64,000 nt of DNA from Rhizophlyctis rosea (Eukaryota > Chytridiomycota > Chytridiomycetes > Rhizophlyctidales > Rhizophlyctidaceae): the NCBI GenBank assembly GCA_027596075.1, contig JADGJC010000008.1:193170-257169 (forward strand), written 5' to 3'. Of this stretch, positions 1 through 64,000 are shown piece after piece (the first letter of the stretch is position 1; every line of letters begins with the position of its first letter). The translations under genes and the position numbers were made by a program. The notes beneath the pieces are model-generated. The model was not told the origin of the DNA. It saw only the letters and a program-made list of their open reading frames with translations, and did not search any database.

Positions 1-836
1 CCATTTTCTCAATCTGGTTATGCGCCAATGTCATGCTCTGTTTGATGGCGTCTTCTTCGGGGAAGCCGGAAGGGCCTTCGACATCAAATACTCGTTCGTA
101 TAATGATTCGAGAAGATTTCGCACATGACGCAACGCTCGCATGTCGGTATCAAAGGCCTGAAGCTGTTGGCAGAGGTCAGCTTGACCAGACACTTGCATC
201 TTCCCATTTCGGAAGTTACAAACCTCTTCATTGAGTGCACGCTCCTGTTGACGCAATAGTTCCACCTGTTGGTTAGCTTCTTCCAATTTCTGTGTAAGAT
301 CTTCCAACAAATCATCATGTTCCGATCTTCTGTTCTTCGGCACTAGTATCGCACTGGCAAGGGCCTGACGCTCTCGTGCTCTGTGACATAATTCAGTTGC
401 GGGATTTGATGCATAGCTATTACTCGGGTAACTCACAGCCGATCCTGCAAATAGGCAACCTCGTTCAGTCCACCCCTGAGTTCTGCAGTCGTAAGCTGCA
501 GCCTCTGACGTGTGTGCTTCACTCGACTCTCCGTTGCCGCCAAAGCCATATGGCGTTCATCCAACCGTACATATTCAGGAACGGCTTCTCGCAGACGCGC
601 AGTCATAGCCAGTGATATTGACTCCAACTCTAAGGGATCTTCGTGGTCGTGGTGGCTGGGACTTCCGTCATATTGGTAAAGAAACGGTGCGGATCGCGAA
701 GTGGGACTGTCAGGATGCGTGTTTTCGCTCGTGTTGAGCTCTGAAATATCTGTCAGTGGCCGATGCCTCTCATGATAAACCACGTTTGACAACCGTTTGC
801 ATACTCACCACGAAGAGGTGTTTTTAGTGTTGACAT
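1..836 (-). CDS. Coiled-coil protein, 5' part only (C-terminus off window)
   Basis: Three exons on the minus strand: 836-809, 749-437 and 380 to beyond position 1. The first begins ATG and reads MSTLKTPLR; both introns are GT-AG (808-750 with donor GTGAGT, 436-381 with donor GTGAGT) and keep the frame. The opening section is polar and Ser/Pro/His-rich. After it comes a long Glu/Gln/Leu/Arg-rich stretch typical of coiled coil (for example LTQKLEEANQQVELLRQQ), followed by a conserved-looking acidic segment LYERVFDVEGPSGFPEED near the window edge. I do not recognise the family with confidence; a structural or scaffold role is only inference from the coiled coil. The rest of the protein lies left of the window. 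Confidence 0.72.
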
Positions 837-1368
837 GTTGGAAATGGTATGGCTGTTCCTGCCACACTTTTCTCACAGCATGAGGAGTAAAAGTGATGAG
901 GTCTCAGCCATTCAACTTATACCCTGCACTAGCTATTCTCCCACGGATGAGGCTCGCTGCTGGCACTTCCCTGGTATCGTTTGTATGAAAGATGCCGATA
1001 GCGTGAGAAAGTTGGCGGGATGGTGTGAAAAGCGTGGGAAAGAAGGTGTGCGGAGGGGGCGAAACGCACTTCACTGTTTGTTTACCACATTCTCACGCGG
1101 AGTTGACAAGCAAGCGAGCACACATCCGACGTGACGGATATTTCGGGTCAGGTGGCTTAGCTATTACCGAATGTTGGTGGTAACTTGAACTAACTTGGTA
1201 CAACAGGGTTGAACAGGGTTGGACAGGTGCAAACTGGTGGAACGTGGTCGCACCTGCGGTTGAATCCGTCATCTGCTGCAACCATCAGCATGTTCGGCAC
1301 AAGCGATATGTCGCTTTTTCAAGCAAATCCCTTCCCAAAAGCAGCATGTTGAGAGATCGCCGCTATCA
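837..1368. other. Intergenic, nothing supported
   Basis: Upstream flank of the coiled-coil gene. Open frames here are short and lack codon structure or sensible splice sites. A short imperfect direct repeat (acagggttg-type units) lies near 1200-1232. No RNA gene or regulatory site could be supported. Confidence 0.4.
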
Positions 1369-1960
1369 TCAAGCATGTCTGAAGGTGCCTTGGCGTGGCG
1401 AGTGCCTTGATTGCTGCTTCCGCACAGTCTCGACAATTTGGGCAGTGAACTTGTCAATCAGGGAACGGTGCTACTTACGTTTATCACCTTCTCAATCGAT
1501 TCAAAGTGCGAGTCCTGCACCATACGTGGATGTACCGCATCCTTGCCGAACCATTCCAATTCCTCACGACGGAAGTCCACCTCCCGTTGTTTCTCTACTC
1601 ATAGGCAAGTAACCTTGGTAATTGGACTCGGGTGCATACAGGCGCCTGACCGCATTGCTGGCAACGCGATCTTCCGCATGGTGGGAGTGGTGGGCTGCTT
1701 GCCAAGTTAACAATCCTTCCAGAATTGCACGACAGGAGCAAAGTGTATGCGCCCATCAGGATCCAACATATGGACCCTGCAGATCATTACACAGCACGGC
1801 ACATTTGCCTGTCATCAGCTTGCTAGCATAATTGTGGTGCTTTACTTACTTTGATCCAGATAGCAGAACTCGCTGCCATGAGATGTTGCTGTTGCAGTCC
1901 CAACAACCTGTGAATCTCGTTCAAGTAAGGGAGGTCACAGAAAGCTTGATGTCTCAATAG
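1369..1960 (-). pseudogene. Doubtful gene remnant or badly resolved small gene
   Basis: Several minus-strand segments look coding but do not join cleanly. One exon candidate reads REVDFRREELEWFGKDAV and is followed by a perfect donor GTAAGT near 1475. A 65-nt intron then leads in frame to a short last exon ending at the TGA at 1369-1371. Upstream pieces read HMLDPDGRIHFAPVVQFW and, in another frame, HAEDRVASNAVRRLYAPES. Another perfect donor sits near 1850. Joining all of these in one frame needs either a weak GTCAGG donor or a frameshift. I cannot name a family. It could be a decayed gene, or a real small gene whose exons I have not resolved. Confidence 0.25.
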
Positions 1961-2128
1961 AAAGTGGAAGACTTATCACATGACGAGCGTCGACAGGGTC
2001 CCGTGTATAATGCCAGTGAACTCGTAATGTACAATCACTTATATTCTCCACACATACTACCGAAGAAACAAATATCTACAAAGTATTTCCGCTGGCTCCG
2101 TTCCACAAATCAGGTCTGCCCTCCAAAA

Positions 2129-3025
2129 TCAGACCTTAGGAAATGAACTCTCCTTCCTCAACCAAGTCTCAAAATCCATCACATCTGGCCTAATCTTTCT
2201 ACACTCCGCAACATCAACCTTGAACCCCTCTTGCCCCATGAAATCCAGCAACGTACCAACATCCTTCACACCATTCTTCAACAAACTCCCCAAAAACGCA
2301 AACGTAGTCCCAGCAGGCTCCCCAGTAACCTTCTTCAACACATCGCTCATCTGCTGAAACGTCAACTCATCCCCTGCAACTCCAATAACTTTGTTCTGGT
2401 ACTGATCCGAGTAAATGGTGGCTTCCGCCGCAATGTGGCCGACATCCACTGCTGACACCCATTGCACGGGCTTAGATGCGGGAACGGTGTCGCGGAAGGC
2501 TGTCATGAAAATTTTGTTGGCGAAGCCGGGGGAGAGGTTTTCCATGAATGCTACGGAACGGAGGATGGTCCAGGTCATAGGGCCTTGGTTGGCGGTGTCG
2601 CGCAGGTGTTGTTCGATGGCGTATTTGGCGCGGAAGTGTGGGACATTGGTTGGGGTTTGCCCTGAGTGGTCGATGCCTCCTCGGTCAATGCTGCTGTAGA
2701 CAAAATGTTTGACGCCGGCTTCGATGGATGCTGTTACCAGGGCTTTTCCAAGGGGCTCTTGTACGTTGCCGGCGAGCATGAGGACGCCCCATATTAGGGT
2801 GTTTGAGACAGCAGCTTTGGCGGATTCGAATAGGGAGGTGGAGTCAGTGAGGTCGCCGCGGACGAGTTTGAGGCTGGGGTATTTGGACAGAAGGCGTTGA
2901 GCACTTGGGGAGGAAGGGTCACGGGTTGCGGCGAGAAGGGTGAAGTCTGTGGGTGTGGAGAGCGCGTCGATGGCCGACTGGCCTTGCTTGTTGGTGGCAC
3001 CTACAATGAGGAGGACGCGCGACAT
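2129..3025 (-). CDS. NmrA-like NAD(P)-binding (Rossmann) protein
   Basis: Single-exon ORF of 298 aa starting at ATG 3025. The N-terminus VLLIVGATNKQGQS is the Gly-rich dinucleotide-binding loop of the NmrA/HSCARG family of atypical short-chain dehydrogenases. Around residues 54-60 the motif LVRGDLTD matches the family segment that follows beta-3, and HFVYSSID (about 105-112) is the usual beta-5 region. The length is normal for the family. These proteins sense NAD(P) redox state or act as NmrA-type regulators or reductases; the substrate cannot be read from sequence. It is divergent from the F-box array, with 427 bp between start codons. No intron is needed. Confidence 0.85.
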   Translation of the reverse strand: MSRVLLIVGATNKQGQSAIDALSTPTDFTLLAATRDPSSPSAQRLLSKYPSLKLVRGDLTDSTSLFESAKAAVSNTLIWGVLMLAGNVQEPLGKALVTASIEAGVKHFVYSSIDRGGIDHSGQTPTNVPHFRAKYAIEQHLRDTANQGPMTWTILRSVAFMENLSPGFANKIFMTAFRDTVPASKPVQWVSAVDVGHIAAEATIYSDQYQNKVIGVAGDELTFQQMSDVLKKVTGEPAGTTFAFLGSLLKNGVKDVGTLLDFMGQEGFKVDVAECRKIRPDVMDFETWLRKESSFPKV

Positions 3026-3452
3026 TGTGGAAGACCAGCGTTGGAAGACAGTGAAGGTGGGTGCCAGCGGAGAGGAAAGTTGAAATGAGCCTATTTTTTA
3101 TATAGACCTGAACTGCAAACCCTTAAAGTGCTGGACCGGAGGGTTCTCCGTCCTCTCCATTTGTCAGCCTTCTGATTAGTAAGGAATGCTCCGACACGAG
3201 CTAAAGCGGAGCTATTAGAGCTACCCTTCGCCATCAGACCCCCAGTTTTCCCCCAACTTTCATCTCTTTTCTTCACCTTCTGCTTTTGTTAGATCGGCAA
3301 GCGACTACCTCTCCACATCGGCGCCATCTACTAAGGAAGGGATCCGACCACAACATAAAACCGCAGTCCGCAACACCACTCCTCTTTTCAACGCCTCGCA
3401 TCGTCGAACCCTCCGATCCTGCAACTCCAGCACCCCATCGCAACACCCCACT
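3026..3452. promoter_or_regulatory. Divergent promoter region, NmrA-like / F-box paralogue 1
   Basis: The 427 bp between two divergent start codons. An A/T-rich TTTTTTATATAGA stretch at about 3092-3104 is a plausible TATA-like element for the minus-strand gene. No recognised operator is visible. Confidence 0.4.
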
Positions 3453-4761
3453 ATGCCCGACATCGGCACCCTCCCAGAACTCCTCATCCACCTTTTCGCC
3501 CGAACGCCCGTACCCTTGCTGCTCATTTGCGAACGCGTTTGCAAGCAATGGAGCGTCCTCATCCGCAACGCGGCCGTCGAACAAATCTGGAAGCCGAAGC
3601 TTGTCGCGACGTACCCTGAAGGTTGCACCCCAGTCTTGCGTGGGAATGAGAACTATAGGGATGTCGCGTTGGTGTCGTATGCGTGGGGCAGGCCATGGGC
3701 GCCGAAGAGGGCTGAGGGGAGAGTTGAGGAGATTGGGAGGGGGATCCAGCTTCAGAGGAGGGGCAGGAACGTCGTGCGGGACGTGACGAGCTGTTTCTAT
3801 TGGATGGGTGGAGTTGGCACCAACTTGTTCGGGTCTTTCGAAAGTGGCGAGGTCTTCTATATGGCTTCGCCCTACCGAGATCCACCGCAAGCATATGTTG
3901 ACAGCATTTTCAATGATTCACATGACCGAATCAATACCGACCTCTGCTACACCATGGACGACGAGGACGACTTCCACGTTTTTCACTTTCACCCCTTACC
4001 ACGTTCGTGCCAATGCTGTTGCTTTCGACCACAATTCCGAACACCGTACCACGACATTCAACGACAACAAAACTGGAAGCTCCCTCGCGACGTGTCGACG
4101 ATACGCGAACTACTTTACAACCATCTGCGGGGATTACATCTTCCAATTCGAAGGCAACGACACCCGCAAGGCACGCCTCCACGTTTCTTCTGTCCGTAAC
4201 GACTCCTTCAAATTTCGTTTGGCAGAATGCCATCAATTGTGTTTCAATGAAAGGCTCTTGGCCCACGTATCCACCAACGAAGACGACATTAACTCTGTTC
4301 AGCTCGTCCGCCTGAGCGATCAGAAACTGCTAAACACGTATACCACCGACCGCGTTATCGACACCCTCAAAATGAGCAGATTCAATCTCTTCATCTGTTA
4401 CCATCCATCTCGGCGTTCGCTGGACCCTGTCGATGTACTCGACTTCCACGGAAAGTACCTCTACCGCATCAATGTCCCCTCCACTTTGGTTGAATGCCGG
4501 TGGGACAATCAGATTGTGATTGATGGAGGAGATGCATTTACGTTGCTGGATCCGATTGAAGGGACCTCTCGGAGGATGTTTGTTGAATCCACGGAGGAGT
4601 ATTACGATTCGGAGGAAGACGATGGCGAACACATCTCTGAATCCGAGGGAACGGGGAAAGAATGGTACTCGTTCACGATGATGGAATACCCTACGGATGA
4701 TGAGGGGAAAAGGACGGGAGGGCGCGGGGTGCTGAAGTGCTATAGGCGTTATTTGGAGTGA
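3453..4761 (+). pseudogene. F-box paralogue 1, broken by a +1 frameshift
   Basis: Begins MPDIGTLPELLIHLFARTPV, an F-box (LPPELL.HVF...L..CERVCK.WS pattern) expected to bind Skp1 in SCF ubiquitin ligases. The downstream domain is shared with the two neighbours: SYAWGRPW, VLDFHGKYLYRI, TLLDPIEGTSR and a nearly invariant C-terminus EYPTDDEGKRTGGRGVLKC. The frame is open to about 3992 (...DEDDFHVFHF) and then continues one base out of register (FTPYHVRANAVAFD) to the stop at 4761. Alignment with the intact paralogue at 7738 shows no intron here; one extra base explains the break. It could be a real inactivating indel or a sequencing error. No other defect is visible in the second half. Confidence 0.75.
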
Positions 4762-5419
4762 GGGAGACTTGTGTGTAGTAATGGCGAGCGTGCGGAAGGC
4801 TGTGCTGTTGCATAGGGAGGAGTGGCAGTGTGGTGTGCGCATTTGGTAGATCTAGAATTAGCAACGGGCTTGTGCATAGTGTTAGTGCATAGTGATTGCG
4901 ATGATTGTCATGCAGAGTGATAGTGATTAGGAGCAAGTGTTGATTGCTTGTCGATGGTTTAGTAGAAGAAATATCTGGGCCTGCAAAGTTGTTGTAGTAG
5001 CAAGAGATAGTCAATTGCGTGATTTGCCCACTGATGTGAGTTCGGCATGAAATTTGGTGTGGCCAACCCCTTTCATTTTTAGCCCCTAAAAATGGAAGGT
5101 TCGTTGTGCGTGTGTGGAGGCTCCGAACGGAGCCCAGAGCTACTGCAGCTAAATCTTAGCCAAATGGGCATCAGTTCGTCGTTTTTCTGCGCTCAGGCGG
5201 CCCAGCCCCCTGTTCGCCTCCCGGCAACCCCATCGTGTGTTTTCAAGTGAGGTCGCGTCGTCGAAGAAAAAGGGTTTCAGTCTCATAGCTCAATCTTGTC
5301 GCACCATCCGCTCCACATACACCGATTAGCAGCTACTGTAGGAACGGCTGCTGTATCCTTGTTGTCGCGGTCGTGACAAAACTTCAGTGTGTTTATCCAA
5401 GTCTCGAAAGAAACCGGCT
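4762..5419. other. Intergenic between F-box paralogues 1 and 2, with small hairpin
   Basis: No coding signal. Contains an inverted repeat, 14-nt arms 5069-5082 and 5086-5099 with one mismatch and a CCC loop (arm core CATTTTTAG / CTAAAAATG). It lies about 300 nt downstream of the first F-box gene and could be a 3'-end structure or a remnant of a small inverted-repeat element. Confidence 0.45.
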
Positions 5420-6916
5420 ATGGGACAACGGCCCCCACCATCGAGGGCATCGAGAGCTCCGAAGGCTCCTTCTCGCATTTTACCTCCTCGTCGTGGCACA
5501 AACAGGCCAGGTGCATTACCAGCAGATGCACCAGACCATCGTCACGACCAGCCACAACCGCCGCCCTCTGCAGCTCAGCAACGTGTCCGCCGTCCAACAA
5601 CGTCTTTCACACAACTCCCACCAGAACTCCTCGTCCACGTCTTCAGCGTTATGCCAGTCCCCTCGGTCTTGACCTGCGAGCGCGTTTGCAAACAATGGAG
5701 CGTACTCATCCATGTCGGATTCGTCGACCCAGGTTGGAAGCCCAAGCTCGTTGCCTCATATCCGGAAGGTTGCGTCCCGGTGCGTCGTGGAAGCGAGAAT
5801 GACCGAGATCTTGCTTTAGTGTCATATGCATGGGCAAAAAAGTGGGAGCCGAAGATGGTTGATGGGAAAGTTGAAGATATTGATGATAGCAATTATTTCG
5901 AGAGAGAGGGAAAAGGCTTTGTAAGGGATTTGACGAACTGCTTCGATTTCAAAGGTCAGAATAGTAGCTATCTCCTCGGAACCTTCGAAAACGGAGTATA
6001 CATCTGTGTGACCGACCCGTATCGCGATCCGGCCGAAGTGTGGGTAAAGGAAGCCTTAGACGGCTCATGAGGTTGTGTCTCAATCGACCTTCCTTACCTT
6101 GAAGAGGAGACCGATCTTCACTTCAACTACATGAATTTCTCTCCATACTACGTGCGCGCCAACGCCGTTGCTTCAGAATGCGAAGGCACCACCACCAAAA
6201 TCTACGACTTCGAAACCGGTGACTTCCTCACCGAGTGCCAACGCATCCCGAACATCCAAACGACAGTCTGCGGAGATCACATCATCCAACATGACGACCA
6301 AACCCACGTCGTACACATCTCTTCCCTCGTCAACCCTTCGTTACAATACAAACTGGAGCAATGCTTCTCACCATGTTTCAACGAAACCATCCTGGCACAT
6401 AGCACCTCCTCCCAACTTGAAACCATTTACCTCCTCCGTCTGAGCAACCAAAAACGGTTCAGCGCTTACGAAGTTGAAGACGACATTGACACAATCAAAA
6501 TCAGCAGATTCAACCTCTTCCTCTATCGCGCGGACCGCCAACACGGCATTAACCACATCGATGTTCTCAACTTCAACTGCGAACATCTTTACACCATCAC
6601 TGCTCCCTACTCTTGGACCAGCGACGAATGTCTGTGCGATCGTGAGATTGTGACTGTGAAACTGAGAATGGTCACGTATGTGGTGCTGGATTCAATCGAG
6701 GGGACTTGTAGCACGCTGACTGTGCCAAAGCCTGAAGGAGAGGAAGATGATAGCGAAAGAGATGACAAATGGAGTGATCAGGCTCGGTCCGATCGGTATT
6801 TAGACAGTTTGAGCGAGGGGTATAGTTTTACGATCATGGAATATCCTACGGATGACGAGGGAAATCGGACGGGAGCGCGTGGGGTGATGAAGTGTTGTAG
6901 GCGGTGGACGAAGTAA
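5420..6916 (+). pseudogene. F-box paralogue 2, interrupted by an in-frame TGA
   Basis: ATG at 5420 opens a Pro/Arg-rich extension of about 60 residues not present in the neighbours. The F-box follows (FTQLPPELLVHVFSVMPVPS, then CERVCKQWS), then the shared domain (SYAWAKKWEPK, DLTNCFDFKG). The ORF stops at TGA 6068-6070, yet the same frame continues immediately (GCVSIDLPYLEEETDL...NFSPYYVRANAV) to a natural stop at 6914-6916, colinear with the intact copy. A CGA-to-TGA transition would explain it. No intron removes the stop without deleting conserved residues. Either a pseudogene or, less likely, a gene producing an F-box-only short protein of about 216 aa. Confidence 0.75.
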
Positions 6917-7333
6917 GGAAGATGGGTAGGCGGGCGTTGGGTTGGTGTGCAATGTGGGTGTGTGCAGTGTCGATAGCTGTAGTGTGGTAAGTCATGGTAA
7001 CGGAGTCGGAGTAGCATCGTTGGTGTGAATAGTGATAGGCATGGATGGCAGGCATAGTGATAGTGCTCATCGCAATAGCAATTCTAGGCGTGCAATGTTG
7101 ATGCTGTAGATAGGAATAAAATAGTCTTTCAATTACCTCTTTGAGTGTGGTGATCAGTCGGGATGTACTAGTGCTTAGTATTCCTAGTTCGCTTGCCCTG
7201 CCGCATTATGATGCGATAAGAATGACCATCCCTCTTGGTAAATCCCGATCCGACCCTACCTTGTTGCTGCGATGTGGCCAGTAAGTCTTTGCCTTCTACG
7301 TTTGGGGCCTTTGAAAGCATAATTATTCATGAT

Positions 7334-7400
7334 TGTACTGCAATCTGTTACGCGTATTGCATACACATTGCTAATACTTGCATGAACCGCTCCGAAGCAC
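7334..7400. repeat. Duplicated 3' flank, copy 1 (after F-box paralogue 2)
   Basis: About 66 bp running from TGTACTGCAATCTGTTACG to GAAGCAC. It recurs with few differences at 9319-9383 behind F-box paralogue 3, so the duplicated unit included 3' flanking DNA, not just the coding region. Confidence 0.7.
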
Positions 7401-7737
7401 GATAGATATATAATAATAACAAATTTCTATGCGACCACCTCAACTGATGTAATTTGGGAAATGGCATCTGCCTGCTGGATTAGTAAGCAACTCTGCCACC
7501 AGAGTTCCGAGCTATTACAGCTAATTGCGATAATGTGAAATGGCTTCAAGAAGGGACCGCCCTTTTGTCTTTGGGGTCTTTCCCGCCTGTTTCCCATCCA
7601 ACCAAATTGCAGCTCGCGTCCCAAACGACTGCACCCAAGAGGTCGATCCAGTCCGTTTCGAATAACTGCAGCACCACAGAACGCCTCGCATCACTGAACC
7701 TTCCAACTTCCCCATCCGGCCAATCCCTCAGGCAACA

Positions 7738-9066
7738 ATGTTGTCCATCACACAAATTCCCCCAGAACTTCTCGCCCACGTCTTCAACCAAATGTCGATC
7801 CCTACACTCCTCACCTGCGAACGCGTCTGCAAGCACTGGAGTGTCTTTCTCCGCATCACGTCCGTTGAGCTAGTTTGGAGGCCCAAGCTTGTCGCTACGT
7901 ACCCGGATGGTTGCATACCGGTGCTTCGAGGACACGAAAACTGCAGGGATGTTGCGCTGGTGTCGTATGCGTGGGGGAGGCCGTGGGAGCCAAAATGGGC
8001 TGACGGGATAGTTGAAGAGATTGAACCCGGTCAGCAGCTTGAAAGGAGGGCAACGCACGTTGTGAGAGACCTGACGAACTGCTTCGATTTCAAAAGTCGG
8101 AATCGTAGCTACCCCCTTGGTTCCTTTGAAAGCGGGGAATTCCTCTGGGTGATCGAGCCAGATGATGACACAGTCCAAAACAGGGCCGAAGTAGTGGTAG
8201 ACAAACTGTTCAAGGACGCGGACGATTGTATCCATCTCAACCTCGAATTCCTCAAACGAGAATACGACTTCAGGTACTTCAATTTCTCACCATACTACAT
8301 ACGCACACACGCCGTCGCCTCCAGTTGCAAAGGGTCCACTTACACACTTCAACACCTCAAATCCGGTGCCCTCCTCGCCGAGTTCGAACGCATCCCAAAC
8401 TACAAAATGATCATCTGCGGAGACTACATAATCCAACACAGCGTCCCAGCCGCCATCACATACGTATCTTCTCTCCGAAACCCTTCCCTAAACTACAACC
8501 TCCAACCATGCTACCGACCATGTCTAAACGAAACCCTCCTAGCATACACCACCCACTCCTTCAACGACACATCCATCAACCTTCTCCGTCTGCGCGACCA
8601 GAAACAACTCGCCACATACAAAATACACCGCAACGTCAACTCATTCAAAATCAACAGATTCAACCTCTTCGTGTTCTCTTCAGATAGTCAACAGGTCCCC
8701 AACTCTATCGAGATATTCAACTTCCACGGAGAGAATCTGTACAGTATCAAAGCTCCTTCCGCGTTTCTGAGGAGTGGGGCCTGCCCCTGGGACCGTGAGA
8801 TTCTTTGGATCAAGATGGAAGGGAGTGCGTATACGGTATTGGATCCGATTGAGGGGACGTGCCGGACGATGGTGATTAAAATTCCTGAGGAAGAATGTGA
8901 TGAGGAGAGTGTTGCGAGACCGAGGTTGGGACGTGGCGCTGCGGGGAATCAAGATGATTTGAGGGAAGGGTATAGTTTTACAATGATGGAATATCCAACG
9001 GATGACGAGGGAAAGCGGACGGGAGCGCGTGGGGTGATGAAGTGTTGTAGGCGGTGGAGGAAGTAA
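7738..9066 (+). CDS. F-box protein, intact member of the array
   Basis: Uninterrupted ORF of 442 aa from ATG 7738. The F-box at residues 4-40 (QIPPELLAHVFNQM...TCERVCKHWS) predicts Skp1 binding in an SCF E3 ligase. The rest is a domain of about 380 residues that I can recognise only from the two paralogues: SYAWGRPWEPKW, NFSPYYIRTHAVAS, RLRDQKQLATY, FNFHGENLYSI, TVLDPIEGTCRTM and EYPTDDEGKRTGARGVMKC. Its layout, short strands with recurring hydrophobic/aromatic blocks, would fit a beta-propeller-like substrate-binding region, but that is inference. It is the only one of the three tandem copies with a full reading frame, so presumably the functional one. Confidence 0.85.
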   Translation: MLSITQIPPELLAHVFNQMSIPTLLTCERVCKHWSVFLRITSVELVWRPKLVATYPDGCIPVLRGHENCRDVALVSYAWGRPWEPKWADGIVEEIEPGQQLERRATHVVRDLTNCFDFKSRNRSYPLGSFESGEFLWVIEPDDDTVQNRAEVVVDKLFKDADDCIHLNLEFLKREYDFRYFNFSPYYIRTHAVASSCKGSTYTLQHLKSGALLAEFERIPNYKMIICGDYIIQHSVPAAITYVSSLRNPSLNYNLQPCYRPCLNETLLAYTTHSFNDTSINLLRLRDQKQLATYKIHRNVNSFKINRFNLFVFSSDSQQVPNSIEIFNFHGENLYSIKAPSAFLRSGACPWDREILWIKMEGSAYTVLDPIEGTCRTMVIKIPEEECDEESVARPRLGRGAAGNQDDLREGYSFTMMEYPTDDEGKRTGARGVMKCCRRWRK

Positions 9067-9446
9067 GGGGGTGGGGCAGCGGTATGCAACGCCGCTGTGC
9101 ATTGTGAATGGTCGGGAAGCGTCATATCATGTTGGCTTCTATCGTAGCAGCAACCGTCGGTATGCATAGTGATAGCAATTTTTGCTGGGCAGAGTGATAG
9201 TGGCTGCAATGCATGTAATTAATAGGATTGCTGGGCGTGCAAATTCGATGCTTCCTTGTTACGTGGACAGTCTTTACGTTGCACGCTTAGGGCTTTGGCG
9301 CACATGATCATCCATGAGTGTACTACAATCTGTTACGCCTATTGAAAACATTGCTAAAACTTGCATAAATCGCCCTGAAGCACAACAGCTATCTACCAAA
9401 ATAAACTTCTATGCTACCACCAAAAACCCACCCCACCTATTGACAT
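9067..9446. other. Convergent intergenic, F-box paralogue 3 / PARP1
   Basis: 380 bp between two stop codons. Includes the second copy of the duplicated F-box 3' flank (9319-9383). No gene is visible. Confidence 0.5.
9319..9383. repeat. Duplicated 3' flank, copy 2
   Basis: Copy of 7334-7400 (TGTACTACAATCTGTTACG ... CTGAAGCAC). The spacing between copies, about 1,985 bp, gives the approximate size of the duplicated F-box unit. Confidence 0.7.
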
Positions 9447-12400
9447 TCAATAATGCCTCCTCCCATAATTGAACTTCACCCTAATCAAATACCTAACAAC
9501 AACCTGACTAACATCATACACAATATACTCATTGTAAAGCAACGAGCTCCATTTGGTTTTGCTGGGCAATCCCTGGTCAGTCGGTGGACCCACCGGCATC
9601 GCAAGCGATGCCTCGCCGTCCACGTCCATCTTGGAGCTTCCGCCTTGGGTGTTGATGTTTGCGTCGCTGTCGTCGAAGGAGCGGTAGGGGAAGGGGACGA
9701 ACTTTGTGGGACCGGTTTTACCGCATCCTGTTGGGAAGTAAGTTCAATTCGTGGACCATACTGGAAGGAGTATCATTTACGTGTAATCATACCCTTGGTA
9801 CTGCTCTTTCCCTTCGGTAATTTCTCGACATATTCAGCATCAACGCGTTCGTACATGTCACCTAAAGGATGCGATGGTCAAAGTTGTCCCAAACCCATCA
9901 TACAAAGAACGATCTTCACGAATTGCAGGACGTACCCAACGCAACCTCACTCAAAATCAACAGACCCGTCGGGTTTGAAGGGTTTGCGAAACAATAGTTC
10001 GCCGATTTGCTGACCATGTCGGCAAAGTAGATACCCTTACCGAACCTGTTGATCAAAGATATGAGATTTTTTGTCGTAACGTTGCACTGTCATCAGCTCC
10101 ACATTTACATGTAACCAGTAACAGGCGCCTCGGGCGGAGCGATCCTTAATCCTTGACTACATGGCAACAGTTTCACGGCGTCAGCTTAATATGCCAGGTA
10201 CCGACAAGTCTGCACACAACCTACATACCTCAAAATACCCGCAAAATTCGTGACACGACTTCCATGCCAAAGCACTTTCCTATTATCCAACTTATCATAT
10301 CCACCCTTCTCAAACCGCTCCCTCTCGCCCTCCCGTTCAACTTTCAACACATCCTCAATCTCCAAAGTGTAACTGGTATGTGTCGGCGCGTGCGTCGTGC
10401 GCAGGCATTCTTCGACTAACTTGTATTCGTTCTGTGAATGATCATCAACACACTTGTGGACAGATGGTCAGGGTAAAAAGCGACAGGCACATACCGAGCC
10501 CCTTTCAACAACATCCATCCTTGTTTTCAGCGACTTGTAGTGCACGTCAATCGGGTCGTCCTCCTTCTGCTCGTCGCCGCTCTTCAACAAAGTTGTGGCG
10601 ATTTCCATATCGCGAAGCGTGTCGAGCATTTCCACTTTCGATTGGATGATCTGTTGGACAGCAATGAGCGTAATGCACGGAATGCGGCGTTTCGAGCACG
10701 CTGAGTTCAAGCAAACACTCACATCCTTATTGTTTAACAACGGCGCATTCTCATGTCCAAAGTCATGCGGGACGCTGTGAAACGATTTAGCTATCAGTTA
10801 CAACTTGCTCAAGAGCACGAGATGCGACATACAGCGTAAAGAACTGATTGGAAAGCGCAATGATCTGGCCATGACTCGGAGTCTCTTCGCTCGTCACCAG
10901 TTTCATCGCTTTGGAAAGACACTCGTAAGCAGACGTGATCATGTTCTTCGAGATCTTGCCGAGAGGCATCTAGATCATACCACGGTTAGATGTTGTCTGA
11001 GAACATTGAAAGCAGGGCAATGCAAGTGCAGCAGACCTTTGCTAGGTCGATCTCCATCTCCTTCAATGTTTCCCTCATGGCCTTCACATCAAAAATCAAT
11101 TGCATCAAGTTCTGGATGGGTTTTGCCAGCTTAGTCTTCGAACCGGCCTCCACATTGGAACTCTGGCCCAATTTGTCGTCCTCATCGCCGAAATCGACTT
11201 CCAAGGGGAACATCAGACCGGGACGCTATGAAAAATAATGGTCAAATCTTGCAGTCAAGGGATGAGTTTCAACGAATGGCAGCGACATACTTTCGTTTGG
11301 TTGGGCGCACCAAATTCGTTGCCACACTTTTCCAAATACAGTACGCTGCATTGAAAAGGAGTTCAACTCAGTGACGTTATTTCCACACGAGAAGAAGACA
11401 GCCCTCAACACTTACCGGAAGGTTTCCCTGGCTTCCTGCTTGGACACGGGATCACACTTGACCCCGCCAACGGTTGTTCCAACCCGACCCCAAGACCTAA
11501 GCGAAAACGTTAAGTTGTCAATCCTTGACAGCTAGGAATTTCCGTTGATAAACTGCACCTAAACAGATGGCATGATCCACTCCGATCTGGTTCAAGCACC
11601 TGATATTGCAATGTTCGTATAAGCAGCGCGTCAAAAACATTGATCACTTCAAGAACGGACCTGAAGCTTGTAATAGCTGTTCTTCGCCGTCTGTACGTCC
11701 GCCTTTGCCAGCACGATTGAATATAACAAATCTTTCTCCTTCAACACGTGGTGCGAGGTTTCCAATCCTGATTCCGGGTCCACAGCGGCGCCGCCCTTGA
11801 CCGTCAATTTGGTAACCTTCGATGACCGTTCCTCCTCCAAGCCCTTGATTTGCCTGTTAGTTCATACGCCAATGCAGTAAGTAGATTGGAAGTAGAAAGA
11901 GACCTACCTCCGCTTTCCGCTTCTTCTCCCCAGCACTAACGGACGTGGCTTCCTGGCTGTTGGTTACAAGGATATACTTCGGATCGCCGTGATACAACCG
12001 CTTCTTTTGTTCCAAGCAATCTGTACCGCCGTGCATTAACATTGTTCTGAAAACTATTATCGATTCATCACTCATACATACCAGTAATGTAACTCTCATC
12101 CACAACGTCAATCTTCCATTCCTCCGCCTGTTGAGTCTTCGTCGACTTTTTGTCCACTTCCGCTTTGTTACTGATGACAAACTTGACATCCTGCCCGATC
12201 TTGCTAACAACTTCCCCGCCGCCTTCCTCAACCAATGCTTTGTATTGGGCTTGGGTTTTAGACAGTTTTCCGGCGAAGGAGAATGCACGTCCTTTGAACG
12301 GCTGGTCGGTGTCGATGACGCGCGTAGCAGCTTCGGCGCGTTTTTTGATGAGTTCTTCCCGCATGTTTGTAGTGGTCGTGGGAGCGGCTTCGCGCTAAAG

Positions 12401-14497
12401 ACATGGTGTCAGATGAGATTGAATTGCACAAGGTGAAGAGGGCGCACCTTCTGGTTGAGGATACGTTCACGAGGCTGCCATTTGTATTCCGCCAGCCAAT
12501 CCTCGTCCATTTTGTCCTCGGGAATCTCAAACTGAAGCAGGTATGAAAATCGTGTCCGACATTGCAATCGGCAACTCCATGCTTACCGCCTCAAACTTCG
12601 GCTCGACCGTAGCGTACGTGCAATTAGTCCACTCAAGCTGCGCAGGGCAGCGGTAGTCGTATTCTTTTGCCACCAATCTGCTTTGTTTGCATTCGGGGCA
12701 CTACATACCAAACCATCAGCCACGATTCACCGAAATGCACCATCACACCACTTGCGAACCTTCTGTGTTCGGCCAAAAACCATTGCGTCTGCCAGGTATA
12801 TGGAGAGGTCGGCCTCCGTCCATCGCGGGTGGACCGCATACCCATTGGCCTCCAACATTTCAATGCACCACTTCTTCAGACCGCGACCGGCGTCCGCCTT
12901 GATCTTGTCGCGCATCTCCCAAATCGCCTTGCTTTGATCACGTAGCTTGACGACATTCGGGTCAACCGTTGCTGGCGCGGCATCACCGGGCTTTTCCGAT
13001 TTGACTGCAGCCTTTCCTTTGCTGTTTTTCGATCCTGTGACAGGCTCGTCGGCAGCTTTGTCTTCCTCCTTTTTCACCTTCTCAGCTTTAGCATTGCGAC
13101 CTCTTGCCGCACGCTTCTTTGGCTTCTCATCTTCCTCTGGTTCGTCTTCCGCTTCGTCTTCCTCCTCATCCTCTTCAGCTTTGGCTCCACGCTTTCTCTT
13201 TTGTGTCGAGGATTTCCTTTTGCCCTTGCCCTTTGCCGGCTTCGACGTTGCTTCTTCATCGTCCTCTTCCTCCGGTTTCTCCGGGATGGCTGTCAACAAA
13301 TTGGTGTGAAAATCGGAAAATAGCAGCCGGGTAACAATATAGATGCCAACTTACGCTCATTGTTGATGAATGCATTCAATAACTTGACGTCGTAAGGTTT
13401 CAGATCTTCGTGCCCTGAAATCATTCGCACCATGAATCATGCTCTTGTTTTTCTCCTGATGAAAAGTGCCTTACCATCTAAATCTTCAAGTGCAGTGACC
13501 TTGTCCGCAAAATTCTCGAAGAAGCATTTAGGCTGAAGCAAGAAATCATTGTCAACCATCATCGAATCCAGGACATTGACCTCGTCTGATACTGACATGG
13601 TGCCATGCTGGGATCTTCGGAGGAAATGGCCTATCATTCTCCATCATGAACGCGACACGCAATTCTCCCGTCTGAATCTTCTCGTCACATCCTGGTCAAA
13701 GGTCCGAAAGGGTGAGGCTCAAACATGAGCTTACATTGGGTGAAGGCTGCGAACACGAAAGTGGACGCTCATGCTCACATACCGCGGCATGAGCTTCTAC
13801 TGCTCTTCGCGTAGTCACATTGGAGACCGTCGGGATTCGCCTCTGAAAGCCATCATAAAGATTATGGTCAGAAGGCCGGAAATACATCTGACGCAAAAAA
13901 CTTGACGTGGACTGACTTTTCGGTTTCGCTTTGCTGCTCCCACCACCGCCGCCTGCTCCACCGCCAGACACCTTCTCTCGTAGAGATTCCTGATCTTCCC
14001 AGCGCAAGTCATGAAAGCCGTGAATGTTGTCCTTGGAGAAGAACGCCATCAGTCAGTCGCACATTACACCGCCGCATGCATCCTGACTGTACATACGGCG
14101 ACTATACCCCGAGAGACTGGCTTCTTCATGACTATGGGAAAGATGCATGAGATAATAGAGTCGACCTCCCATATCACTTCAAGACTTCTACTCACGACAA
14201 GCGACGTGGTGCCAGTTTGGTTGCAGACCGTCGAAAAACGCTTAATAGTATATCAGATTTGCCCTATCATTGAAAGGAAGCACCACTTTCATACATGATT
14301 GAGTCAATGTGGCAATCCGGACTGTCCCTTGACCAATATTGGATCGGCATCCTTTGCATTGCGAACGCCCCGACTATCGTCACCGAAAAGAAACCGTTAA
14401 GTAGTTCACACCATTGTCGCGACAAGTTAAAATCGTGCTTCACAAGTATAACCTTGGCATACTCGACTTCGAAGTCACCAGCTTGCTTGCCTGACAT
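9447..14497 (-). CDS. PARP1: PARP1-type poly(ADP-ribose) polymerase, all domains
   Basis: DNA-damage-activated poly(ADP-ribose) polymerase. I place 27 exons from ATG 14497 to TGA 9447, about 1,120 aa (human about 1,014). Domain order: zinc finger 1 ([16 protein letters not shown] ... NWHHVAC), zinc finger 2 ([14 protein letters not shown] ... AWHHPKCFF), an acidic/basic linker with likely nuclear signals ([15 protein letters not shown]), the PADR1/third zinc domain ([12 protein letters not shown] ... [12 protein letters not shown]), BRCT ([14 protein letters not shown]), WGR ([12 protein letters not shown]), the helical regulatory domain ([14 protein letters not shown]) and the catalytic ART domain. 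The H-Y-E triad is intact: LWHGSR, GIYFADM and LYNEYIVYD. Exons 4/5 (donor GTATGT at 14096) and 20/21 (10832-10775) confirm phase. The exon 15 start (11843) is the least certain junction. Head-to-head with the BRAT1 homologue. Confidence 0.93.
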
Positions 14498-14922
14498 AGT
14501 TCTACTGTCAAGCGGCCAAAGATACGTGGGAAGGTATTGGAAAAGTCCACAAGATGAACTGTGGGAAATGTAGATGAGGTTGTGGGTGGAGGCAGTTTGA
14601 CAGCTGGACGCGTCAACCCACCCACCCACATGGCGCCGCAGCAATTGCGCCAGATGGGCCACGGCTATTTTTAGGCAGCCAGTCATTGCGGTGTTGCCTT
14701 TCTTCACCAACCTCGCCAGGTTTTGCTTGCGAAATCTGTGCGTCCCATGTAGCCTTATATGTGACCAACAAAAGGCATACACTGCCACCCGTGACTCAGT
14801 TCAAACATAGCATTCGACTAGTGTTCATTGGCGTAAATTTTACGTTACATGTGTAGGAACAAAGCTGGAGCGCGGAGAAAGTGAACGATACGATCACGTC
14901 CTCACAGGACCACAAAGGAGCC
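14498..14922. promoter_or_regulatory. Bidirectional promoter region PARP1 / BRAT1 with ACGCGT box
   Basis: 425 bp separates the two start codons. An ACGCGT hexamer (MluI cell-cycle box in ascomycete yeasts, bound by MBF) lies at 14608-14613. It is flanked by a perfect 9-bp inverted repeat, TGTGGGTGG at 14581-14589 and CCACCCACA at 14622-14630. That this drives S-phase expression of both genes is inference. Confidence 0.5.
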
Positions 14923-17900
14923 ATGGCAGTAGACGAAGACCTCGCCACCCTGCAGTCTGTGCTGTCAGGGCTATCAAAAATGAGTGAGGTAGATGTTCTA
15001 CTTTCAACTCTCCACTGCGCTAGTCTGAAGGAAAGGTTTGTAGGATATCACGGACCCCTCGCGGCACGAGAAGCTTCTTTCTTTCCTCCAATCCAACGCT
15101 GAGAAGGGACCTTCAATGGTGCACTACATGATTGCCGAACTGAATGCTCTAAGCATCATCAATGTATGAAAAGTGCAATGCATGCGGATGAATAGTGCAA
15201 TTATATCAACAGCTGTTGATCAACAGGACTGTCTAAAACATTCCGATTACCGAGTTCATTCACTCAGTTTGCGTTTTCTCGGTAGCTACATTTATCCACC
15301 TCTTTCACGGCCTGCTCCTGAGTGCTGAACATACCTTTGCCAGGCCATTTAGTTGCTAATGATGTAGATAAAGGCAACATCTTTGATGCTGTCAGAACAG
15401 GCTATCCTGACATCTTAGAGTTTGTTATTTCAACGCTCCAAAGTTCCACATCCCCAGCACCTCTCAAGTATGGATGCTTGGAGATGATGCGTTTGTGTTC
15501 GACTTCACACGGAGCAGCTGCATGGTATGTCACAGGCTAGATCGAAGCCATGACAAAGTCTGATGGCATCTGTACAGGCTGTTGGATATCAAGTGCTTGC
15601 TGAATATTGTCTTGCGGGCATTCTCAGATACGAATCTATATGTGAGTTAATTCGAAGAAATGTACGCAGTATTGTCGACTCAACGCTACTGCAGGTCATG
15701 GAATCTGTTTGCAGTCTTCTTGTGGCGCTTATCAACCGAACTCAACCGTCCCACGCATCCCGCACCGATCCAATCTACGATACTCTTCTTCAAACCCTCC
15801 TCGCTCCCGACGGCCTCTACAGTCATCTCCAACGATGGCTGCTTCCTACTTCTTCCTTCGATTCCAAACTCGCTGCACTGGAACTGTTGTGGAGATTGGC
15901 TGAAACCAAATCCATGGCCGCCTGGCACTTTATGCGAAATGGATTAATGGTATGTAATGATAGCTCGACGCGATATCGTTGACCGAAAGCTCATTTGCAC
16001 GTACCAGATCAAGGAATGCTGCAAACTCTTGACCGACACGGACCGCATCGTGCAGGCCCGTGTTATTGATATTTTGATATGCGTATTCACTTGGGCGCCA
16101 TCGCCAGTTGATTTTCTGCGAAATAATGACAGCACAACAGTGCCTACATGGAAAGCCGAGGAGCAGCCATGCCAATCCATCACCAGACCATACCCACCGG
16201 CGTCCGATGCATTCCATCACATCCGCGACACGACGTTACATTCCCTAGCAACTCAGAAACAACCAGCAACGATGGCGCAAAGTCGAACATTGTTGTCCGC
16301 CATATTTGGCACTTTGCGAATATTGGCGGCGCTGGCCCGGCGTTCTCAAATTTCGCAAGATGTGGATTGGCTGGTGCGCGTGTTGGCGAGAGTTGGTGAA
16401 GTGCTGGTAGATTTTGCGGAAAGGAGTGGAGAGATGGGGATGATTGTTGTGCACGTGTCAGGTGTGGAGGGTGGGGAATGTGCTGCGAATATTGTGCAAC
16501 AGGTGTGGATTCGCGGGGCATACATACTTCCCGAAACGTATCAACGCATATTTATAGGTGCAAGCCCTCATCGCAAAAGAAACGGGTCCGAGACGGAACA
16601 TGAACATCCGCACAACTCTTATGGAACTTTGCCGAGCGTACGGGGAGGTTCTTGAAGCCGAGAGTGGGACAATGCAGGTATCTAGCCCTGTTTTCCAAAT
16701 GGTCAAAATTGTGGATTTTGAACTGGTTCCAGCCCTTCTTGGCTCTGGCGAAACGTGCTTTACTTCTGGACGATATAATGTCGGACGTGAGACTAGTGCA
16801 AATCATACTGGGCGTATGTTTGCTCGTTTCGCGGAATTTGACTTTGCTAGAGAACTCGCCCGAAGACTTTGTTCGCTACCAACAAGTATGACAACAATTG
16901 TCGCCAAGCTCGTTGCATATATCTCTCTGACTTTCTCACTTTATGTGAAGCTATTCGACATTTTCTGCATCTGTTTGGATCAAGGCGGGACGCAATCGCA
17001 AGTTGTCAAGCTGGCATTGGAGGGGATCGTGCAACTGTTTCATGTTGACGAGTTTATGAGGCGGGTCAGCGGCGACAAGGTAGATTGACTATGCGCTTTT
17101 GTTTGCTGAGGGGGGCAATAATTGCACCATGATCGGCAGTCATTTGAATACTGATCTCCTCGTTAGACGCACTCTGAAAATTTCGTACGATTACTCACTG
17201 GAACAGTGCGGAGTTCAATATGGGATGTTAGAGATACGGGATTGTGGTTCATTGCAGGATGCTTTGAAAAGGTGAGGAAGGGTGGCAGTCGCGCTTCCAT
17301 ATGACATTTAACGTATATCGTTTGAACGATCCGTCCATATCGCAGGGATCCGAAGGATCAACATCAAGCGCGATCTCTCAATTTGCAGTCAATCACAATT
17401 TTCCGACATTAGCCGTGGAGTCTTTGCTGGACGAAGGGCCGTACGTTCGTGCCAGTGCTTTGCTAGCGTTGCAGGTGAGTTTCGAAATGCACATTGTCTC
17501 CTGCTTCCCGCAACATGGGCTCACAATTTGCCCATCCAGCGGATCATGCAAACGCCCGTCGCAAACCAACATCTTCACGCCGTCAACCAATACACCAATA
17601 TCATGCGCACAGTAGTTACGCTACTATCTGATTCGGAAGCCTTTGTCCGCCGCGCAGCGGTCGAGTTTGTTATTGCATTCATCAATGTTGATGGTGAAGA
17701 GGAGCTGTTTGGAAAAGGGGAGGGAAAGATTGGGAGGGAGCAGTTGCAGCGGATTTTGGAGGATGTGGATTGGGAAGTTAGAGCTAGGGGAGTGGAGCTT
17801 TTGGGAGCGTTGAGCTCAGTGAATGACAATGTGGAAGATGGGAAGATTTGGGAAATGGGTGGGAATGAGCTGATCTCGAAAATGGTATGTGTGCAGCGCT

Positions 17901-18252
17901 CCACCGGTAGGGCGACCATCATTAACAGAATCCCGCCTAGGCTTCCGACCCCTCCCGCGTCGTCCGTATCCAAGCTCACGACCTAATTACCAAAATCATC
18001 AACACCAACTCCCAACAACCGCCGTCTGGCAACTCTTCTTCCGATCCTCCATCATCCAAACGCCGTCGACTCCTCCCGACACAAATGGCGGATCTTGTGG
18101 ATGCGTTGGGAAAATTGGATTTAAACGCGTTGAAGCAGTCGACAGTTGCCGAGCATTTGTATCAGGAGGCGTTGGATGTTGATCGGAGTGTGATGGAGGA
18201 GTTGGTGGGGAGGAATGAGGGGAATAATGTGTTGGAGTGTTATGATTGTTGA
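14923..18252 (+). CDS. BRAT1: BRAT1 homologue (HEAT-repeat protein)
   Basis: Fourteen exons, all GT-AG and in phase: 14923-14988, 15044-15163, 15227-15281, 15344-15524, 15578-15641, 15695-15949, 16008-16502, 16558-16677, 16733-16885, 16951-17079, 17167-17271, 17346-17474, 17540-17884, 17941-18252. Product about 842 aa (human BRAT1 is 821). It is helical throughout, with HEAT-like units. Blocks characteristic of BRAT1 appear in the right order: EKLLSFLQ near the N-terminus, then SSIWDVRDTGLWFIAG, GPYVRASALLALQ, EAFVRRAAVEFVIAFI, DVDWEVRARGVELLG, and near the end DALGKLDLNALKQSTVAEHL, finishing ECYDC. In animals BRAT1 acts with ATM signalling and binds the Integrator endonuclease INTS11, with its C-terminal tail reaching the active site. 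The Cys/Tyr-containing end fits that. A KRRRLL run may be a nuclear signal. Confidence 0.85.
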
Positions 18253-18984
18253 TGGGATGGGTCTTTATCTTGACTCGGACGAGAATGTTCTGCTTGCACA
18301 TGCTAATAGCGGATATTGTAACACGATGTTGACACGTTCTGCCTACCGGCCCTCATGAGCGGTATTGAGAAAGCTGAACATTGGTAGCGTCTTGAGAAGA
18401 AGATATCTGATGTGAAAACTCTAAAAAGCGACACAACGGGGCTTGAATTCTGACTTGGGGGAAGCAAAAATAGGCGGGGATAGGGCATCTTCTTGGCGCT
18501 TGTGAGCCAAACGATTCGATTATGTGATCACACAACCATACTCCCCAACGCGTTTCAGGGTCCCCCAGCTGGCAGCAAAGGCTCCGATGTCAGTCCATGA
18601 GCCTGGGATAGGACCCTCTCTGCCTTGAAGGATTCGATCACTCATCGACAGTCGACAGCGGACGCTGGCCGGATCTAGGGGACTGTCGGTGCTGTTTCCA
18701 ACCGCGTAAGAGATGTTTCATCACCACAGTCCATAGTGAGCATCCACATGGTCCAGTTGAGGGATCCAGCTGACATAAGGAAACTTTCATGGGGCAATCG
18801 AAAAAGCGGCAATCGACCTAAACTTTGCACAAAGAGACACGCTACAAATTGTTAAAAGCTAAAACCATCTCCGTCCTTCTTGCAACAAGTAATATGCCTG
18901 TCGCTGTTTGCGTTAACCAATATAGATATTATCTGTACATATTATATACCTCATATATCGGATCCTTAACGACGACCTGACAGC
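18253..18984. other. Intergenic, promoter side of the class C GPCR
   Basis: No coding signal. An A/T-rich run (about 18921-18960, ATATTATATACC) just upstream of the GPCR start is a candidate TATA-like region. Confidence 0.4.
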
Positions 18985-21900
18985 ATGATTAGCAGACATT
19001 CATCATATCTGCTACTGCTGGCGGTGCTGTCCACCTTAGTTAGTAGCATCCATGCGCAGCTATCTATCATGCGTCAGGGCTATAGTGCCGCATGGTACGA
19101 TGCCAGTTATGGCAATACAGCTGGTCCCATCGATGTCACGGCCTCGGTAACCCCGCCAGCGGGTTTCGAGTTTTTGTCGACATATCAGTACACGCTTAAT
19201 CAGTATGGCACAATGGGATGGAGACATACGAGTTTCTGGTGGGTTACAAGATACCAGAAGTTCCCTTACTTTGTGTTTTTTCTACAGGTCGGTGCTTGAG
19301 CATGTAACCGTTTTGAGTGAAAGTAACCGAACTGACCGCTTTCCTCATCAGAGCTCTATCATGAATGAATGGTCCACGGGCATCCGAGTGGAAAAGAGCG
19401 GTGCTCCTCAACCAGGCTCTCATACACAACTGGCCTCGTTGATAGACTTGTCTATGATCGAGACCATCGGCAACTGGACAAAGTATAGCATCAATACGAC
19501 CGCGCTGGCGGCTATCGGCATTTCGCCTGAGCTCGACATCATCGAAGTTATGAACTGGGGAAGTGTAAGTTCACTGCACACAAGACCGAACAAACAAATA
19601 CAATCCTTCTCACGACTACATTTGCAGCCGCATACACTGTATTTCACAGGATTCTTTGGGAATGTAGGTGCCAAGCTGGAAAGTCAGATGAGCTAAATTG
19701 AGCTGTAACTTCCTCAAATTTGTGTTGTAGCTGGACGGAGTGTCCAGACCATACGGAGAACCCCCACTACCAGAAGTTATCATCAACGTCCCTTGGACAT
19801 TCGTCACCATGAATGCTACAGACCTGAAACCCGACACAGGAACAAAGATACAATGGCTTTGCTCTGATACTCTTCCCGCTATAGAATGTGAGTGACTCGC
19901 ATCCCCAGCGCATTTGCTCTTTCCTTATCACAACAGATTGAGCGGCATCCTTCTTCCATAATAGACCCAGATCTTGCTGGAGTGAATATCCAAGGATGGC
20001 GAGGGCAAATATACTAGAGAATAATGGGTTACACGTGATGGAAGTACAAGCTAATCAATCATCTAATGACAGCACGAACGTCAGCATACCATTACCTATG
20101 GACCTGAACACAGCATTTTATGATGGTGCCTCGTGGCATATCCAGGCAATGTGGGAGGTAGCTTCTCAAAAAATGGATTGGCTTTCGTGAAAACGTTGCA
20201 TGCTCACTCTCTGACCCATACGCAGTCATGGAACAGGACCATAGACGCTTACTTCTGGCCACATCCAGCGTTGGTATGCGGTGAGTTATCTGACGTGAGT
20301 GAAGATCAGGATCACGGGGGGGAAAAGCACTGATGATCAGGGCATATCTCCTTTTCCCAGGGATGCACAACGCCGACTGGATCGAAGTCGGAAACTTCAC
20401 ACAAGCGGGCGCACAGAACGTCATTGTAGTATGGGTGCCGGAAACACAACACGACCAGGCCCATGCCACGGCTGCGTATGCGACTTATGTGAAGAATACG
20501 CGGGTGAATGGGACCGATACGGTGGCGTTTTTGCTTTATATTCGAGGGCAGGAGTATGTGAGGGTTCGGCTGGAGGGTATGAGTTGTGGCCGTGTTTCTG
20601 CAACGTAATGTGAATTGACCAAATCGTTGCTAGAATGGGGATGGCTGGAACAGGCCACCACGAATTGCAGTGATCCTCTTCCCACACGACATTGCCCGGA
20701 TCATATCATCTTCAAGGACGAGCAGATGGGATGGTTACGGACGGGTCGTGATATGCTACAATCGCTCAGTGAGTTTACTCACTAATCGCTCATTAATTAA
20801 TGCTCCTTCACCTAACAAACATTTGGCATCCGGCACCAACAGATGGTTTAGAGCGGGCGTACTTTCGAGATACCGGGTATGAATTCATACACTTTGCAAT
20901 TGCAAGCAACATATTAACCATATCCTACACATACTCGCAGCTACCTAGCATCAATCGAGGTACGATTCTAAAACACAGATCCCTCAAATACTAACCTGCT
21001 GGAGATCCCTAACATCAGACCCTTCGTCAAATTCTCAGATTGAGCCCGTACTGCAGAAATACACAATTTACAGCGAAGAAAACTACGCCATGCCATTCTC
21101 ACTGCTGCTGGAACCATGGCTTGTGAACAAAACCACTATCGCCTCGCTTAGATTGACGATGCCTCCAGACGGTAAGATTTTGCATCCTGCACAGGGATGC
21201 TACAATTGCCAGATGTTAAGCTTGGTACCACAGGAACGAATGAAAACATCTGGGGTGCTGCGTGGTGGGAGACATGGAATATGACGACGCTGCAGAAGTA
21301 TTTGGATGCGATGTATACTGCTGGTGCGTTGTTGAACTTTTACATTGCTATGGACATATGGTTTGATGGTCATGGGACATTCTATCTGAGGCTTTTTGTA
21401 TGATGCTCGTAGGCTACAACAACCTCCTTCCCCTGCCTGACGAAGCCGTCGGCGAAACCAAGTTGGCCACATACCTTGGATTTCCGTACGGGGCGTCCAT
21501 TTTGGGCGTTAATGGCCGGTAGTTGCATTATGCTTTACCCAATCTTTGAGGGAATGCAAGCACTCACAAACCAGCATTGCCCATTATCCAGCTGCGGCAT
21601 GGACGACCGGATGGTCAAGGCTCTGAACGAAACACTCGTCCGCTGGCGACGGATGACGAACTGGACCTATGGAGAGGAATCGGGAGGATTGTCTATGGCC
21701 GGTGTCCCTTACACGCCCGGTGTCCTTCCTTGGCGGGGGACATACCCTTGGTATAACCTGTCGGCGGAAACTTTTGAGGAGTGGTTGGCGAGACCGCCGT
21801 TAGATGATCCTCGCTTGGAGCCATTGTTCACATATAAGGACCCGATCAATATCGACCCGCCTAATAGAGTTACTTCATATCCTGGTAGGTATTTTCATTG

Positions 21901-24412
21901 TGGTCTTGTTTTGCTTGCAGGTTGCTTGGCGTCACAGCTCACATTCTCCCATATCACATAGGATTTGCATTCGACACAGGATATGGTCCCGATTTTGTAA
22001 GTAGGCCACTTCCCAAACAAACATGGCTCTCCGAAACACCAACAAACACCACCACACAGGCACGAATCTACCCCCCAACAGGAGCAGGATACATGGGTGC
22101 CCGCTTAATCGGAATCTCGAAAACGTCGAGGAACGCCACACGGGCATTTGGGGTCCTCATGGATGCCTTTGCTCGCAATCGAAGACATCATGTCAACTGT
22201 CCTAGCGTACTCAATAACAACCGGGGTGGGATTTCCGGGTATTTGGGTGCGTCGACTATTCCGGAGTATGCGGTGAGTGGGTTTCCGAGGGGCCACGGGG
22301 TCATTGGTTTGGGTCAAGTAGCTTTGGTGGAGATTATTGATCTCAATTTGGGCGGTTTTGTGGTTTGATGTAGTTGACGCCGAAGAGCTTTTACGATGAT
22401 TTGATTGGTGGGTTGGTGTTCTTAAGTTGATCTATTTCGGCTTTGGCTGGCATGTGGACGGCTAAGTGCTGACGCCGTTGAATGTTCGACCAGCCCACAC
22501 GATCCCGATTGGAACTCCTGCGGCTCAAAGCATGTCCTATGGGCAAATAGCCGTCAAAAACCCTATGCAGATTGCATTTAACGATATACTCTACAAGGTG
22601 CGCTCCCTGCAGGGATCTTCTGATTCTTCATACATCTTACGGCTAATCCATTTTTGCTGACTTTATCTGCTTCAGGACATGTCCATTGCTGATGCTCTTG
22701 CCCGTGCTTGCGTGGTAGGAGGCCGTGAATCCGCCGCCAGTAAACCTCCGTGGTACTAATCCAAAGGCGGCCATTCGGCACCAGATCATCAACGCAAATA
22801 CCAAACCGCCATGTCCAGATAGCGACATGGAGCCATATCTGGAGGATGATGTTGTAAATAACGTGGCGACGCTCAAGTTCAAATGGAAGGAAGGAAGGGT
22901 AAGTCGTGAATTGAAGAGGAGGGGCATCTCGCAACGGCAGGGTTGAAAGGCGCGCATTCCCTCACACTCCGTCACATTTCACAAGGACTGCAACGAATAC
23001 CTCCCAAACTCCGCACAAATCCCCGACCCCCTCATCGCCGCCGTCCCAACACCATACATCAGCACCGACAGCAACGCCGCAAAATCCCTCATGGGCATCA
23101 CTGTCTCATGCATGGTCGTCATCCTGATCGTCATAATCATGTTCTTACATAAAGTCAACTCCCCACCCATCCGTGCGGCATCATGGTCGTTTAGTCTTTT
23201 CATTCTTCTGGGAGGGGAACTGACACTTGCAAGTGTGTTGATGCGCGTGTCGGCGGATCAGGCGGTTGGGTGGCCGCAGTGTTTTGGGACTTGTAGGTGT
23301 TTTTTTTGTTTCGGTCGAGGTGAGATGGGGATAGGGGTTGCTGATATGAATGTGCGATAGATTGGCTGTTTTCACTGGGTTTTGGTCTTGTGATGGGATC
23401 ACTCCTCATCAAAACATACCGAGTCGATCGCATCTTTCGAAACACAAAAGTGGATTTTGCGTTACCCGATTCCAAACTGGTTGGATATCTTGTTCTCATA
23501 GAATTGATGGAAGCTGCTTTGTCCCTGGTGGGTGTGCTTCTGAGCAATTCAGAGAGTCAACTTCCATACTGATATCAGGTTCCCCCCTCACCTCAAGATC
23601 CTGCAATTTAAATTGGAAAATCCGTCCTACTGGCAGATGATAAAAATTCCGTTCACAGATTACAACGTGGCGCAAAACTCTTGCCCGAAGGCAAACCGTT
23701 TTGGGCCGATTGCGCTATATACCGTGGGTGTTGTGTTGTTTTCCATATCGGTGAAAAGTGAGCAGGTTGCTGACTAGGTCCACATGCAGTGGAATGGCAT
23801 CATCATCCTCTTTGCGGCCATTTACGCATTGCGTACTAGGAAAGTGCAGTCGGGTGGGTGTTTGGCGTTGCATACAACTCTCGCAGACAGCGATTCATAA
23901 GTCTCCAAATTTAGCCTACAATGAAAACATCTTCACTGTAGCTGCGATAGCTCTCATCTCCGTCATGTCGATTGTCATTGTGCCAGTCCTGTCAGCCATC
24001 GAGTCACCAAAAGCAGTGTAAGTGCCCAAATGCTTGTCGATCTGCCAGGCGTAGAGCTTTCCTCATTCATCATAAAAATCGTTGCAAAAACAGCTTCATC
24101 TTGGTCGCCTTGGGTACAGTGGTCGGCACCATTACATCCGTCCTTGTCTTCGCAGTTCCAAAGTTGATGCTAGCATACGGACTTGTCACTTTCAAGGAAA
24201 GTCGGGCAAGTTGGACTCCGAGCAATTTCATTAGAACGCATAGTGAAGAAAGAGTTGCGACACCTACGGGGGCCAAGATTACAGATCCTTCTGGACCGGC
24301 AACGGCCGCGGTTAAGAGCACACCGGGTCCAACTCAGAGCCAGAAAAGTAGGCGCATAGAGGAAAGACTAGCTGATTCAGAAAATCCGTTACGCGCTGAT
24401 GAGGATGCATAG
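18985..24412 (+). CDS. Class C (GABA-B/glutamate-like) GPCR with large ectodomain
   Basis: Many short exons from ATG 18985 to TAG 24412. The N-terminus is a clear signal peptide (MISRHSSYLLLLAVLSTLVS ... HAQ). A long N-glycosylation-rich ectodomain follows (NTT, NAT, NWT sites). Its latter half (GAGYMGARLIGISKTSRNAT; then MSIADALARA near 22680-22710) recalls family-1 extracellular solute-binding proteins; that assignment is tentative. After a Cys-containing linker (DCNEYLPN) come seven membrane segments, including MGITVSCMVVILIVIIMF, RAASWSFSLFILLG, the class C signature region SLLIKTYRVDRIF, and FILVALGTVVGTITSVLVF. The short cytosolic tail ends LRADEDA. Exon 1 joins exon 2 in frame (W codon split at 19242/19288). 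I did not resolve every exon boundary. A close paralogue lies at 62313-64000. Confidence 0.8.
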
Positions 24413-25540
24413 ATCGGGGATTTCGCATATTGTGAAGTTCATTTTGTATATAGAATCTGTGATATGGACGGTGGACCAATTGGAAGCCGCCATGTCCCTG
24501 ATAGTCACCTCGACTTCAATTGGTCCATATTTTCCTGCAAAGTTTCTCATTAAATAACTGGTACAAGGGCGATGTGGCCTGAGAAGTAAGTACTTCAGGA
24601 GGGTGCCGATAGTAATCTTTGTGAATCAAATCGAGAGAACCAAGCACTTCAGGATTGAGATTGGGATAAGAGGCAAGTGACGACCTTGAGAAGTTATCAT
24701 GGTGCAATCATATTTCGACAACATGTCAATACTACACAAAGATTACAAGTCACTACTGGAATCACTACTACTACTGCAGACTTATATTGTTTGCGGTGCT
24801 AGTCCTTCGAAACCCTAGTATGGGAAAGACCTGCCGAAGCAGTCAGCGTGATGTTCCCATTACGGACTTCCACAACCATGCCCAGCTCATCCCTTCTGGC
24901 CACCTTTGCGACTCGATCACCATCCCCCAAGCTACCCGCTGAGGCTGGCTGGACCACTCAACTCAACAGGGCGGGCAATGGATTACGGTACAGACCAAGG
25001 AGTGACCGCGCTCGCGATGATCCCAGCGACTCGATCCACATGGGGCTTCACGGTGCAGACCTGGGACATCCATTCCGGCGACTCGATTCACCACATGCTT
25101 CACGGTGCAGACCCGGGGTCGGTAGCTGAAGGGTACAGGAGGAGAGTTTTGCATCAGAGACATACCTTGAACGATCTTGACGTGAATGGAAACTGTTGTG
25201 AACGAGAGGATGAAAATGGGAGAAGTGCATGGAGCGATCTAAAATGGAAGGAGAATTTGTGGGAAGAAAGTGGGGAGGTGTGTCTTTTTAAATGCCATCG
25301 CTTAGCTATCCTAGCTCAGTTACTTGAAAATAGCAATCTCGACGCGTAACGCCATGCCATGGCCACGGGGTGGACCCAAACCTTCGTTCCAACTTCCCAC
25401 TCACCTGAATTCTTTCACTCACCTTCAGAGTCCAAATTCTAACGTCTGAAGTTATTACCAACACCTTGGGTGAACTGACTATAAGCGCACCCTTCGAGTC
25501 GTGGTTATTATCAAAGTTAAATACTCCGCTTACCGCAAGT
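24413..25540. other. Intergenic, with small tandem repeat; no convincing gene
   Basis: Open frames up to 147 codons exist (for example 24906-25349) but match nothing I know and show no codon pattern. Two imperfect copies of a unit of about 51 bp lie at roughly 25026-25067 and 25077-25119 (core CTTCACGGTGCAGACC), with a partial copy of their left end (GCGACTCGATCACCAT) near 24911. The repeat inflates the open frames. Confidence 0.4.
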
Positions 25541-27729
25541 ATGGGGGGCCTAGCCTCCCGCTCCCCCACACCAGTTCAACCGCCGGACCCTGAAAGTGGC
25601 ACACCCAATAATCCATATGTCCCGCCAACAACAGCCCCGTCTGCCCGCTCCATCTTCACGGAAGCCTCCGGTACATACTTCGGACCGCACTTTGTTATTG
25701 ACCCCGGAAGAGTGAGGGCAGTGCTTCCAGGAGGGGCCGACGTACCTGCTGGTGCTGGGGGAATTATAAGCACTTTTTGGAGCGAAATCCGGCTATTTTT
25801 GTCTGGTAGTGGGGGCGGTACGGTTGGTGCAGACCTTGATCCGTATGCTGGCGTCAAGCTCGGGGACGCGGAGGTGGAGGCACTTGCTCGAATACGGGGC
25901 AACGCGGCTGCTCCTGCTTCTGAGGTGGGTTTCTGTATTTGGTGAGGCAAGGGAAGGAAATGGGGCATGGGGCGGTGACAGAGGAACAGTGAGATGGGCT
26001 GAAGGGTGGTGGCACTTCAGCGTGTCATTCAATTCGATCTTGGTCTGGTATTTTGCCAACATTCATTAACATCATTTGTTCCCGGCAGACACCATCACAG
26101 ACCGCACAACAAACAACTACCCTACAACTTCTCGTGAACCTAAAGAAGAACACTATCCGCCTTGTCCGAGTGCCTGTGGCAGCAGTAAATGGTTCACTTC
26201 CGGAGGCTTCTTCACCCTCATCATCAAAAACCATATCTCCCTCGTACCATCACCGCCTGGAATTCCGTTTTGATGCAACAACGGAATGTCGGATACGGGT
26301 CCATTATCTAATCAAGGAAGTTATGACCGTTGGTGGAGAGGGGGGAGGCAGACGGATTTTGTAAGTCTTTGTTTCTTCCCTACCCGGAAGAGGAGATCGT
26401 TCCATTCATCAAAAACCTTTTCAACGCCGTCCACAGATACCGCTCCAAGGACAATTCAGAACCTAAAACATTGACATTCGGTCCATTCCCACCTGGTTTG
26501 AACCAGTCATTTCAATTGCCAAATGAGCACTTGCTGGATGCGCGGACATTCAAACCAGAGGACTTTGTTGGTGTGGAAGTGCATTCAGAAGAGGGAACTC
26601 ATGAGCGAGAAGAAAGTGGCGGAGGGGAGGGCAGCGGGCCGGCGGTGCGCGGTGGGGCAAATGAGGGGGCGGGACAGGCTGCAGAGGGTGCAGGGTCAGC
26701 GGGAAGAACAGGAGGAGGGAACGAAAATACAACATCAGGGAACCCGGCAAACGATTCCGAGGGGAGGTGGAGGTTAGCGGGACCGATCGTATACCCAGTG
26801 GTTGTCGTTTTGGAGGCGGTACAGGATCAGGAATCAGGTAAATTTCAAGGACTCCCCTGCATCAGGGCTGGATCCCTCCTTTTTATTTGCCTGCAAAGCA
26901 ACATGTTTACTGGGCTGTTCGAACATTGTTTACTGATTGCTTTGTATCTGTCACAGAATCTGATCCAGCACCCTCCCCATCACCCTTCAACTCACAATCA
27001 ACATTTGCTACGCTCGTGCCGGGGTCTGATGGCGCTTTGGAGTTGAAGGTTGTGAAACAGAAAGCAATAGTAAGTCACTCTGCGTTCATCAGTCTCCTCT
27101 GCCTATGAACCTATCCTCAAAACTCGCAACTTCCCAACACCCAACACTGACACCCCCCCCTTCAAACACCCACTCACCACACCCCAACCACCCCCAGATG
27201 GACAGCACACCCTTCCTCCTCCAAGAAATATACGGGTTCACAGATCCCACCTCTGAGCCCACATTACCTGGGCAAGAAGAAGACTTGCAAGCGATGAGGG
27301 ATTGTGTAGTGTGCATGTCAGAGCCGCGAGATACGACAGTGTTGCCCTGTCGGCATTTATGTCTGTGTCGGGAGTGTGCAGATGTGTTGAGGAGTCGTGG
27401 GGCGGGAGGGGATAGAGGGACGGTGGGGCCGGAGGGGGTGGAGGTTAGGGGGAGGGGTGGGCCGCCTAGGTGTCCGATTTGTCGGCAGGGTGAGTTTGGG
27501 GGAGGAATGGGCAATTGGAGCAAGCAAGTTCAAGGATGTTGGTCTTGTTCTCACCAGGACCTCTTTTGTATTTTCAGTGTTCCATTCCCTGTTGCAAATC
27601 AATCTGCCGAAAGGGTTCAGAAGAACTGGGTCGGTGCGGAGTGTGCGAAGCGGACGGAGTAGGAGGTCTGTTGTGCAGGTTGAAGAAGTGCCGGCAATGG
27701 ATCGGCCACCGTCGCTTACTGCCGTTTGA
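25541..27729 (+). CDS. MGRN1/RNF157-like RING E3 ubiquitin ligase
   Basis: Exons 25541-25924, 26089-26319, 26348-26837, 26957-27069, 27198-27489, 27578-27729; about 553 aa. It begins MGGLASRSP, an N-myristoylation-type start like that of animal MGRN1. The beta-rich domain of the family follows: LVNLKKNTIRLVRV, LEFRFDATTECRIRVHYL, FQLPNEHLLD, VYPVVVVLEA. FLLQEIYGF precedes a complete C3HC4 RING: CVVCMSEPRDTTVLPCRHLC, then C..C and CPIC. The end, FHSLLQINL, matches the segment following the RING in MGRN1. Family role: E3 ligase acting on membrane and endosomal cargo. Oddity: 26319 and 26348 join in frame only if the 28 nt between them (GT...AG) are removed, too short for a normal intron; a one-base error is the alternative. 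The loop at 26590-26770 is Gly/Glu-rich and non-conserved. Confidence 0.85.
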
Positions 27730-28168
27730 ACTTTGGGAGCATAAACTGCTAAGCTTGAAGCTTTTGGTGGATGGTCTGCTGAGGGGCGATAGATCCCTAC
27801 CAGGCTACTCAATTGGGTATAAGCACCCTTCATGTATATTTTGTAACATTGTTTTGTGTGTATGCATCCAATTTTGCGAGTTGAATGCTGGCTCTGTAGC
27901 ATCGATGATAGAAAGGACGACGGGAGAAGCCCTCCGATTCAATGTCGCTCATAGTGAGTGTTAGGAAATGTTGCTGCGTGAAGGAAGGTATTGAGCATCA
28001 AGCCTCTTTACTGCCAACTTTCTTGCGGGAAATCATGAGCAATTACATCTTCCCAACCTCCCTTATGCTATTGGTTTCTAATTCCTACCCACAGGACTTG
28101 AGCAATCGTGCTTCTCTGTATTGCTTGCCCGGTCTGGCTAATGCCGGTTTTCACAACCACCAAGCTAC
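27730..28168. other. Convergent intergenic, RING E3 / Myb gene
   Basis: 439 bp between two stop codons. Overlapping open frames on the plus strand continue into the Myb gene and are shadows of it. Nothing else is seen. Confidence 0.45.
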
Positions 28169-29224
28169 CTATGGAACCCTTCGGCTACCCTTCACTTTCA
28201 ATGCCGGCCGCTCACGCAGAGTCACCATGAACCGCACCCGTACCGAGGTAGATGATCGTTTGAGCAACCGCCCTATGTGTGCCCACCCTGCACCCTTGCC
28301 TCTTTCGCGCACTATGATTGCATCTTCCTCTTGACTGAAGGCTCCATGATTCAATCCCGGATCAAGACACTGAATCCACCTACTTCTGACTTGCTGTGTT
28401 GCCCGCCCTATAGCACGCCCAACAATTGACCAATCGACTCGTCGCTGTTCATTCTTGGCCGTTGTCACTTCCTGCTTGATGCAATCGTCTTCAGAAGTGC
28501 TGAACTTCCCCAATTTTATATGAGGATGCAAAATTTGCAACCATCTCTTGCATAGCTGATTTGGGGACCGTCTCAGCTGTTTCCCTAAGTCCCTCCAGTG
28601 CGGTCTCCCTCGTGCGCAGGCTGCCCTCTTTGCTTCTTTGAGAATGGAGATATCCTCAAGCCTTGTCCACCAACCACGCCTGACCTTTGGATCTAATTGA
28701 TTGATCCAGCGCTCCCGAACGCTTTCTCCAGAGCGATGCAGCACCCTTCCTATTCTGGTCCAGGGTACACGTTGAGCCACTGGCAACCGACTCAGTTCAT
28801 CTCGAAGGATAGTGTCCTCAGCTGCGGTCCAAGGTCCCTTCTTCCAATCAACACAGAGAAATCGCCCACGGTTGTATACGCAAGAGTATGATCGGTGAAG
28901 TCTAAGAGCTATTTACTTCCACCGCACCTTCCGACGCTCCCGCTTTGCCTGCTCAATTTCTGACAATAAGACAGTGTCTTCTCCCGGCGTCCATTTCCGT
29001 TTGAGCATCACGGAAGGCACTGGTGCAGTGATATCAGCAGGCAATACCAGCTTGGCTTTAGTACCTCTAACCCTCGCTTGTGTTTTAAGAACTTGAATTA
29101 TTGAGGACGTTGAGGTCGCGAAATGTGGAGGCGCTGAGGTGAGGGTGCGTTGAAGGCATTGTATGTTGTTGTACTTCACGATTTTTGGAAGACGAAGTGT
29201 TTCTGTGTAGGCTCTTGGGAACAT
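28169..29224 (-). pseudogene. Multi-repeat Myb/SANT protein interrupted by an in-frame TAA
   Basis: ATG 29224 (MFPRAYTETLRLPKIVKYNN, an Arg-rich leader) runs into a Myb repeat KRKWTPGEDTVLLSEI...VRW, then K and TAA at 28915-28913. The same frame resumes at once as IALRLHRSYSCVYNRGRF and then KGPWTAAEDTILRDEL, colinear with the other repeats. Four further repeats follow: PWTRIGRVLHRS, RRGWWTRLED, GKFSTSEDD...VDWSIVGRAIGR and GAFSQEEDAIIV...GWAHIGRLL. An intron cannot remove the TAA without cutting the third helix of repeat 1. A CAA-to-TAA change (WKQIA) would explain it. If the gene is alive, a shorter protein starting downstream would keep four repeats. Myb repeats bind DNA; a SNAPc4- or c-Myb-type role is possible but unproven. 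Confidence 0.7.
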
Positions 29225-30198
29225 ATTTTCGAAGTGAAGGCGGAAAGCTTTTATGAGCACTCAGATGGAAACGACTATCAATTGGGGCGCTGTGCTGTTT
29301 GTGCGTGGGATAAGCGGGTGTCGCCAGTTTGCTTGTGATCCGCTTTTGCATAAAAAATGAATGAGAGTGAAGGGAATCTGGTGGGAAAATCGGCGTACTT
29401 ATGTCACAGGTGAGCCCTTGGGTAGGGTGGTGGACTGAAACCGAAATCGTACCTTACGTAATCACATACTGTGCCACAGCAGCCAATTAACTTCTCTACA
29501 ACTTCCTCGGATGGCGAAAGGTGTCTGGCTAGATAACGAACCCGGCCGTGTAATGGCCATCAATAGTGTCATTCCTATCTATAATCAGATAGAGCCCACT
29601 GGCAATATTACTTTTTGAATTTGCTGTTCTGCTGATGGGAGGCCGGGGAGGCATTGATTGCGCCTCAGGGTCGAGGAGTCGCGCCACTAACAAGTGTTCT
29701 CTCCTCCAGTTGGAAAACTCATACGGAGTGTATGGCAATGGCAGTGCATCATGATTTTCACATTGCAAAACTGTAAGTGGACCGCGTGAGTGAAAAAGGG
29801 GATGTGCACAGTCTGGTGATCCTCGGAGGGTGGGTTGATTGATTGACATGCTATGAGATCAATCGCCAAGAATTGCGCTCGAGGCGGGCCATGTTTACGC
29901 TGCGCTGATCTTGTACACGTTGAGCTGCGTCATTGCAGTGCCATCTTGTTGGTCATTTCTTGGCACCGGATTGGCAGGAGGACAGTTATAAATTGGTCGC
30001 TGCCCTTCTTCTTCCCTCCAAATTTTTTCAGGCCAGAGTTCTCCATCCACTATTTGCTTCACATAAGAAACTTCCTCACATACAAGTTATCCTTACATAC
30101 AAGTCGGTCTCACATACAAGTCAACCATCATCGTCTTACATCAAAGTCATCTACACACACGCGCTCTCTCTCTCCCATCACCAACAACAAAAAAAACA
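29225..30198 (+). promoter_or_regulatory. Promoter and 5' leader of the secreted-protein gene
   Basis: Mostly non-coding. A TATAAA box at 29987-29992 is preceded by an inverted CCAAT (ATTGG, 29970-29974) and followed by a CT-rich tract, the arrangement of a strong fungal promoter. The leader holds three 17-bp tandem units beginning ACATACAAGT at 30078, 30095 and 30112. The start codon at 30199 sits after an A-rich Kozak-like stretch (AAAAAAAACAATG). Confidence 0.6.
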
Positions 30199-30887
30199 AT
30201 GCCCACCCTCACAAAAGCCCTCCTCCTCGCCATCCTCACCCTGACCTTCCTCACCCTCACATTCGCCAATCCCGTCCCGGCCGACGTGACGCTCACCCTC
30301 CTCCCACCCCTCGCCCGCGAATGCCCGCAATCCTACCTCAAAGGCAAGAACGCGACCGACTACTTCAGCGTCCCGACCATCAACGCGACGTACGCGCCCG
30401 GCAGCAACCAGAGTGTGTGGTTCTACTTCCCGGCTGGCGCGAGGGTGACGAGTATCCAGAATGTGACGATTGTGGGGTTGTTGGAGACGAGTATCATTCA
30501 GCAGGAGGTTCTTTACCAGGTTTGTTGTTGTCTTGCTCTTCGCGTTGGTTTGCCTTTCGCTTGCATGCAGCACACATTGCTCACTCCATCATTGTATGAT
30601 CTATACACACACAGGTCTACCCAGAAGTCCGCACCCCACACCTCCCCTACGGCATCCCCGACTCCATCGCGAACGCAACGACCGACAGCGTGGGTCAAAT
30701 CCAAGTCACCCTTCCGGATGCCACCGTCCTCCCTCCCAAGGCGCTGTACCGCTTCGCGTTGAACGTGGAGCTGGACACGGGAAGGACCAACAAGCCGAAG
30801 ACTGTTGACTGCTTGGTGTATGGGAAGGGGTGGTTTGATGTTTTGTTGGCTGGGAAGACTGGGAAGAGTACTAAGTCTAGGTCTTGA
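30199..30887 (+). CDS. Small secreted protein, family unknown
   Basis: Two exons, 30199-30519 and 30615-30887, joined in phase 0 (donor GTTTGT, acceptor ACACACAG); 197 aa. A strong signal peptide is present (PTLTKALLLAILTLTFLTLTF, then ANPVPA with an Ala-X-Ala-like cleavage site). The mature part has several N-glycosylation sites (NAT, NQS, NVT) and only two cysteines (REC..., VDC...). It alternates short hydrophobic strands (VWFYFPAGARVTSIQNVTIV; ALYRFALNVELD), suggesting a beta-sandwich. No membrane anchor follows, so it is probably released to wall or medium. I do not recognise the family. Confidence 0.75.
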
Positions 30888-31257
30888 AGTCGGGGGGTGG
30901 CGGGGTGCGTTCGGGAGTGGGAGGGGTTTCTTGGACTGTGGTTTGGTAACAGAAGTGTACATTTCGGACGTGTAGTTCAGTAGTTGGGAGTTGGGGTTTC
31001 TTTGCATGTATAGTTTTTTTAGGTTGTATTGTTGTAAAAAGAAGTACTGGTTGTTCGGTTCAAGTTATACATGTGCACCATGTGGTTTCCTTACTTTGGG
31101 GGATCCACAGGACCCTTGTTCATCTCCAACCTGTCAACTTTTGAAGCCACCACCAGCCACAGGCAACCTGGTGTTTCATGCCCTCCCTTTGCATTTCCTG
31201 TCCCAGATTCCCATCCCCTCACGTTCCTTACCGCCTTTCCTCCCTTCCAACCTCAAG
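30888..31257. other. Intergenic between secreted protein and MEKHLA gene
   Basis: 370 bp, T-rich after the secreted-protein stop and C-rich just before the next start. The frame upstream of 31258 is open but looks like 5' leader. Nothing else is seen. Confidence 0.4.
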
Positions 31258-31788
31258 ATGCCACCCTCACCCTACAAAGCCCCCACAGACCTAAAAAGAA
31301 TCTACAACATCCTCCGCTCCTACACCCACCACTTCAGCACCCCCCTCCTCCCCTCCACGCCCCTCCCTCTGCACCCCACAACCCAAGATCTCCACACCCT
31401 CTCCACAGCCCTCTGGACTTCCCCACGCGCCGTCCTAGCCCACAACGGCACGCCCAATTCCCCTTCCCAGCCTGTATTCAACTTCGTCAACCTCCGCGCG
31501 CTCGAAACGTTCCAATATCCCCTAGACGAATTCCTTACACTTGAGTCACACCTGTCGGCACGGGAGGGAGATCGCGGGGAGAGGGATAAGTTTTTGAGGG
31601 ATGTGGAGAGTAAGGGGTGGAGTAGGGAATATCGGGGGGTTAGGATAAGGAAGGATGGGACGGTGTTTCGGGGGATGTGTAGGGATGTTTGGAATGTTTT
31701 GGAGTTTGAGGGGGAGAGGGTTGGGGGTGTTGTTGGACAGGCTGCTACGATTGAGGTTTTGGAGGAGGGGGATGGGAGTGGGGTTTGA
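31258..31788 (+). CDS. MEKHLA-domain protein
   Basis: Single exon, 176 aa from ATG 31258 (MPPSPYKAPTDLKRIYNILR). The middle and C-terminal parts fit the MEKHLA domain, a PAS-related fold first described in HD-ZIP III plant factors and found alone in bacteria and some fungi: VFNFVNLRALETFQYPLDEF, then SHLSAREGDRGERDKFLRDV, GWSREYRGVRIRKDGTVFRG and the closing GVVGQAATIEVLE. Ligand-binding or sensory function is inferred from the fold class. The frame is open further upstream (to 30991), but composition there is not protein-like and the ATG at 31258 gives the usual short lead-in. Convergent with the nuclease-like gene. Confidence 0.75.
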   Translation: MPPSPYKAPTDLKRIYNILRSYTHHFSTPLLPSTPLPLHPTTQDLHTLSTALWTSPRAVLAHNGTPNSPSQPVFNFVNLRALETFQYPLDEFLTLESHLSAREGDRGERDKFLRDVESKGWSREYRGVRIRKDGTVFRGMCRDVWNVLEFEGERVGGVVGQAATIEVLEEGDGSGV

Positions 31789-32082
31789 GAGGTGTAGATT
31801 TGGTTGGTGTGTGTTTCGTATTTGCTGACGGAAGAGACGAATGGGAGGATGATACGCATATGGCAATAGTCGAATGGATAAGACAATCAAACGGACAACC
31901 ATTAATGATGAGTGAAATGTGTACACACTGGTTGCAAAAATTACATATTTACAAAGATCGAGGACGTCTAATTGGTCCCAGATTGATGCTTTTGCGATAG
32001 ACTGAGCCGACAAGCACTCTTTGACGCCCATGAGACGAATGCGCGCTTGATACGTCCCTTCATCTCCCCCCCCCCCCCTTCC

Positions 32083-33243
32083 TCAACTTCCAACAAACTC
32101 CACCTTGTAATCCCTCCCACCCTCTCCCACCCGGCTGATCCGTACAAAGCGCACCCCAACCCCCTCCAACCCCCCACCACCCCCCCTCACCATCACACTC
32201 CGCACCCCCCTTCTAACCCTCTCAACCAACTCCCCATGCTCCTCCTTCCACAAAACAAACACAACCTCCATCCGCAACCCCTCCCACCCCAACTCACTCC
32301 AATACTCCGCCACCTGCATCACCGCCTCCCTCCACCGCGTTATGAGCTTAATTTCGTAGAGGGTGGAGGAGGTGAGGAATGTTAGGTATGCTTTGGGTGT
32401 TTCGTCGGGGTCTAGCCAGGCTTCTAGGAGGGCTTTTTTGGAGAGGTGGGTGTGGAGGTAGTGGAGGGTTAGGAGTTCGGTGAGGCGGAGGGGGATGGTG
32501 CGGAGGGGGGGTTGATGGGTGTGACGGGGGAGGGTTGGGGGGATGGAGAGGATTTGGGAGGGGGTGTAGATTGCGGGGTTGGTGGTGGTTAGGGTCCCTG
32601 GTGTGGGGAATTTGTTAGAGGTGCTGAGGTTGCCTGTGTGAGATATTCTGGCTTCCAACATACCACTCAAGTCCAGCTCGTGCACGTGGGGCATGTCCAA
32701 ATCGATTGTTTCCACCATTATCTTGTCATTCATGTCGGTGTCAGGTTGTGGAATCTGCAACCGGCCGGTATCCTCCCTCAGCGCGTCCCGCATTTGTTCC
32801 CACACCGCTGGATTGATCCACCATTTGTCGTTTGTGTCGTCTCGACATAGGACGTGTTCAAGTTTCTGGAGCGTGCATTCCTTCCGCTTGCAGGGGTATC
32901 CCTTCTCGCCAAATGCGTAGGCGTATGATCGGATCTGTTGAATGATTGATTGCCGTTTGGTGTCATGATGAATGTCTGATGGGTCATTGCGGAGGATGCT
33001 GTTATGCCAGATCTCGTATATTTCTTTGTGAGAGAGACCGCGTCGGTTGCCGTCGTGGCAGAAGACGTCGATGATGATTTTGGCGTAGGTGACGACACCT
33101 TTCAGTTGGAGGATGGAGAGGATATGGTTGTAACAGCTCTGGTAGAGAGACTTGTGGGTTACCCTCCCCTTCTTACGGCCGTTGCCATATGATGAATCTG
33201 ATGAAACGGTGCTTGCCGAAGGTGTCATTCCTGGGGTGTCCAT
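32083..33243 (-). CDS. Winged-helix-like plus PD-(D/E)XK nuclease-like protein
   Basis: Single exon, 386 aa from ATG 33243 (MDTPGMTPSAS). After a Ser-rich leader, residues about 20-130 form a compact helical block (LYQSCYNHILSILQLKGVVT ... FCHDGNRRGLSHKEIYEIWH) with possible DNA-binding winged-helix character. The C-terminal half carries PD (in WLDPDET), then EIK 17 residues later (STLYEIKL), then QVAEY in REAVMQVAEYWSELGW. This is the PD-(D/E)XK motif followed by a QxxxY motif, as in RecB-like nucleases. The hydrophobic strand MEVVFVLW follows as expected. I know no named family with this exact arrangement. The C-terminal loop is Gly/Arg-rich. Possible roles include a DNA-processing enzyme or a Crinkler-like nuclease effector; both are inference. 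Confidence 0.65.
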   Translation of the reverse strand: MDTPGMTPSASTVSSDSSYGNGRKKGRVTHKSLYQSCYNHILSILQLKGVVTYAKIIIDVFCHDGNRRGLSHKEIYEIWHNSILRNDPSDIHHDTKRQSIIQQIRSYAYAFGEKGYPCKRKECTLQKLEHVLCRDDTNDKWWINPAVWEQMRDALREDTGRLQIPQPDTDMNDKIMVETIDLDMPHVHELDLSGMLEARISHTGNLSTSNKFPTPGTLTTTNPAIYTPSQILSIPPTLPRHTHQPPLRTIPLRLTELLTLHYLHTHLSKKALLEAWLDPDETPKAYLTFLTSSTLYEIKLITRWREAVMQVAEYWSELGWEGLRMEVVFVLWKEEHGELVERVRRGVRSVMVRGGGGGLEGVGVRFVRISRVGEGGRDYKVEFVGS

Positions 33244-33316
33244 GGCGGGTAAGGTTTCGGGTATCGGAGCCAAGGGGTAGTGAAAGGGATTAGGGCGTGG
33301 AAGTTTGGATTTAAAG

Positions 33317-33361
33317 GTTTGAGACACGCGCACGTTGCACGTTTGAGACACGCGCACGTTG
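33317..33361. repeat. Two 21-bp direct repeats upstream of the nuclease-like gene
   Basis: GTTTGAGACACGCGCACGTT(G) occurs at 33317-33337 and again at 33341-33361, separated by CAC, about 75-120 bp upstream of the ATG at 33243. Position and perfect identity suggest a paired regulatory site rather than chance. Confidence 0.6.
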
Positions 33362-34486
33362 GCATCCACCTATCCACCGATCATGAGGATTGAGTCTTTG
33401 GTAAGGGGTCCGAAGGGGCAGAATTTGGCTGAATTTCTTCTTTGCATGCCAAGGGGTGGATAAGAGAAGCTTCTATTGAATCTCTTCAATGAACCCGTGG
33501 CTTTTGGTGTGCTCCGAAGATGATCAGGAAAGGTGGAGATGAATGCAATTGACTGGGTATACCTCCGACTCTGTTCCGACTTGGCACATTCATAGAGCTC
33601 CGTTCTCGATCACCGACAAGCGCCATTCAGTGAAAATTTCATTATTTACGCAATGAGCGGTCATCCCAATTTTGTCTTTCAAGTGCTGCACGATTGGTGA
33701 TCGGATGCGTACAAGGGGGGATGTACTGATTTTGACGACTTGCGGATCTCAAATAGGGAGCCATCGTATAGAGGACAGGTCTAACTGAAGCATTTGAGTA
33801 ACTCTTACTGGTCGCTGTAATTGATGGCATCAGTCATACTATGCCATTATGAAAGCGTCAATTTGTTAACACGTCATCTATAGGACCCTTGGCCCCACGC
33901 GTGCTTTGAGTGAGTCATGTCATGTCATCGCATGCACGTACCCCATGACTTGACCACCGCCACGCCACACATTCCATTCAAACCTGGTGACTTCTCGGCC
34001 GTTCCTCCTTTGCTTGACCCCCCTTCCTCACTCCAACACCACTTCCTCATCCCCATCAGCACTAGGGTAGCTTGTTAGCTCGGAGGGTTCCCACGCTGTG
34101 GCAAGTCACTCAACGGGGAGATAGACCAACAACGAGCGGCATCGCAAACACATCAACATTACACAGCTGACTTGGCGCGCTGCAAACTGACAAATCACAT
34201 ACTCTCAGTCACAGCCATAAACAACTTCTCAAATCCCAAACTGTCTCTGAACCTTCTGTGAATATATCAATATAAGGGTTGTCGACAGAATTCCACCACA
34301 AAGGCATACCACCGGGTCAGCACCCTTGTTTGTCTCGCTCGCCTCATACATACACTTACGTTTCCCGAGCGTGGGAAAGTCGCTTTTCGCGGTGGGAAAG
34401 ACTGGGGAGGTGATAACCATCAACACGACTAAAACGAATCTCACTCTCGCTCGATTCGCTCAATCGGCGATAAACAAAACTTTGCC
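33362..34486. other. Divergent intergenic, nuclease-like gene / Dcp2
   Basis: Over 1.1 kb without coding structure. Short ATGTC-type repeats (CATGTCATGTCATCGCATG) lie at about 33914-33934. No gene is recognised. Confidence 0.4.
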
Positions 34487-37344
34487 ATGTCGTTCACAAA
34501 TATGAGCTTCGAAGAGGTTTTAGACGACCTCCAAAGGTACACTTTGGTGAACTCTATCCGTCCTACTTCCCATTGTAATAACACCTGTCCCGCAACAGCC
34601 GCTTCATCATCAACATCCCGGAAGAAGAGCTTTCATCCGTCGAGCGCATCTGCTTTCAAATCGAACAAGCACACTGGTTCTACGAGGACTTTGTCCGCGA
34701 GGAGAATCCGCGTCTTCCATCCTTTTCCCTCAAACACTTTTCCGCGCGATTCTTCCGGCATTGTCCGTTACTGCATCGATGGGCGCACGATCATGAGAAG
34801 GCTTTCTCAACATTCATGGAGTACAAAGTTCGGGTACCGGTGTGTGGAGCGATCATCTTGAACGAGGCGATGGATAAGGTGATATTCCAATGCAGTGTTG
34901 CTGCAGTCAGCACGATCTTAACATGTTGTGTTGCCCTTATCAGGTACTCCTAGTGAAAGGATGGAAACAAAGTTCCGGATGGGGTTTTCCGAAGGGAAAG
35001 ATTAACAAGGATGAACCAGAAGCTCCTTGTGCGATTCGGGAGGTTCGTAGCATACTTTTATTTAGATGGTTCGGTATGCAGTGGGCTCAATGGCGATCTC
35101 TTCTTTGAATGAAGGTTAAGGAAGAGACGGGGTTTGACATTGGCCCCAACTTGCATGAAAACGAATATGTGGAGCGAACGATGAAGGATCAGAGGATCCG
35201 ATTGTACATACTTACTGGCATACCCGAAACGACTGTGTTCGCACCTCAGACAAGGAAGGAAATTGGGGTGAGTGGCAATACACCTTGAGTGTCAATTTTT
35301 CGTCGATTCACAAAGTATCTTTTGATTGTTGCAGGCAATCAAATGGCACAAACTATCGGATCTTCCAGGATGGAACAAGGATGATTACGGCGTCCCTCGC
35401 GAAGGACGACACAAATTCTATATGGTTACGGCATTTGTGAGTGGACTAAGACAGTGGCTGATTCGATATCGGAAGGCGAAACGACAGGGGAAGGGGCGAA
35501 ATGGGCGGAATCTCTCGGTTGTAATGGGTTACAAAACGGCAACAGATAGTGAAGGAGAAGGAGCCATATCGGACTACGGACGGGTGTCGGATTATGGGAG
35601 GAGAGGTGGGAACGTATCTGAAGGGCACGGGGCGTTGGAAATTGGACAGAAACCGTTGGCGGAAATTACGGCAAACATGGCGCCTGTCAATGACTCGGCG
35701 GAGGCTACCGCCATGTCCATCAAGGCCTTGATTGGTATCGGCGGGTCGGGCCCGAATGGGCAAGTAGCACCTCCAGGAGCAACAATACAAGCGGCGAGCT
35801 ATGCAGTACCAAACAGCGCACCCCTACCACCCAATCAAATACATGAGATTCACATTACTCCGCAACATCCCATGAGCGGTCAGGAACTGCACGCGTCTAT
35901 CGGATTTCAGCCTGCACAGGTTCCTCACGGATATCCTCCGCCGCATCCAATTCACCACCCAATGCCACCACCACCACACGGTCCTTTGCCTTACCCGTCT
36001 ACGCTACCACACTATCCACCTCAACCGGCGCAGTTCCCGCATCCACCAGAGCCACACATCATGCACCTGCCCCCGACTCCCCAACCGGTACCACAACCTC
36101 CCTCGCCACCACCACCACCGCAGCCAGTACCCATCGCCGCCGCATCACAAAACCGAGAAGCTCATCGCGCTACATTGATGAACATCCTGGCCAACGGACC
36201 AGCAGCTCAGGGCGCGGCAACGATCCCTGTTCCGATGGGAATGGCGGGACCGGCTCCACCACCTCTTCCTCCTCCCCCACACGGACCGCCAATGGGATTG
36301 CCCATGGCGATGCCACCAGGTTCGGGACCACTCCAGTCACATCACGAAACCTCATCCCCGCCTTTTGTTCCATCTGTGGTGCAGAATGCGCATGCACCGG
36401 TTTCTGCTCAGTCCCCGGCACAACCGGTTCGGAGTCCGTTTACAGTGGAAGGGAAGCAGAAGATGTTGATGGATATTTTGAGGGGTGGTGGTGGTGCAGG
36501 TGCGGGAAGTGAATTTGGGAATGGGGGTTTGGATGGACGGAGCCGGTCGGCGTCGGTTTCAACGGCTGGGTATGTGAGTGATGACGATGCATTGAAGAAG
36601 ATGTTGGGGATTCCCATTGGTGGTGGGCAGGGACTGGTGGATGGGGATCATCATTTGCAGCAGCAGCAGCAGCAGCAGGGTGTCACGTCTCGGCAGTTGA
36701 GTTTGAGCCCGAGGACTGTTCCGGGGGTTCCGACGGCTTTGAGAGAGAGGAATGGGTCGGTGGGCAAGAGGGGGGACAGGGGTGATTTGGTGTTGGGTGT
36801 TGGTGGGGAGGTGGGGAGGAGTGTGCAGCAGGCTACTGGAGGAGGGGCGACCATGATTAGGAGTCCTAGGCCTAAGAAGCCGAAGGCGGCGGAGGGTGGT
36901 GCGTGGATTATTCCTCCGACGACTCAGGGGCAGGGTGTGGGTGGGGTTCCGGTGACAGATGGTATGGGCGGGAAGAAGGCGGATGGTGTTGGGATCGAGA
37001 GACCGTTGTCGGCGTCACGTGTCGGACCTGGCAGACCTTCATCACGTGGACAGAAGGTGTCGAAGGCTTCGGGGAGCAGGAATGGAAAAACTCCGTCCCC
37101 GGCACCAGTCCAAATCTTGAAACCGGTTGTTGGGAAGGTGGATAACGGGATTGTGGATGGTGTTGGGGATGGTGGGAAGGAGAGGGTGAAAGAGAAGGAG
37201 AAGGAGAAAGAAAGCCCGGTTTCTGCGCTCAGTGAACGGAGTGTTAGTTCGACCAAGTTGGGAGTTGCGAGGCAGAGGAGTTTCCCGTTGTTGAATTTCT
37301 CGTTTGATGTGGATAAGATCATGGAGGCTTTTTCGCAGGCTTGA
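34487..37344 (+). CDS. DCP2: Dcp2, mRNA-decapping Nudix hydrolase
   Basis: Five exons: 34487-34536, 34599-34878, 34944-35042, 35115-35267, 35335-37344; 863 aa. Removes the 5' m7G cap in P-bodies with Dcp1. The N-terminal regulatory domain is intact ([50 protein letters not shown]). The Nudix box [29 protein letters not shown] carries the catalytic Glu pair in REVKEET. Box B-like sequence ends [11 protein letters not shown]...HKFYMV. The long C-terminal tail is disordered, rich in Pro/His then Gly, with a Q6 tract at 36658-36675. It contains short leucine-rich helices ([34 protein letters not shown]) resembling the fungal Dcp2 motifs that dock Edc3, and ends with [16 protein letters not shown]. 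Start ATG agrees with family length. Confidence 0.95.
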
Positions 37345-37825
37345 TGGGTGCGGGTGTTAGTTTCAGTGCAGATTTGGTTTTAGTGGTGTGGGTGTTTTTG
37401 CAAAGTTGGGTAGGGAGAGTATGTTAATAGTGAGATGGGGCTTTTTTGGGTTGGGTTGAGGGGGTTTGTGCTTGGTGGGGTAGGTTTGCGAAGGAGATGT
37501 AACAGAGTTGTTGTGACTGTTGCGTGAAATTTTGAAAGCAGGGAATTGCAGAGTGACTTTGTTGATTGTGACGGTAGTGATGTGTGCTTCCGTCAATTGA
37601 AGCATGTAATTGTTGGTACCGAAATCAATCTATCAGAGCCACGATCAGGATCATTGCGGCCTAGTCATGCTATTCCTAAATCACCTTACCACAAACAACG
37701 ACGCTTTCCCATACCATAGCATGGCTTAACCTCATTTGAATGTCCCTCATCATCGTATTCGACTATAAAATCAGCCATGAGTCCTGATCGCTGCCTGCAC
37801 TTTGTTTAGCAATCAACAAAGCATA
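37345..37825. promoter_or_regulatory. Dcp2 3' flank and promoter of coiled-coil paralogue 1
   Basis: 481 bp. CTATAAAATC at about 37763-37772 is a TATA-like box about 55 bp upstream of the next ATG. No other feature is visible; the shared 36-nt element seen before paralogues 2-4 is absent. Confidence 0.45.
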
Positions 37826-38575
37826 ATGTCCAAACAGCTAGAAAGATGGCTTGAGGCCCAGCACCCGTATTTTTGGCAAAAACAACTGGAAAGGACGGCT
37901 CGTGAGACGGGTGTGCCTGAGTTGGCCGAGTCTTCCACAACATCACATACCGGCAACTATAAGGTCGATGTGCCTCCTCCTCCCTCCTCCTCCTTGAACG
38001 CGAAAACCCCTGCCGTATGGTCCTCTTTTGAGGATGAAATCGGACCCTCCACATCGGCTCATGTACCACCCCGAACCACCACGGCGACTCCGGATCCTGC
38101 ACTTCTCAGTGATGACGTTCAGCAGTTCATTGAATCGATCATCACACAATCCTCCCTCGACCTTGCAAATGCGCGGGCAGAGCTTGCAACCAAGCAGAGG
38201 GAGATTGATATGCTAAGGCGGAGGGTGGCGGAGTTAGAGGGTGGTAGTGGTGGGAAGGGAAAAGAGAGGGTATATGAGAGCGAGGATTTTGCGATGGAAA
38301 GTAGGAATGATATGACTCAAGATTTGGTTCGCGTATCAGAACGGCTGGAGGTCGACCATTCTCTTGGGACAAAGTTGACGGGATACACGTTGGGATATGT
38401 AGCGCAACTGAGTTATGAGACGATGGGGAGGGAGGAGATGAAGCGGTGGGTCGAGATCTTGATTGAGAGGTGTAGGGATTTGGAGGGAGTTAATGAGAGG
38501 TTGAGGATGGGTGGCGGGGAAGATGGGAGGGGTGCAACTGGTGGGGGAGAAGGGGAATGTTACGGCGGCGATTGA
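37826..38575 (+). CDS. Tandem coiled-coil family, member 1 (short, no UIM exon)
   Basis: Single ORF of 249 aa from ATG 37826 (MSKQLERWLEAQHPYFWQKQ). A Pro/Ser-rich first half is followed by DVQQFIESIITQSSLDLANA and a heptad-like stretch (AELATKQREIDMLRRRVAEL). The family signature comes next: YVAQLSYETMGREEMKRWVE, then RCRDLEGVNERLR. It ends in a Gly-rich tail. Members 2-4 continue into a UIM-like exon that I cannot find here, so this copy is a natural short form or truncated. The family is not one I recognise; a scaffold role is inferred from the coiled coil alone. Confidence 0.65.
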   Translation: MSKQLERWLEAQHPYFWQKQLERTARETGVPELAESSTTSHTGNYKVDVPPPPSSSLNAKTPAVWSSFEDEIGPSTSAHVPPRTTTATPDPALLSDDVQQFIESIITQSSLDLANARAELATKQREIDMLRRRVAELEGGSGGKGKERVYESEDFAMESRNDMTQDLVRVSERLEVDHSLGTKLTGYTLGYVAQLSYETMGREEMKRWVEILIERCRDLEGVNERLRMGGGEDGRGATGGGEGECYGGD

Positions 38576-39247
38576 TGATTTGGCGGTGGTGATTGGCGAT
38601 AATGAATGGGATCAAATGGCTACTTTGCGGAGAACAGTTTGCAGTGGTGAGGGGTGAGAGTCTCCAAACTTGACAGCCATAGCCACGTATGAATACAGCC
38701 GTATCTTAGAAATCGATAGAATTGTAACGCTGACTGCAACCGTTCGCACAGCTACCCTTCCCATTTTGATTCAACAACACTGCCAATCGTGTAACGCACT
38801 TCGTATCCAAGTTTTTTTTTTTGATTGCAGCATTATCTGTATAGCAAAGTTTGTAACAAATCATGAAAAAGGGGTATCGCCAGAGCTCGCGAGCAAAGTG
38901 TTTCGGCGCATTTGAAAAGTTTGGGGGGTTGAGCCGGACGTGCCCAAAGAGTTTGCGTAATCTGAAGCATATTTGCGACGTCCGGGGCAGTACATACATT
39001 CAACCATCTTGAACACATAATTGATTGATGTACGTGTGTGTTGCATACCAAAAGCATGCAGGAATATCAAATGTATCAAAGCACACCAACCCACAAGCCT
39101 GACACGTCTTCCACGATGGTGTGGCTTGGGATTCGCGTTTCGAATGACTGTGCCACCATCGGATTGCCCATCCATTCTGGAGCACAAAAACCCCTAAAAA
39201 CAATAAACAGGACAAACCACCACCTTGTCAATCATCCTCCACAAACC
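38576..39247. other. Intergenic between coiled-coil paralogues 1 and 2
   Basis: 672 bp; no gene. Holds a T10 tract at about 38812-38821 and, at 39120-39155, the shared upstream element listed separately. Confidence 0.45.
39120..39155 (+). promoter_or_regulatory. Shared 36-nt upstream element, copy before paralogue 2
   Basis: Starts TGTGGCTT, has CGCGT in the middle and ends TGACTGTGCCA. Gap-free match to 42034-42069 and 44886-44921, each upstream of another member of the same family. Distance to the ATG here is about 93 bp. Confidence 0.6.
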
Positions 39248-41414
39248 ATGGCCCACCCTCCTTCGGACGACGAAAAATGGCTGTCTGACGATGAAAATGT
39301 ATTTGTTACTTCACCCACTACCTGGCGCCAGGAGCAGCCCGTCCGTTCGGCGCCGCTGTCGTTGTCGACTGCGAAAAATGTTGTAAGGCTCAAAAGACCA
39401 GGGGATACGGATCCGGCGTTGGCTATGAGGCCTGTGGATTTCACTCAGAGTGGTTCGGTGATGCCATTGGGGGAGGGAAGACAGCCTGGCGAGCCGCGCA
39501 TGTTGGAGATGGGGCGTGAGGCCAGGCCGGGACGGCGTTTTGGCCAGGGTCCGAAACGTAAGCTTGATGATAGCGTGGAAGATGTTTCGAACCTTCCAGG
39601 TACTCTCGGGCAAGAAGAATCACAGGCGGATGAAAGGTGAGTTGTTTGAGTGGCTATTTTGACATCGAAGGGCATCGCAGTGTTTAATTCATCGCTCACT
39701 TCGTGAAGCAGGATCGAATCTCCAGATTCTCGTTTGCCAGCTGCCTCAAACACAAAACAAATTGATGAACCACCAACCACATCACCCGAGCCTCCCTCCG
39801 GAATCCAGCCTGAAGAAATAGCCGAGATCTCCGAAGAGGCAGAAGCGTCTCCTACCACTGCCACAATAGATCCTGACGCCGACACTTTCCCAGAAACCAT
39901 ACCTCCCAAGTTCGTCCCCCACCCCCCACCCCCAACCTCGCGAACCTGACCGCAGCCCACATCGCAGACGACACCCAAACCCTCATCGACTCCATCTTCG
40001 CCGAATCCGCGCGTCAGAGCGCTGACGCCGAACGCCGTATGGCAACGGTGGTACGAAAGTTGGCGGAGTCGGAGAAGTGGAGGTATATACTCCAAGACCG
40101 GTGTAGGGAGGTGGAGAAGACGAATGAGAGGTTGAGGGAGGAGTTGAGGGTTTGTCAGGCAAGGTTGATGAGGTGTTATGAAATGGTGAGGGGTGGTGGC
40201 ACGAAGGAAGATTTGGTGGAGGAGTTCAGGAGATTGAGAGGACTTGAGGTGTGGGGTGGTGGGGACTGCGATGGTCAAGGTAGTTGATTGTGATTGTTGA
40301 GTTGTATCACGTCTCATCACCCTCTCATCCTGATTCCTGTCTTACTTCTGCTGAAAAAGGTACCAAACCTCCTGAACCTTCTGCTGAAGTTGCGGCACCG
40401 AGGAGGGATATGAGGCCAAAGGTAAGTGGTGAAGTGGAATCGACCCACTGCTTTGTGTACAAAGTGTCTTTGACGCCACTGTTGGTTTAGCCGGTTTCCG
40501 AGCTTTCGGAAGAAGAGCAATTACTACTGGCGTTGGCGGCTTCGGTGGAACAGAAGGATGAGGGTGTAAAGAATCAGGACAAGCAGCGGGGGGAGGATGC
40601 GCAAGATGGTGCTGATCCAGAGATGGACGCTGAAGTGATGAAAGATGTGATCGCTCTGTCGTTGAAAGCAGATGAAGATGACGGCAAACCGACTGCTCCT
40701 TCCCGGATTGACACCTTACCCAGCAATGTCAACCAGATCGACCGAACAATGAATGAAAAGAAGAAAACTGCACCCCCTGTTCGTCGAGTCACTCCTCCCA
40801 TTCCTCCAACGCACCTCAATCACCTCAATCCAATCCAGGCCGGAAATGAGGCCCTCGCCGCTCTCCGAAGGCTACATCCCCGGCGCAGCATATCACCACC
40901 ACCAAAACTACCACCAACGTCCGTTCCCTTCATATCCCCATCTCGATTCCCAAAACAACCCGTACAAGCAGTACCGCCGCCTGTACCAGTTCTGACGTCC
41001 CTGCAACCGGATTGTGTCTTCCACCCACAATTCGGATGGATTCCACTTCCCGCAGAGTGGAATTCACCTCCATCCGCCACCCCGCCCACGCCTTCATCCT
41101 CAACTGCCACCGCGCTTTCGCCTTCACCTTCAACCACAACCGAGATGTCGTCAGCTCCTAGCCATGGGTACACGTATACGTCTCCGATTGATCTTGTTAT
41201 CCCGATCAAGTGCCATGATAACACGCAGAAGCCGCTGAATCTGCGAAAAGGAGATAATGTGTGGGAGGTGACGAAGGGATTTGTTGGTGATTATAGGAGG
41301 AGAGTGTTGGGAAATATGTGCAGGAGTATGTATGATATGGTTTGTGAAAAACTTGAGGAGGCGGTGAGAGAAGAGCGTAAGGCGGCGGAGGAGGGGCGGA
41401 TGGGGAGGGTGTAG
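39248..41414 (+). CDS. Tandem coiled-coil/UIM-like family, member 2 (one poly-C frame break)
   Basis: Exons about 39248-39636, 39712-40279, a small exon ending 40421, and 40491-41414. It starts MAHPPSDDEKWLSDDENVFV. Exon 2 is open to FVPHPPPPTSRT and then resumes one base out of register as LTAAHIADDTQTLIDSIFAE; the break falls in the C-run at about 39916-39933. The coiled coil (RRMATVVRKLAESEKWRYIL, RCREVEKTNERLREEL) matches the family. The last exon opens PVSELSEEEQLLLALAASVE, matching the UIM consensus (acidic run, L..AL..S); a weaker second one may be EVMKDVIALSL. A Pro-rich linker and a unique C-terminal block (SPIDLVIPIKCHDNTQKPLN ... YDMVCEKLEEAV) follow. Role unknown; ubiquitin binding is predicted from the motif. 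Confidence 0.6.
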
Positions 41415-42640
41415 TTTTGGAGTTTGGTTCGGTCTTGATCGGTGGGCTGGAACGCGATTTTGGAAAGAGCGGTTTGCTGGGGAATTCGTAGGGTACGTGT
41501 GGGAGGGAAGTGTCCGCGATGTGACCATGTTTTACGGCGGATGTAAATATTTCAGTTTGGAGCCGCACATGCAATTCATCTTACACAAATATTACTTCGA
41601 CCATTTCTCAGTTCCTTGTGAACAACTACGGTGGGGTAGGTATGTAACTTGCGATTTGAATGGGATCATCAAGTTTTGTGCAGATGGGATCTCGTATGCA
41701 AAACGGTCCTGGGGGCTTGGTTTCCTTATAAAACATTTGTTTTTCCGCCCATGAAGAATGAAGAGTGTCGTTCAAAACCATTGTCTTGAACGCATTTTCT
41801 TTTCACTTTGTCGTTCGCAGGTGCCCTTTGAGACCGCACAAGGTGAATGAACATCCGAACCTTGCAAGCGACATGCAGTCACCAGCGAGTGAACCAGCTT
41901 AAGTGACTGAGAAACAAAGTACCAAAGTTTATGATCGTATCAAGATGTGAGCTTTACAACATTTAGGTGCGAGAGGGGTGGACCTAACTGGCATGCCACA
42001 AGTCCCTGACCAGACGGAACGCTTTCCTCACCCTGTGGCTTGTAAGACGCGTCACGAGTGACTGTGCCACGAGCTATCGCTCTTTTGCCAATGAGGAGCC
42101 GAGTACTGAGTGCCATCTTTGGTATGTGCATCAATTGACTACATCCAGCGACAATTTGCTAAACCAAGCGGTGACGCGTGTCATGGGTGGACTCTAGTCT
42201 CTACTGCTGTCTCCAAGGAACGGGGATGAGTAGTACCGACAGGCACCAAGCCAATTAGGGCAGCGATACGACGATCTTCAAGTAATGCGGGCATGAAGTA
42301 AACAGAAACAAATAATGGAGTCAAAGGACACTGTCTCACTCGATGGATCGTCAAGTGAGAAATGATGGGAGGAGAGGAGTCCAATCATTGATATCCCGCT
42401 TACTGAATACAGTGTCGTGTCTGGTGTGCCTTCGTCATCACAAGCTGGCGAACTAGCAGGAAAACTGTTCATGTTATTGATATTTGATCAAATCACTTTG
42501 CACTATATTTTAGCGGATTGCGCAACGCACCTTGCTCGACGCTCTGCGTCCCATAAGCTATAAGCGGGTCAGGCAGCCATTCTACAGCAATCAGACTCGT
42601 ATTGTCCTCTACACCAGACACTCAAATCCTCGCCACCAGT
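41415..42640. other. Intergenic between paralogues 2 and 3
   Basis: About 1.2 kb without a supported gene. Contains the second copy of the shared upstream element (42034-42069). Confidence 0.45.
42034..42069 (+). promoter_or_regulatory. Shared 36-nt upstream element, copy before paralogue 3
   Basis: Starts TGTGGCTTGTAAG, contains a perfect ACGCGT, ends TGACTGTGCCA. About 570 bp upstream of the paralogue 3 ATG. Confidence 0.6.
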
Positions 42641-44353
42641 ATGCCTCACCCAAGTCCAGAAGAGAACTCACTCTCCAAAAACAACTTGGAGAGTTTGTTC
42701 GGCGGCGTCAGTCGAAGCACCAGGTATGAAGCAGCTTCCTGTCCTTCATCGCCCGCGTTATCATCATTGACATCCAAGCTTAGACGTCATCAAATACCTC
42801 ACGAGGCCCTACGCGCTTTCAGGAAAATCCGACCTCCCTCCCCATCTCGCCAAGACACACCAAAATCGCCCAACAACACCAGCCAGCCGCCCTACTATCA
42901 CATCCCAGGTCCCATTCACAGCGAGCCGTCCAAAGCGGATCCGGAGAAGCCCGACATGCTGCTCTATCTGCAGGATTCCGAGGTCCCCAAAGCTGCAGAG
43001 AAGGAAACAAATGCACCAAGGTTCAGGGCCTCCAGGATTCGCTCCCAAGGTTTATGGGACATGTGTTCGAAGCCCGACCATGACAACATCCCGGCATCAT
43101 TCCACTCACTCTCGTCACCCCTACCGGCTGAGAAGACCTCTAGTCTGGCGAAGGAAGTCGCTCCTCCTCAATACAACAGTATCGACACTGCACCAAGGCC
43201 GTTATCACCTTCCTTCGATTTCCTCGAAAGTAGCGTTCCCATTACCACCTCCGTCCAAACCTATCCCTCGCACATCCCTGCCAACCCCGAACAACTCATT
43301 GACTCCATGCTCGCGCAATGGTCTTTCGAGTCTTCAAATACCGCGAAGATCCTCGCCACTAAAGACGCCCAACTGGCGCAGAAGGAAGTCGAGACCGGAC
43401 ATTTGAAGGCTATGTTGAGGGAGTTGGGGTTGTCGGGTGACGTTGGGTCACCTGGAGAAGATGAGAGTACGGACAAGCAAGAAGGAAGTCCCGGCTCCTT
43501 GGGCGTACCACCTTCATCCGACTCCACAATCAAAACTCGCTGGCGTAATGATGATACATCGGACTACACGTCTGCTTACATGTCCCAATTGAGCTTTGAA
43601 ACCTCTACCTCAGAAGAGGGGAAGAGGTGGAAGGAGATGTTGTTGAAGCGCTGTGATGATCTGGAGAAGGCCAATAGGGAGTTGAAGAGGGTGGTGGCGC
43701 AGCGTGATGCGGAAATGCGGGAACTTCGGGATAAGGTGAAGGGTGGGAAGGGGTTTGATGGTGGGAATGGGACGTTTGAGGCGGATGAGAGGGGTTTTAC
43801 GGCATGGGGAAGGGGTGATGGGTCAGAAGCTGTAAGGAAGAGTGAGAGGCATTTGGTAACTATTCTGAAACTATGTCAGTATTGACGTCACAATAACAGT
43901 AACGATTCACCACCTACTATTTTGTAGAAAGTTTCGGAACTGTCGGAGGATGAACAACTGCAACTCGCACTAGCGGCCTCTCAAGGACAACTCAACATCC
44001 AGTCCAGCAAATGCAGCCAGCCGATGGACGACGACGAGTTGGGGGCAGAAAATGATTCGGATGAGGCAATGGTGGGAAGCGAGGTTGGCGAACTGGAGGA
44101 TGATGCCGACAACTACAAAGACGACAAAACGGTGACGGACGAAGAAGAAGACTTCTCCCAAATAAAAGACCAACACCGCATTCGTCCTATACACCTCCAA
44201 CAATCATCCGCCAGCCTTACATTTGGTCCTGCCCATACCCAAAGCGACGACGACGATGAATTGTACACTACTATCTCAGAGTCGGAAGTCAAAAGCTACG
44301 GATCCTCTATGGCTGACTGGCGTGATTCTGAGGACGAAGAATGGGGCTTTTGA
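42641..44353 (+). CDS. Tandem coiled-coil/UIM-like family, member 3 (intact)
   Basis: Two exons, 42641-43855 and 43929-44353, joined in phase 0 (donor GTAACT, acceptor TTTTGTAG); about 546 aa. Residues 1-220 are Ser/Pro-rich and probably disordered. NPEQLIDSMLAQWSFES leads into a coiled coil. The family signature follows: YTSAYMSQLSFETSTSEEGK, RWKEMLLKRCDDLEKANREL, RDAEMRELRDKVKGGKGFDG. Exon 2 opens KVSELSEDEQLQLALAASQ, a textbook UIM (acidic residues, then L..AL..S), and continues as a very acidic tail ending DSEDEEWGF. This is the only family copy with both parts in clean frame, so it is the reference. A soluble ubiquitin-binding adaptor is a reasonable but untested guess. Confidence 0.75.
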
Positions 44354-45581
44354 GGAGCGGGTTGATCGTGTGGTGTTGCAGGGGGGAACTAGGCGGTCAG
44401 CTGTGGTGGTAGTGCGGCGGTAGTCTTTGTGTGGCTGGTTATAGATGGTTGGGGAGAGAGAGGGGAGGATTCTGGTGTCAGTGATTGATGCATTCTCCTC
44501 TTTCGCATACGTTTTGAACGTATCGTTCTGTCTTGTAAGTTTTATCTCCTGCTTCGTTGCTCCTGCTCTTTTCGGCGTGATTTCCTTTGCTCTGAGCATG
44601 GGCTCTTGTGTTTTACTACGAGGGTATACCTGCGGGTTGAATCAAATTGTTTCTTTATCGTGCAATTCTTATTTTGCATGGCACGTTTTGGATGTGAGCG
44701 AGGCTGCACCTGATTCGAAGCTCAAATGGGCATTTTTGCCTTGAGACCCGCTCGACCCTCAATGAGTATCGTTGATCTTTTGGGATTATTTTCAAAAGTG
44801 ACTAGTGCCGATTCAGGTACTTCAGCAGTAAGAAGCACGGAATGTACTTGAGCAGCGTCTCAAATGTCGAGTCAAGATGGTGGGATGTGGCTTATGCATC
44901 GCGTTTCTTATGACTGTGCCATTTGTGCCACAAACAAACTTCGTTTTCATCCGGCGGCCCAGAAGGAAATAAAGTAAACAATGAAGCCCATCATGTCCAT
45001 CTGCTTGGAAGAGAATCTGTTGACGCCACATTGTGCGTAGTCAGCGTCATCTGAGACTGCATGTATTGAGGCGCGGGTATTTCGAACTTATATTTGGGAA
45101 CACCAACCATCAGTGGGGAAGTAGTGCTGAGCATTGTGGGTCTCATGACCATGTCGCGGGGTAGGTCCCACTAGAGGTCCCACATCTTCCCACGCGTCGC
45201 GATAGCAATGACGGGCAATAGTGAAACAGGAACAACTTTCGGGAAGCGAAGCGAAATTAGTTTGGTGAATGTGAGGTTAAGTGATCATCATGTAATTGTT
45301 TGTGTCAAAGTTCCCGAGTTTGCGCAGTGACTGCTTTCGTGGTGCGCTTTCCCATCACATGCCAGCATAGTAGGTTATTCATGAGACCAACGGTGCCATC
45401 TGTGCTGATTGATTTCATTTATCTGTACTGATCGCCTACTCCCCATACTTCTCATCCTACTCCATCGAGCACCATCCGCTGGATTAACTATAACGTTTTC
45501 AGAGCGACTGTCACGCACTTAAACGACAGTAAAATCAAGTCTCATCGTCTTCTTCCGCAAAGGAGCAGAAAATCTATCAAT
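44354..45581. other. Intergenic between paralogues 3 and 4
   Basis: About 1.2 kb; no convincing gene. Contains the third copy of the shared upstream element (44886-44921). Confidence 0.45.
44886..44921 (+). promoter_or_regulatory. Shared 36-nt upstream element, copy before paralogue 4
   Basis: Starts TGTGGCTTATGCA, contains CGCGTTTC, ends TGACTGTGCCA. About 660 bp upstream of the paralogue 4 ATG. Confidence 0.6.
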
Positions 45582-47157
45582 ATGTCTCGTCCAATCGGAG
45601 GAAGGTCTTACTCACCTCACGACACCTCGGAAGGTGAGCCCGACCTTCACCCCATCCGGCGTCAACCACCGGCTCCATCGCCACCGTCCGCAGCGACAAC
45701 GTCCACGAACAATCTTCAAATGAGGACGGAAGCTGGAGCTCCAACCACCTCTCGGTCTCGCCAAGAAATCATGAACGACCCCGTCGACCCCATCGCCCCC
45801 CGCTTCTATCCCATCTCAGGCCACATCTACGCTCAACCGCCCCGCTGTGGTCCTGAACTACTGCACTTCGTCAAGGCCTCCACACTCCGCAAGGCTGCAA
45901 AAACAGAAGGGAAAAGGGCTCAAAAGGTGAGTGTGATTACTTGCAACTTGAGATTGAAAGCGACGTTGAATCAAACCACATGTTGTCTCTTCGCTTGAAG
46001 CAGAGCACCTCACACTCTGAGCACGAGGTCATCTCTACGTCGGACCATCATCACAACCGCAGCAACAGCACTGCATCGGCGTCGTCGTCAACGTCTCCGG
46101 ACACATCCAACTCCCCTGACACTGTGTTTCCCACCACCGCCCCAACCCAACTCCCCTACATCCCTGACCACCCCGAAGAGTTCGTCGACGGTGATCGCAG
46201 AATGTTCGATTCAGTGCAAAATTCTTGAGGACCAGATCGCCGCCAAAGACGCTGAGAATGAGAAATTGAGAACCTTTATGAAGAAAATGGGCATCATGTA
46301 TGTCCCTCAGACTGACGAAAGCACCGTGAAGAGAGAAGAATCTCCTGCCACTACGGAGAGCGGCGAAACAACGTCGTCCTCGGACAATCCACCCACCTCC
46401 AGTTCCACCACCACTTCCATCTGGGCCGACAACGACACCAACTTCACAGCCGCTTACATGGCTCAATTGAGCCTTGAGACGGAGAATGCGGAGGTATCGA
46501 CGCGGTGGAAGGATTTGCTGGTGAAGCACTGTCGGTGGCTTGAAGGGATGAACGAGGACTTGAGGAGGAAGGTGGCGGAGCGGGATGTGGAGTTGCGGGA
46601 GTGCCGTGAGCAGTTGAGGCGTGGGAAGGGCGTTGATGGTGGGGTTGGGGCATGTGAGGAAGAGGATGATGAGGGATATTTGGTGGGTGTGGTGTGGAGG
46701 CGGTTGATGTGGCGGGGGTTTTGAAGAAGATTGATATGAAGGTGGTAAGTATGGAGAAGAAACTCCTCAGCAGGTCGCAGATTGAAAACCCGTCATTCAC
46801 ATCTACGGAAACTTGTAGAAGGTCTCCGAACTCACGGAAAATGAACAAATCATTCTCGCTACGGAGATCCAGGGCTCATCAATCAACAAGAGGTCTGGCC
46901 AGCAGCGGACGGATGATGATTTCACGGGAGCGAGTGAGTCGGATGAGGGATCGATGGGAAGCGACGTTGATGAAGTGGAGGGTGACGGTGATGAAGAGGT
47001 GACCGACGAAGATGAAACCTCGTCACAAAAGGAGACGCAGCGCTCCTTCAGTCCCTTCCATCACTCGCAATCATCCTATGACTTTACATCCGACCGCGTC
47101 GAGTCACCGAGCGAGTGTGACGACGTCGAGTGGAGTGATTTGGAAGACGAGGAATGA
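45582..47157 (+). pseudogene. Tandem coiled-coil/UIM-like family, member 4, frame-broken
   Basis: Exon 1 45582-45926 (MSRPIGGRSYSPHDTSEGEP...) joins 46004 in phase. The frame breaks near 46190: HPEEFVD is followed one base out of register by VIAECSIQCKILEDQIAAKD, which aligns with member 3. The signature is well preserved (FTAAYMAQLSLETENAEVST, RWKDLLVKHCRWLEGMNEDL). A second break near 46680-46697 is needed to reach VEAVDVAGVLKKIDMKV, the donor GTAAGT (46745) and the last exon 46819-47157 (KVSELTENEQIILATEIQ, a degenerate UIM with Ala kept but Ser shifted), ending in an acidic tail SDLEDEE. Two breaks plus the eroded UIM favour a pseudogene, or a gene in decay. Confidence 0.6.
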
Positions 47158-48019
47158 GAAATGTGTGTTTTGATGTGGGATGGTGAGGGAGCGAAGGTGT
47201 TGAGTTGGGGTGGGGGGCGGTTGTGCGGAGGTGTGGGTAGTATCTTGGTAGCCCTATTTGCAAAATGCTGTTTTGTTTGTGACAAGCTTTGTATATGTTT
47301 TCGTCGTCCGGCATTTGCATTTGTTGTGCTAGCGTAGTATCCGGTTATTCTTTTCCTTCGCTGCTGCCTGCTTTTGCTGTTGCTCAACTTCTGTATCCAC
47401 AAGAATATATTGGAGGAATTGAGTATTGCCATCTTAGTTTTGGTGCCGATGTTGATTGGACACCCATATGCATCATGAGAGCTTTGAGGAAAGGCTGTTT
47501 GGAAAGTGGAGCAGATAGTAGAGCTGGTGGATCAACAATGCGTGTTTTGGGCATAAAGTGTGTTGACGCTAAGGGGTCTTTGAAAGATTAGGACCCTCAT
47601 GACGTAGTCCCTGCATGAACTTCGAAAACGGAAAAGACCCTTTCTGCCCCGCATTAACCATGTTCAAGGACATGGTCAATCAGGCCCTTCGACGGCCGCC
47701 AGTCACCACATGGCTGGCATTGTGAATCTTGCATAATAACTAAGTGAAACATACCGCACCCACGAAAGCGCTCTAGTCCCGGACCCGCCTCCATTCCAAA
47801 AATTGTTTCAGACCGCTTGCTGTTCTTGCTCGGATCACTCATTCCAAGTAGCAAAGTCAATTGGAATGCTGTCAGGCTAGATATGTGAGACAAGTACCCA
47901 CAGCAGGCTCTTGTTCATAATAAACTTCTCACTCCGCTCTCCCTGCTCCGCTTGTTCTCCTTTGTAAATTGTATTGCGTCCCAAGCGTGAAAATCAAATT
48001 GAATCTTAATCTGCGCAAG
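47158..48019. promoter_or_regulatory. Upstream region of the H3-tail chimera
   Basis: No supported gene in about 860 bp. The last 120 bp are CT-rich (CTCACTCCGCTCTCCCTG) and may have come with the histone H3 start, but no histone promoter element could be proven. Confidence 0.35.
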
Positions 48020-49046
48020 ATGGTCCGAAATAAGCAGACCGCACGGAAATCAATAGGCGGTAAGGAAGCATTGTTGATGTCTGAATGCCGATGACGTTTT
48101 GATCAGGGAACGCTTGTGTACAGGCAAGGCCCCCATAAAACAACTGGCTGTACGAGCTGCACTACGAGTTCCACCTCCGGCCGGGCTCTTCTCGTTCCTT
48201 AACCCTCTTATGCGTCTTCCCACGGAACTTCGCATCGACATCATGGATCAAGTGAGAGACTACTTGTTGTCTTGCGCAAGCACTACCGGCGGAACAGGCA
48301 ACTTGCTGGCCATCTTGCTGGCCGACAGGTTCTTCAACACGTGTTGCCAGAGCATCCTAGGGGACGTTGAAACAGCTCAAGCGCAGTTTGTCGAGGAGAG
48401 ATTGAAGTTAGTATCAGGATCATATTGACCTTGCTTCACCGGTGCATGTATAGCTGATTTTTGTAATCCCATCGCTCAGAACCCTGAAGCCGACTATCAG
48501 CAACAACAATACCACACCCACCGTTATCAACTTCCCAGCAGACCTCGAATACTACCTCCTCCCACAATTGCGCATCCTCGAAAACCCAGCGTTCGATGTT
48601 GGACCACACCTGCGTCATATCTACAATGCGTGCAACCAGCAACACCAATTACATGTTCAAACCGCCTTTCGTCTGTTTCCCCACCTGGAGTTTAGCAAGC
48701 ACAACCACCTACCATCATGTCAAGTCGCTTGGGCGACGCTATTTCGCGGGAAGCTTGGGACGAAGAGATGGATGGAGACAAGGGGAATCTTGAGTGGGAA
48801 GGGGAAAGGGAGGCCGCAAAATCATGGAGCGTGCAGGAACCTCTCAGGCGTTCACGCTTTATGAGGGTGTTGCGGAACCCACGTGTGTGCGTCGATCAGG
48901 ATCATGTTATTGGTGGATTGGGTCTCAGTGCAGACGAGATTGAGAGTACAAGTTGGGATTGGGCATTTGTGAGTGGGTTTGATGGGCGCATTCATTTGGG
49001 GAAGAGGAATGGTGAGGGGGTGGTTGGGCGTTATTTGGCGTTGTGA
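48020..49046 (+). CDS. Chimeric protein: histone H3 N-terminal tail fused to an F-box-like domain
   Basis: Exons 48020-48059, 48124-48406, 48480-48654, 48696-49046; 282 aa. The first residues, MVRNKQTARKSIGG|KAPIKQ then LAVRAALRVPPPAG, align without gaps to the H3 tail ([20 protein letters not shown]...). K4, K9, S10, K14 and K18 are kept; T3 is N, K23 is R and K27 is R. The first intron (48060-48123, donor GTAAGG) falls between the GG and K14 codons, a position I recall as common for introns in fungal H3 genes. The H3 globular domain is absent; instead LMRLPTELRIDIMDQVRDYL ... LADRFFNTCCQSIL reads as an F-box-like domain. The C-terminal part (LEYYLLPQLRILENPAF; SADEIESTSWDWAFVSGFDG) is unknown. 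The third intron has a weak GTTCAA donor; without it the protein ends at 48864. A nuclear reader-decoy or chromatin-linked SCF role is speculation. Confidence 0.7.
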
Positions 49047-49389
49047 AGCATATGAATTAGCAATTTTGTACATCTTTCGAGCAACAGAGCACATGATTTT
49101 CTGAATTGTCTTTGATTGTGATGGTGATAGGGGGTTGCGATATCAAAAGACTTTCCATATGTATTTCCCTGTGAATGGATCACCAGTACAGAATGTAGAT
49201 TCCAAGCGAACAACTGCAAGAAGAAGGGCTGTGCCATAAGACTGAAAACAATACATCATATTGCCAAGAACTTCTGAGTTCACGAGAAATCCACCAGCCG
49301 CCGCATCATCCTATGAACTAAGCCAAATCCCCGCGCTAAAAAATCTACGTCAGTTTGGCTTTCGACATGCAAACTTCAAACTGTTTACC
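49047..49389. other. Convergent intergenic
   Basis: 343 bp between the stop of the H3-tail chimera and the stop of the minus-strand membrane gene. Nothing recognised. Confidence 0.4.
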
Positions 49390-49862
49390 CTAGAGATATT
49401 TACGGTGGTTGATGTAGGAACAACCCTCGTCAATCTTCTTCACGGTGGAGGCAATGGCGTCGAGGGAGGCATCGTTCTTGGTCATGAAGACGGTGGCGAT
49501 GTACAAAATGGCGCAGCAGGCGATGGATACGAGGATGAGGGGGACGATTGTCTACATTGGAGTATAGTCAGTGCCTCAATAACTTTCCCCGATCCCAATA
49601 CCATCAAAATCACAATATGGAGGGACAGATATCCTACCGCAACGAATACGAACAACTTCGTCTTCATCGGCATAACAGCATCGGGCGGCAGCTGCACCAC
49701 CGGGGCGGGAGTATCAGGATGGTCGGTGATGATGGGTTCGATGGATGTGAGGAAGTGTTTACGCTCCCTTGCGCTCATACGGGAGGCAAGGACCAGCGCG
49801 AGGGTTTTGGGGTCGGCGACGAGGGTGTTAGCAAGACTATCAGTGGATTTGCTGGTGGTCAT
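49390..49862 (-). CDS. Small single-pass membrane protein
   Basis: Two exons, 49862-49638 and 49551-49390, phase 0 (donor GTAGGA, acceptor AATGTAG); 128 aa. It starts MTTSKSTDSLANTLVADPKT. The middle has a basic helix (SRMSARERKHFLTSIEPI) and a Pro-rich stretch. One hydrophobic helix, assembled across the splice (LFVFVA|TIVPLILVSIACCAILYI), is followed by a short lysine-containing tail (FMTKNDASLDAIASTVKKID). No family recognised. The splice is supported because it restores a full-length transmembrane helix that neither exon has alone. Confidence 0.7.
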
Positions 49863-50675
49863 GATGCAGAATCTGATTGAGTTTGTATTTGGAGGATGTT
49901 GTGAGGTTCTCAAGCAAGGCGGTGGCATGCGGTTTGAACAGCTCATGAAGACTATATAGAGACGAAGGGGGGCTCGACAACCTCGCGAAACCCCCTTCAT
50001 GGGCATGGTGTCAGATCATTGAGGATGTGAAAGAATGTTGCGGCGTGAGGCTCAGGTGTCAGACCCAAACCTTGACAGCCAGTTTCGCGTTTTGAAACTC
50101 ATACCTATTGGGATTTGCGTATGAGAAAAAGAAAAGAACGTGGCAAAGGGCATGGTGTTTATCAGTTTCAATGTCTTGATGAACCTAGTTCTTCAGAATA
50201 GGAGCACTCCCAATTCATCTCTTCATTTCCAGACACATTCTATTAGAGAGATGCGAGTTCGTAATGAGTCGTGATATTGGGAACCAGTGGTTGGGCTGCT
50301 TGCCCATCGAGGGCAAATGTGGACTCCAAACTGGACTGCAATAAGTGCAATAAGGAAACAAATCTTTAGGTTCGGCTGCTGCTACTAGGACCCTCAGACC
50401 CTCGGTGTCTTTCCATGAACCCTGTTGTATACTGGGTGGCAGAGCAAAATTGCCGGTGGCTGGTGCCAGTGCCACTTGGCCCGCGCGGCGTTTTACAGTT
50501 TGTCAGTTTTTGGCATTTCAAGTTTTATACAACTCGCGACTTTGATTCTTCCACATCATTTTAAAATATCTGTTGTCAATATAAGATACCTACCATCGTG
50601 CGAGAGATCTGCTTTAGTACTAGGGCGGGAAATACATTGACGAATTCAACCACCTTCAAAGGCATATCCAACAAA
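49863..50675. other. Divergent intergenic
   Basis: About 810 bp with no supported gene. A frame is open upstream of 50676 to a GTG at 50598, but the first ATG is at 50676. Confidence 0.4.
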
Positions 50676-52703
50676 ATGCACTCTCTCATCTTCGAAAAGC
50701 TATGGATCGTACAAATCGCGGCGATGCTCTCAACCTCAGCGATAGTGCTCAGCGTAGTGACCATCCTTCGATCGCCGTTCTGGAGAAGAGGTGACCTCGG
50801 CAGTGCTCATTGGATCGGTGCCAGCTACGAACACTCTATATCCGCCATCCGTCGATTCTACTACACGCGCCAATGGCGGTGGTTCTTCATTTCACTGTGT
50901 ACTGTCGTATTACCGGCGTTGGGGTTGATAGAGACGGGTATAATGGCGTTGATTCGTACGGACTCTATACTCTCAGATAGATTAGATAGTGTCACTGTTG
51001 GATGGAATATTAGCGGTGTAACTACGCATTTGTACAATTCCCCACAACTGAACTTCTCGGAAGATGTCATCACAAATAGCTTCATCAAGAACATTTGTCG
51101 GGTTGGATCTATTTGCAATAGCATCAACGGCACAAGTGTAGGCATAGCAGGTAGAACGGAGCGAGCACAAGCACTCAACGACCTGAGCTTGACATACAAC
51201 ACCACCATCAACGCGACATATATCTCCTCACCTTCCTTCCCATCGCTTCGCTTTCACCTCCCCGGCAGCTACTTCATCAATTGGAACGACCTGCCGTGCA
51301 TGCGCAATCCCGCAACTGGAACACGGCGTCACTGTATGAACGAATCCGCCCTAGTCTCTGTCCATTCGACCCCAAAATCCCGGTTTGAGGCATACCGCTC
51401 TAATGGAATTCGTATCGACATGGACGATAAGCGATACGACGTCATCGGATGGCAGACACTCGTAGAAGATTATACTACCATCTTTGGGTACGATGCCACC
51501 ACTGATGGAGGGGATACATTTGTTGGCGGGTCATTGCTGGTAAATTTGGATGATGGGCAACGCTTGTTAGTCAGCTTCACTCAAGAATATACCATTCGTA
51601 CGTCACGCAATACGACGGTGACTGCTCCGCCGGAATCGATTATGTCACACCTTCAGCAAGCGGCATTCATGACGGACGCGGAGCGGGCTGCAGCGGAACG
51701 GACGATGGCAGGGTTGTCGAATCGGTCTGGGATGATCAAGGTGTTTACTGTGGAGGTGGGATCGGTGGGGAGGAGGGATACAATGCGATGGGCACAATGC
51801 GAAGCTAATTCAAACGATTTCCGGACGGGCGGAACGGGCGGCGTAGATGATGATGTGGAAACCTATGCACACTGGTCCAGATGCAAGAAGACGGAGATGA
51901 AGATCCATCAATTGAAGCCAGCCTTCCTCAACAACGACTCCAACATCCAAAAGAATTGCACGATACCCACACCACTCAAAGCAGCAGACCTCTCCAACGC
52001 CGGCATAACCTGTTTCCCTTTCACATTCAACACCAAGCCCGACACAGCCCAAAACCCGCTTCTCGACTTTCTAAATGCCCAATCTCACAACTTCACCGTC
52101 ACCTCCCTCATCCGCGTCACAGCCGGAGCAGACACACACAGCACACCATTCCTGATCGACATTTCCAACATGTTTGAAGGCATTGACTCCTCCCTAAACC
52201 ACACCTACAACCCCTCGTGGGCCACAACCGCCAAGCAACAGTTCATGAGCTTCGCAGATAGCCTCGCGACCGCCGTAGACGATACCACAGGAATAACAAT
52301 CTCCGGCCCGGCATACAAGGTCCTCTACGTCGCCCCGGCATGGCCCGTTATCGCAATTGCTGTTATAGCCAGCCTTCTGACGATAGCGGCAATGTACGTG
52401 CGCTTTACAACTCCAGCGATATACCTTGCACATTGGACGGAGTGTTTGATAGCTGCTACGCGGGAGAAGGGAGGGATGGAGAGGGGGCGGAACCCGGGGG
52501 AGGAGGTGGAGGTGGATGTCAAGGTCCAGCTATTGGGGGAACATGAACTGGGATCAGAAGAACGGTTTGAAGATAGAAAAGAAGCACGGTGGGCGCTTCT
52601 AGCCAATGGAGAGGTGATTCAGGCAGATTTCGATAACAACCCCATCCTCCGAGAGACTTGGGGTGGAAAGGAAAAGGATGCGAAAGAAAAACTGGTTGGA
52701 TAG
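50676..52703 (+). CDS. Multi-pass membrane glycoprotein, unknown family
   Basis: Intronless, 675 aa from ATG 50676 (MHSLIFEKLWIVQIAAMLST). Three hydrophobic segments are clear: residues 8-31 (LWIVQIAAMLSTSAIVLSVV), about 67-93 (WRWFFISLCTVVLPALGLIE), and near residue 555 (APAWPVIAIAVIASLLTIAA). Between the second and third lies a loop of about 460 residues with many N-glycosylation sequons (NIS, NFS, NGT, NTT, NAT, NRS, NCT, NFT) and paired cysteines, so it faces outside. The cytosolic tail of about 100 residues is acidic and Lys-rich. The layout (short N-terminal hairpin, large ectodomain, one C-terminal helix) resembles several uncharacterised fungal plasma-membrane families (DUF3176-like), but I cannot confirm membership. 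Absence of introns is unusual for this window. Confidence 0.75.
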   Translation: MHSLIFEKLWIVQIAAMLSTSAIVLSVVTILRSPFWRRGDLGSAHWIGASYEHSISAIRRFYYTRQWRWFFISLCTVVLPALGLIETGIMALIRTDSILSDRLDSVTVGWNISGVTTHLYNSPQLNFSEDVITNSFIKNICRVGSICNSINGTSVGIAGRTERAQALNDLSLTYNTTINATYISSPSFPSLRFHLPGSYFINWNDLPCMRNPATGTRRHCMNESALVSVHSTPKSRFEAYRSNGIRIDMDDKRYDVIGWQTLVEDYTTIFGYDATTDGGDTFVGGSLLVNLDDGQRLLVSFTQEYTIRTSRNTTVTAPPESIMSHLQQAAFMTDAERAAAERTMAGLSNRSGMIKVFTVEVGSVGRRDTMRWAQCEANSNDFRTGGTGGVDDDVETYAHWSRCKKTEMKIHQLKPAFLNNDSNIQKNCTIPTPLKAADLSNAGITCFPFTFNTKPDTAQNPLLDFLNAQSHNFTVTSLIRVTAGADTHSTPFLIDISNMFEGIDSSLNHTYNPSWATTAKQQFMSFADSLATAVDDTTGITISGPAYKVLYVAPAWPVIAIAVIASLLTIAAMYVRFTTPAIYLAHWTECLIAATREKGGMERGRNPGEEVEVDVKVQLLGEHELGSEERFEDRKEARWALLANGEVIQADFDNNPILRETWGGKEKDAKEKLVG

Positions 52704-53042
52704 CAGTGGAAAATGCAAAATACTGGATCACTTATAAACATATAATATATGAACAAAATCAACCACGATGGCGAAACCTCCCACCCAATTGCTAAAATTT
52801 GATCATCTGGTATATTGTTTTAAAAAAATGAACAAAAAGGGAAATCAGAAAAGTAAAAGAAGGAAAAATGGGTCCATCCCTGTTTATAGGGAATTTGCTG
52901 ACTCGGTATCGCTACGTTTGGTACAAAAAGACAGACTCGATTTGTTTTTTTTTCCATTCTTAAGTGGACCTGGACGCTTCGCGATGCAAAATATGAGGAT
53001 GCATTCTGCGCCAAAATTAATGGAAATAGAGTCCTCACCATA
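52704..53042. other. Convergent intergenic, A/T-rich
   Basis: 339 bp between two stop codons with poly-A/T tracts suitable for polyadenylation signals of both genes (AAAAATGAACAAAAAGG near 52825). No gene. Confidence 0.4.
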
Positions 53043-56000
53043 TTATCCACATGTGCCTTCATTACACGCCACCACACCACCCCCACCGCTCAAATCCGGA
53101 CGACTCTCCTGGTTTGCCCCACCTCCACTGGACGTTACGATACCCTCAGTAGCTACTCTATCCGTCAGGAACGATTGCTGAGATGCTGCTGTTGGGAGTG
53201 CGGGTGGAGTGGCGAATGCCGGTTCATTCTCCGTAGACTGTTCACTGGGCGGTTGGGTATGCAAATCTTGTCGGGAAGCGCGATTGGAAGTTCCAGTCGC
53301 GCGGGGGATTTGAGACGTGGAACCGGTACGGGCGGGGAGATTTGTGGTGGATGCGGTGCGTGATGTGGTAGTAGGGGCGGGTGGTGGCGGAGGTTTGAAT
53401 TCTTCTTGGTATGATGTTGTGCCGGTGGATGAGATGTCCTTTGTGGATCCGGTTCGTGAGCTCGGGTGCAGTTGAGGTTGGGAGGGTTGTTTTGTGGGCT
53501 GCTGTTCTGCCAATTTAGCGGCTGAAGCTGTACGGGAGGCTGCACGTAGTTCAGGCTGTGAAGCTTGTTTTACGGCTTGTTGTTCGACCAACTTAGCGGC
53601 TGAAGCTGTACGTGAGGCTGGACGAAGCTCAGGTTGCGAAGGTTGTTTTGTCGGCTGTTGTTCAGTCAATTTGGCAACTGAGACTGTGCGCGATGTGGGA
53701 CGTAGTTCAGGTTGCGAAGGTTCTTTAGCGGGCTGTTGTTCCGCCAATCTAGCAGTGGAGCCAGCACGTGAACTTGAGGTCAACTCGGGTTGCGAGGAAC
53801 GTACTGTCGGCTGCTGTTCCGCCAACTTAGCATTCGAGCGTGCACGTGAGGATGAACGTATTTCAGGTTGTGACGACTGTGCTGATGGCTTTTCCGCAAG
53901 TTTCATTGTTGAACCCGAACGCGACGTTGAACTTAATTGAGGTTGTGAAGCTCGCACTGTGGACTGTTCTACCAATTTAGCTGCAGACCCTGCCCGCGAT
54001 GCAGGACGTAACTCCGGTTGGGAAGACCGCACCCCAGTTTGCTCAGCCAATCTGGTATTTGATGCTGTCCGTGATGCAGAACGTACATCAGCTTGGGATG
54101 ACTGCATCCCAGTTTGTTGTTCTATCAATCTCGCTGACGATCCCGCCCTTGACGCCGGTCCCTCCCCACCAGACGCTTGAGATACATCCCTTTGCGATTG
54201 CCTTTGTGCTTCCTGCGACTGGCCAGCGGACGCGGTACCTGATGCGGGACGAAGATCTCGCTGAGAGGAATGGAAGGGTTGTGATGTTGTAGTGGTTGCA
54301 GATTCGGGTAGGGGTACTTGAGGCTGGTGCAAATCGGTCTTAGATTGGGAATGTGACGCGTGACGAGCGAGGTCCTTTTGAGACTGGGACATTGCATTCT
54401 GCTGGCCTGTTGCTGATGGAGGACGAACCAGATTGCTCTGTGACCCTTGCAGTGACGACGGAACCGATCTTTGAGTCTGGCGTGGCGGCTCTGCTGGGCC
54501 GTGGGTCAAGTCTTGCTCTCCTAAGTTGGATCTGGATCCTGTGCGGGATGAAGGCCGGAGATTTTGTTGGCTAGTTCGTGGGGATTGAGTTGCTATATGG
54601 TCTTGTGGCGGGATGGGCGACGGAGAAGGCTGGTCATGTTGGGGTGGCTCTGGTAATTGCTGTGGCTGCAGTTGAGAGGTGGAGGCTGCCCGCGCGGTAG
54701 GACCTTGCTGCAATTGACCAGTGGACGCCGTCCGTGATGCGAAACCTTGTTGCAACTGAGTAGTGGAGGCAGCGCGCGATGCAGGACCTTGCTGCAATTG
54801 AGAAGTGGAGCCAGTGCGCGATGCGGGGCCTTGCTGCAATTGAGCAGTGGAGGCAGTGCGCGATGTTGGACCTTGCTGCAATTGAGCAGTGGAGGCAGTG
54901 CGCGATGCTGGACCTTGCTGCAATTGAGCAGTGGAGGCAGTACGGGATGCAGGATGTGAACCGCGAACGGGAGCGGAACCTGCACTGGCTTCTATTTGAG
55001 GTGTTGACGTTGCGGCGGCAGCTGATGATTGCTCCGTTGCTCCCGCCTTCTCACCACCAACATTCACTAAACTTCCCTCCTTCCCACCACCCACTCGCTC
55101 ACCCAAACCCCTCGCTCCAACCCTAGACATAGCACCTTCCCCACTCTCCACTCCAGGCTCCCCAAACACTCCAGACTGACTTCCCCCACCCCCACCATAC
55201 CGAAAGAACCGCGCATCCTCAATCCCCGCAAAAATCTCCGTCTGACTAGCCTCACGCGCAGTAGCAGGACCTATATATCCTTCCTCCAAAATCCGACTCC
55301 CAGCCTTACTCTGTCCCATACTCGTAGACCCCTTGATGCCATGCGGTCCGGCAGTCCGTGCCATGGCTCGTTCACCGTACTCTGCTCCTGTCGGGAATTC
55401 TGTAGAAGGCGAGACTGGGTAATTAATGTAGCGGGCGTCTTCGTCACCGGCGAAGATTTGGGAATGAGTTGCTGGTGGGAGGGGTTGAGGTTGAGGAGCG
55501 GGATGAGAAGCAGTTCTCTCTTCTTCGAGGATTTGACTTCCTGCGCGAGTTTGACCCATACTTCTGGAGCCTTTGATACTTGTAGAACCTTTGATGCCCT
55601 GAGGTCCTGCAGTGCGCGACATGGCTCTCTCTCCGTACTCAGGACCTGAAGGGAACTCTGTGGAGGCCGAGACGGGATAGTTGGTGTATCGAGCGTCTTC
55701 GTCGCCAGCAAATATTTGAGATTGGGTTGCTGGTTGGAGTGGTTGTTGCGACTCGGCTTGGGTTGGAGGCTCAGTTTGGGGCTGAGACCCTCCTCCCTCT
55801 ACCAAAATCCGACTTCCAGTCCTCGTGCTCCGTCCCATGCTCGACGATCCCTTCACACCTTGCGGCCCTCCAGTCCGTGACATGGCCCTCTCGCCAAATT
55901 CTGTGCTTGGGAAGTCGGTTGACGCGGACACTGGATAGTTTGTGTACCGGGCATCCTCGTCTCCAGCGAAAATTTGAGATTGTGTGGCGGGTGGGACGGA

Positions 56001-58300
56001 TTCAGGAGCTGTACTTCCACCACTTCCTTCTTCTAGTATCCGACTTCCAGCCCTAGTACTCCGTCCCATACTCGACGACCCCTTTACTCCCTGCGGTTCT
56101 CCAGTCCGCGACATTGCCCTCTCCCCAAACTCCGTACTCGGGAAGTCTGTCGAAGCCGACACTGGATAGTTTGTGTACCGCGCATCCTCGTCCCCAGCAA
56201 AAATCTGGGATTGTGTTGCGGGTGGAATGGTTGGAGGAGCCGCACTTACACCTGCTTCCTCATCCAATATGCGACTTCCCGCCCGAGTTGATTTTCCCAT
56301 ACTGGACGATCCCTTCACACCGACACCATGGGGCCCAGCAGTCCGCGACATCGCCCTTTCGCCGTACTCTGTGGCTGGGAAGTCTGTTGAGGACGAAACG
56401 GGGTAATTGACGTATCGGGCATCTTCATCACCGGCAAAGATTTGAGATTGTGTTGCGGGGGGAAGGGGTGGTTGTTGGGGTTCCGGTGCCTCCTCCTGAG
56501 CGGGAGGCTGCTCCTCCTGCTCTGGTTGAGGTTCACGAGTTGGGTCAGCATATGCTACTTGATAAGTCGTTGCTGGTTCTGGTTGCGGTTCTTGCTGTAC
56601 CGGTGGTTGTTCAATTTCTTCTTGATGTTCCTGCACTAGCTGAGGTTCCACTTCTGATTGAGCAGGTTCCGGTTCAACTTGCTCGGCAACGGGAATTTGT
56701 TGGGTCGCCTCCTCGGCTGGTTGACCAGGAGCTGCAAAGTCTTGTTGATAGGTGGTGAGTTCCCGTGGTTCTTCAGCTGTTTGCTCTTCCGGCAGAGGAA
56801 CCATTTCTTGAGTCTCTGCAGGTTGTGGCGCTTCCTCCTGCTGCACAGGAACCTCTTCGGCTTGCGGATCTTCCTGAGGTGGCATGGATTGCTCTTGCTC
56901 CGCTTGCAACTCTGCCAGCTCATCACCACCTTCCTCCAACGCCCCAGGCGGAGGCAAATCACTCTGCTCAACATCCTTCTCAGCCATTTCTCCACTCTCT
57001 TCACCCTCAACAACACTCCCATCCTCCTCATCAGCCATCTCTTCCGCCGTCCCCTTGAAGCCACTTCCACGTCTCGTGACAGGCCGCCCGTCAACTTCAA
57101 CCCCCTCTTCCTCCTCGGCACCAGATGCATCACCCCGGTCTGATTCGTCGCCTGCTTCGGATACCTTGCGTGATGTTGGAGCAGACATGGAGAATAGAGC
57201 GGCTGCTGCTTCATCTGGTATGACGCCTAGTTCGCGGTAATATGGGAGCGGGTATTGAGCTATGTTGGCGAGATAGGAAAGGGACTTGTGGCGGTCTTCG
57301 AGCCACTTTCGGCGGTCGTAGTAGGGTGCTTTGTCTTCGATTCTCTGCAGAATTGTCTATTGTGGGCAAGTATGTCAGTTAGTTGTTGAGCTCAGTATTC
57401 CCAGTTGCCATTCCACAGAACTGTGGCGGCGGGAACATTATCACTAAGGACTCACCAGATTCTCACTCTGGATCTTCTCCCAATCTTTTCTCCTCTTCGG
57501 GCCGTTCAAAGTCCCAGCGGCCTTCCAATGCCCCCCAAGTTCGGTTTCTACTTGCTTCATGCGACGGGCTTGCTCAAGGTCCGATACTTGGGATGCATTG
57601 GATATTTGAAAAGCGATGCGGTCTAGTAGAATATGGTTGTTTTTTTCGATCTCGTATAGTCGCTCTATGGGGAGTTGCGATGGATTAGATACAGAAGTCA
57701 TGGAGGTTTGGATCAGGAGTGTCTCAGGTCGTATGACTGCTACCTCCCGTCCCCATGCGTGACTCTCCTTATCATAGAAGGTCTTTGATTCAAGATCGCA
57801 AAAGATATTTACCCACCTTCCTCATTCTGCAATCTTTTCAACCTCATCTCCAAATGTGGATACCGTCTTGGTACCTTGTTATCCACACTAGGTCGTGCCT
57901 CTTTCAGTTTCCTCAAATGCAGGTTTTTGACATGTTCTTCCCATCGTCTCGACAGAAGCTTATTGCACGTTGGGTGAATAGTTGGGTAATGGCGGTGCTC
58001 CCAAAGATCTTTTTGACGCGGAACAGAGAGCACTGCAGACGGAACAAGGCGTTTTTGAGAGGAGGTTGGTCGCAGTTTTGTAGATGATGTTGCGTTTGGA
58101 AGATCATCGGTTGTTGATGGTTCTCGTGGGGGTCGAGGGCCTCCTGCGCGTGTCTGTGGTCGTTCAGGGGGAGCTGAAGTCGAATGGGTGTTGGAAAAAG
58201 ATATACTGCGGCGAACGACGTCGGTGCGTGTTACATGTTCAGTCGTGCGTTTGCCCGCAGCATCACGGCCTGGAAGGGCGGGGAGTGGGGCGGTTGACAT
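53043..58300 (-). CDS. CFAP97-domain (KIAA1430/Hemingway-like) giant repeat protein
   Basis: Three exons, 58300-57817, 57664-57456 and 57356-53043, all in phase; 1,668 aa. The N-terminal module fits the CFAP97 domain of cilia- and flagella-associated proteins: CNKLLSRRWEEHVKNLHLRK, LKEARPSVDNKVPRRYPHLE, MRLKRLQNEE|ERLYEIEKNN then HILLDRIA. The basic helix and the E(R)..EIE.NN..LL pattern are diagnostic. KAPYYDRRKWLEDRHKSLSY follows. The rest is a long acidic Gln/Glu/Pro-rich region and three separate tandem repeat arrays (listed below), largely disordered. The protein is far longer than typical animal CFAP97 proteins (several hundred residues). An axonemal or basal-body role is inferred from the domain and implies a flagellated organism. 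Confidence 0.8.
53480..54150 (-). repeat. Repeat array 3 in CFAP97-domain gene (about 75-78-bp units)
   Basis: Eight to ten units encoding variants of SQPELRPASRTASAAKLAEQ plus a QPTKQP-like linker. The SRTAS core is shared with array 2, suggesting both grew from one seed. Confidence 0.8.
54663..54957 (-). repeat. Repeat array 2 in CFAP97-domain gene (42-bp units)
   Basis: Seven consecutive units encoding P-A-S-R-T-A-S-T-A-Q-L-Q-Q-G with few changes. DNA identity between copies is high, so the array expanded recently and copy number may vary between strains. Confidence 0.85.
55200..56460 (-). repeat. Repeat array 1 in CFAP97-domain gene (about 75-85 aa units)
   Basis: Five full units and one degraded one, spaced roughly 220-260 bp. 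Each has SQIFAGDEDARY, NYPVS..T(D/E)FP, GERAM(S/A)RT, then GVKGSSSMG..RAGS(R/Q)IL. The last copy (TEIFAGIEDARFFRYGG) has drifted. Such ordered, motif-rich units could be microtubule-lattice binding elements; that is inference. Confidence 0.8.
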
Positions 58301-59900
58301 GGCTCAAGTATGCAGATTTGTTTGGACGCAGAAACGTTTTGATTTGTGGGCGAGATGGACTCGAGGAAGCGTTTGTTTGTGGTCAACCCGTTTCGACTGC
58401 CCGAAATACAGGATGGTAACACTTTACGACTTTGCTATTCTCCTGTCGTTCTAATCTCAAGCTAACCACAATACCATTCTTGCCCGCTCTTCCAACAACG
58501 TTCCGCTCAACTTGCGTAGGCACGGAAAAGGAGGTCAAGACAAGGCCAGTGGATATCGTCACTACCCTTGCACAGCTGCAGCACCTTTTGCCCATGTGCG
58601 AGCGTCGTTAGGGGGTTATGAATGGAGCTCGTAACTAGCAACAGGGCGGTTGGTTGGTACAGTTGGATGAACGATCATAGCATGATCAAGATGCGGTCCG
58701 GACAGGATTACAGCTGGGTAGCGCAGAGCGTAACCCGTTCCTCAGATGTGCATATTTTCGGACGGATTACCCGCTTTTTTGTTGGATCCACCTTTTATTT
58801 TCAGTTCGGACATGCGGAGGATGGTGATTCGTCAGATTTGATTGAGTAGGTTGAGCTTATAGGACTTTTTGAATAGGGAGGTTGGATTGATCGATCATAA
58901 CTCGAGGGGTTATGGCTGATAGGACCCTCGCGCCACGTCTTGCGTGCCACTCTCGCTGCTTACTCATTATTTTTGGGATGCCGAATGGTTCAACCTCATA
59001 TTGACAAAAATAGCCACATGAACTATTCAGCACAATCCATTGCAGAGCTCAAGATAACCAAGACCGGTACCCTATCCATTGGGTGACAATGGGGAAATAC
59101 AAAATGTTTCAAAATGACATTCTATTACATCACAACACACCACGAGTCATTCCTGCGACCCGACCACCCGTCAGAGAGCAGGAATTTTGAATAGCCCGAA
59201 ACCCAACACCTTCTCCCACAACATGACTTGTTCACCTGCCTGACGCAGGACGGTGTTCCGTTTCAACCCTGATACCGTGATCGGGTCGCTATCTACCATT
59301 GGACTTGGCGAAAACTCTATCATGGTTTCACCCCGCCGCATCATTGACAGTGATACCAACGTGCTGAGTGCATTGGCATTGGACCACCTCGTGAGCCCTC
59401 GCTATAAGTAAGCTCTTATGCACAGGTGGATCAAGTGACATTGATCAGTCAGAAACCTGCGAGGCGAGGATCCAGGCCCGAGTGCCCCCCACACTTCACC
59501 GGGCACATGCCCATCATCACCATGTCAAGACATTACCACCCAGTCCCAAAATGAAAAGGATAAATTTCTTGCATTAGAGCTTATCTTCAAGCATATAAAT
59601 ACTCCTGTGTAAAACTGGACCGACCTTTAGCAGTCTCTTTGACATTCAGAGCTCATTCTCCTCGTATCGCGCCGTCGACACTGTACCTCAATATCATCTT
59701 CAATCATAAAGAATCCTCGCTATTGGGTCCCCCATTGAGTAAGTGCATGAGGTGCTCATCCATCTTACATGCGTCCGAAGCCATTGGAGAGAATGAAATC
59801 GACCTCAACTGAGATGATTTCGCATGCAGCATCATCCGATTCGAGACTACTCATTCTGTCCCAACCCAGGTTCTACTCTATTCGGAATCAACCCCAAACG
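58301..59900. other. Divergent intergenic; likely 5' UTR intron of the CBS gene
   Basis: No supported gene in most of 1.6 kb. Near the right end, a good donor GTAAGTGCATG at about 59740 and an acceptor TCCCAACCCAG ending at about 59870 suggest an intron in the leader of the next gene, which would remove the earlier ATG at 59769. Confidence 0.45.
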
Positions 59901-62023
59901 ATGTCCTCCTCTACTGAACAGGCATCAGGCACGCCAGACCTCCCTCCGCTTATCGTTGCGGAAAAAATGACGGGGACCAGCGATGCAGCTCCGTCCGCAG
60001 CTCCCATCACAGCATCACCTGGCGAAGCAATCTCCTCAATCGACAAGGAATGCAAGTCTGAACCGACGGCTACGGAGGAAGCGTTGAACACTCCGCCCTA
60101 CCCGACGGACCTTCTCCGCCAGGCAACCATCCATGCCGTGCTCAGGTCGCGCGAGGAGCAGGGTGGGAGGCCGACTGGAGAGCTGGTTGACCTTTGGGAG
60201 GGAGTTACGATTGAAGAGGTATGTTTGTTTGTCGCATGCTACCTGGTCCGTTCGGTGGGGAGCAAAGCCCAATGGTCTGAGGACAGCAGTATTCCCTGAC
60301 TATATACATCCAACTACCAGGCCTTGGACACACTCGCAAAGCACCACATCAGCGCTGTCCCTGTCTACAAGAAGAGCGAAGACGGGACGCAGAAGACGCA
60401 TTATGCGGTGGTGGGTGTGGAAGAGTTGTTGGATTATGCTGTTTTCCAGGTAAGCCTTGTTGATCAACCCAATCGAGGGCTGTTTGGCCATGCGGGGTGA
60501 GATGTTAAATGCCATTCATACACTGAATAACAGCATATCTTCGACAAAACCGACTTCACGTGTTGTACGCCCGAAGACCCCAACACCCAACTCAGCGAAT
60601 CTGAAAAAGAGAAATGCATCGCCTCGATGCGTGGCAAAGAAGACTACTTCAAGGTGAATACTCTCTGGATTTCACGTCTCCCACGTCACTCTTACTTAAC
60701 CACCATTTCCTCCCATTAGCACACCCTCCAAACTCTCCTCGCAACCAGCGCTCCCTCCGAAGCCTTCACCACATACACTCCGACGACGCCGCTTATCAAC
60801 GTCGTCACGCTCTTCAGTAGCGGGATTCAGAGGGCGTTCGTGGCGGGCAAGGGGGGCGCGGAGGGAACCGATGTTGAGAGTGTGATTACGCAGGGGGATT
60901 TGGTGAGGTTCTTGTGGGAGCAGTGTGGGGAGATGGGAGGCGTCTATGAGAAGGGTGTTGAAGGGGTTGATGAGGGTGCTTTGGAGAAGGTATGTATGGA
61001 TCACCGTTGATATGTGTTTGGGTTGTGCAAGTGTTGATGTTTGTTGACTCTTGTAGGTCATTGAAGAGCAGGACGTCGGCAAGCTTCCGGAACCGGTTGG
61101 GGACCATCATGTGAAGTAAGTGGTCACTACGTCTCCAACTTATTCTCCGCCCTACGTGTGAGGCATTCTTTATGACGCTACATTCATTTCTCTCATACAG
61201 GTACGCACTCAAACTCCCAACCACAACCCCACTCCTCACCCTCTACCGAACCCTCACCCACTACCACACCCGCTCCATTGCCCTCTACGACCCGACGGAC
61301 CCAAGCCACCACATTACCACAACCGTCTCCCTCACCGACTTCCTCTCCACCCGCCCTGAAACCCTCGCGGACCTCGTGCGCTTGACTGGCGGCGAACTGG
61401 TCACGAAACAAGAAGAGAAGAAGGGGTTGCGGGCGAAAGCAAAGGCTTTGGTCGTTAAGGCAGGGGAGAAGGTTGGGAACGTCATGAGGAGGTTCGTGGA
61501 GGGAGGGAAGAATGTGGCGAAAGAAGAGGAAGAGAGGGATGAAGGACCCACGGGCATTGGTACTCGCGGTGTGTGGATCGTCTCCACCACTACCATCACA
61601 GACGACGACAACAACACCGTCGAAGAAGAACACCTCATCAGGAAGATCACCTACACCGAACTTCTCTCATACTGCATCCCCACGCACGATGACTCCTCCA
61701 CTGCCAGCATCAAATCTGTTCCTGCTGAAAAACCCAGCATGGCAACTCGCGCGGAGGCGATGATGAAGGAGGGCGAGACGAGGGCTATGGAGGGTTTCAC
61801 GAAGCTTGTGGAGGGGGCGAGCAAGCTTAGTGTGCAGGCTAGTGAGGGGTTGGGGAGGATGATGGAGGGTGTTTTTGGAGCTGTGACTGGGAAGAAGTCT
61901 GGTGGTGAGGCGGGAGTGGGACAGAGGGAGGAGGAGGGAGTGAAGCCAGAAGAGGGGATGATTGAGGACGACGTGGTTCCGCAGCCGGCGGAGCCGCGTG
62001 AGGCGGAGAAAATGTGGTTGTAG
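59901..62023 (+). CDS. CBS-domain protein
   Basis: Exons 59901-60218, 60321-60450, 60534-60653, about 60720-60989, 61057-61115, 61201-62023. I start at ATG 59901 (MSSSTEQASGTPDLPPLIVA) because the earlier ATG 59769 lies in a probable leader intron. CBS-type motifs: ALDTLAKHHISAVPVYKKSE (helix then GAVPV-like strand), THYAVVGVEELLDYAVF, then TTPLINVVTLFSSGIQRAFV with VITQGDLVRFLWEQ, and TTPLLTLYRTLTHYHTRSIA with TVSLTDFLS. That is two CBS pairs, as in adenine-nucleotide-sensing proteins such as AMPK gamma-like relatives. The C-terminal 200 residues add amphipathic Lys/Ala-rich helices (AKALVVKAGEKVGNVMRRFV; EGFTKLVEGASKLSVQASEG). Ligand and partner are unknown. Confidence 0.78.
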
Positions 62024-62312
62024 TTGTTTGATGCTGAATGCATCGTGCGTTTACCGGAGGGTTGTCTTTTGAGGATGAGATAGTGTAGTTGTTCCCTGCA
62101 GAAGCGTCTTGCTTGTTTGATGTGCCTTTGCTAGCGTCCTTTGCGAAGTTCTGCTGTTTTGTATGCTTATTTTTATATGTATATTGGCAGTGTTTGTTTG
62201 CAGTCATTGTGTAAATCAGAATAAAATTGAACTACCCAATCAACGAGAAACTTCATCCTAGAATCTCCCTCCTTGACGTCAAAAACGCAACACATATCTT
62301 GCCCTTCCCTCA

Positions 62313-64000
62313 TCAAACCATCTTCCCAGCACTGGCAGTGCCACTGCTACCACCAGCAGAACTAGTCGCATGGATGTCCGCCGTTGTACTCTTTCTAACT
62401 GTTGACTTGGCAGAAGGCGGGGCAGAAACTGGTCTCACGGAGGCTTGAGGCGACGTGGAGGAACCCATGGTCGCTGTCCCAATCCTGGACGCTATGGTTG
62501 AATTGCCAATCTTGGTCACCGCCTCCTGTATGGAGTACACCTCGTATGCGATGGCGAGTTTCGGGACGGCAAAGACGACTGTGGAGGCGAATGTGCCGAG
62601 GATGGTGCCGAGGGAGACCATCAGGAAGCTATTGACGCATGGGAAGGGGCGGAGTGAGTTGAAATAAGACTCGAAGACATGAGAGAGAATCGATCAAAAA
62701 AGTACATTGCATTAGGGTTGGTGATGATTGACAGCACGGGCACAATGATGATTGATATGACAGAGATGAGAACGATAGCGGCAACCGTGAATTTGTTTTC
62801 GTTGAAGTCTATGGTGAGAATGTATTGGAGACAACATTAGCGTGAACATCTGCGACATTTTTGGTAGTTCTAAATCACTTTTGAACAACGTACCAGAGTT
62901 GACGTTCTTCGTTCGGAAGGCGTAGATCGCGGCCAGCAGAATAATGAAACCATTCCACTGAGGGCACGGATTCGCGATGATGCATGTCAGTTGATCTGTG
63001 ATGTGGACAAAAGAGAACTGCAGATCTACTTACGGCATAAAGCAACCCAGGTCCAATTGATGACGACTTGGGACAGGCATCTTGAGCTACATACGTCTCG
63101 GTCAGCGGAATTTGGATGTACTGTTTGTACGAGGGATCGTCCAGCTTGAATTGCAGCACCTGCCAAATTGAGGACGACCGCCAAAGACATTAAATCGTCA
63201 GCGAAACAATGCTAAATTTCCATAAGACCAATGCAAAGGAGACATACCAGCAAGAAAGCCACTTCAACAAGAATGATGAACACGACATAGGCCAGCAACA
63301 ATATATCGGGAAGTTTGAATCCCATCTTCTTGTTTCGGAAGATGCGGTCCACTCGGTAGGTCTTGACGAGGAGAGACCCCATAACCAATCCGTAACCAAT
63401 GGCAAAGAACCAATCTGGAGAGTGGTGACGGAGAATCAAAACCCTACTCCAATGGAATGGGTAATTGTCGACGGCTGGGATATAAAGACTCACATGTTCC
63501 AAAACATTGAGGCCACCCGACTTTTTCGACCCCGGAAATGCGAGCGATCACACTTGCCAAGGTAACTTCGCCGCCTGAGTGTGAGCAAAAAGTACGAAAT
63601 GAGTTGAAAACGCACCATGATAGCTGCTGTCTGTAACTCTCAAATCATATAAGCTCCTTCATGTACTTACCGAACAAAATCAAAAAACTGAACAGTCTCG
63701 ATGCGGCTCTCATGACTTTAGTGTCGCGCTTATGGAAGAACATCAAAATGAAGATGAGCAGAATCGCCATGCACGCAGCAGCAAGGCCCGTCATGGCTTT
63801 GACAAGACCACTGTCGGTGGACAGATATGCTGTTGGGACGGCCGCGACGAGAGGCGCGGGGATCGCAGCTGCGTTCGGGAGTGTTTCATTACAGTCCTGG
63901 AAAATGGAAGATAACAAACCAGTCGTAAGTCTGTCGCATATTCATTCCTAATGTATCGAATTTACCACCACCCTCCCTTTAGGCGAGACATACCCGAACG
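62313..64000 (-). CDS. Second class C GPCR, 7TM part only (N-terminus off window)
   Basis: Minus-strand gene entering from the right edge and ending at the TAG at 62313. The order mirrors the GPCR at 18985: DCNETLPNAAAIPAPLVAAV, TM1 MTGLAAACMAILLIFILMFF, RAASRLFSFLILFG, then DWFFAIGYGLVMGSLLVKTY with RVDRIFRNKK, a TM ending VVFIILVEVAFLLV, ECL QFKLDDPSYKQYIQIPLTET, WNGFIILLAAIYAFRTKNVN, NENKFTVAAIVLIS, and FLMVSLGTILGTFASTVVFA. The tail is Ser/Thr-rich, unlike the shorter acidic tail of the first copy, so desensitisation or coupling may differ. Exons are short. The 5' end, including the ectodomain, lies beyond 64000. Confidence 0.78.

Follow-up and report, generated by a model that had tools for sequence, protein, structure and literature searches.

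A putative chimera of a histone H3 gene start and an F-box-like protein in the chytrid Rhizophlyctis rosea

The gene that begins at position 48020 of the window (the whole stretch of 64,000 nucleotides analyzed here, G000:C613:193170-257169, from the 44.1 Mb, 634-contig assembly of Rhizophlyctis rosea, Chytridiomycota) is, as read from its sequence, a real chimera in which the start of a histone H3 gene is joined to a non-histone, F-box-like protein. We consider it about an even call that a duplicated H3 5′ end gave this F-box-like protein a tail that selection kept as a mimic of the K9, K14, and K18 sites, and that the present copy is truncated or decaying. A bolder reading, which we hold only as a tentative possibility, is that of a working gene, in which the duplicated, intron-bearing H3 5′ end sits on a ligase-adaptor-like protein, the selected K9/K14/K18 mimic lets histone enzymes control or place a non-histone protein, and tail-only H3 genes have been made more than once (C238, with remains in C17).

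The gene runs on the plus strand. Exon 1 (48020-48059) opens with the ATG at 48020 and encodes the H3-derived codons 1-12 (MVRNKQTARKSIG) and the first base of Gly13, an assignment based on the sequence, a codon alignment with three H3 genes, and the chance test given below. Intron 1 (48060-48123; GTAAGG...ACAG, 64 nt) is predicted to be spliced in phase 1 inside the Gly13 codon (G|GC), and not between the GG and K14 codons, where the earlier note had placed it; reading through it meets a stop codon. The first part of exon 2 (48124-48200) supplies the rest of Gly13, K14-A25 of the H3-like tail (KAPIKQLAVRAA, 48126-48161), and a short linker, and the second part (48201-48406) encodes the F-box-like domain (NPLMRLPTELRIDIMDQV...VEERLK) common to paralogs in the same genome. 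Intron 2 (48407-48479; GTTAGT...CTCAG, 73 nt), whose splicing is likewise predicted, has the place and phase of the intron in the paralog HDV00_002516. Exon 3, in the frame as it stands (48480-48864), carries paralog homology to about PHLEFS (near 48696), followed by a frameshifted tail with its stop at 48862-48864; the conserved C-terminal part of the family (48696-49046; RVLRNPRVCV...WDWAFVSG) lies in a different frame. The predicted product in the frame as it stands has 235 aa, comprising the tail, the F-box-like domain, the first part of the C-terminal region, and the frameshifted end. This gene model is supported by the match in place and phase of intron 2 with the C65 paralog, for which our hand model is identical to the NCBI protein HDV00_002516. 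Among protein records of 63-411 aa, none was found to match the chimera gene.

Spliced together, exons 48020-48059 and 48124-48406 encode MVRNKQTARKSIGGKAPIKQLAVRAA, followed by sequence of non-histone type. The spliced start MVRNKQTARKSIGGKAPIKQLAVRAALRVPPPAG aligns with H3 gap-free, with 20 of 26 positions identical over Met plus residues 1-25 and 22 of 35 over Met plus residues 1-34. The gap-free alignment over 33 residues proposed in the earlier note is strong to residue 25 only, residues 26-34 agreeing with H3 at 2 of 9 positions, and the H3 breakpoint may lie anywhere within residues 25-34. The tail peptide VRNKQTARKSIGGKAPIKQLAVRAA keeps K4, K9, S10, K14, and K18, and the alignment bears out the presence of these residues and the replacements K23R and K27R as first described. 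Residues 1-25 hold six changes in the codon alignment (A1V, T3N, T11I, R17I, T22V, K23R), all of which fall outside three intact blocks, K4-S10 (KQTARKS), G12-P16 (GGKAP), and K18-A21 (KQLA).

Over Met plus residues 1-25 the BLOSUM62 score against H3 is 95, compared with a mean of -6 and a maximum of 41 in 100,000 shuffles (z ~10), which excludes chance resemblance, and the first 29 residues of the tail, searched against PDB sequences, return histone H3 entries (best E = 3.8e-7). It is thus extremely improbable that the gene is an artefact, whether of chance resemblance or of two unrelated transcription units read as one: although a possible internal ATG at 48210 in exon 2, just 5′ of the F-box-like motif, lies near the start of some paralogs, K14-A25 share their exon and reading frame with the F-box-like domain, and constraint is detected in codons 14-25 on their own (p=0.011, see below). 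Sites resembling GKAPxKQL number 11 genome-wide (three in the H3 genes read, two in C17, one in C238, one in the chimera, and four in non-H3 contexts), and the reversed pattern, used as a control, has 4 sites in the genome. The view that no histone fold follows the tail is upheld: PF00125 has no match within the window and 23 in the genome, and the sole match on the contig of the chimera lies outside the window at 60267-60476. A Pfam scan of the chimera found 0 families, and with no histone fold the protein is not classed as a histone.

Three H3 genes with both tail and core were read here (C46, C502, and C312), and other H3-type genes with different codons are possible. A comparison of intron positions with the H3 genes of the same genome, proposed in the earlier note, finds the phase 1 intron of Gly13 in the chimera, C46, and C502, and not in C312. 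Because the position and phase of intron 1 match in two of three H3 genes, exon 1 of the chimera can be traced to an H3 gene, and the intron position and phase common to the chimera and H3 genes rule out a convergent short motif. The earlier supposition that an H3 5′ end had been duplicated into this gene agrees with the intron 1 match, with the tail not being seen at seven of eight paralog places, and with the other core-less copies described below; a DNA-level duplication of the 5′ end of an H3 gene is, from this structure, well supported as the probable source of the tail. The second H3 intron, in the codon for A21, is present in all three H3 genes and absent from the chimera, which would reflect either later intron loss or a donor without intron 2. 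We propose that part of an H3 gene with introns was duplicated, so that codons 1 to ~25-34, along with intron 1, came to lie before a member of the F-box-like family, an arrangement that can be read directly from the DNA with the exception of the direction of the event. Capture of an H3 promoter was also considered and rejected, as the 1 kb upstream and intron 1, compared with five H3-bearing loci by short-word BLAST (E up to 1), gave a sole match of 13 bases (E 0.26).

Other pieces of H3 genes occur elsewhere in the assembly. C238 (L041, ~4592-4160, minus strand) is a second candidate H3-tail chimera with an intact H3 start; it encodes residues 1-36 with intron 2, breaks exactly at the intron-3 position of the C46 and C502 H3 genes, and continues as GRSIAESLENISSEDEEELGGNFQ and further acidic sequence, this non-histone continuation having no other match in the genome at E<=10. 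In C17 (L032, 1501-1900, plus strand), an H3 tail segment is repeated in tandem as two decayed copies, which include the intron-2 donor, lack a start codon, and precede a coiled-coil-like open frame. Over 44 bases the first of these is identical to C238, and C17 and C238 may share an origin. Neither is the source of the chimera as it stands, because both are without intron 1. Partial duplication of H3 5′ ends has thus occurred at least twice in the R. rosea genome, and what is unexpected about the chimera is less its origin than the constraint on its tail. At C620 (L025, 1380-1805, minus strand), an internal stretch of 14 residues close to H3 residues 2-12 follows KSPVV/KSPAA repeats in a lysine-rich open frame, and is possibly a convergent mimic because it is not N-terminal. 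In a search for tail-only H3 chimeras, the 120 proteins listed of 4838 all carry PF00125, a result that neither shows nor excludes such chimeras.

Selection on the tail was estimated with a branch codon model (equal codon frequencies, one tree) on an alignment of the chimera, C46, C502, C312, and C238. On the chimera branch, codons 1-25 give an omega of ~0.05 and omega=1 is rejected (LR 27.8, p=1.3e-7), an estimate that comes from 25 codons of a single lineage on a branch near saturation (9 neutral substitutions per codon). Under the same model, constraint is detected in codons 1-13 alone (p=4e-5) and in codons 14-25 alone (p=0.011), and omega=1 is not rejected for codons 26-34 (p=0.37). In codons 1-25, 8 of 50 first and second positions of the chimera match none of the three H3 genes, compared with 16 of 25 third positions (Fisher p=5e-5). 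When neutral evolution was simulated until third positions had diverged as far as observed (18 of 25), at least 19 of 25 residues stayed identical in 0 of 5000 runs under each of 6 settings. Codons 1-25 therefore seem to have been under purifying selection, and it is apparently past selection that kept the tail.

The chimera branch so tested includes any time that the sequence spent as an H3 gene before the fusion, and part of the constraint may predate it. Taken to its end, this would mean that the synonymous divergence accrued in a full H3 variant under histone constraint, that the fusion is recent, and that, within the chimera, the tail serves no selected function; in that case the six replacements in codons 1-25 might be both recent and neutral, and the missing H3 intron 2 indicates a donor not identical to any of the three H3 genes read. 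We regard this as unlikely, given that the first and second positions at which the chimera departs from the three H3 genes number 8 of 50 in codons 1-25 and 9 of 18 in codons 26-34 (p=0.009), with the proviso that codons 26-34 are maybe not H3-derived. The GC3 of the tail (11/25) is also below that of codons 1-25 in the H3 genes (14, 19, and 20 of 25), a weak hint, with the lowest H3 gene close by, that much of the divergence arose after the sequence left a highly expressed histone role. The rest of the chimera has a higher GC3 (52/81 for the rest of exon 2 and 43/70 for exon 3), and the tail has therefore not just taken on the composition of its new gene.

We therefore favor an account in which the tail was maintained by selection as a histone mimic even as its codons diverged, where the constraint on amino acids is observed and its timing relative to the fusion is presumed. 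The tail is rich in lysine and arginine, and an NLS-like use would keep lysines too, but we think it improbable that the tail serves only as a basic disordered N-terminus for nuclear localisation or DNA contact, rather than as a modified and read H3 mimic, when the uncharged residues Q5, T6, A7, S10, G12, G13, A15, P16, Q19, L20, and A21 are also kept, beyond what a simple basic patch needs.

Paralogs of exons 2 and 3 are found at eight places in the genome: C427, C609, C236, C65, C3 (three places), and C223; two weak extra places, C534 (E 0.12) and C201 (E 0.16), were left out of this count. No H3 tail was seen upstream of seven of the eight (420 bases 5′ of the match, read in three frames and inspected by eye), the eighth, C223, has lost its 5′ part, and pattern searches for KQTARKS and GKAPxKQL gave no match in any of the eight places. 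C223 (L043, 3789-4277) is the closest paralog of the C-terminal part of the chimera (61.5% identity over 52 residues) and lies, 5′-truncated, beside antisense open frames. Beyond this genome, the family profile found only the R. rosea protein among 6345 candidates at E<=1, and a protein search with a 114-aa piece of the chimera found no ortholog.

The description of the second part of the chimera as F-box-like, also made in the earlier note, is retained tentatively. The paralog at C3:100967 scores 22.7 bits against PF12937, short of the 24.3 cut-off, and that at C3:122048 scores 13.9 bits; two of six family members match PF12937 weakly (best 8.3e-5, below cut-off), and a Pfam scan found nothing in the chimera, C65, or C609. 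An hhalign comparison of six family members with 11 of 12 F-box-like domains of the same genome (one dropped for a stop in its flank) gives a probability of 86% over 20 columns, covering the first helix (LPxELxxxIFxY) only. In an AlphaFold2 model of exon 2 built from an eight-row alignment, the block-mean pLDDT is 82-92 from residue 31 and 57-64 before it; a fold search with this model gave no clear structural match, and the lack of an F-box among the matches listed excludes nothing. With 150 of 379 candidates scored, PF12937 has at least 148 matches genome-wide, and two ordinary F-box-like (PF12937) matches lie in the window at 5609-5710 and 7750-7848. Skp1 matches are present at C79, C451, C148, and C246. 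The SCF-type ligase put forward in the earlier note is a conjecture, given that the F-box signal is limited to the first helix.

The earlier note had missed a frameshift in exon 3, where, after PHLEFS, the C-terminal motif of the family (RVLRNPRV..., WDWAFVSG) runs on in another frame (48696-49046). The joining stretch is net one base shorter in the chimera than in the paralog C223, and C223, C609, and C65 read through the site without a frame change or intron. Between 48560 and 48900, 39 GT-AG combinations keep an open frame; among the 25 listed, none has a donor of the GTAAG, GTGAG, or GTATG type, and the shortest candidate introns are GTTCAA (41 nt), GTCGCT (44 nt), and GTTTCC (50 nt). Because no donor is convincing and three family members run through the site without an intron, a frameshift is preferred to an intron. 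Either the chimera copy is without the family C-terminus or there is an assembly error at this site, and what the gene encodes at present is either a truncated protein or one that is being lost. This frameshift makes the present function of the chimera doubtful.

Three relatives are also damaged: C427 contains an in-frame TAG, the reading frame of C236 is broken within the F-box-like part, and C223 has lost its 5′ part. C65 and C609 read intact. The family thus looks to be in birth-and-death, judged from these copies, and the chimera may be following. The broken state of these members, together with the one-base difference from C223 and the C-terminal homology in another frame, is what would be seen if the chimera had once been functional and is now a pseudogene in this strain, its C-terminus removed by the loss of one base in exon 3 and its tail a fossil of past selection. 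We consider this possible, if somewhat doubtful, as exons 1 and 2, the splice sites of both introns, and approximately the first third of exon 3 are intact, the truncated product could still bear the tail and the F-box-like domain, and a single-base assembly error or a heterozygous allele could account for the difference.

HP1 chromodomains bind the QTARKS stretch, which H3K9 methyltransferases also use, and GKxP is the Gcn5 motif. H3K4 readers of the PHD type require Ala1, and readers of a free Ala1 would be weakened by A1V. Mimicry of K9, K14, and K18 fits the tail better than mimicry of K4, because residues 1, 3, and 17 have changed and the K9, K14, and K18 motifs are intact. The suggestion in the earlier note that H3K4 and H3K9 enzymes could modify or read the tail is accordingly narrowed: a role at K4 is less likely, as A1 and T3 have changed, and the intact motifs leave K9, along with K14 and K18, as plausible targets. 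With modifiable residues and recognition motifs retained under selection, the tail is a candidate histone mimic, judged from a single lineage. R. rosea also encodes a chromodomain match (C551:50847-50963) adjoining a Pre-SET match (C551:51073-51372), which we take to be the arrangement of Clr4/Suv39 enzymes.

In the use of the tail that we consider likeliest, the exposed N-terminus of the chimera would be methylated at its K9-like site and acetylated at its K14- and K18-like sites by the H3 enzymes of the cell. The modified tail might then be bound by H3K9me readers (HP1/Clr4-type) or by acetyl-lysine readers, and this binding could anchor the F-box-like protein at certain chromatin, or its activity could become subject to histone-modifying enzymes. 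The retained tail thus hints at a non-histone protein that uses the chemical-mark code of H3, and the chimera suggests a route by which new proteins may be wired into chromatin signaling in one duplication step. If functional, the chimera would show, as a natural experiment, what writers and readers require of the H3 tail when no nucleosome is present, and its kept blocks and tolerated changes would be a ready-made test of H3K9, K14, and K18 recognition.

Neither an H3-tail/F-box fusion nor a tail-only H3 chimera was found described in the portion of the open-licence PMC full-text literature that was searched. Compared with known systems, the chimera shares with the HDV00_002516 (P0001) family the F-box-like part, intron 2, and the C-terminal motif; no H3 tail was seen in the other family members examined, and the chimera is frameshifted. 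With F-box and F-box-like domains (PF00646, PF12937), the chimera family appears to have the LPxELxxxIF helix in common; the rest of the chimera domain diverges. The chimera shares with histone H3 the match over residues 0-25 (20/26), the blocks KQTARKS, GGKAP, and KQLA, and the position and phase of intron 1 (two genes); unlike histone H3, it is without a histone fold, carries six replacements, and is not clearly H3 past residue 25. Histone mimicry in cellular proteins usually takes the form of short linear motifs, while the mimic in the chimera is a histone gene fragment, intron included, attached to an unrelated protein. Mimicry of the H3K9 type is represented by short linear motifs in G9a/GLP targets such as WIZ and LIG1 (PMC10611923). 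Like these mimics, the chimera is a non-histone protein with an H3K9-like ARKS motif, potentially usable by H3K9 methyltransferases or HP1; unlike the short motifs described there for WIZ and LIG1, its N-terminus would consist of ~25 residues of real H3 tail together with an H3 intron, gained by gene duplication.
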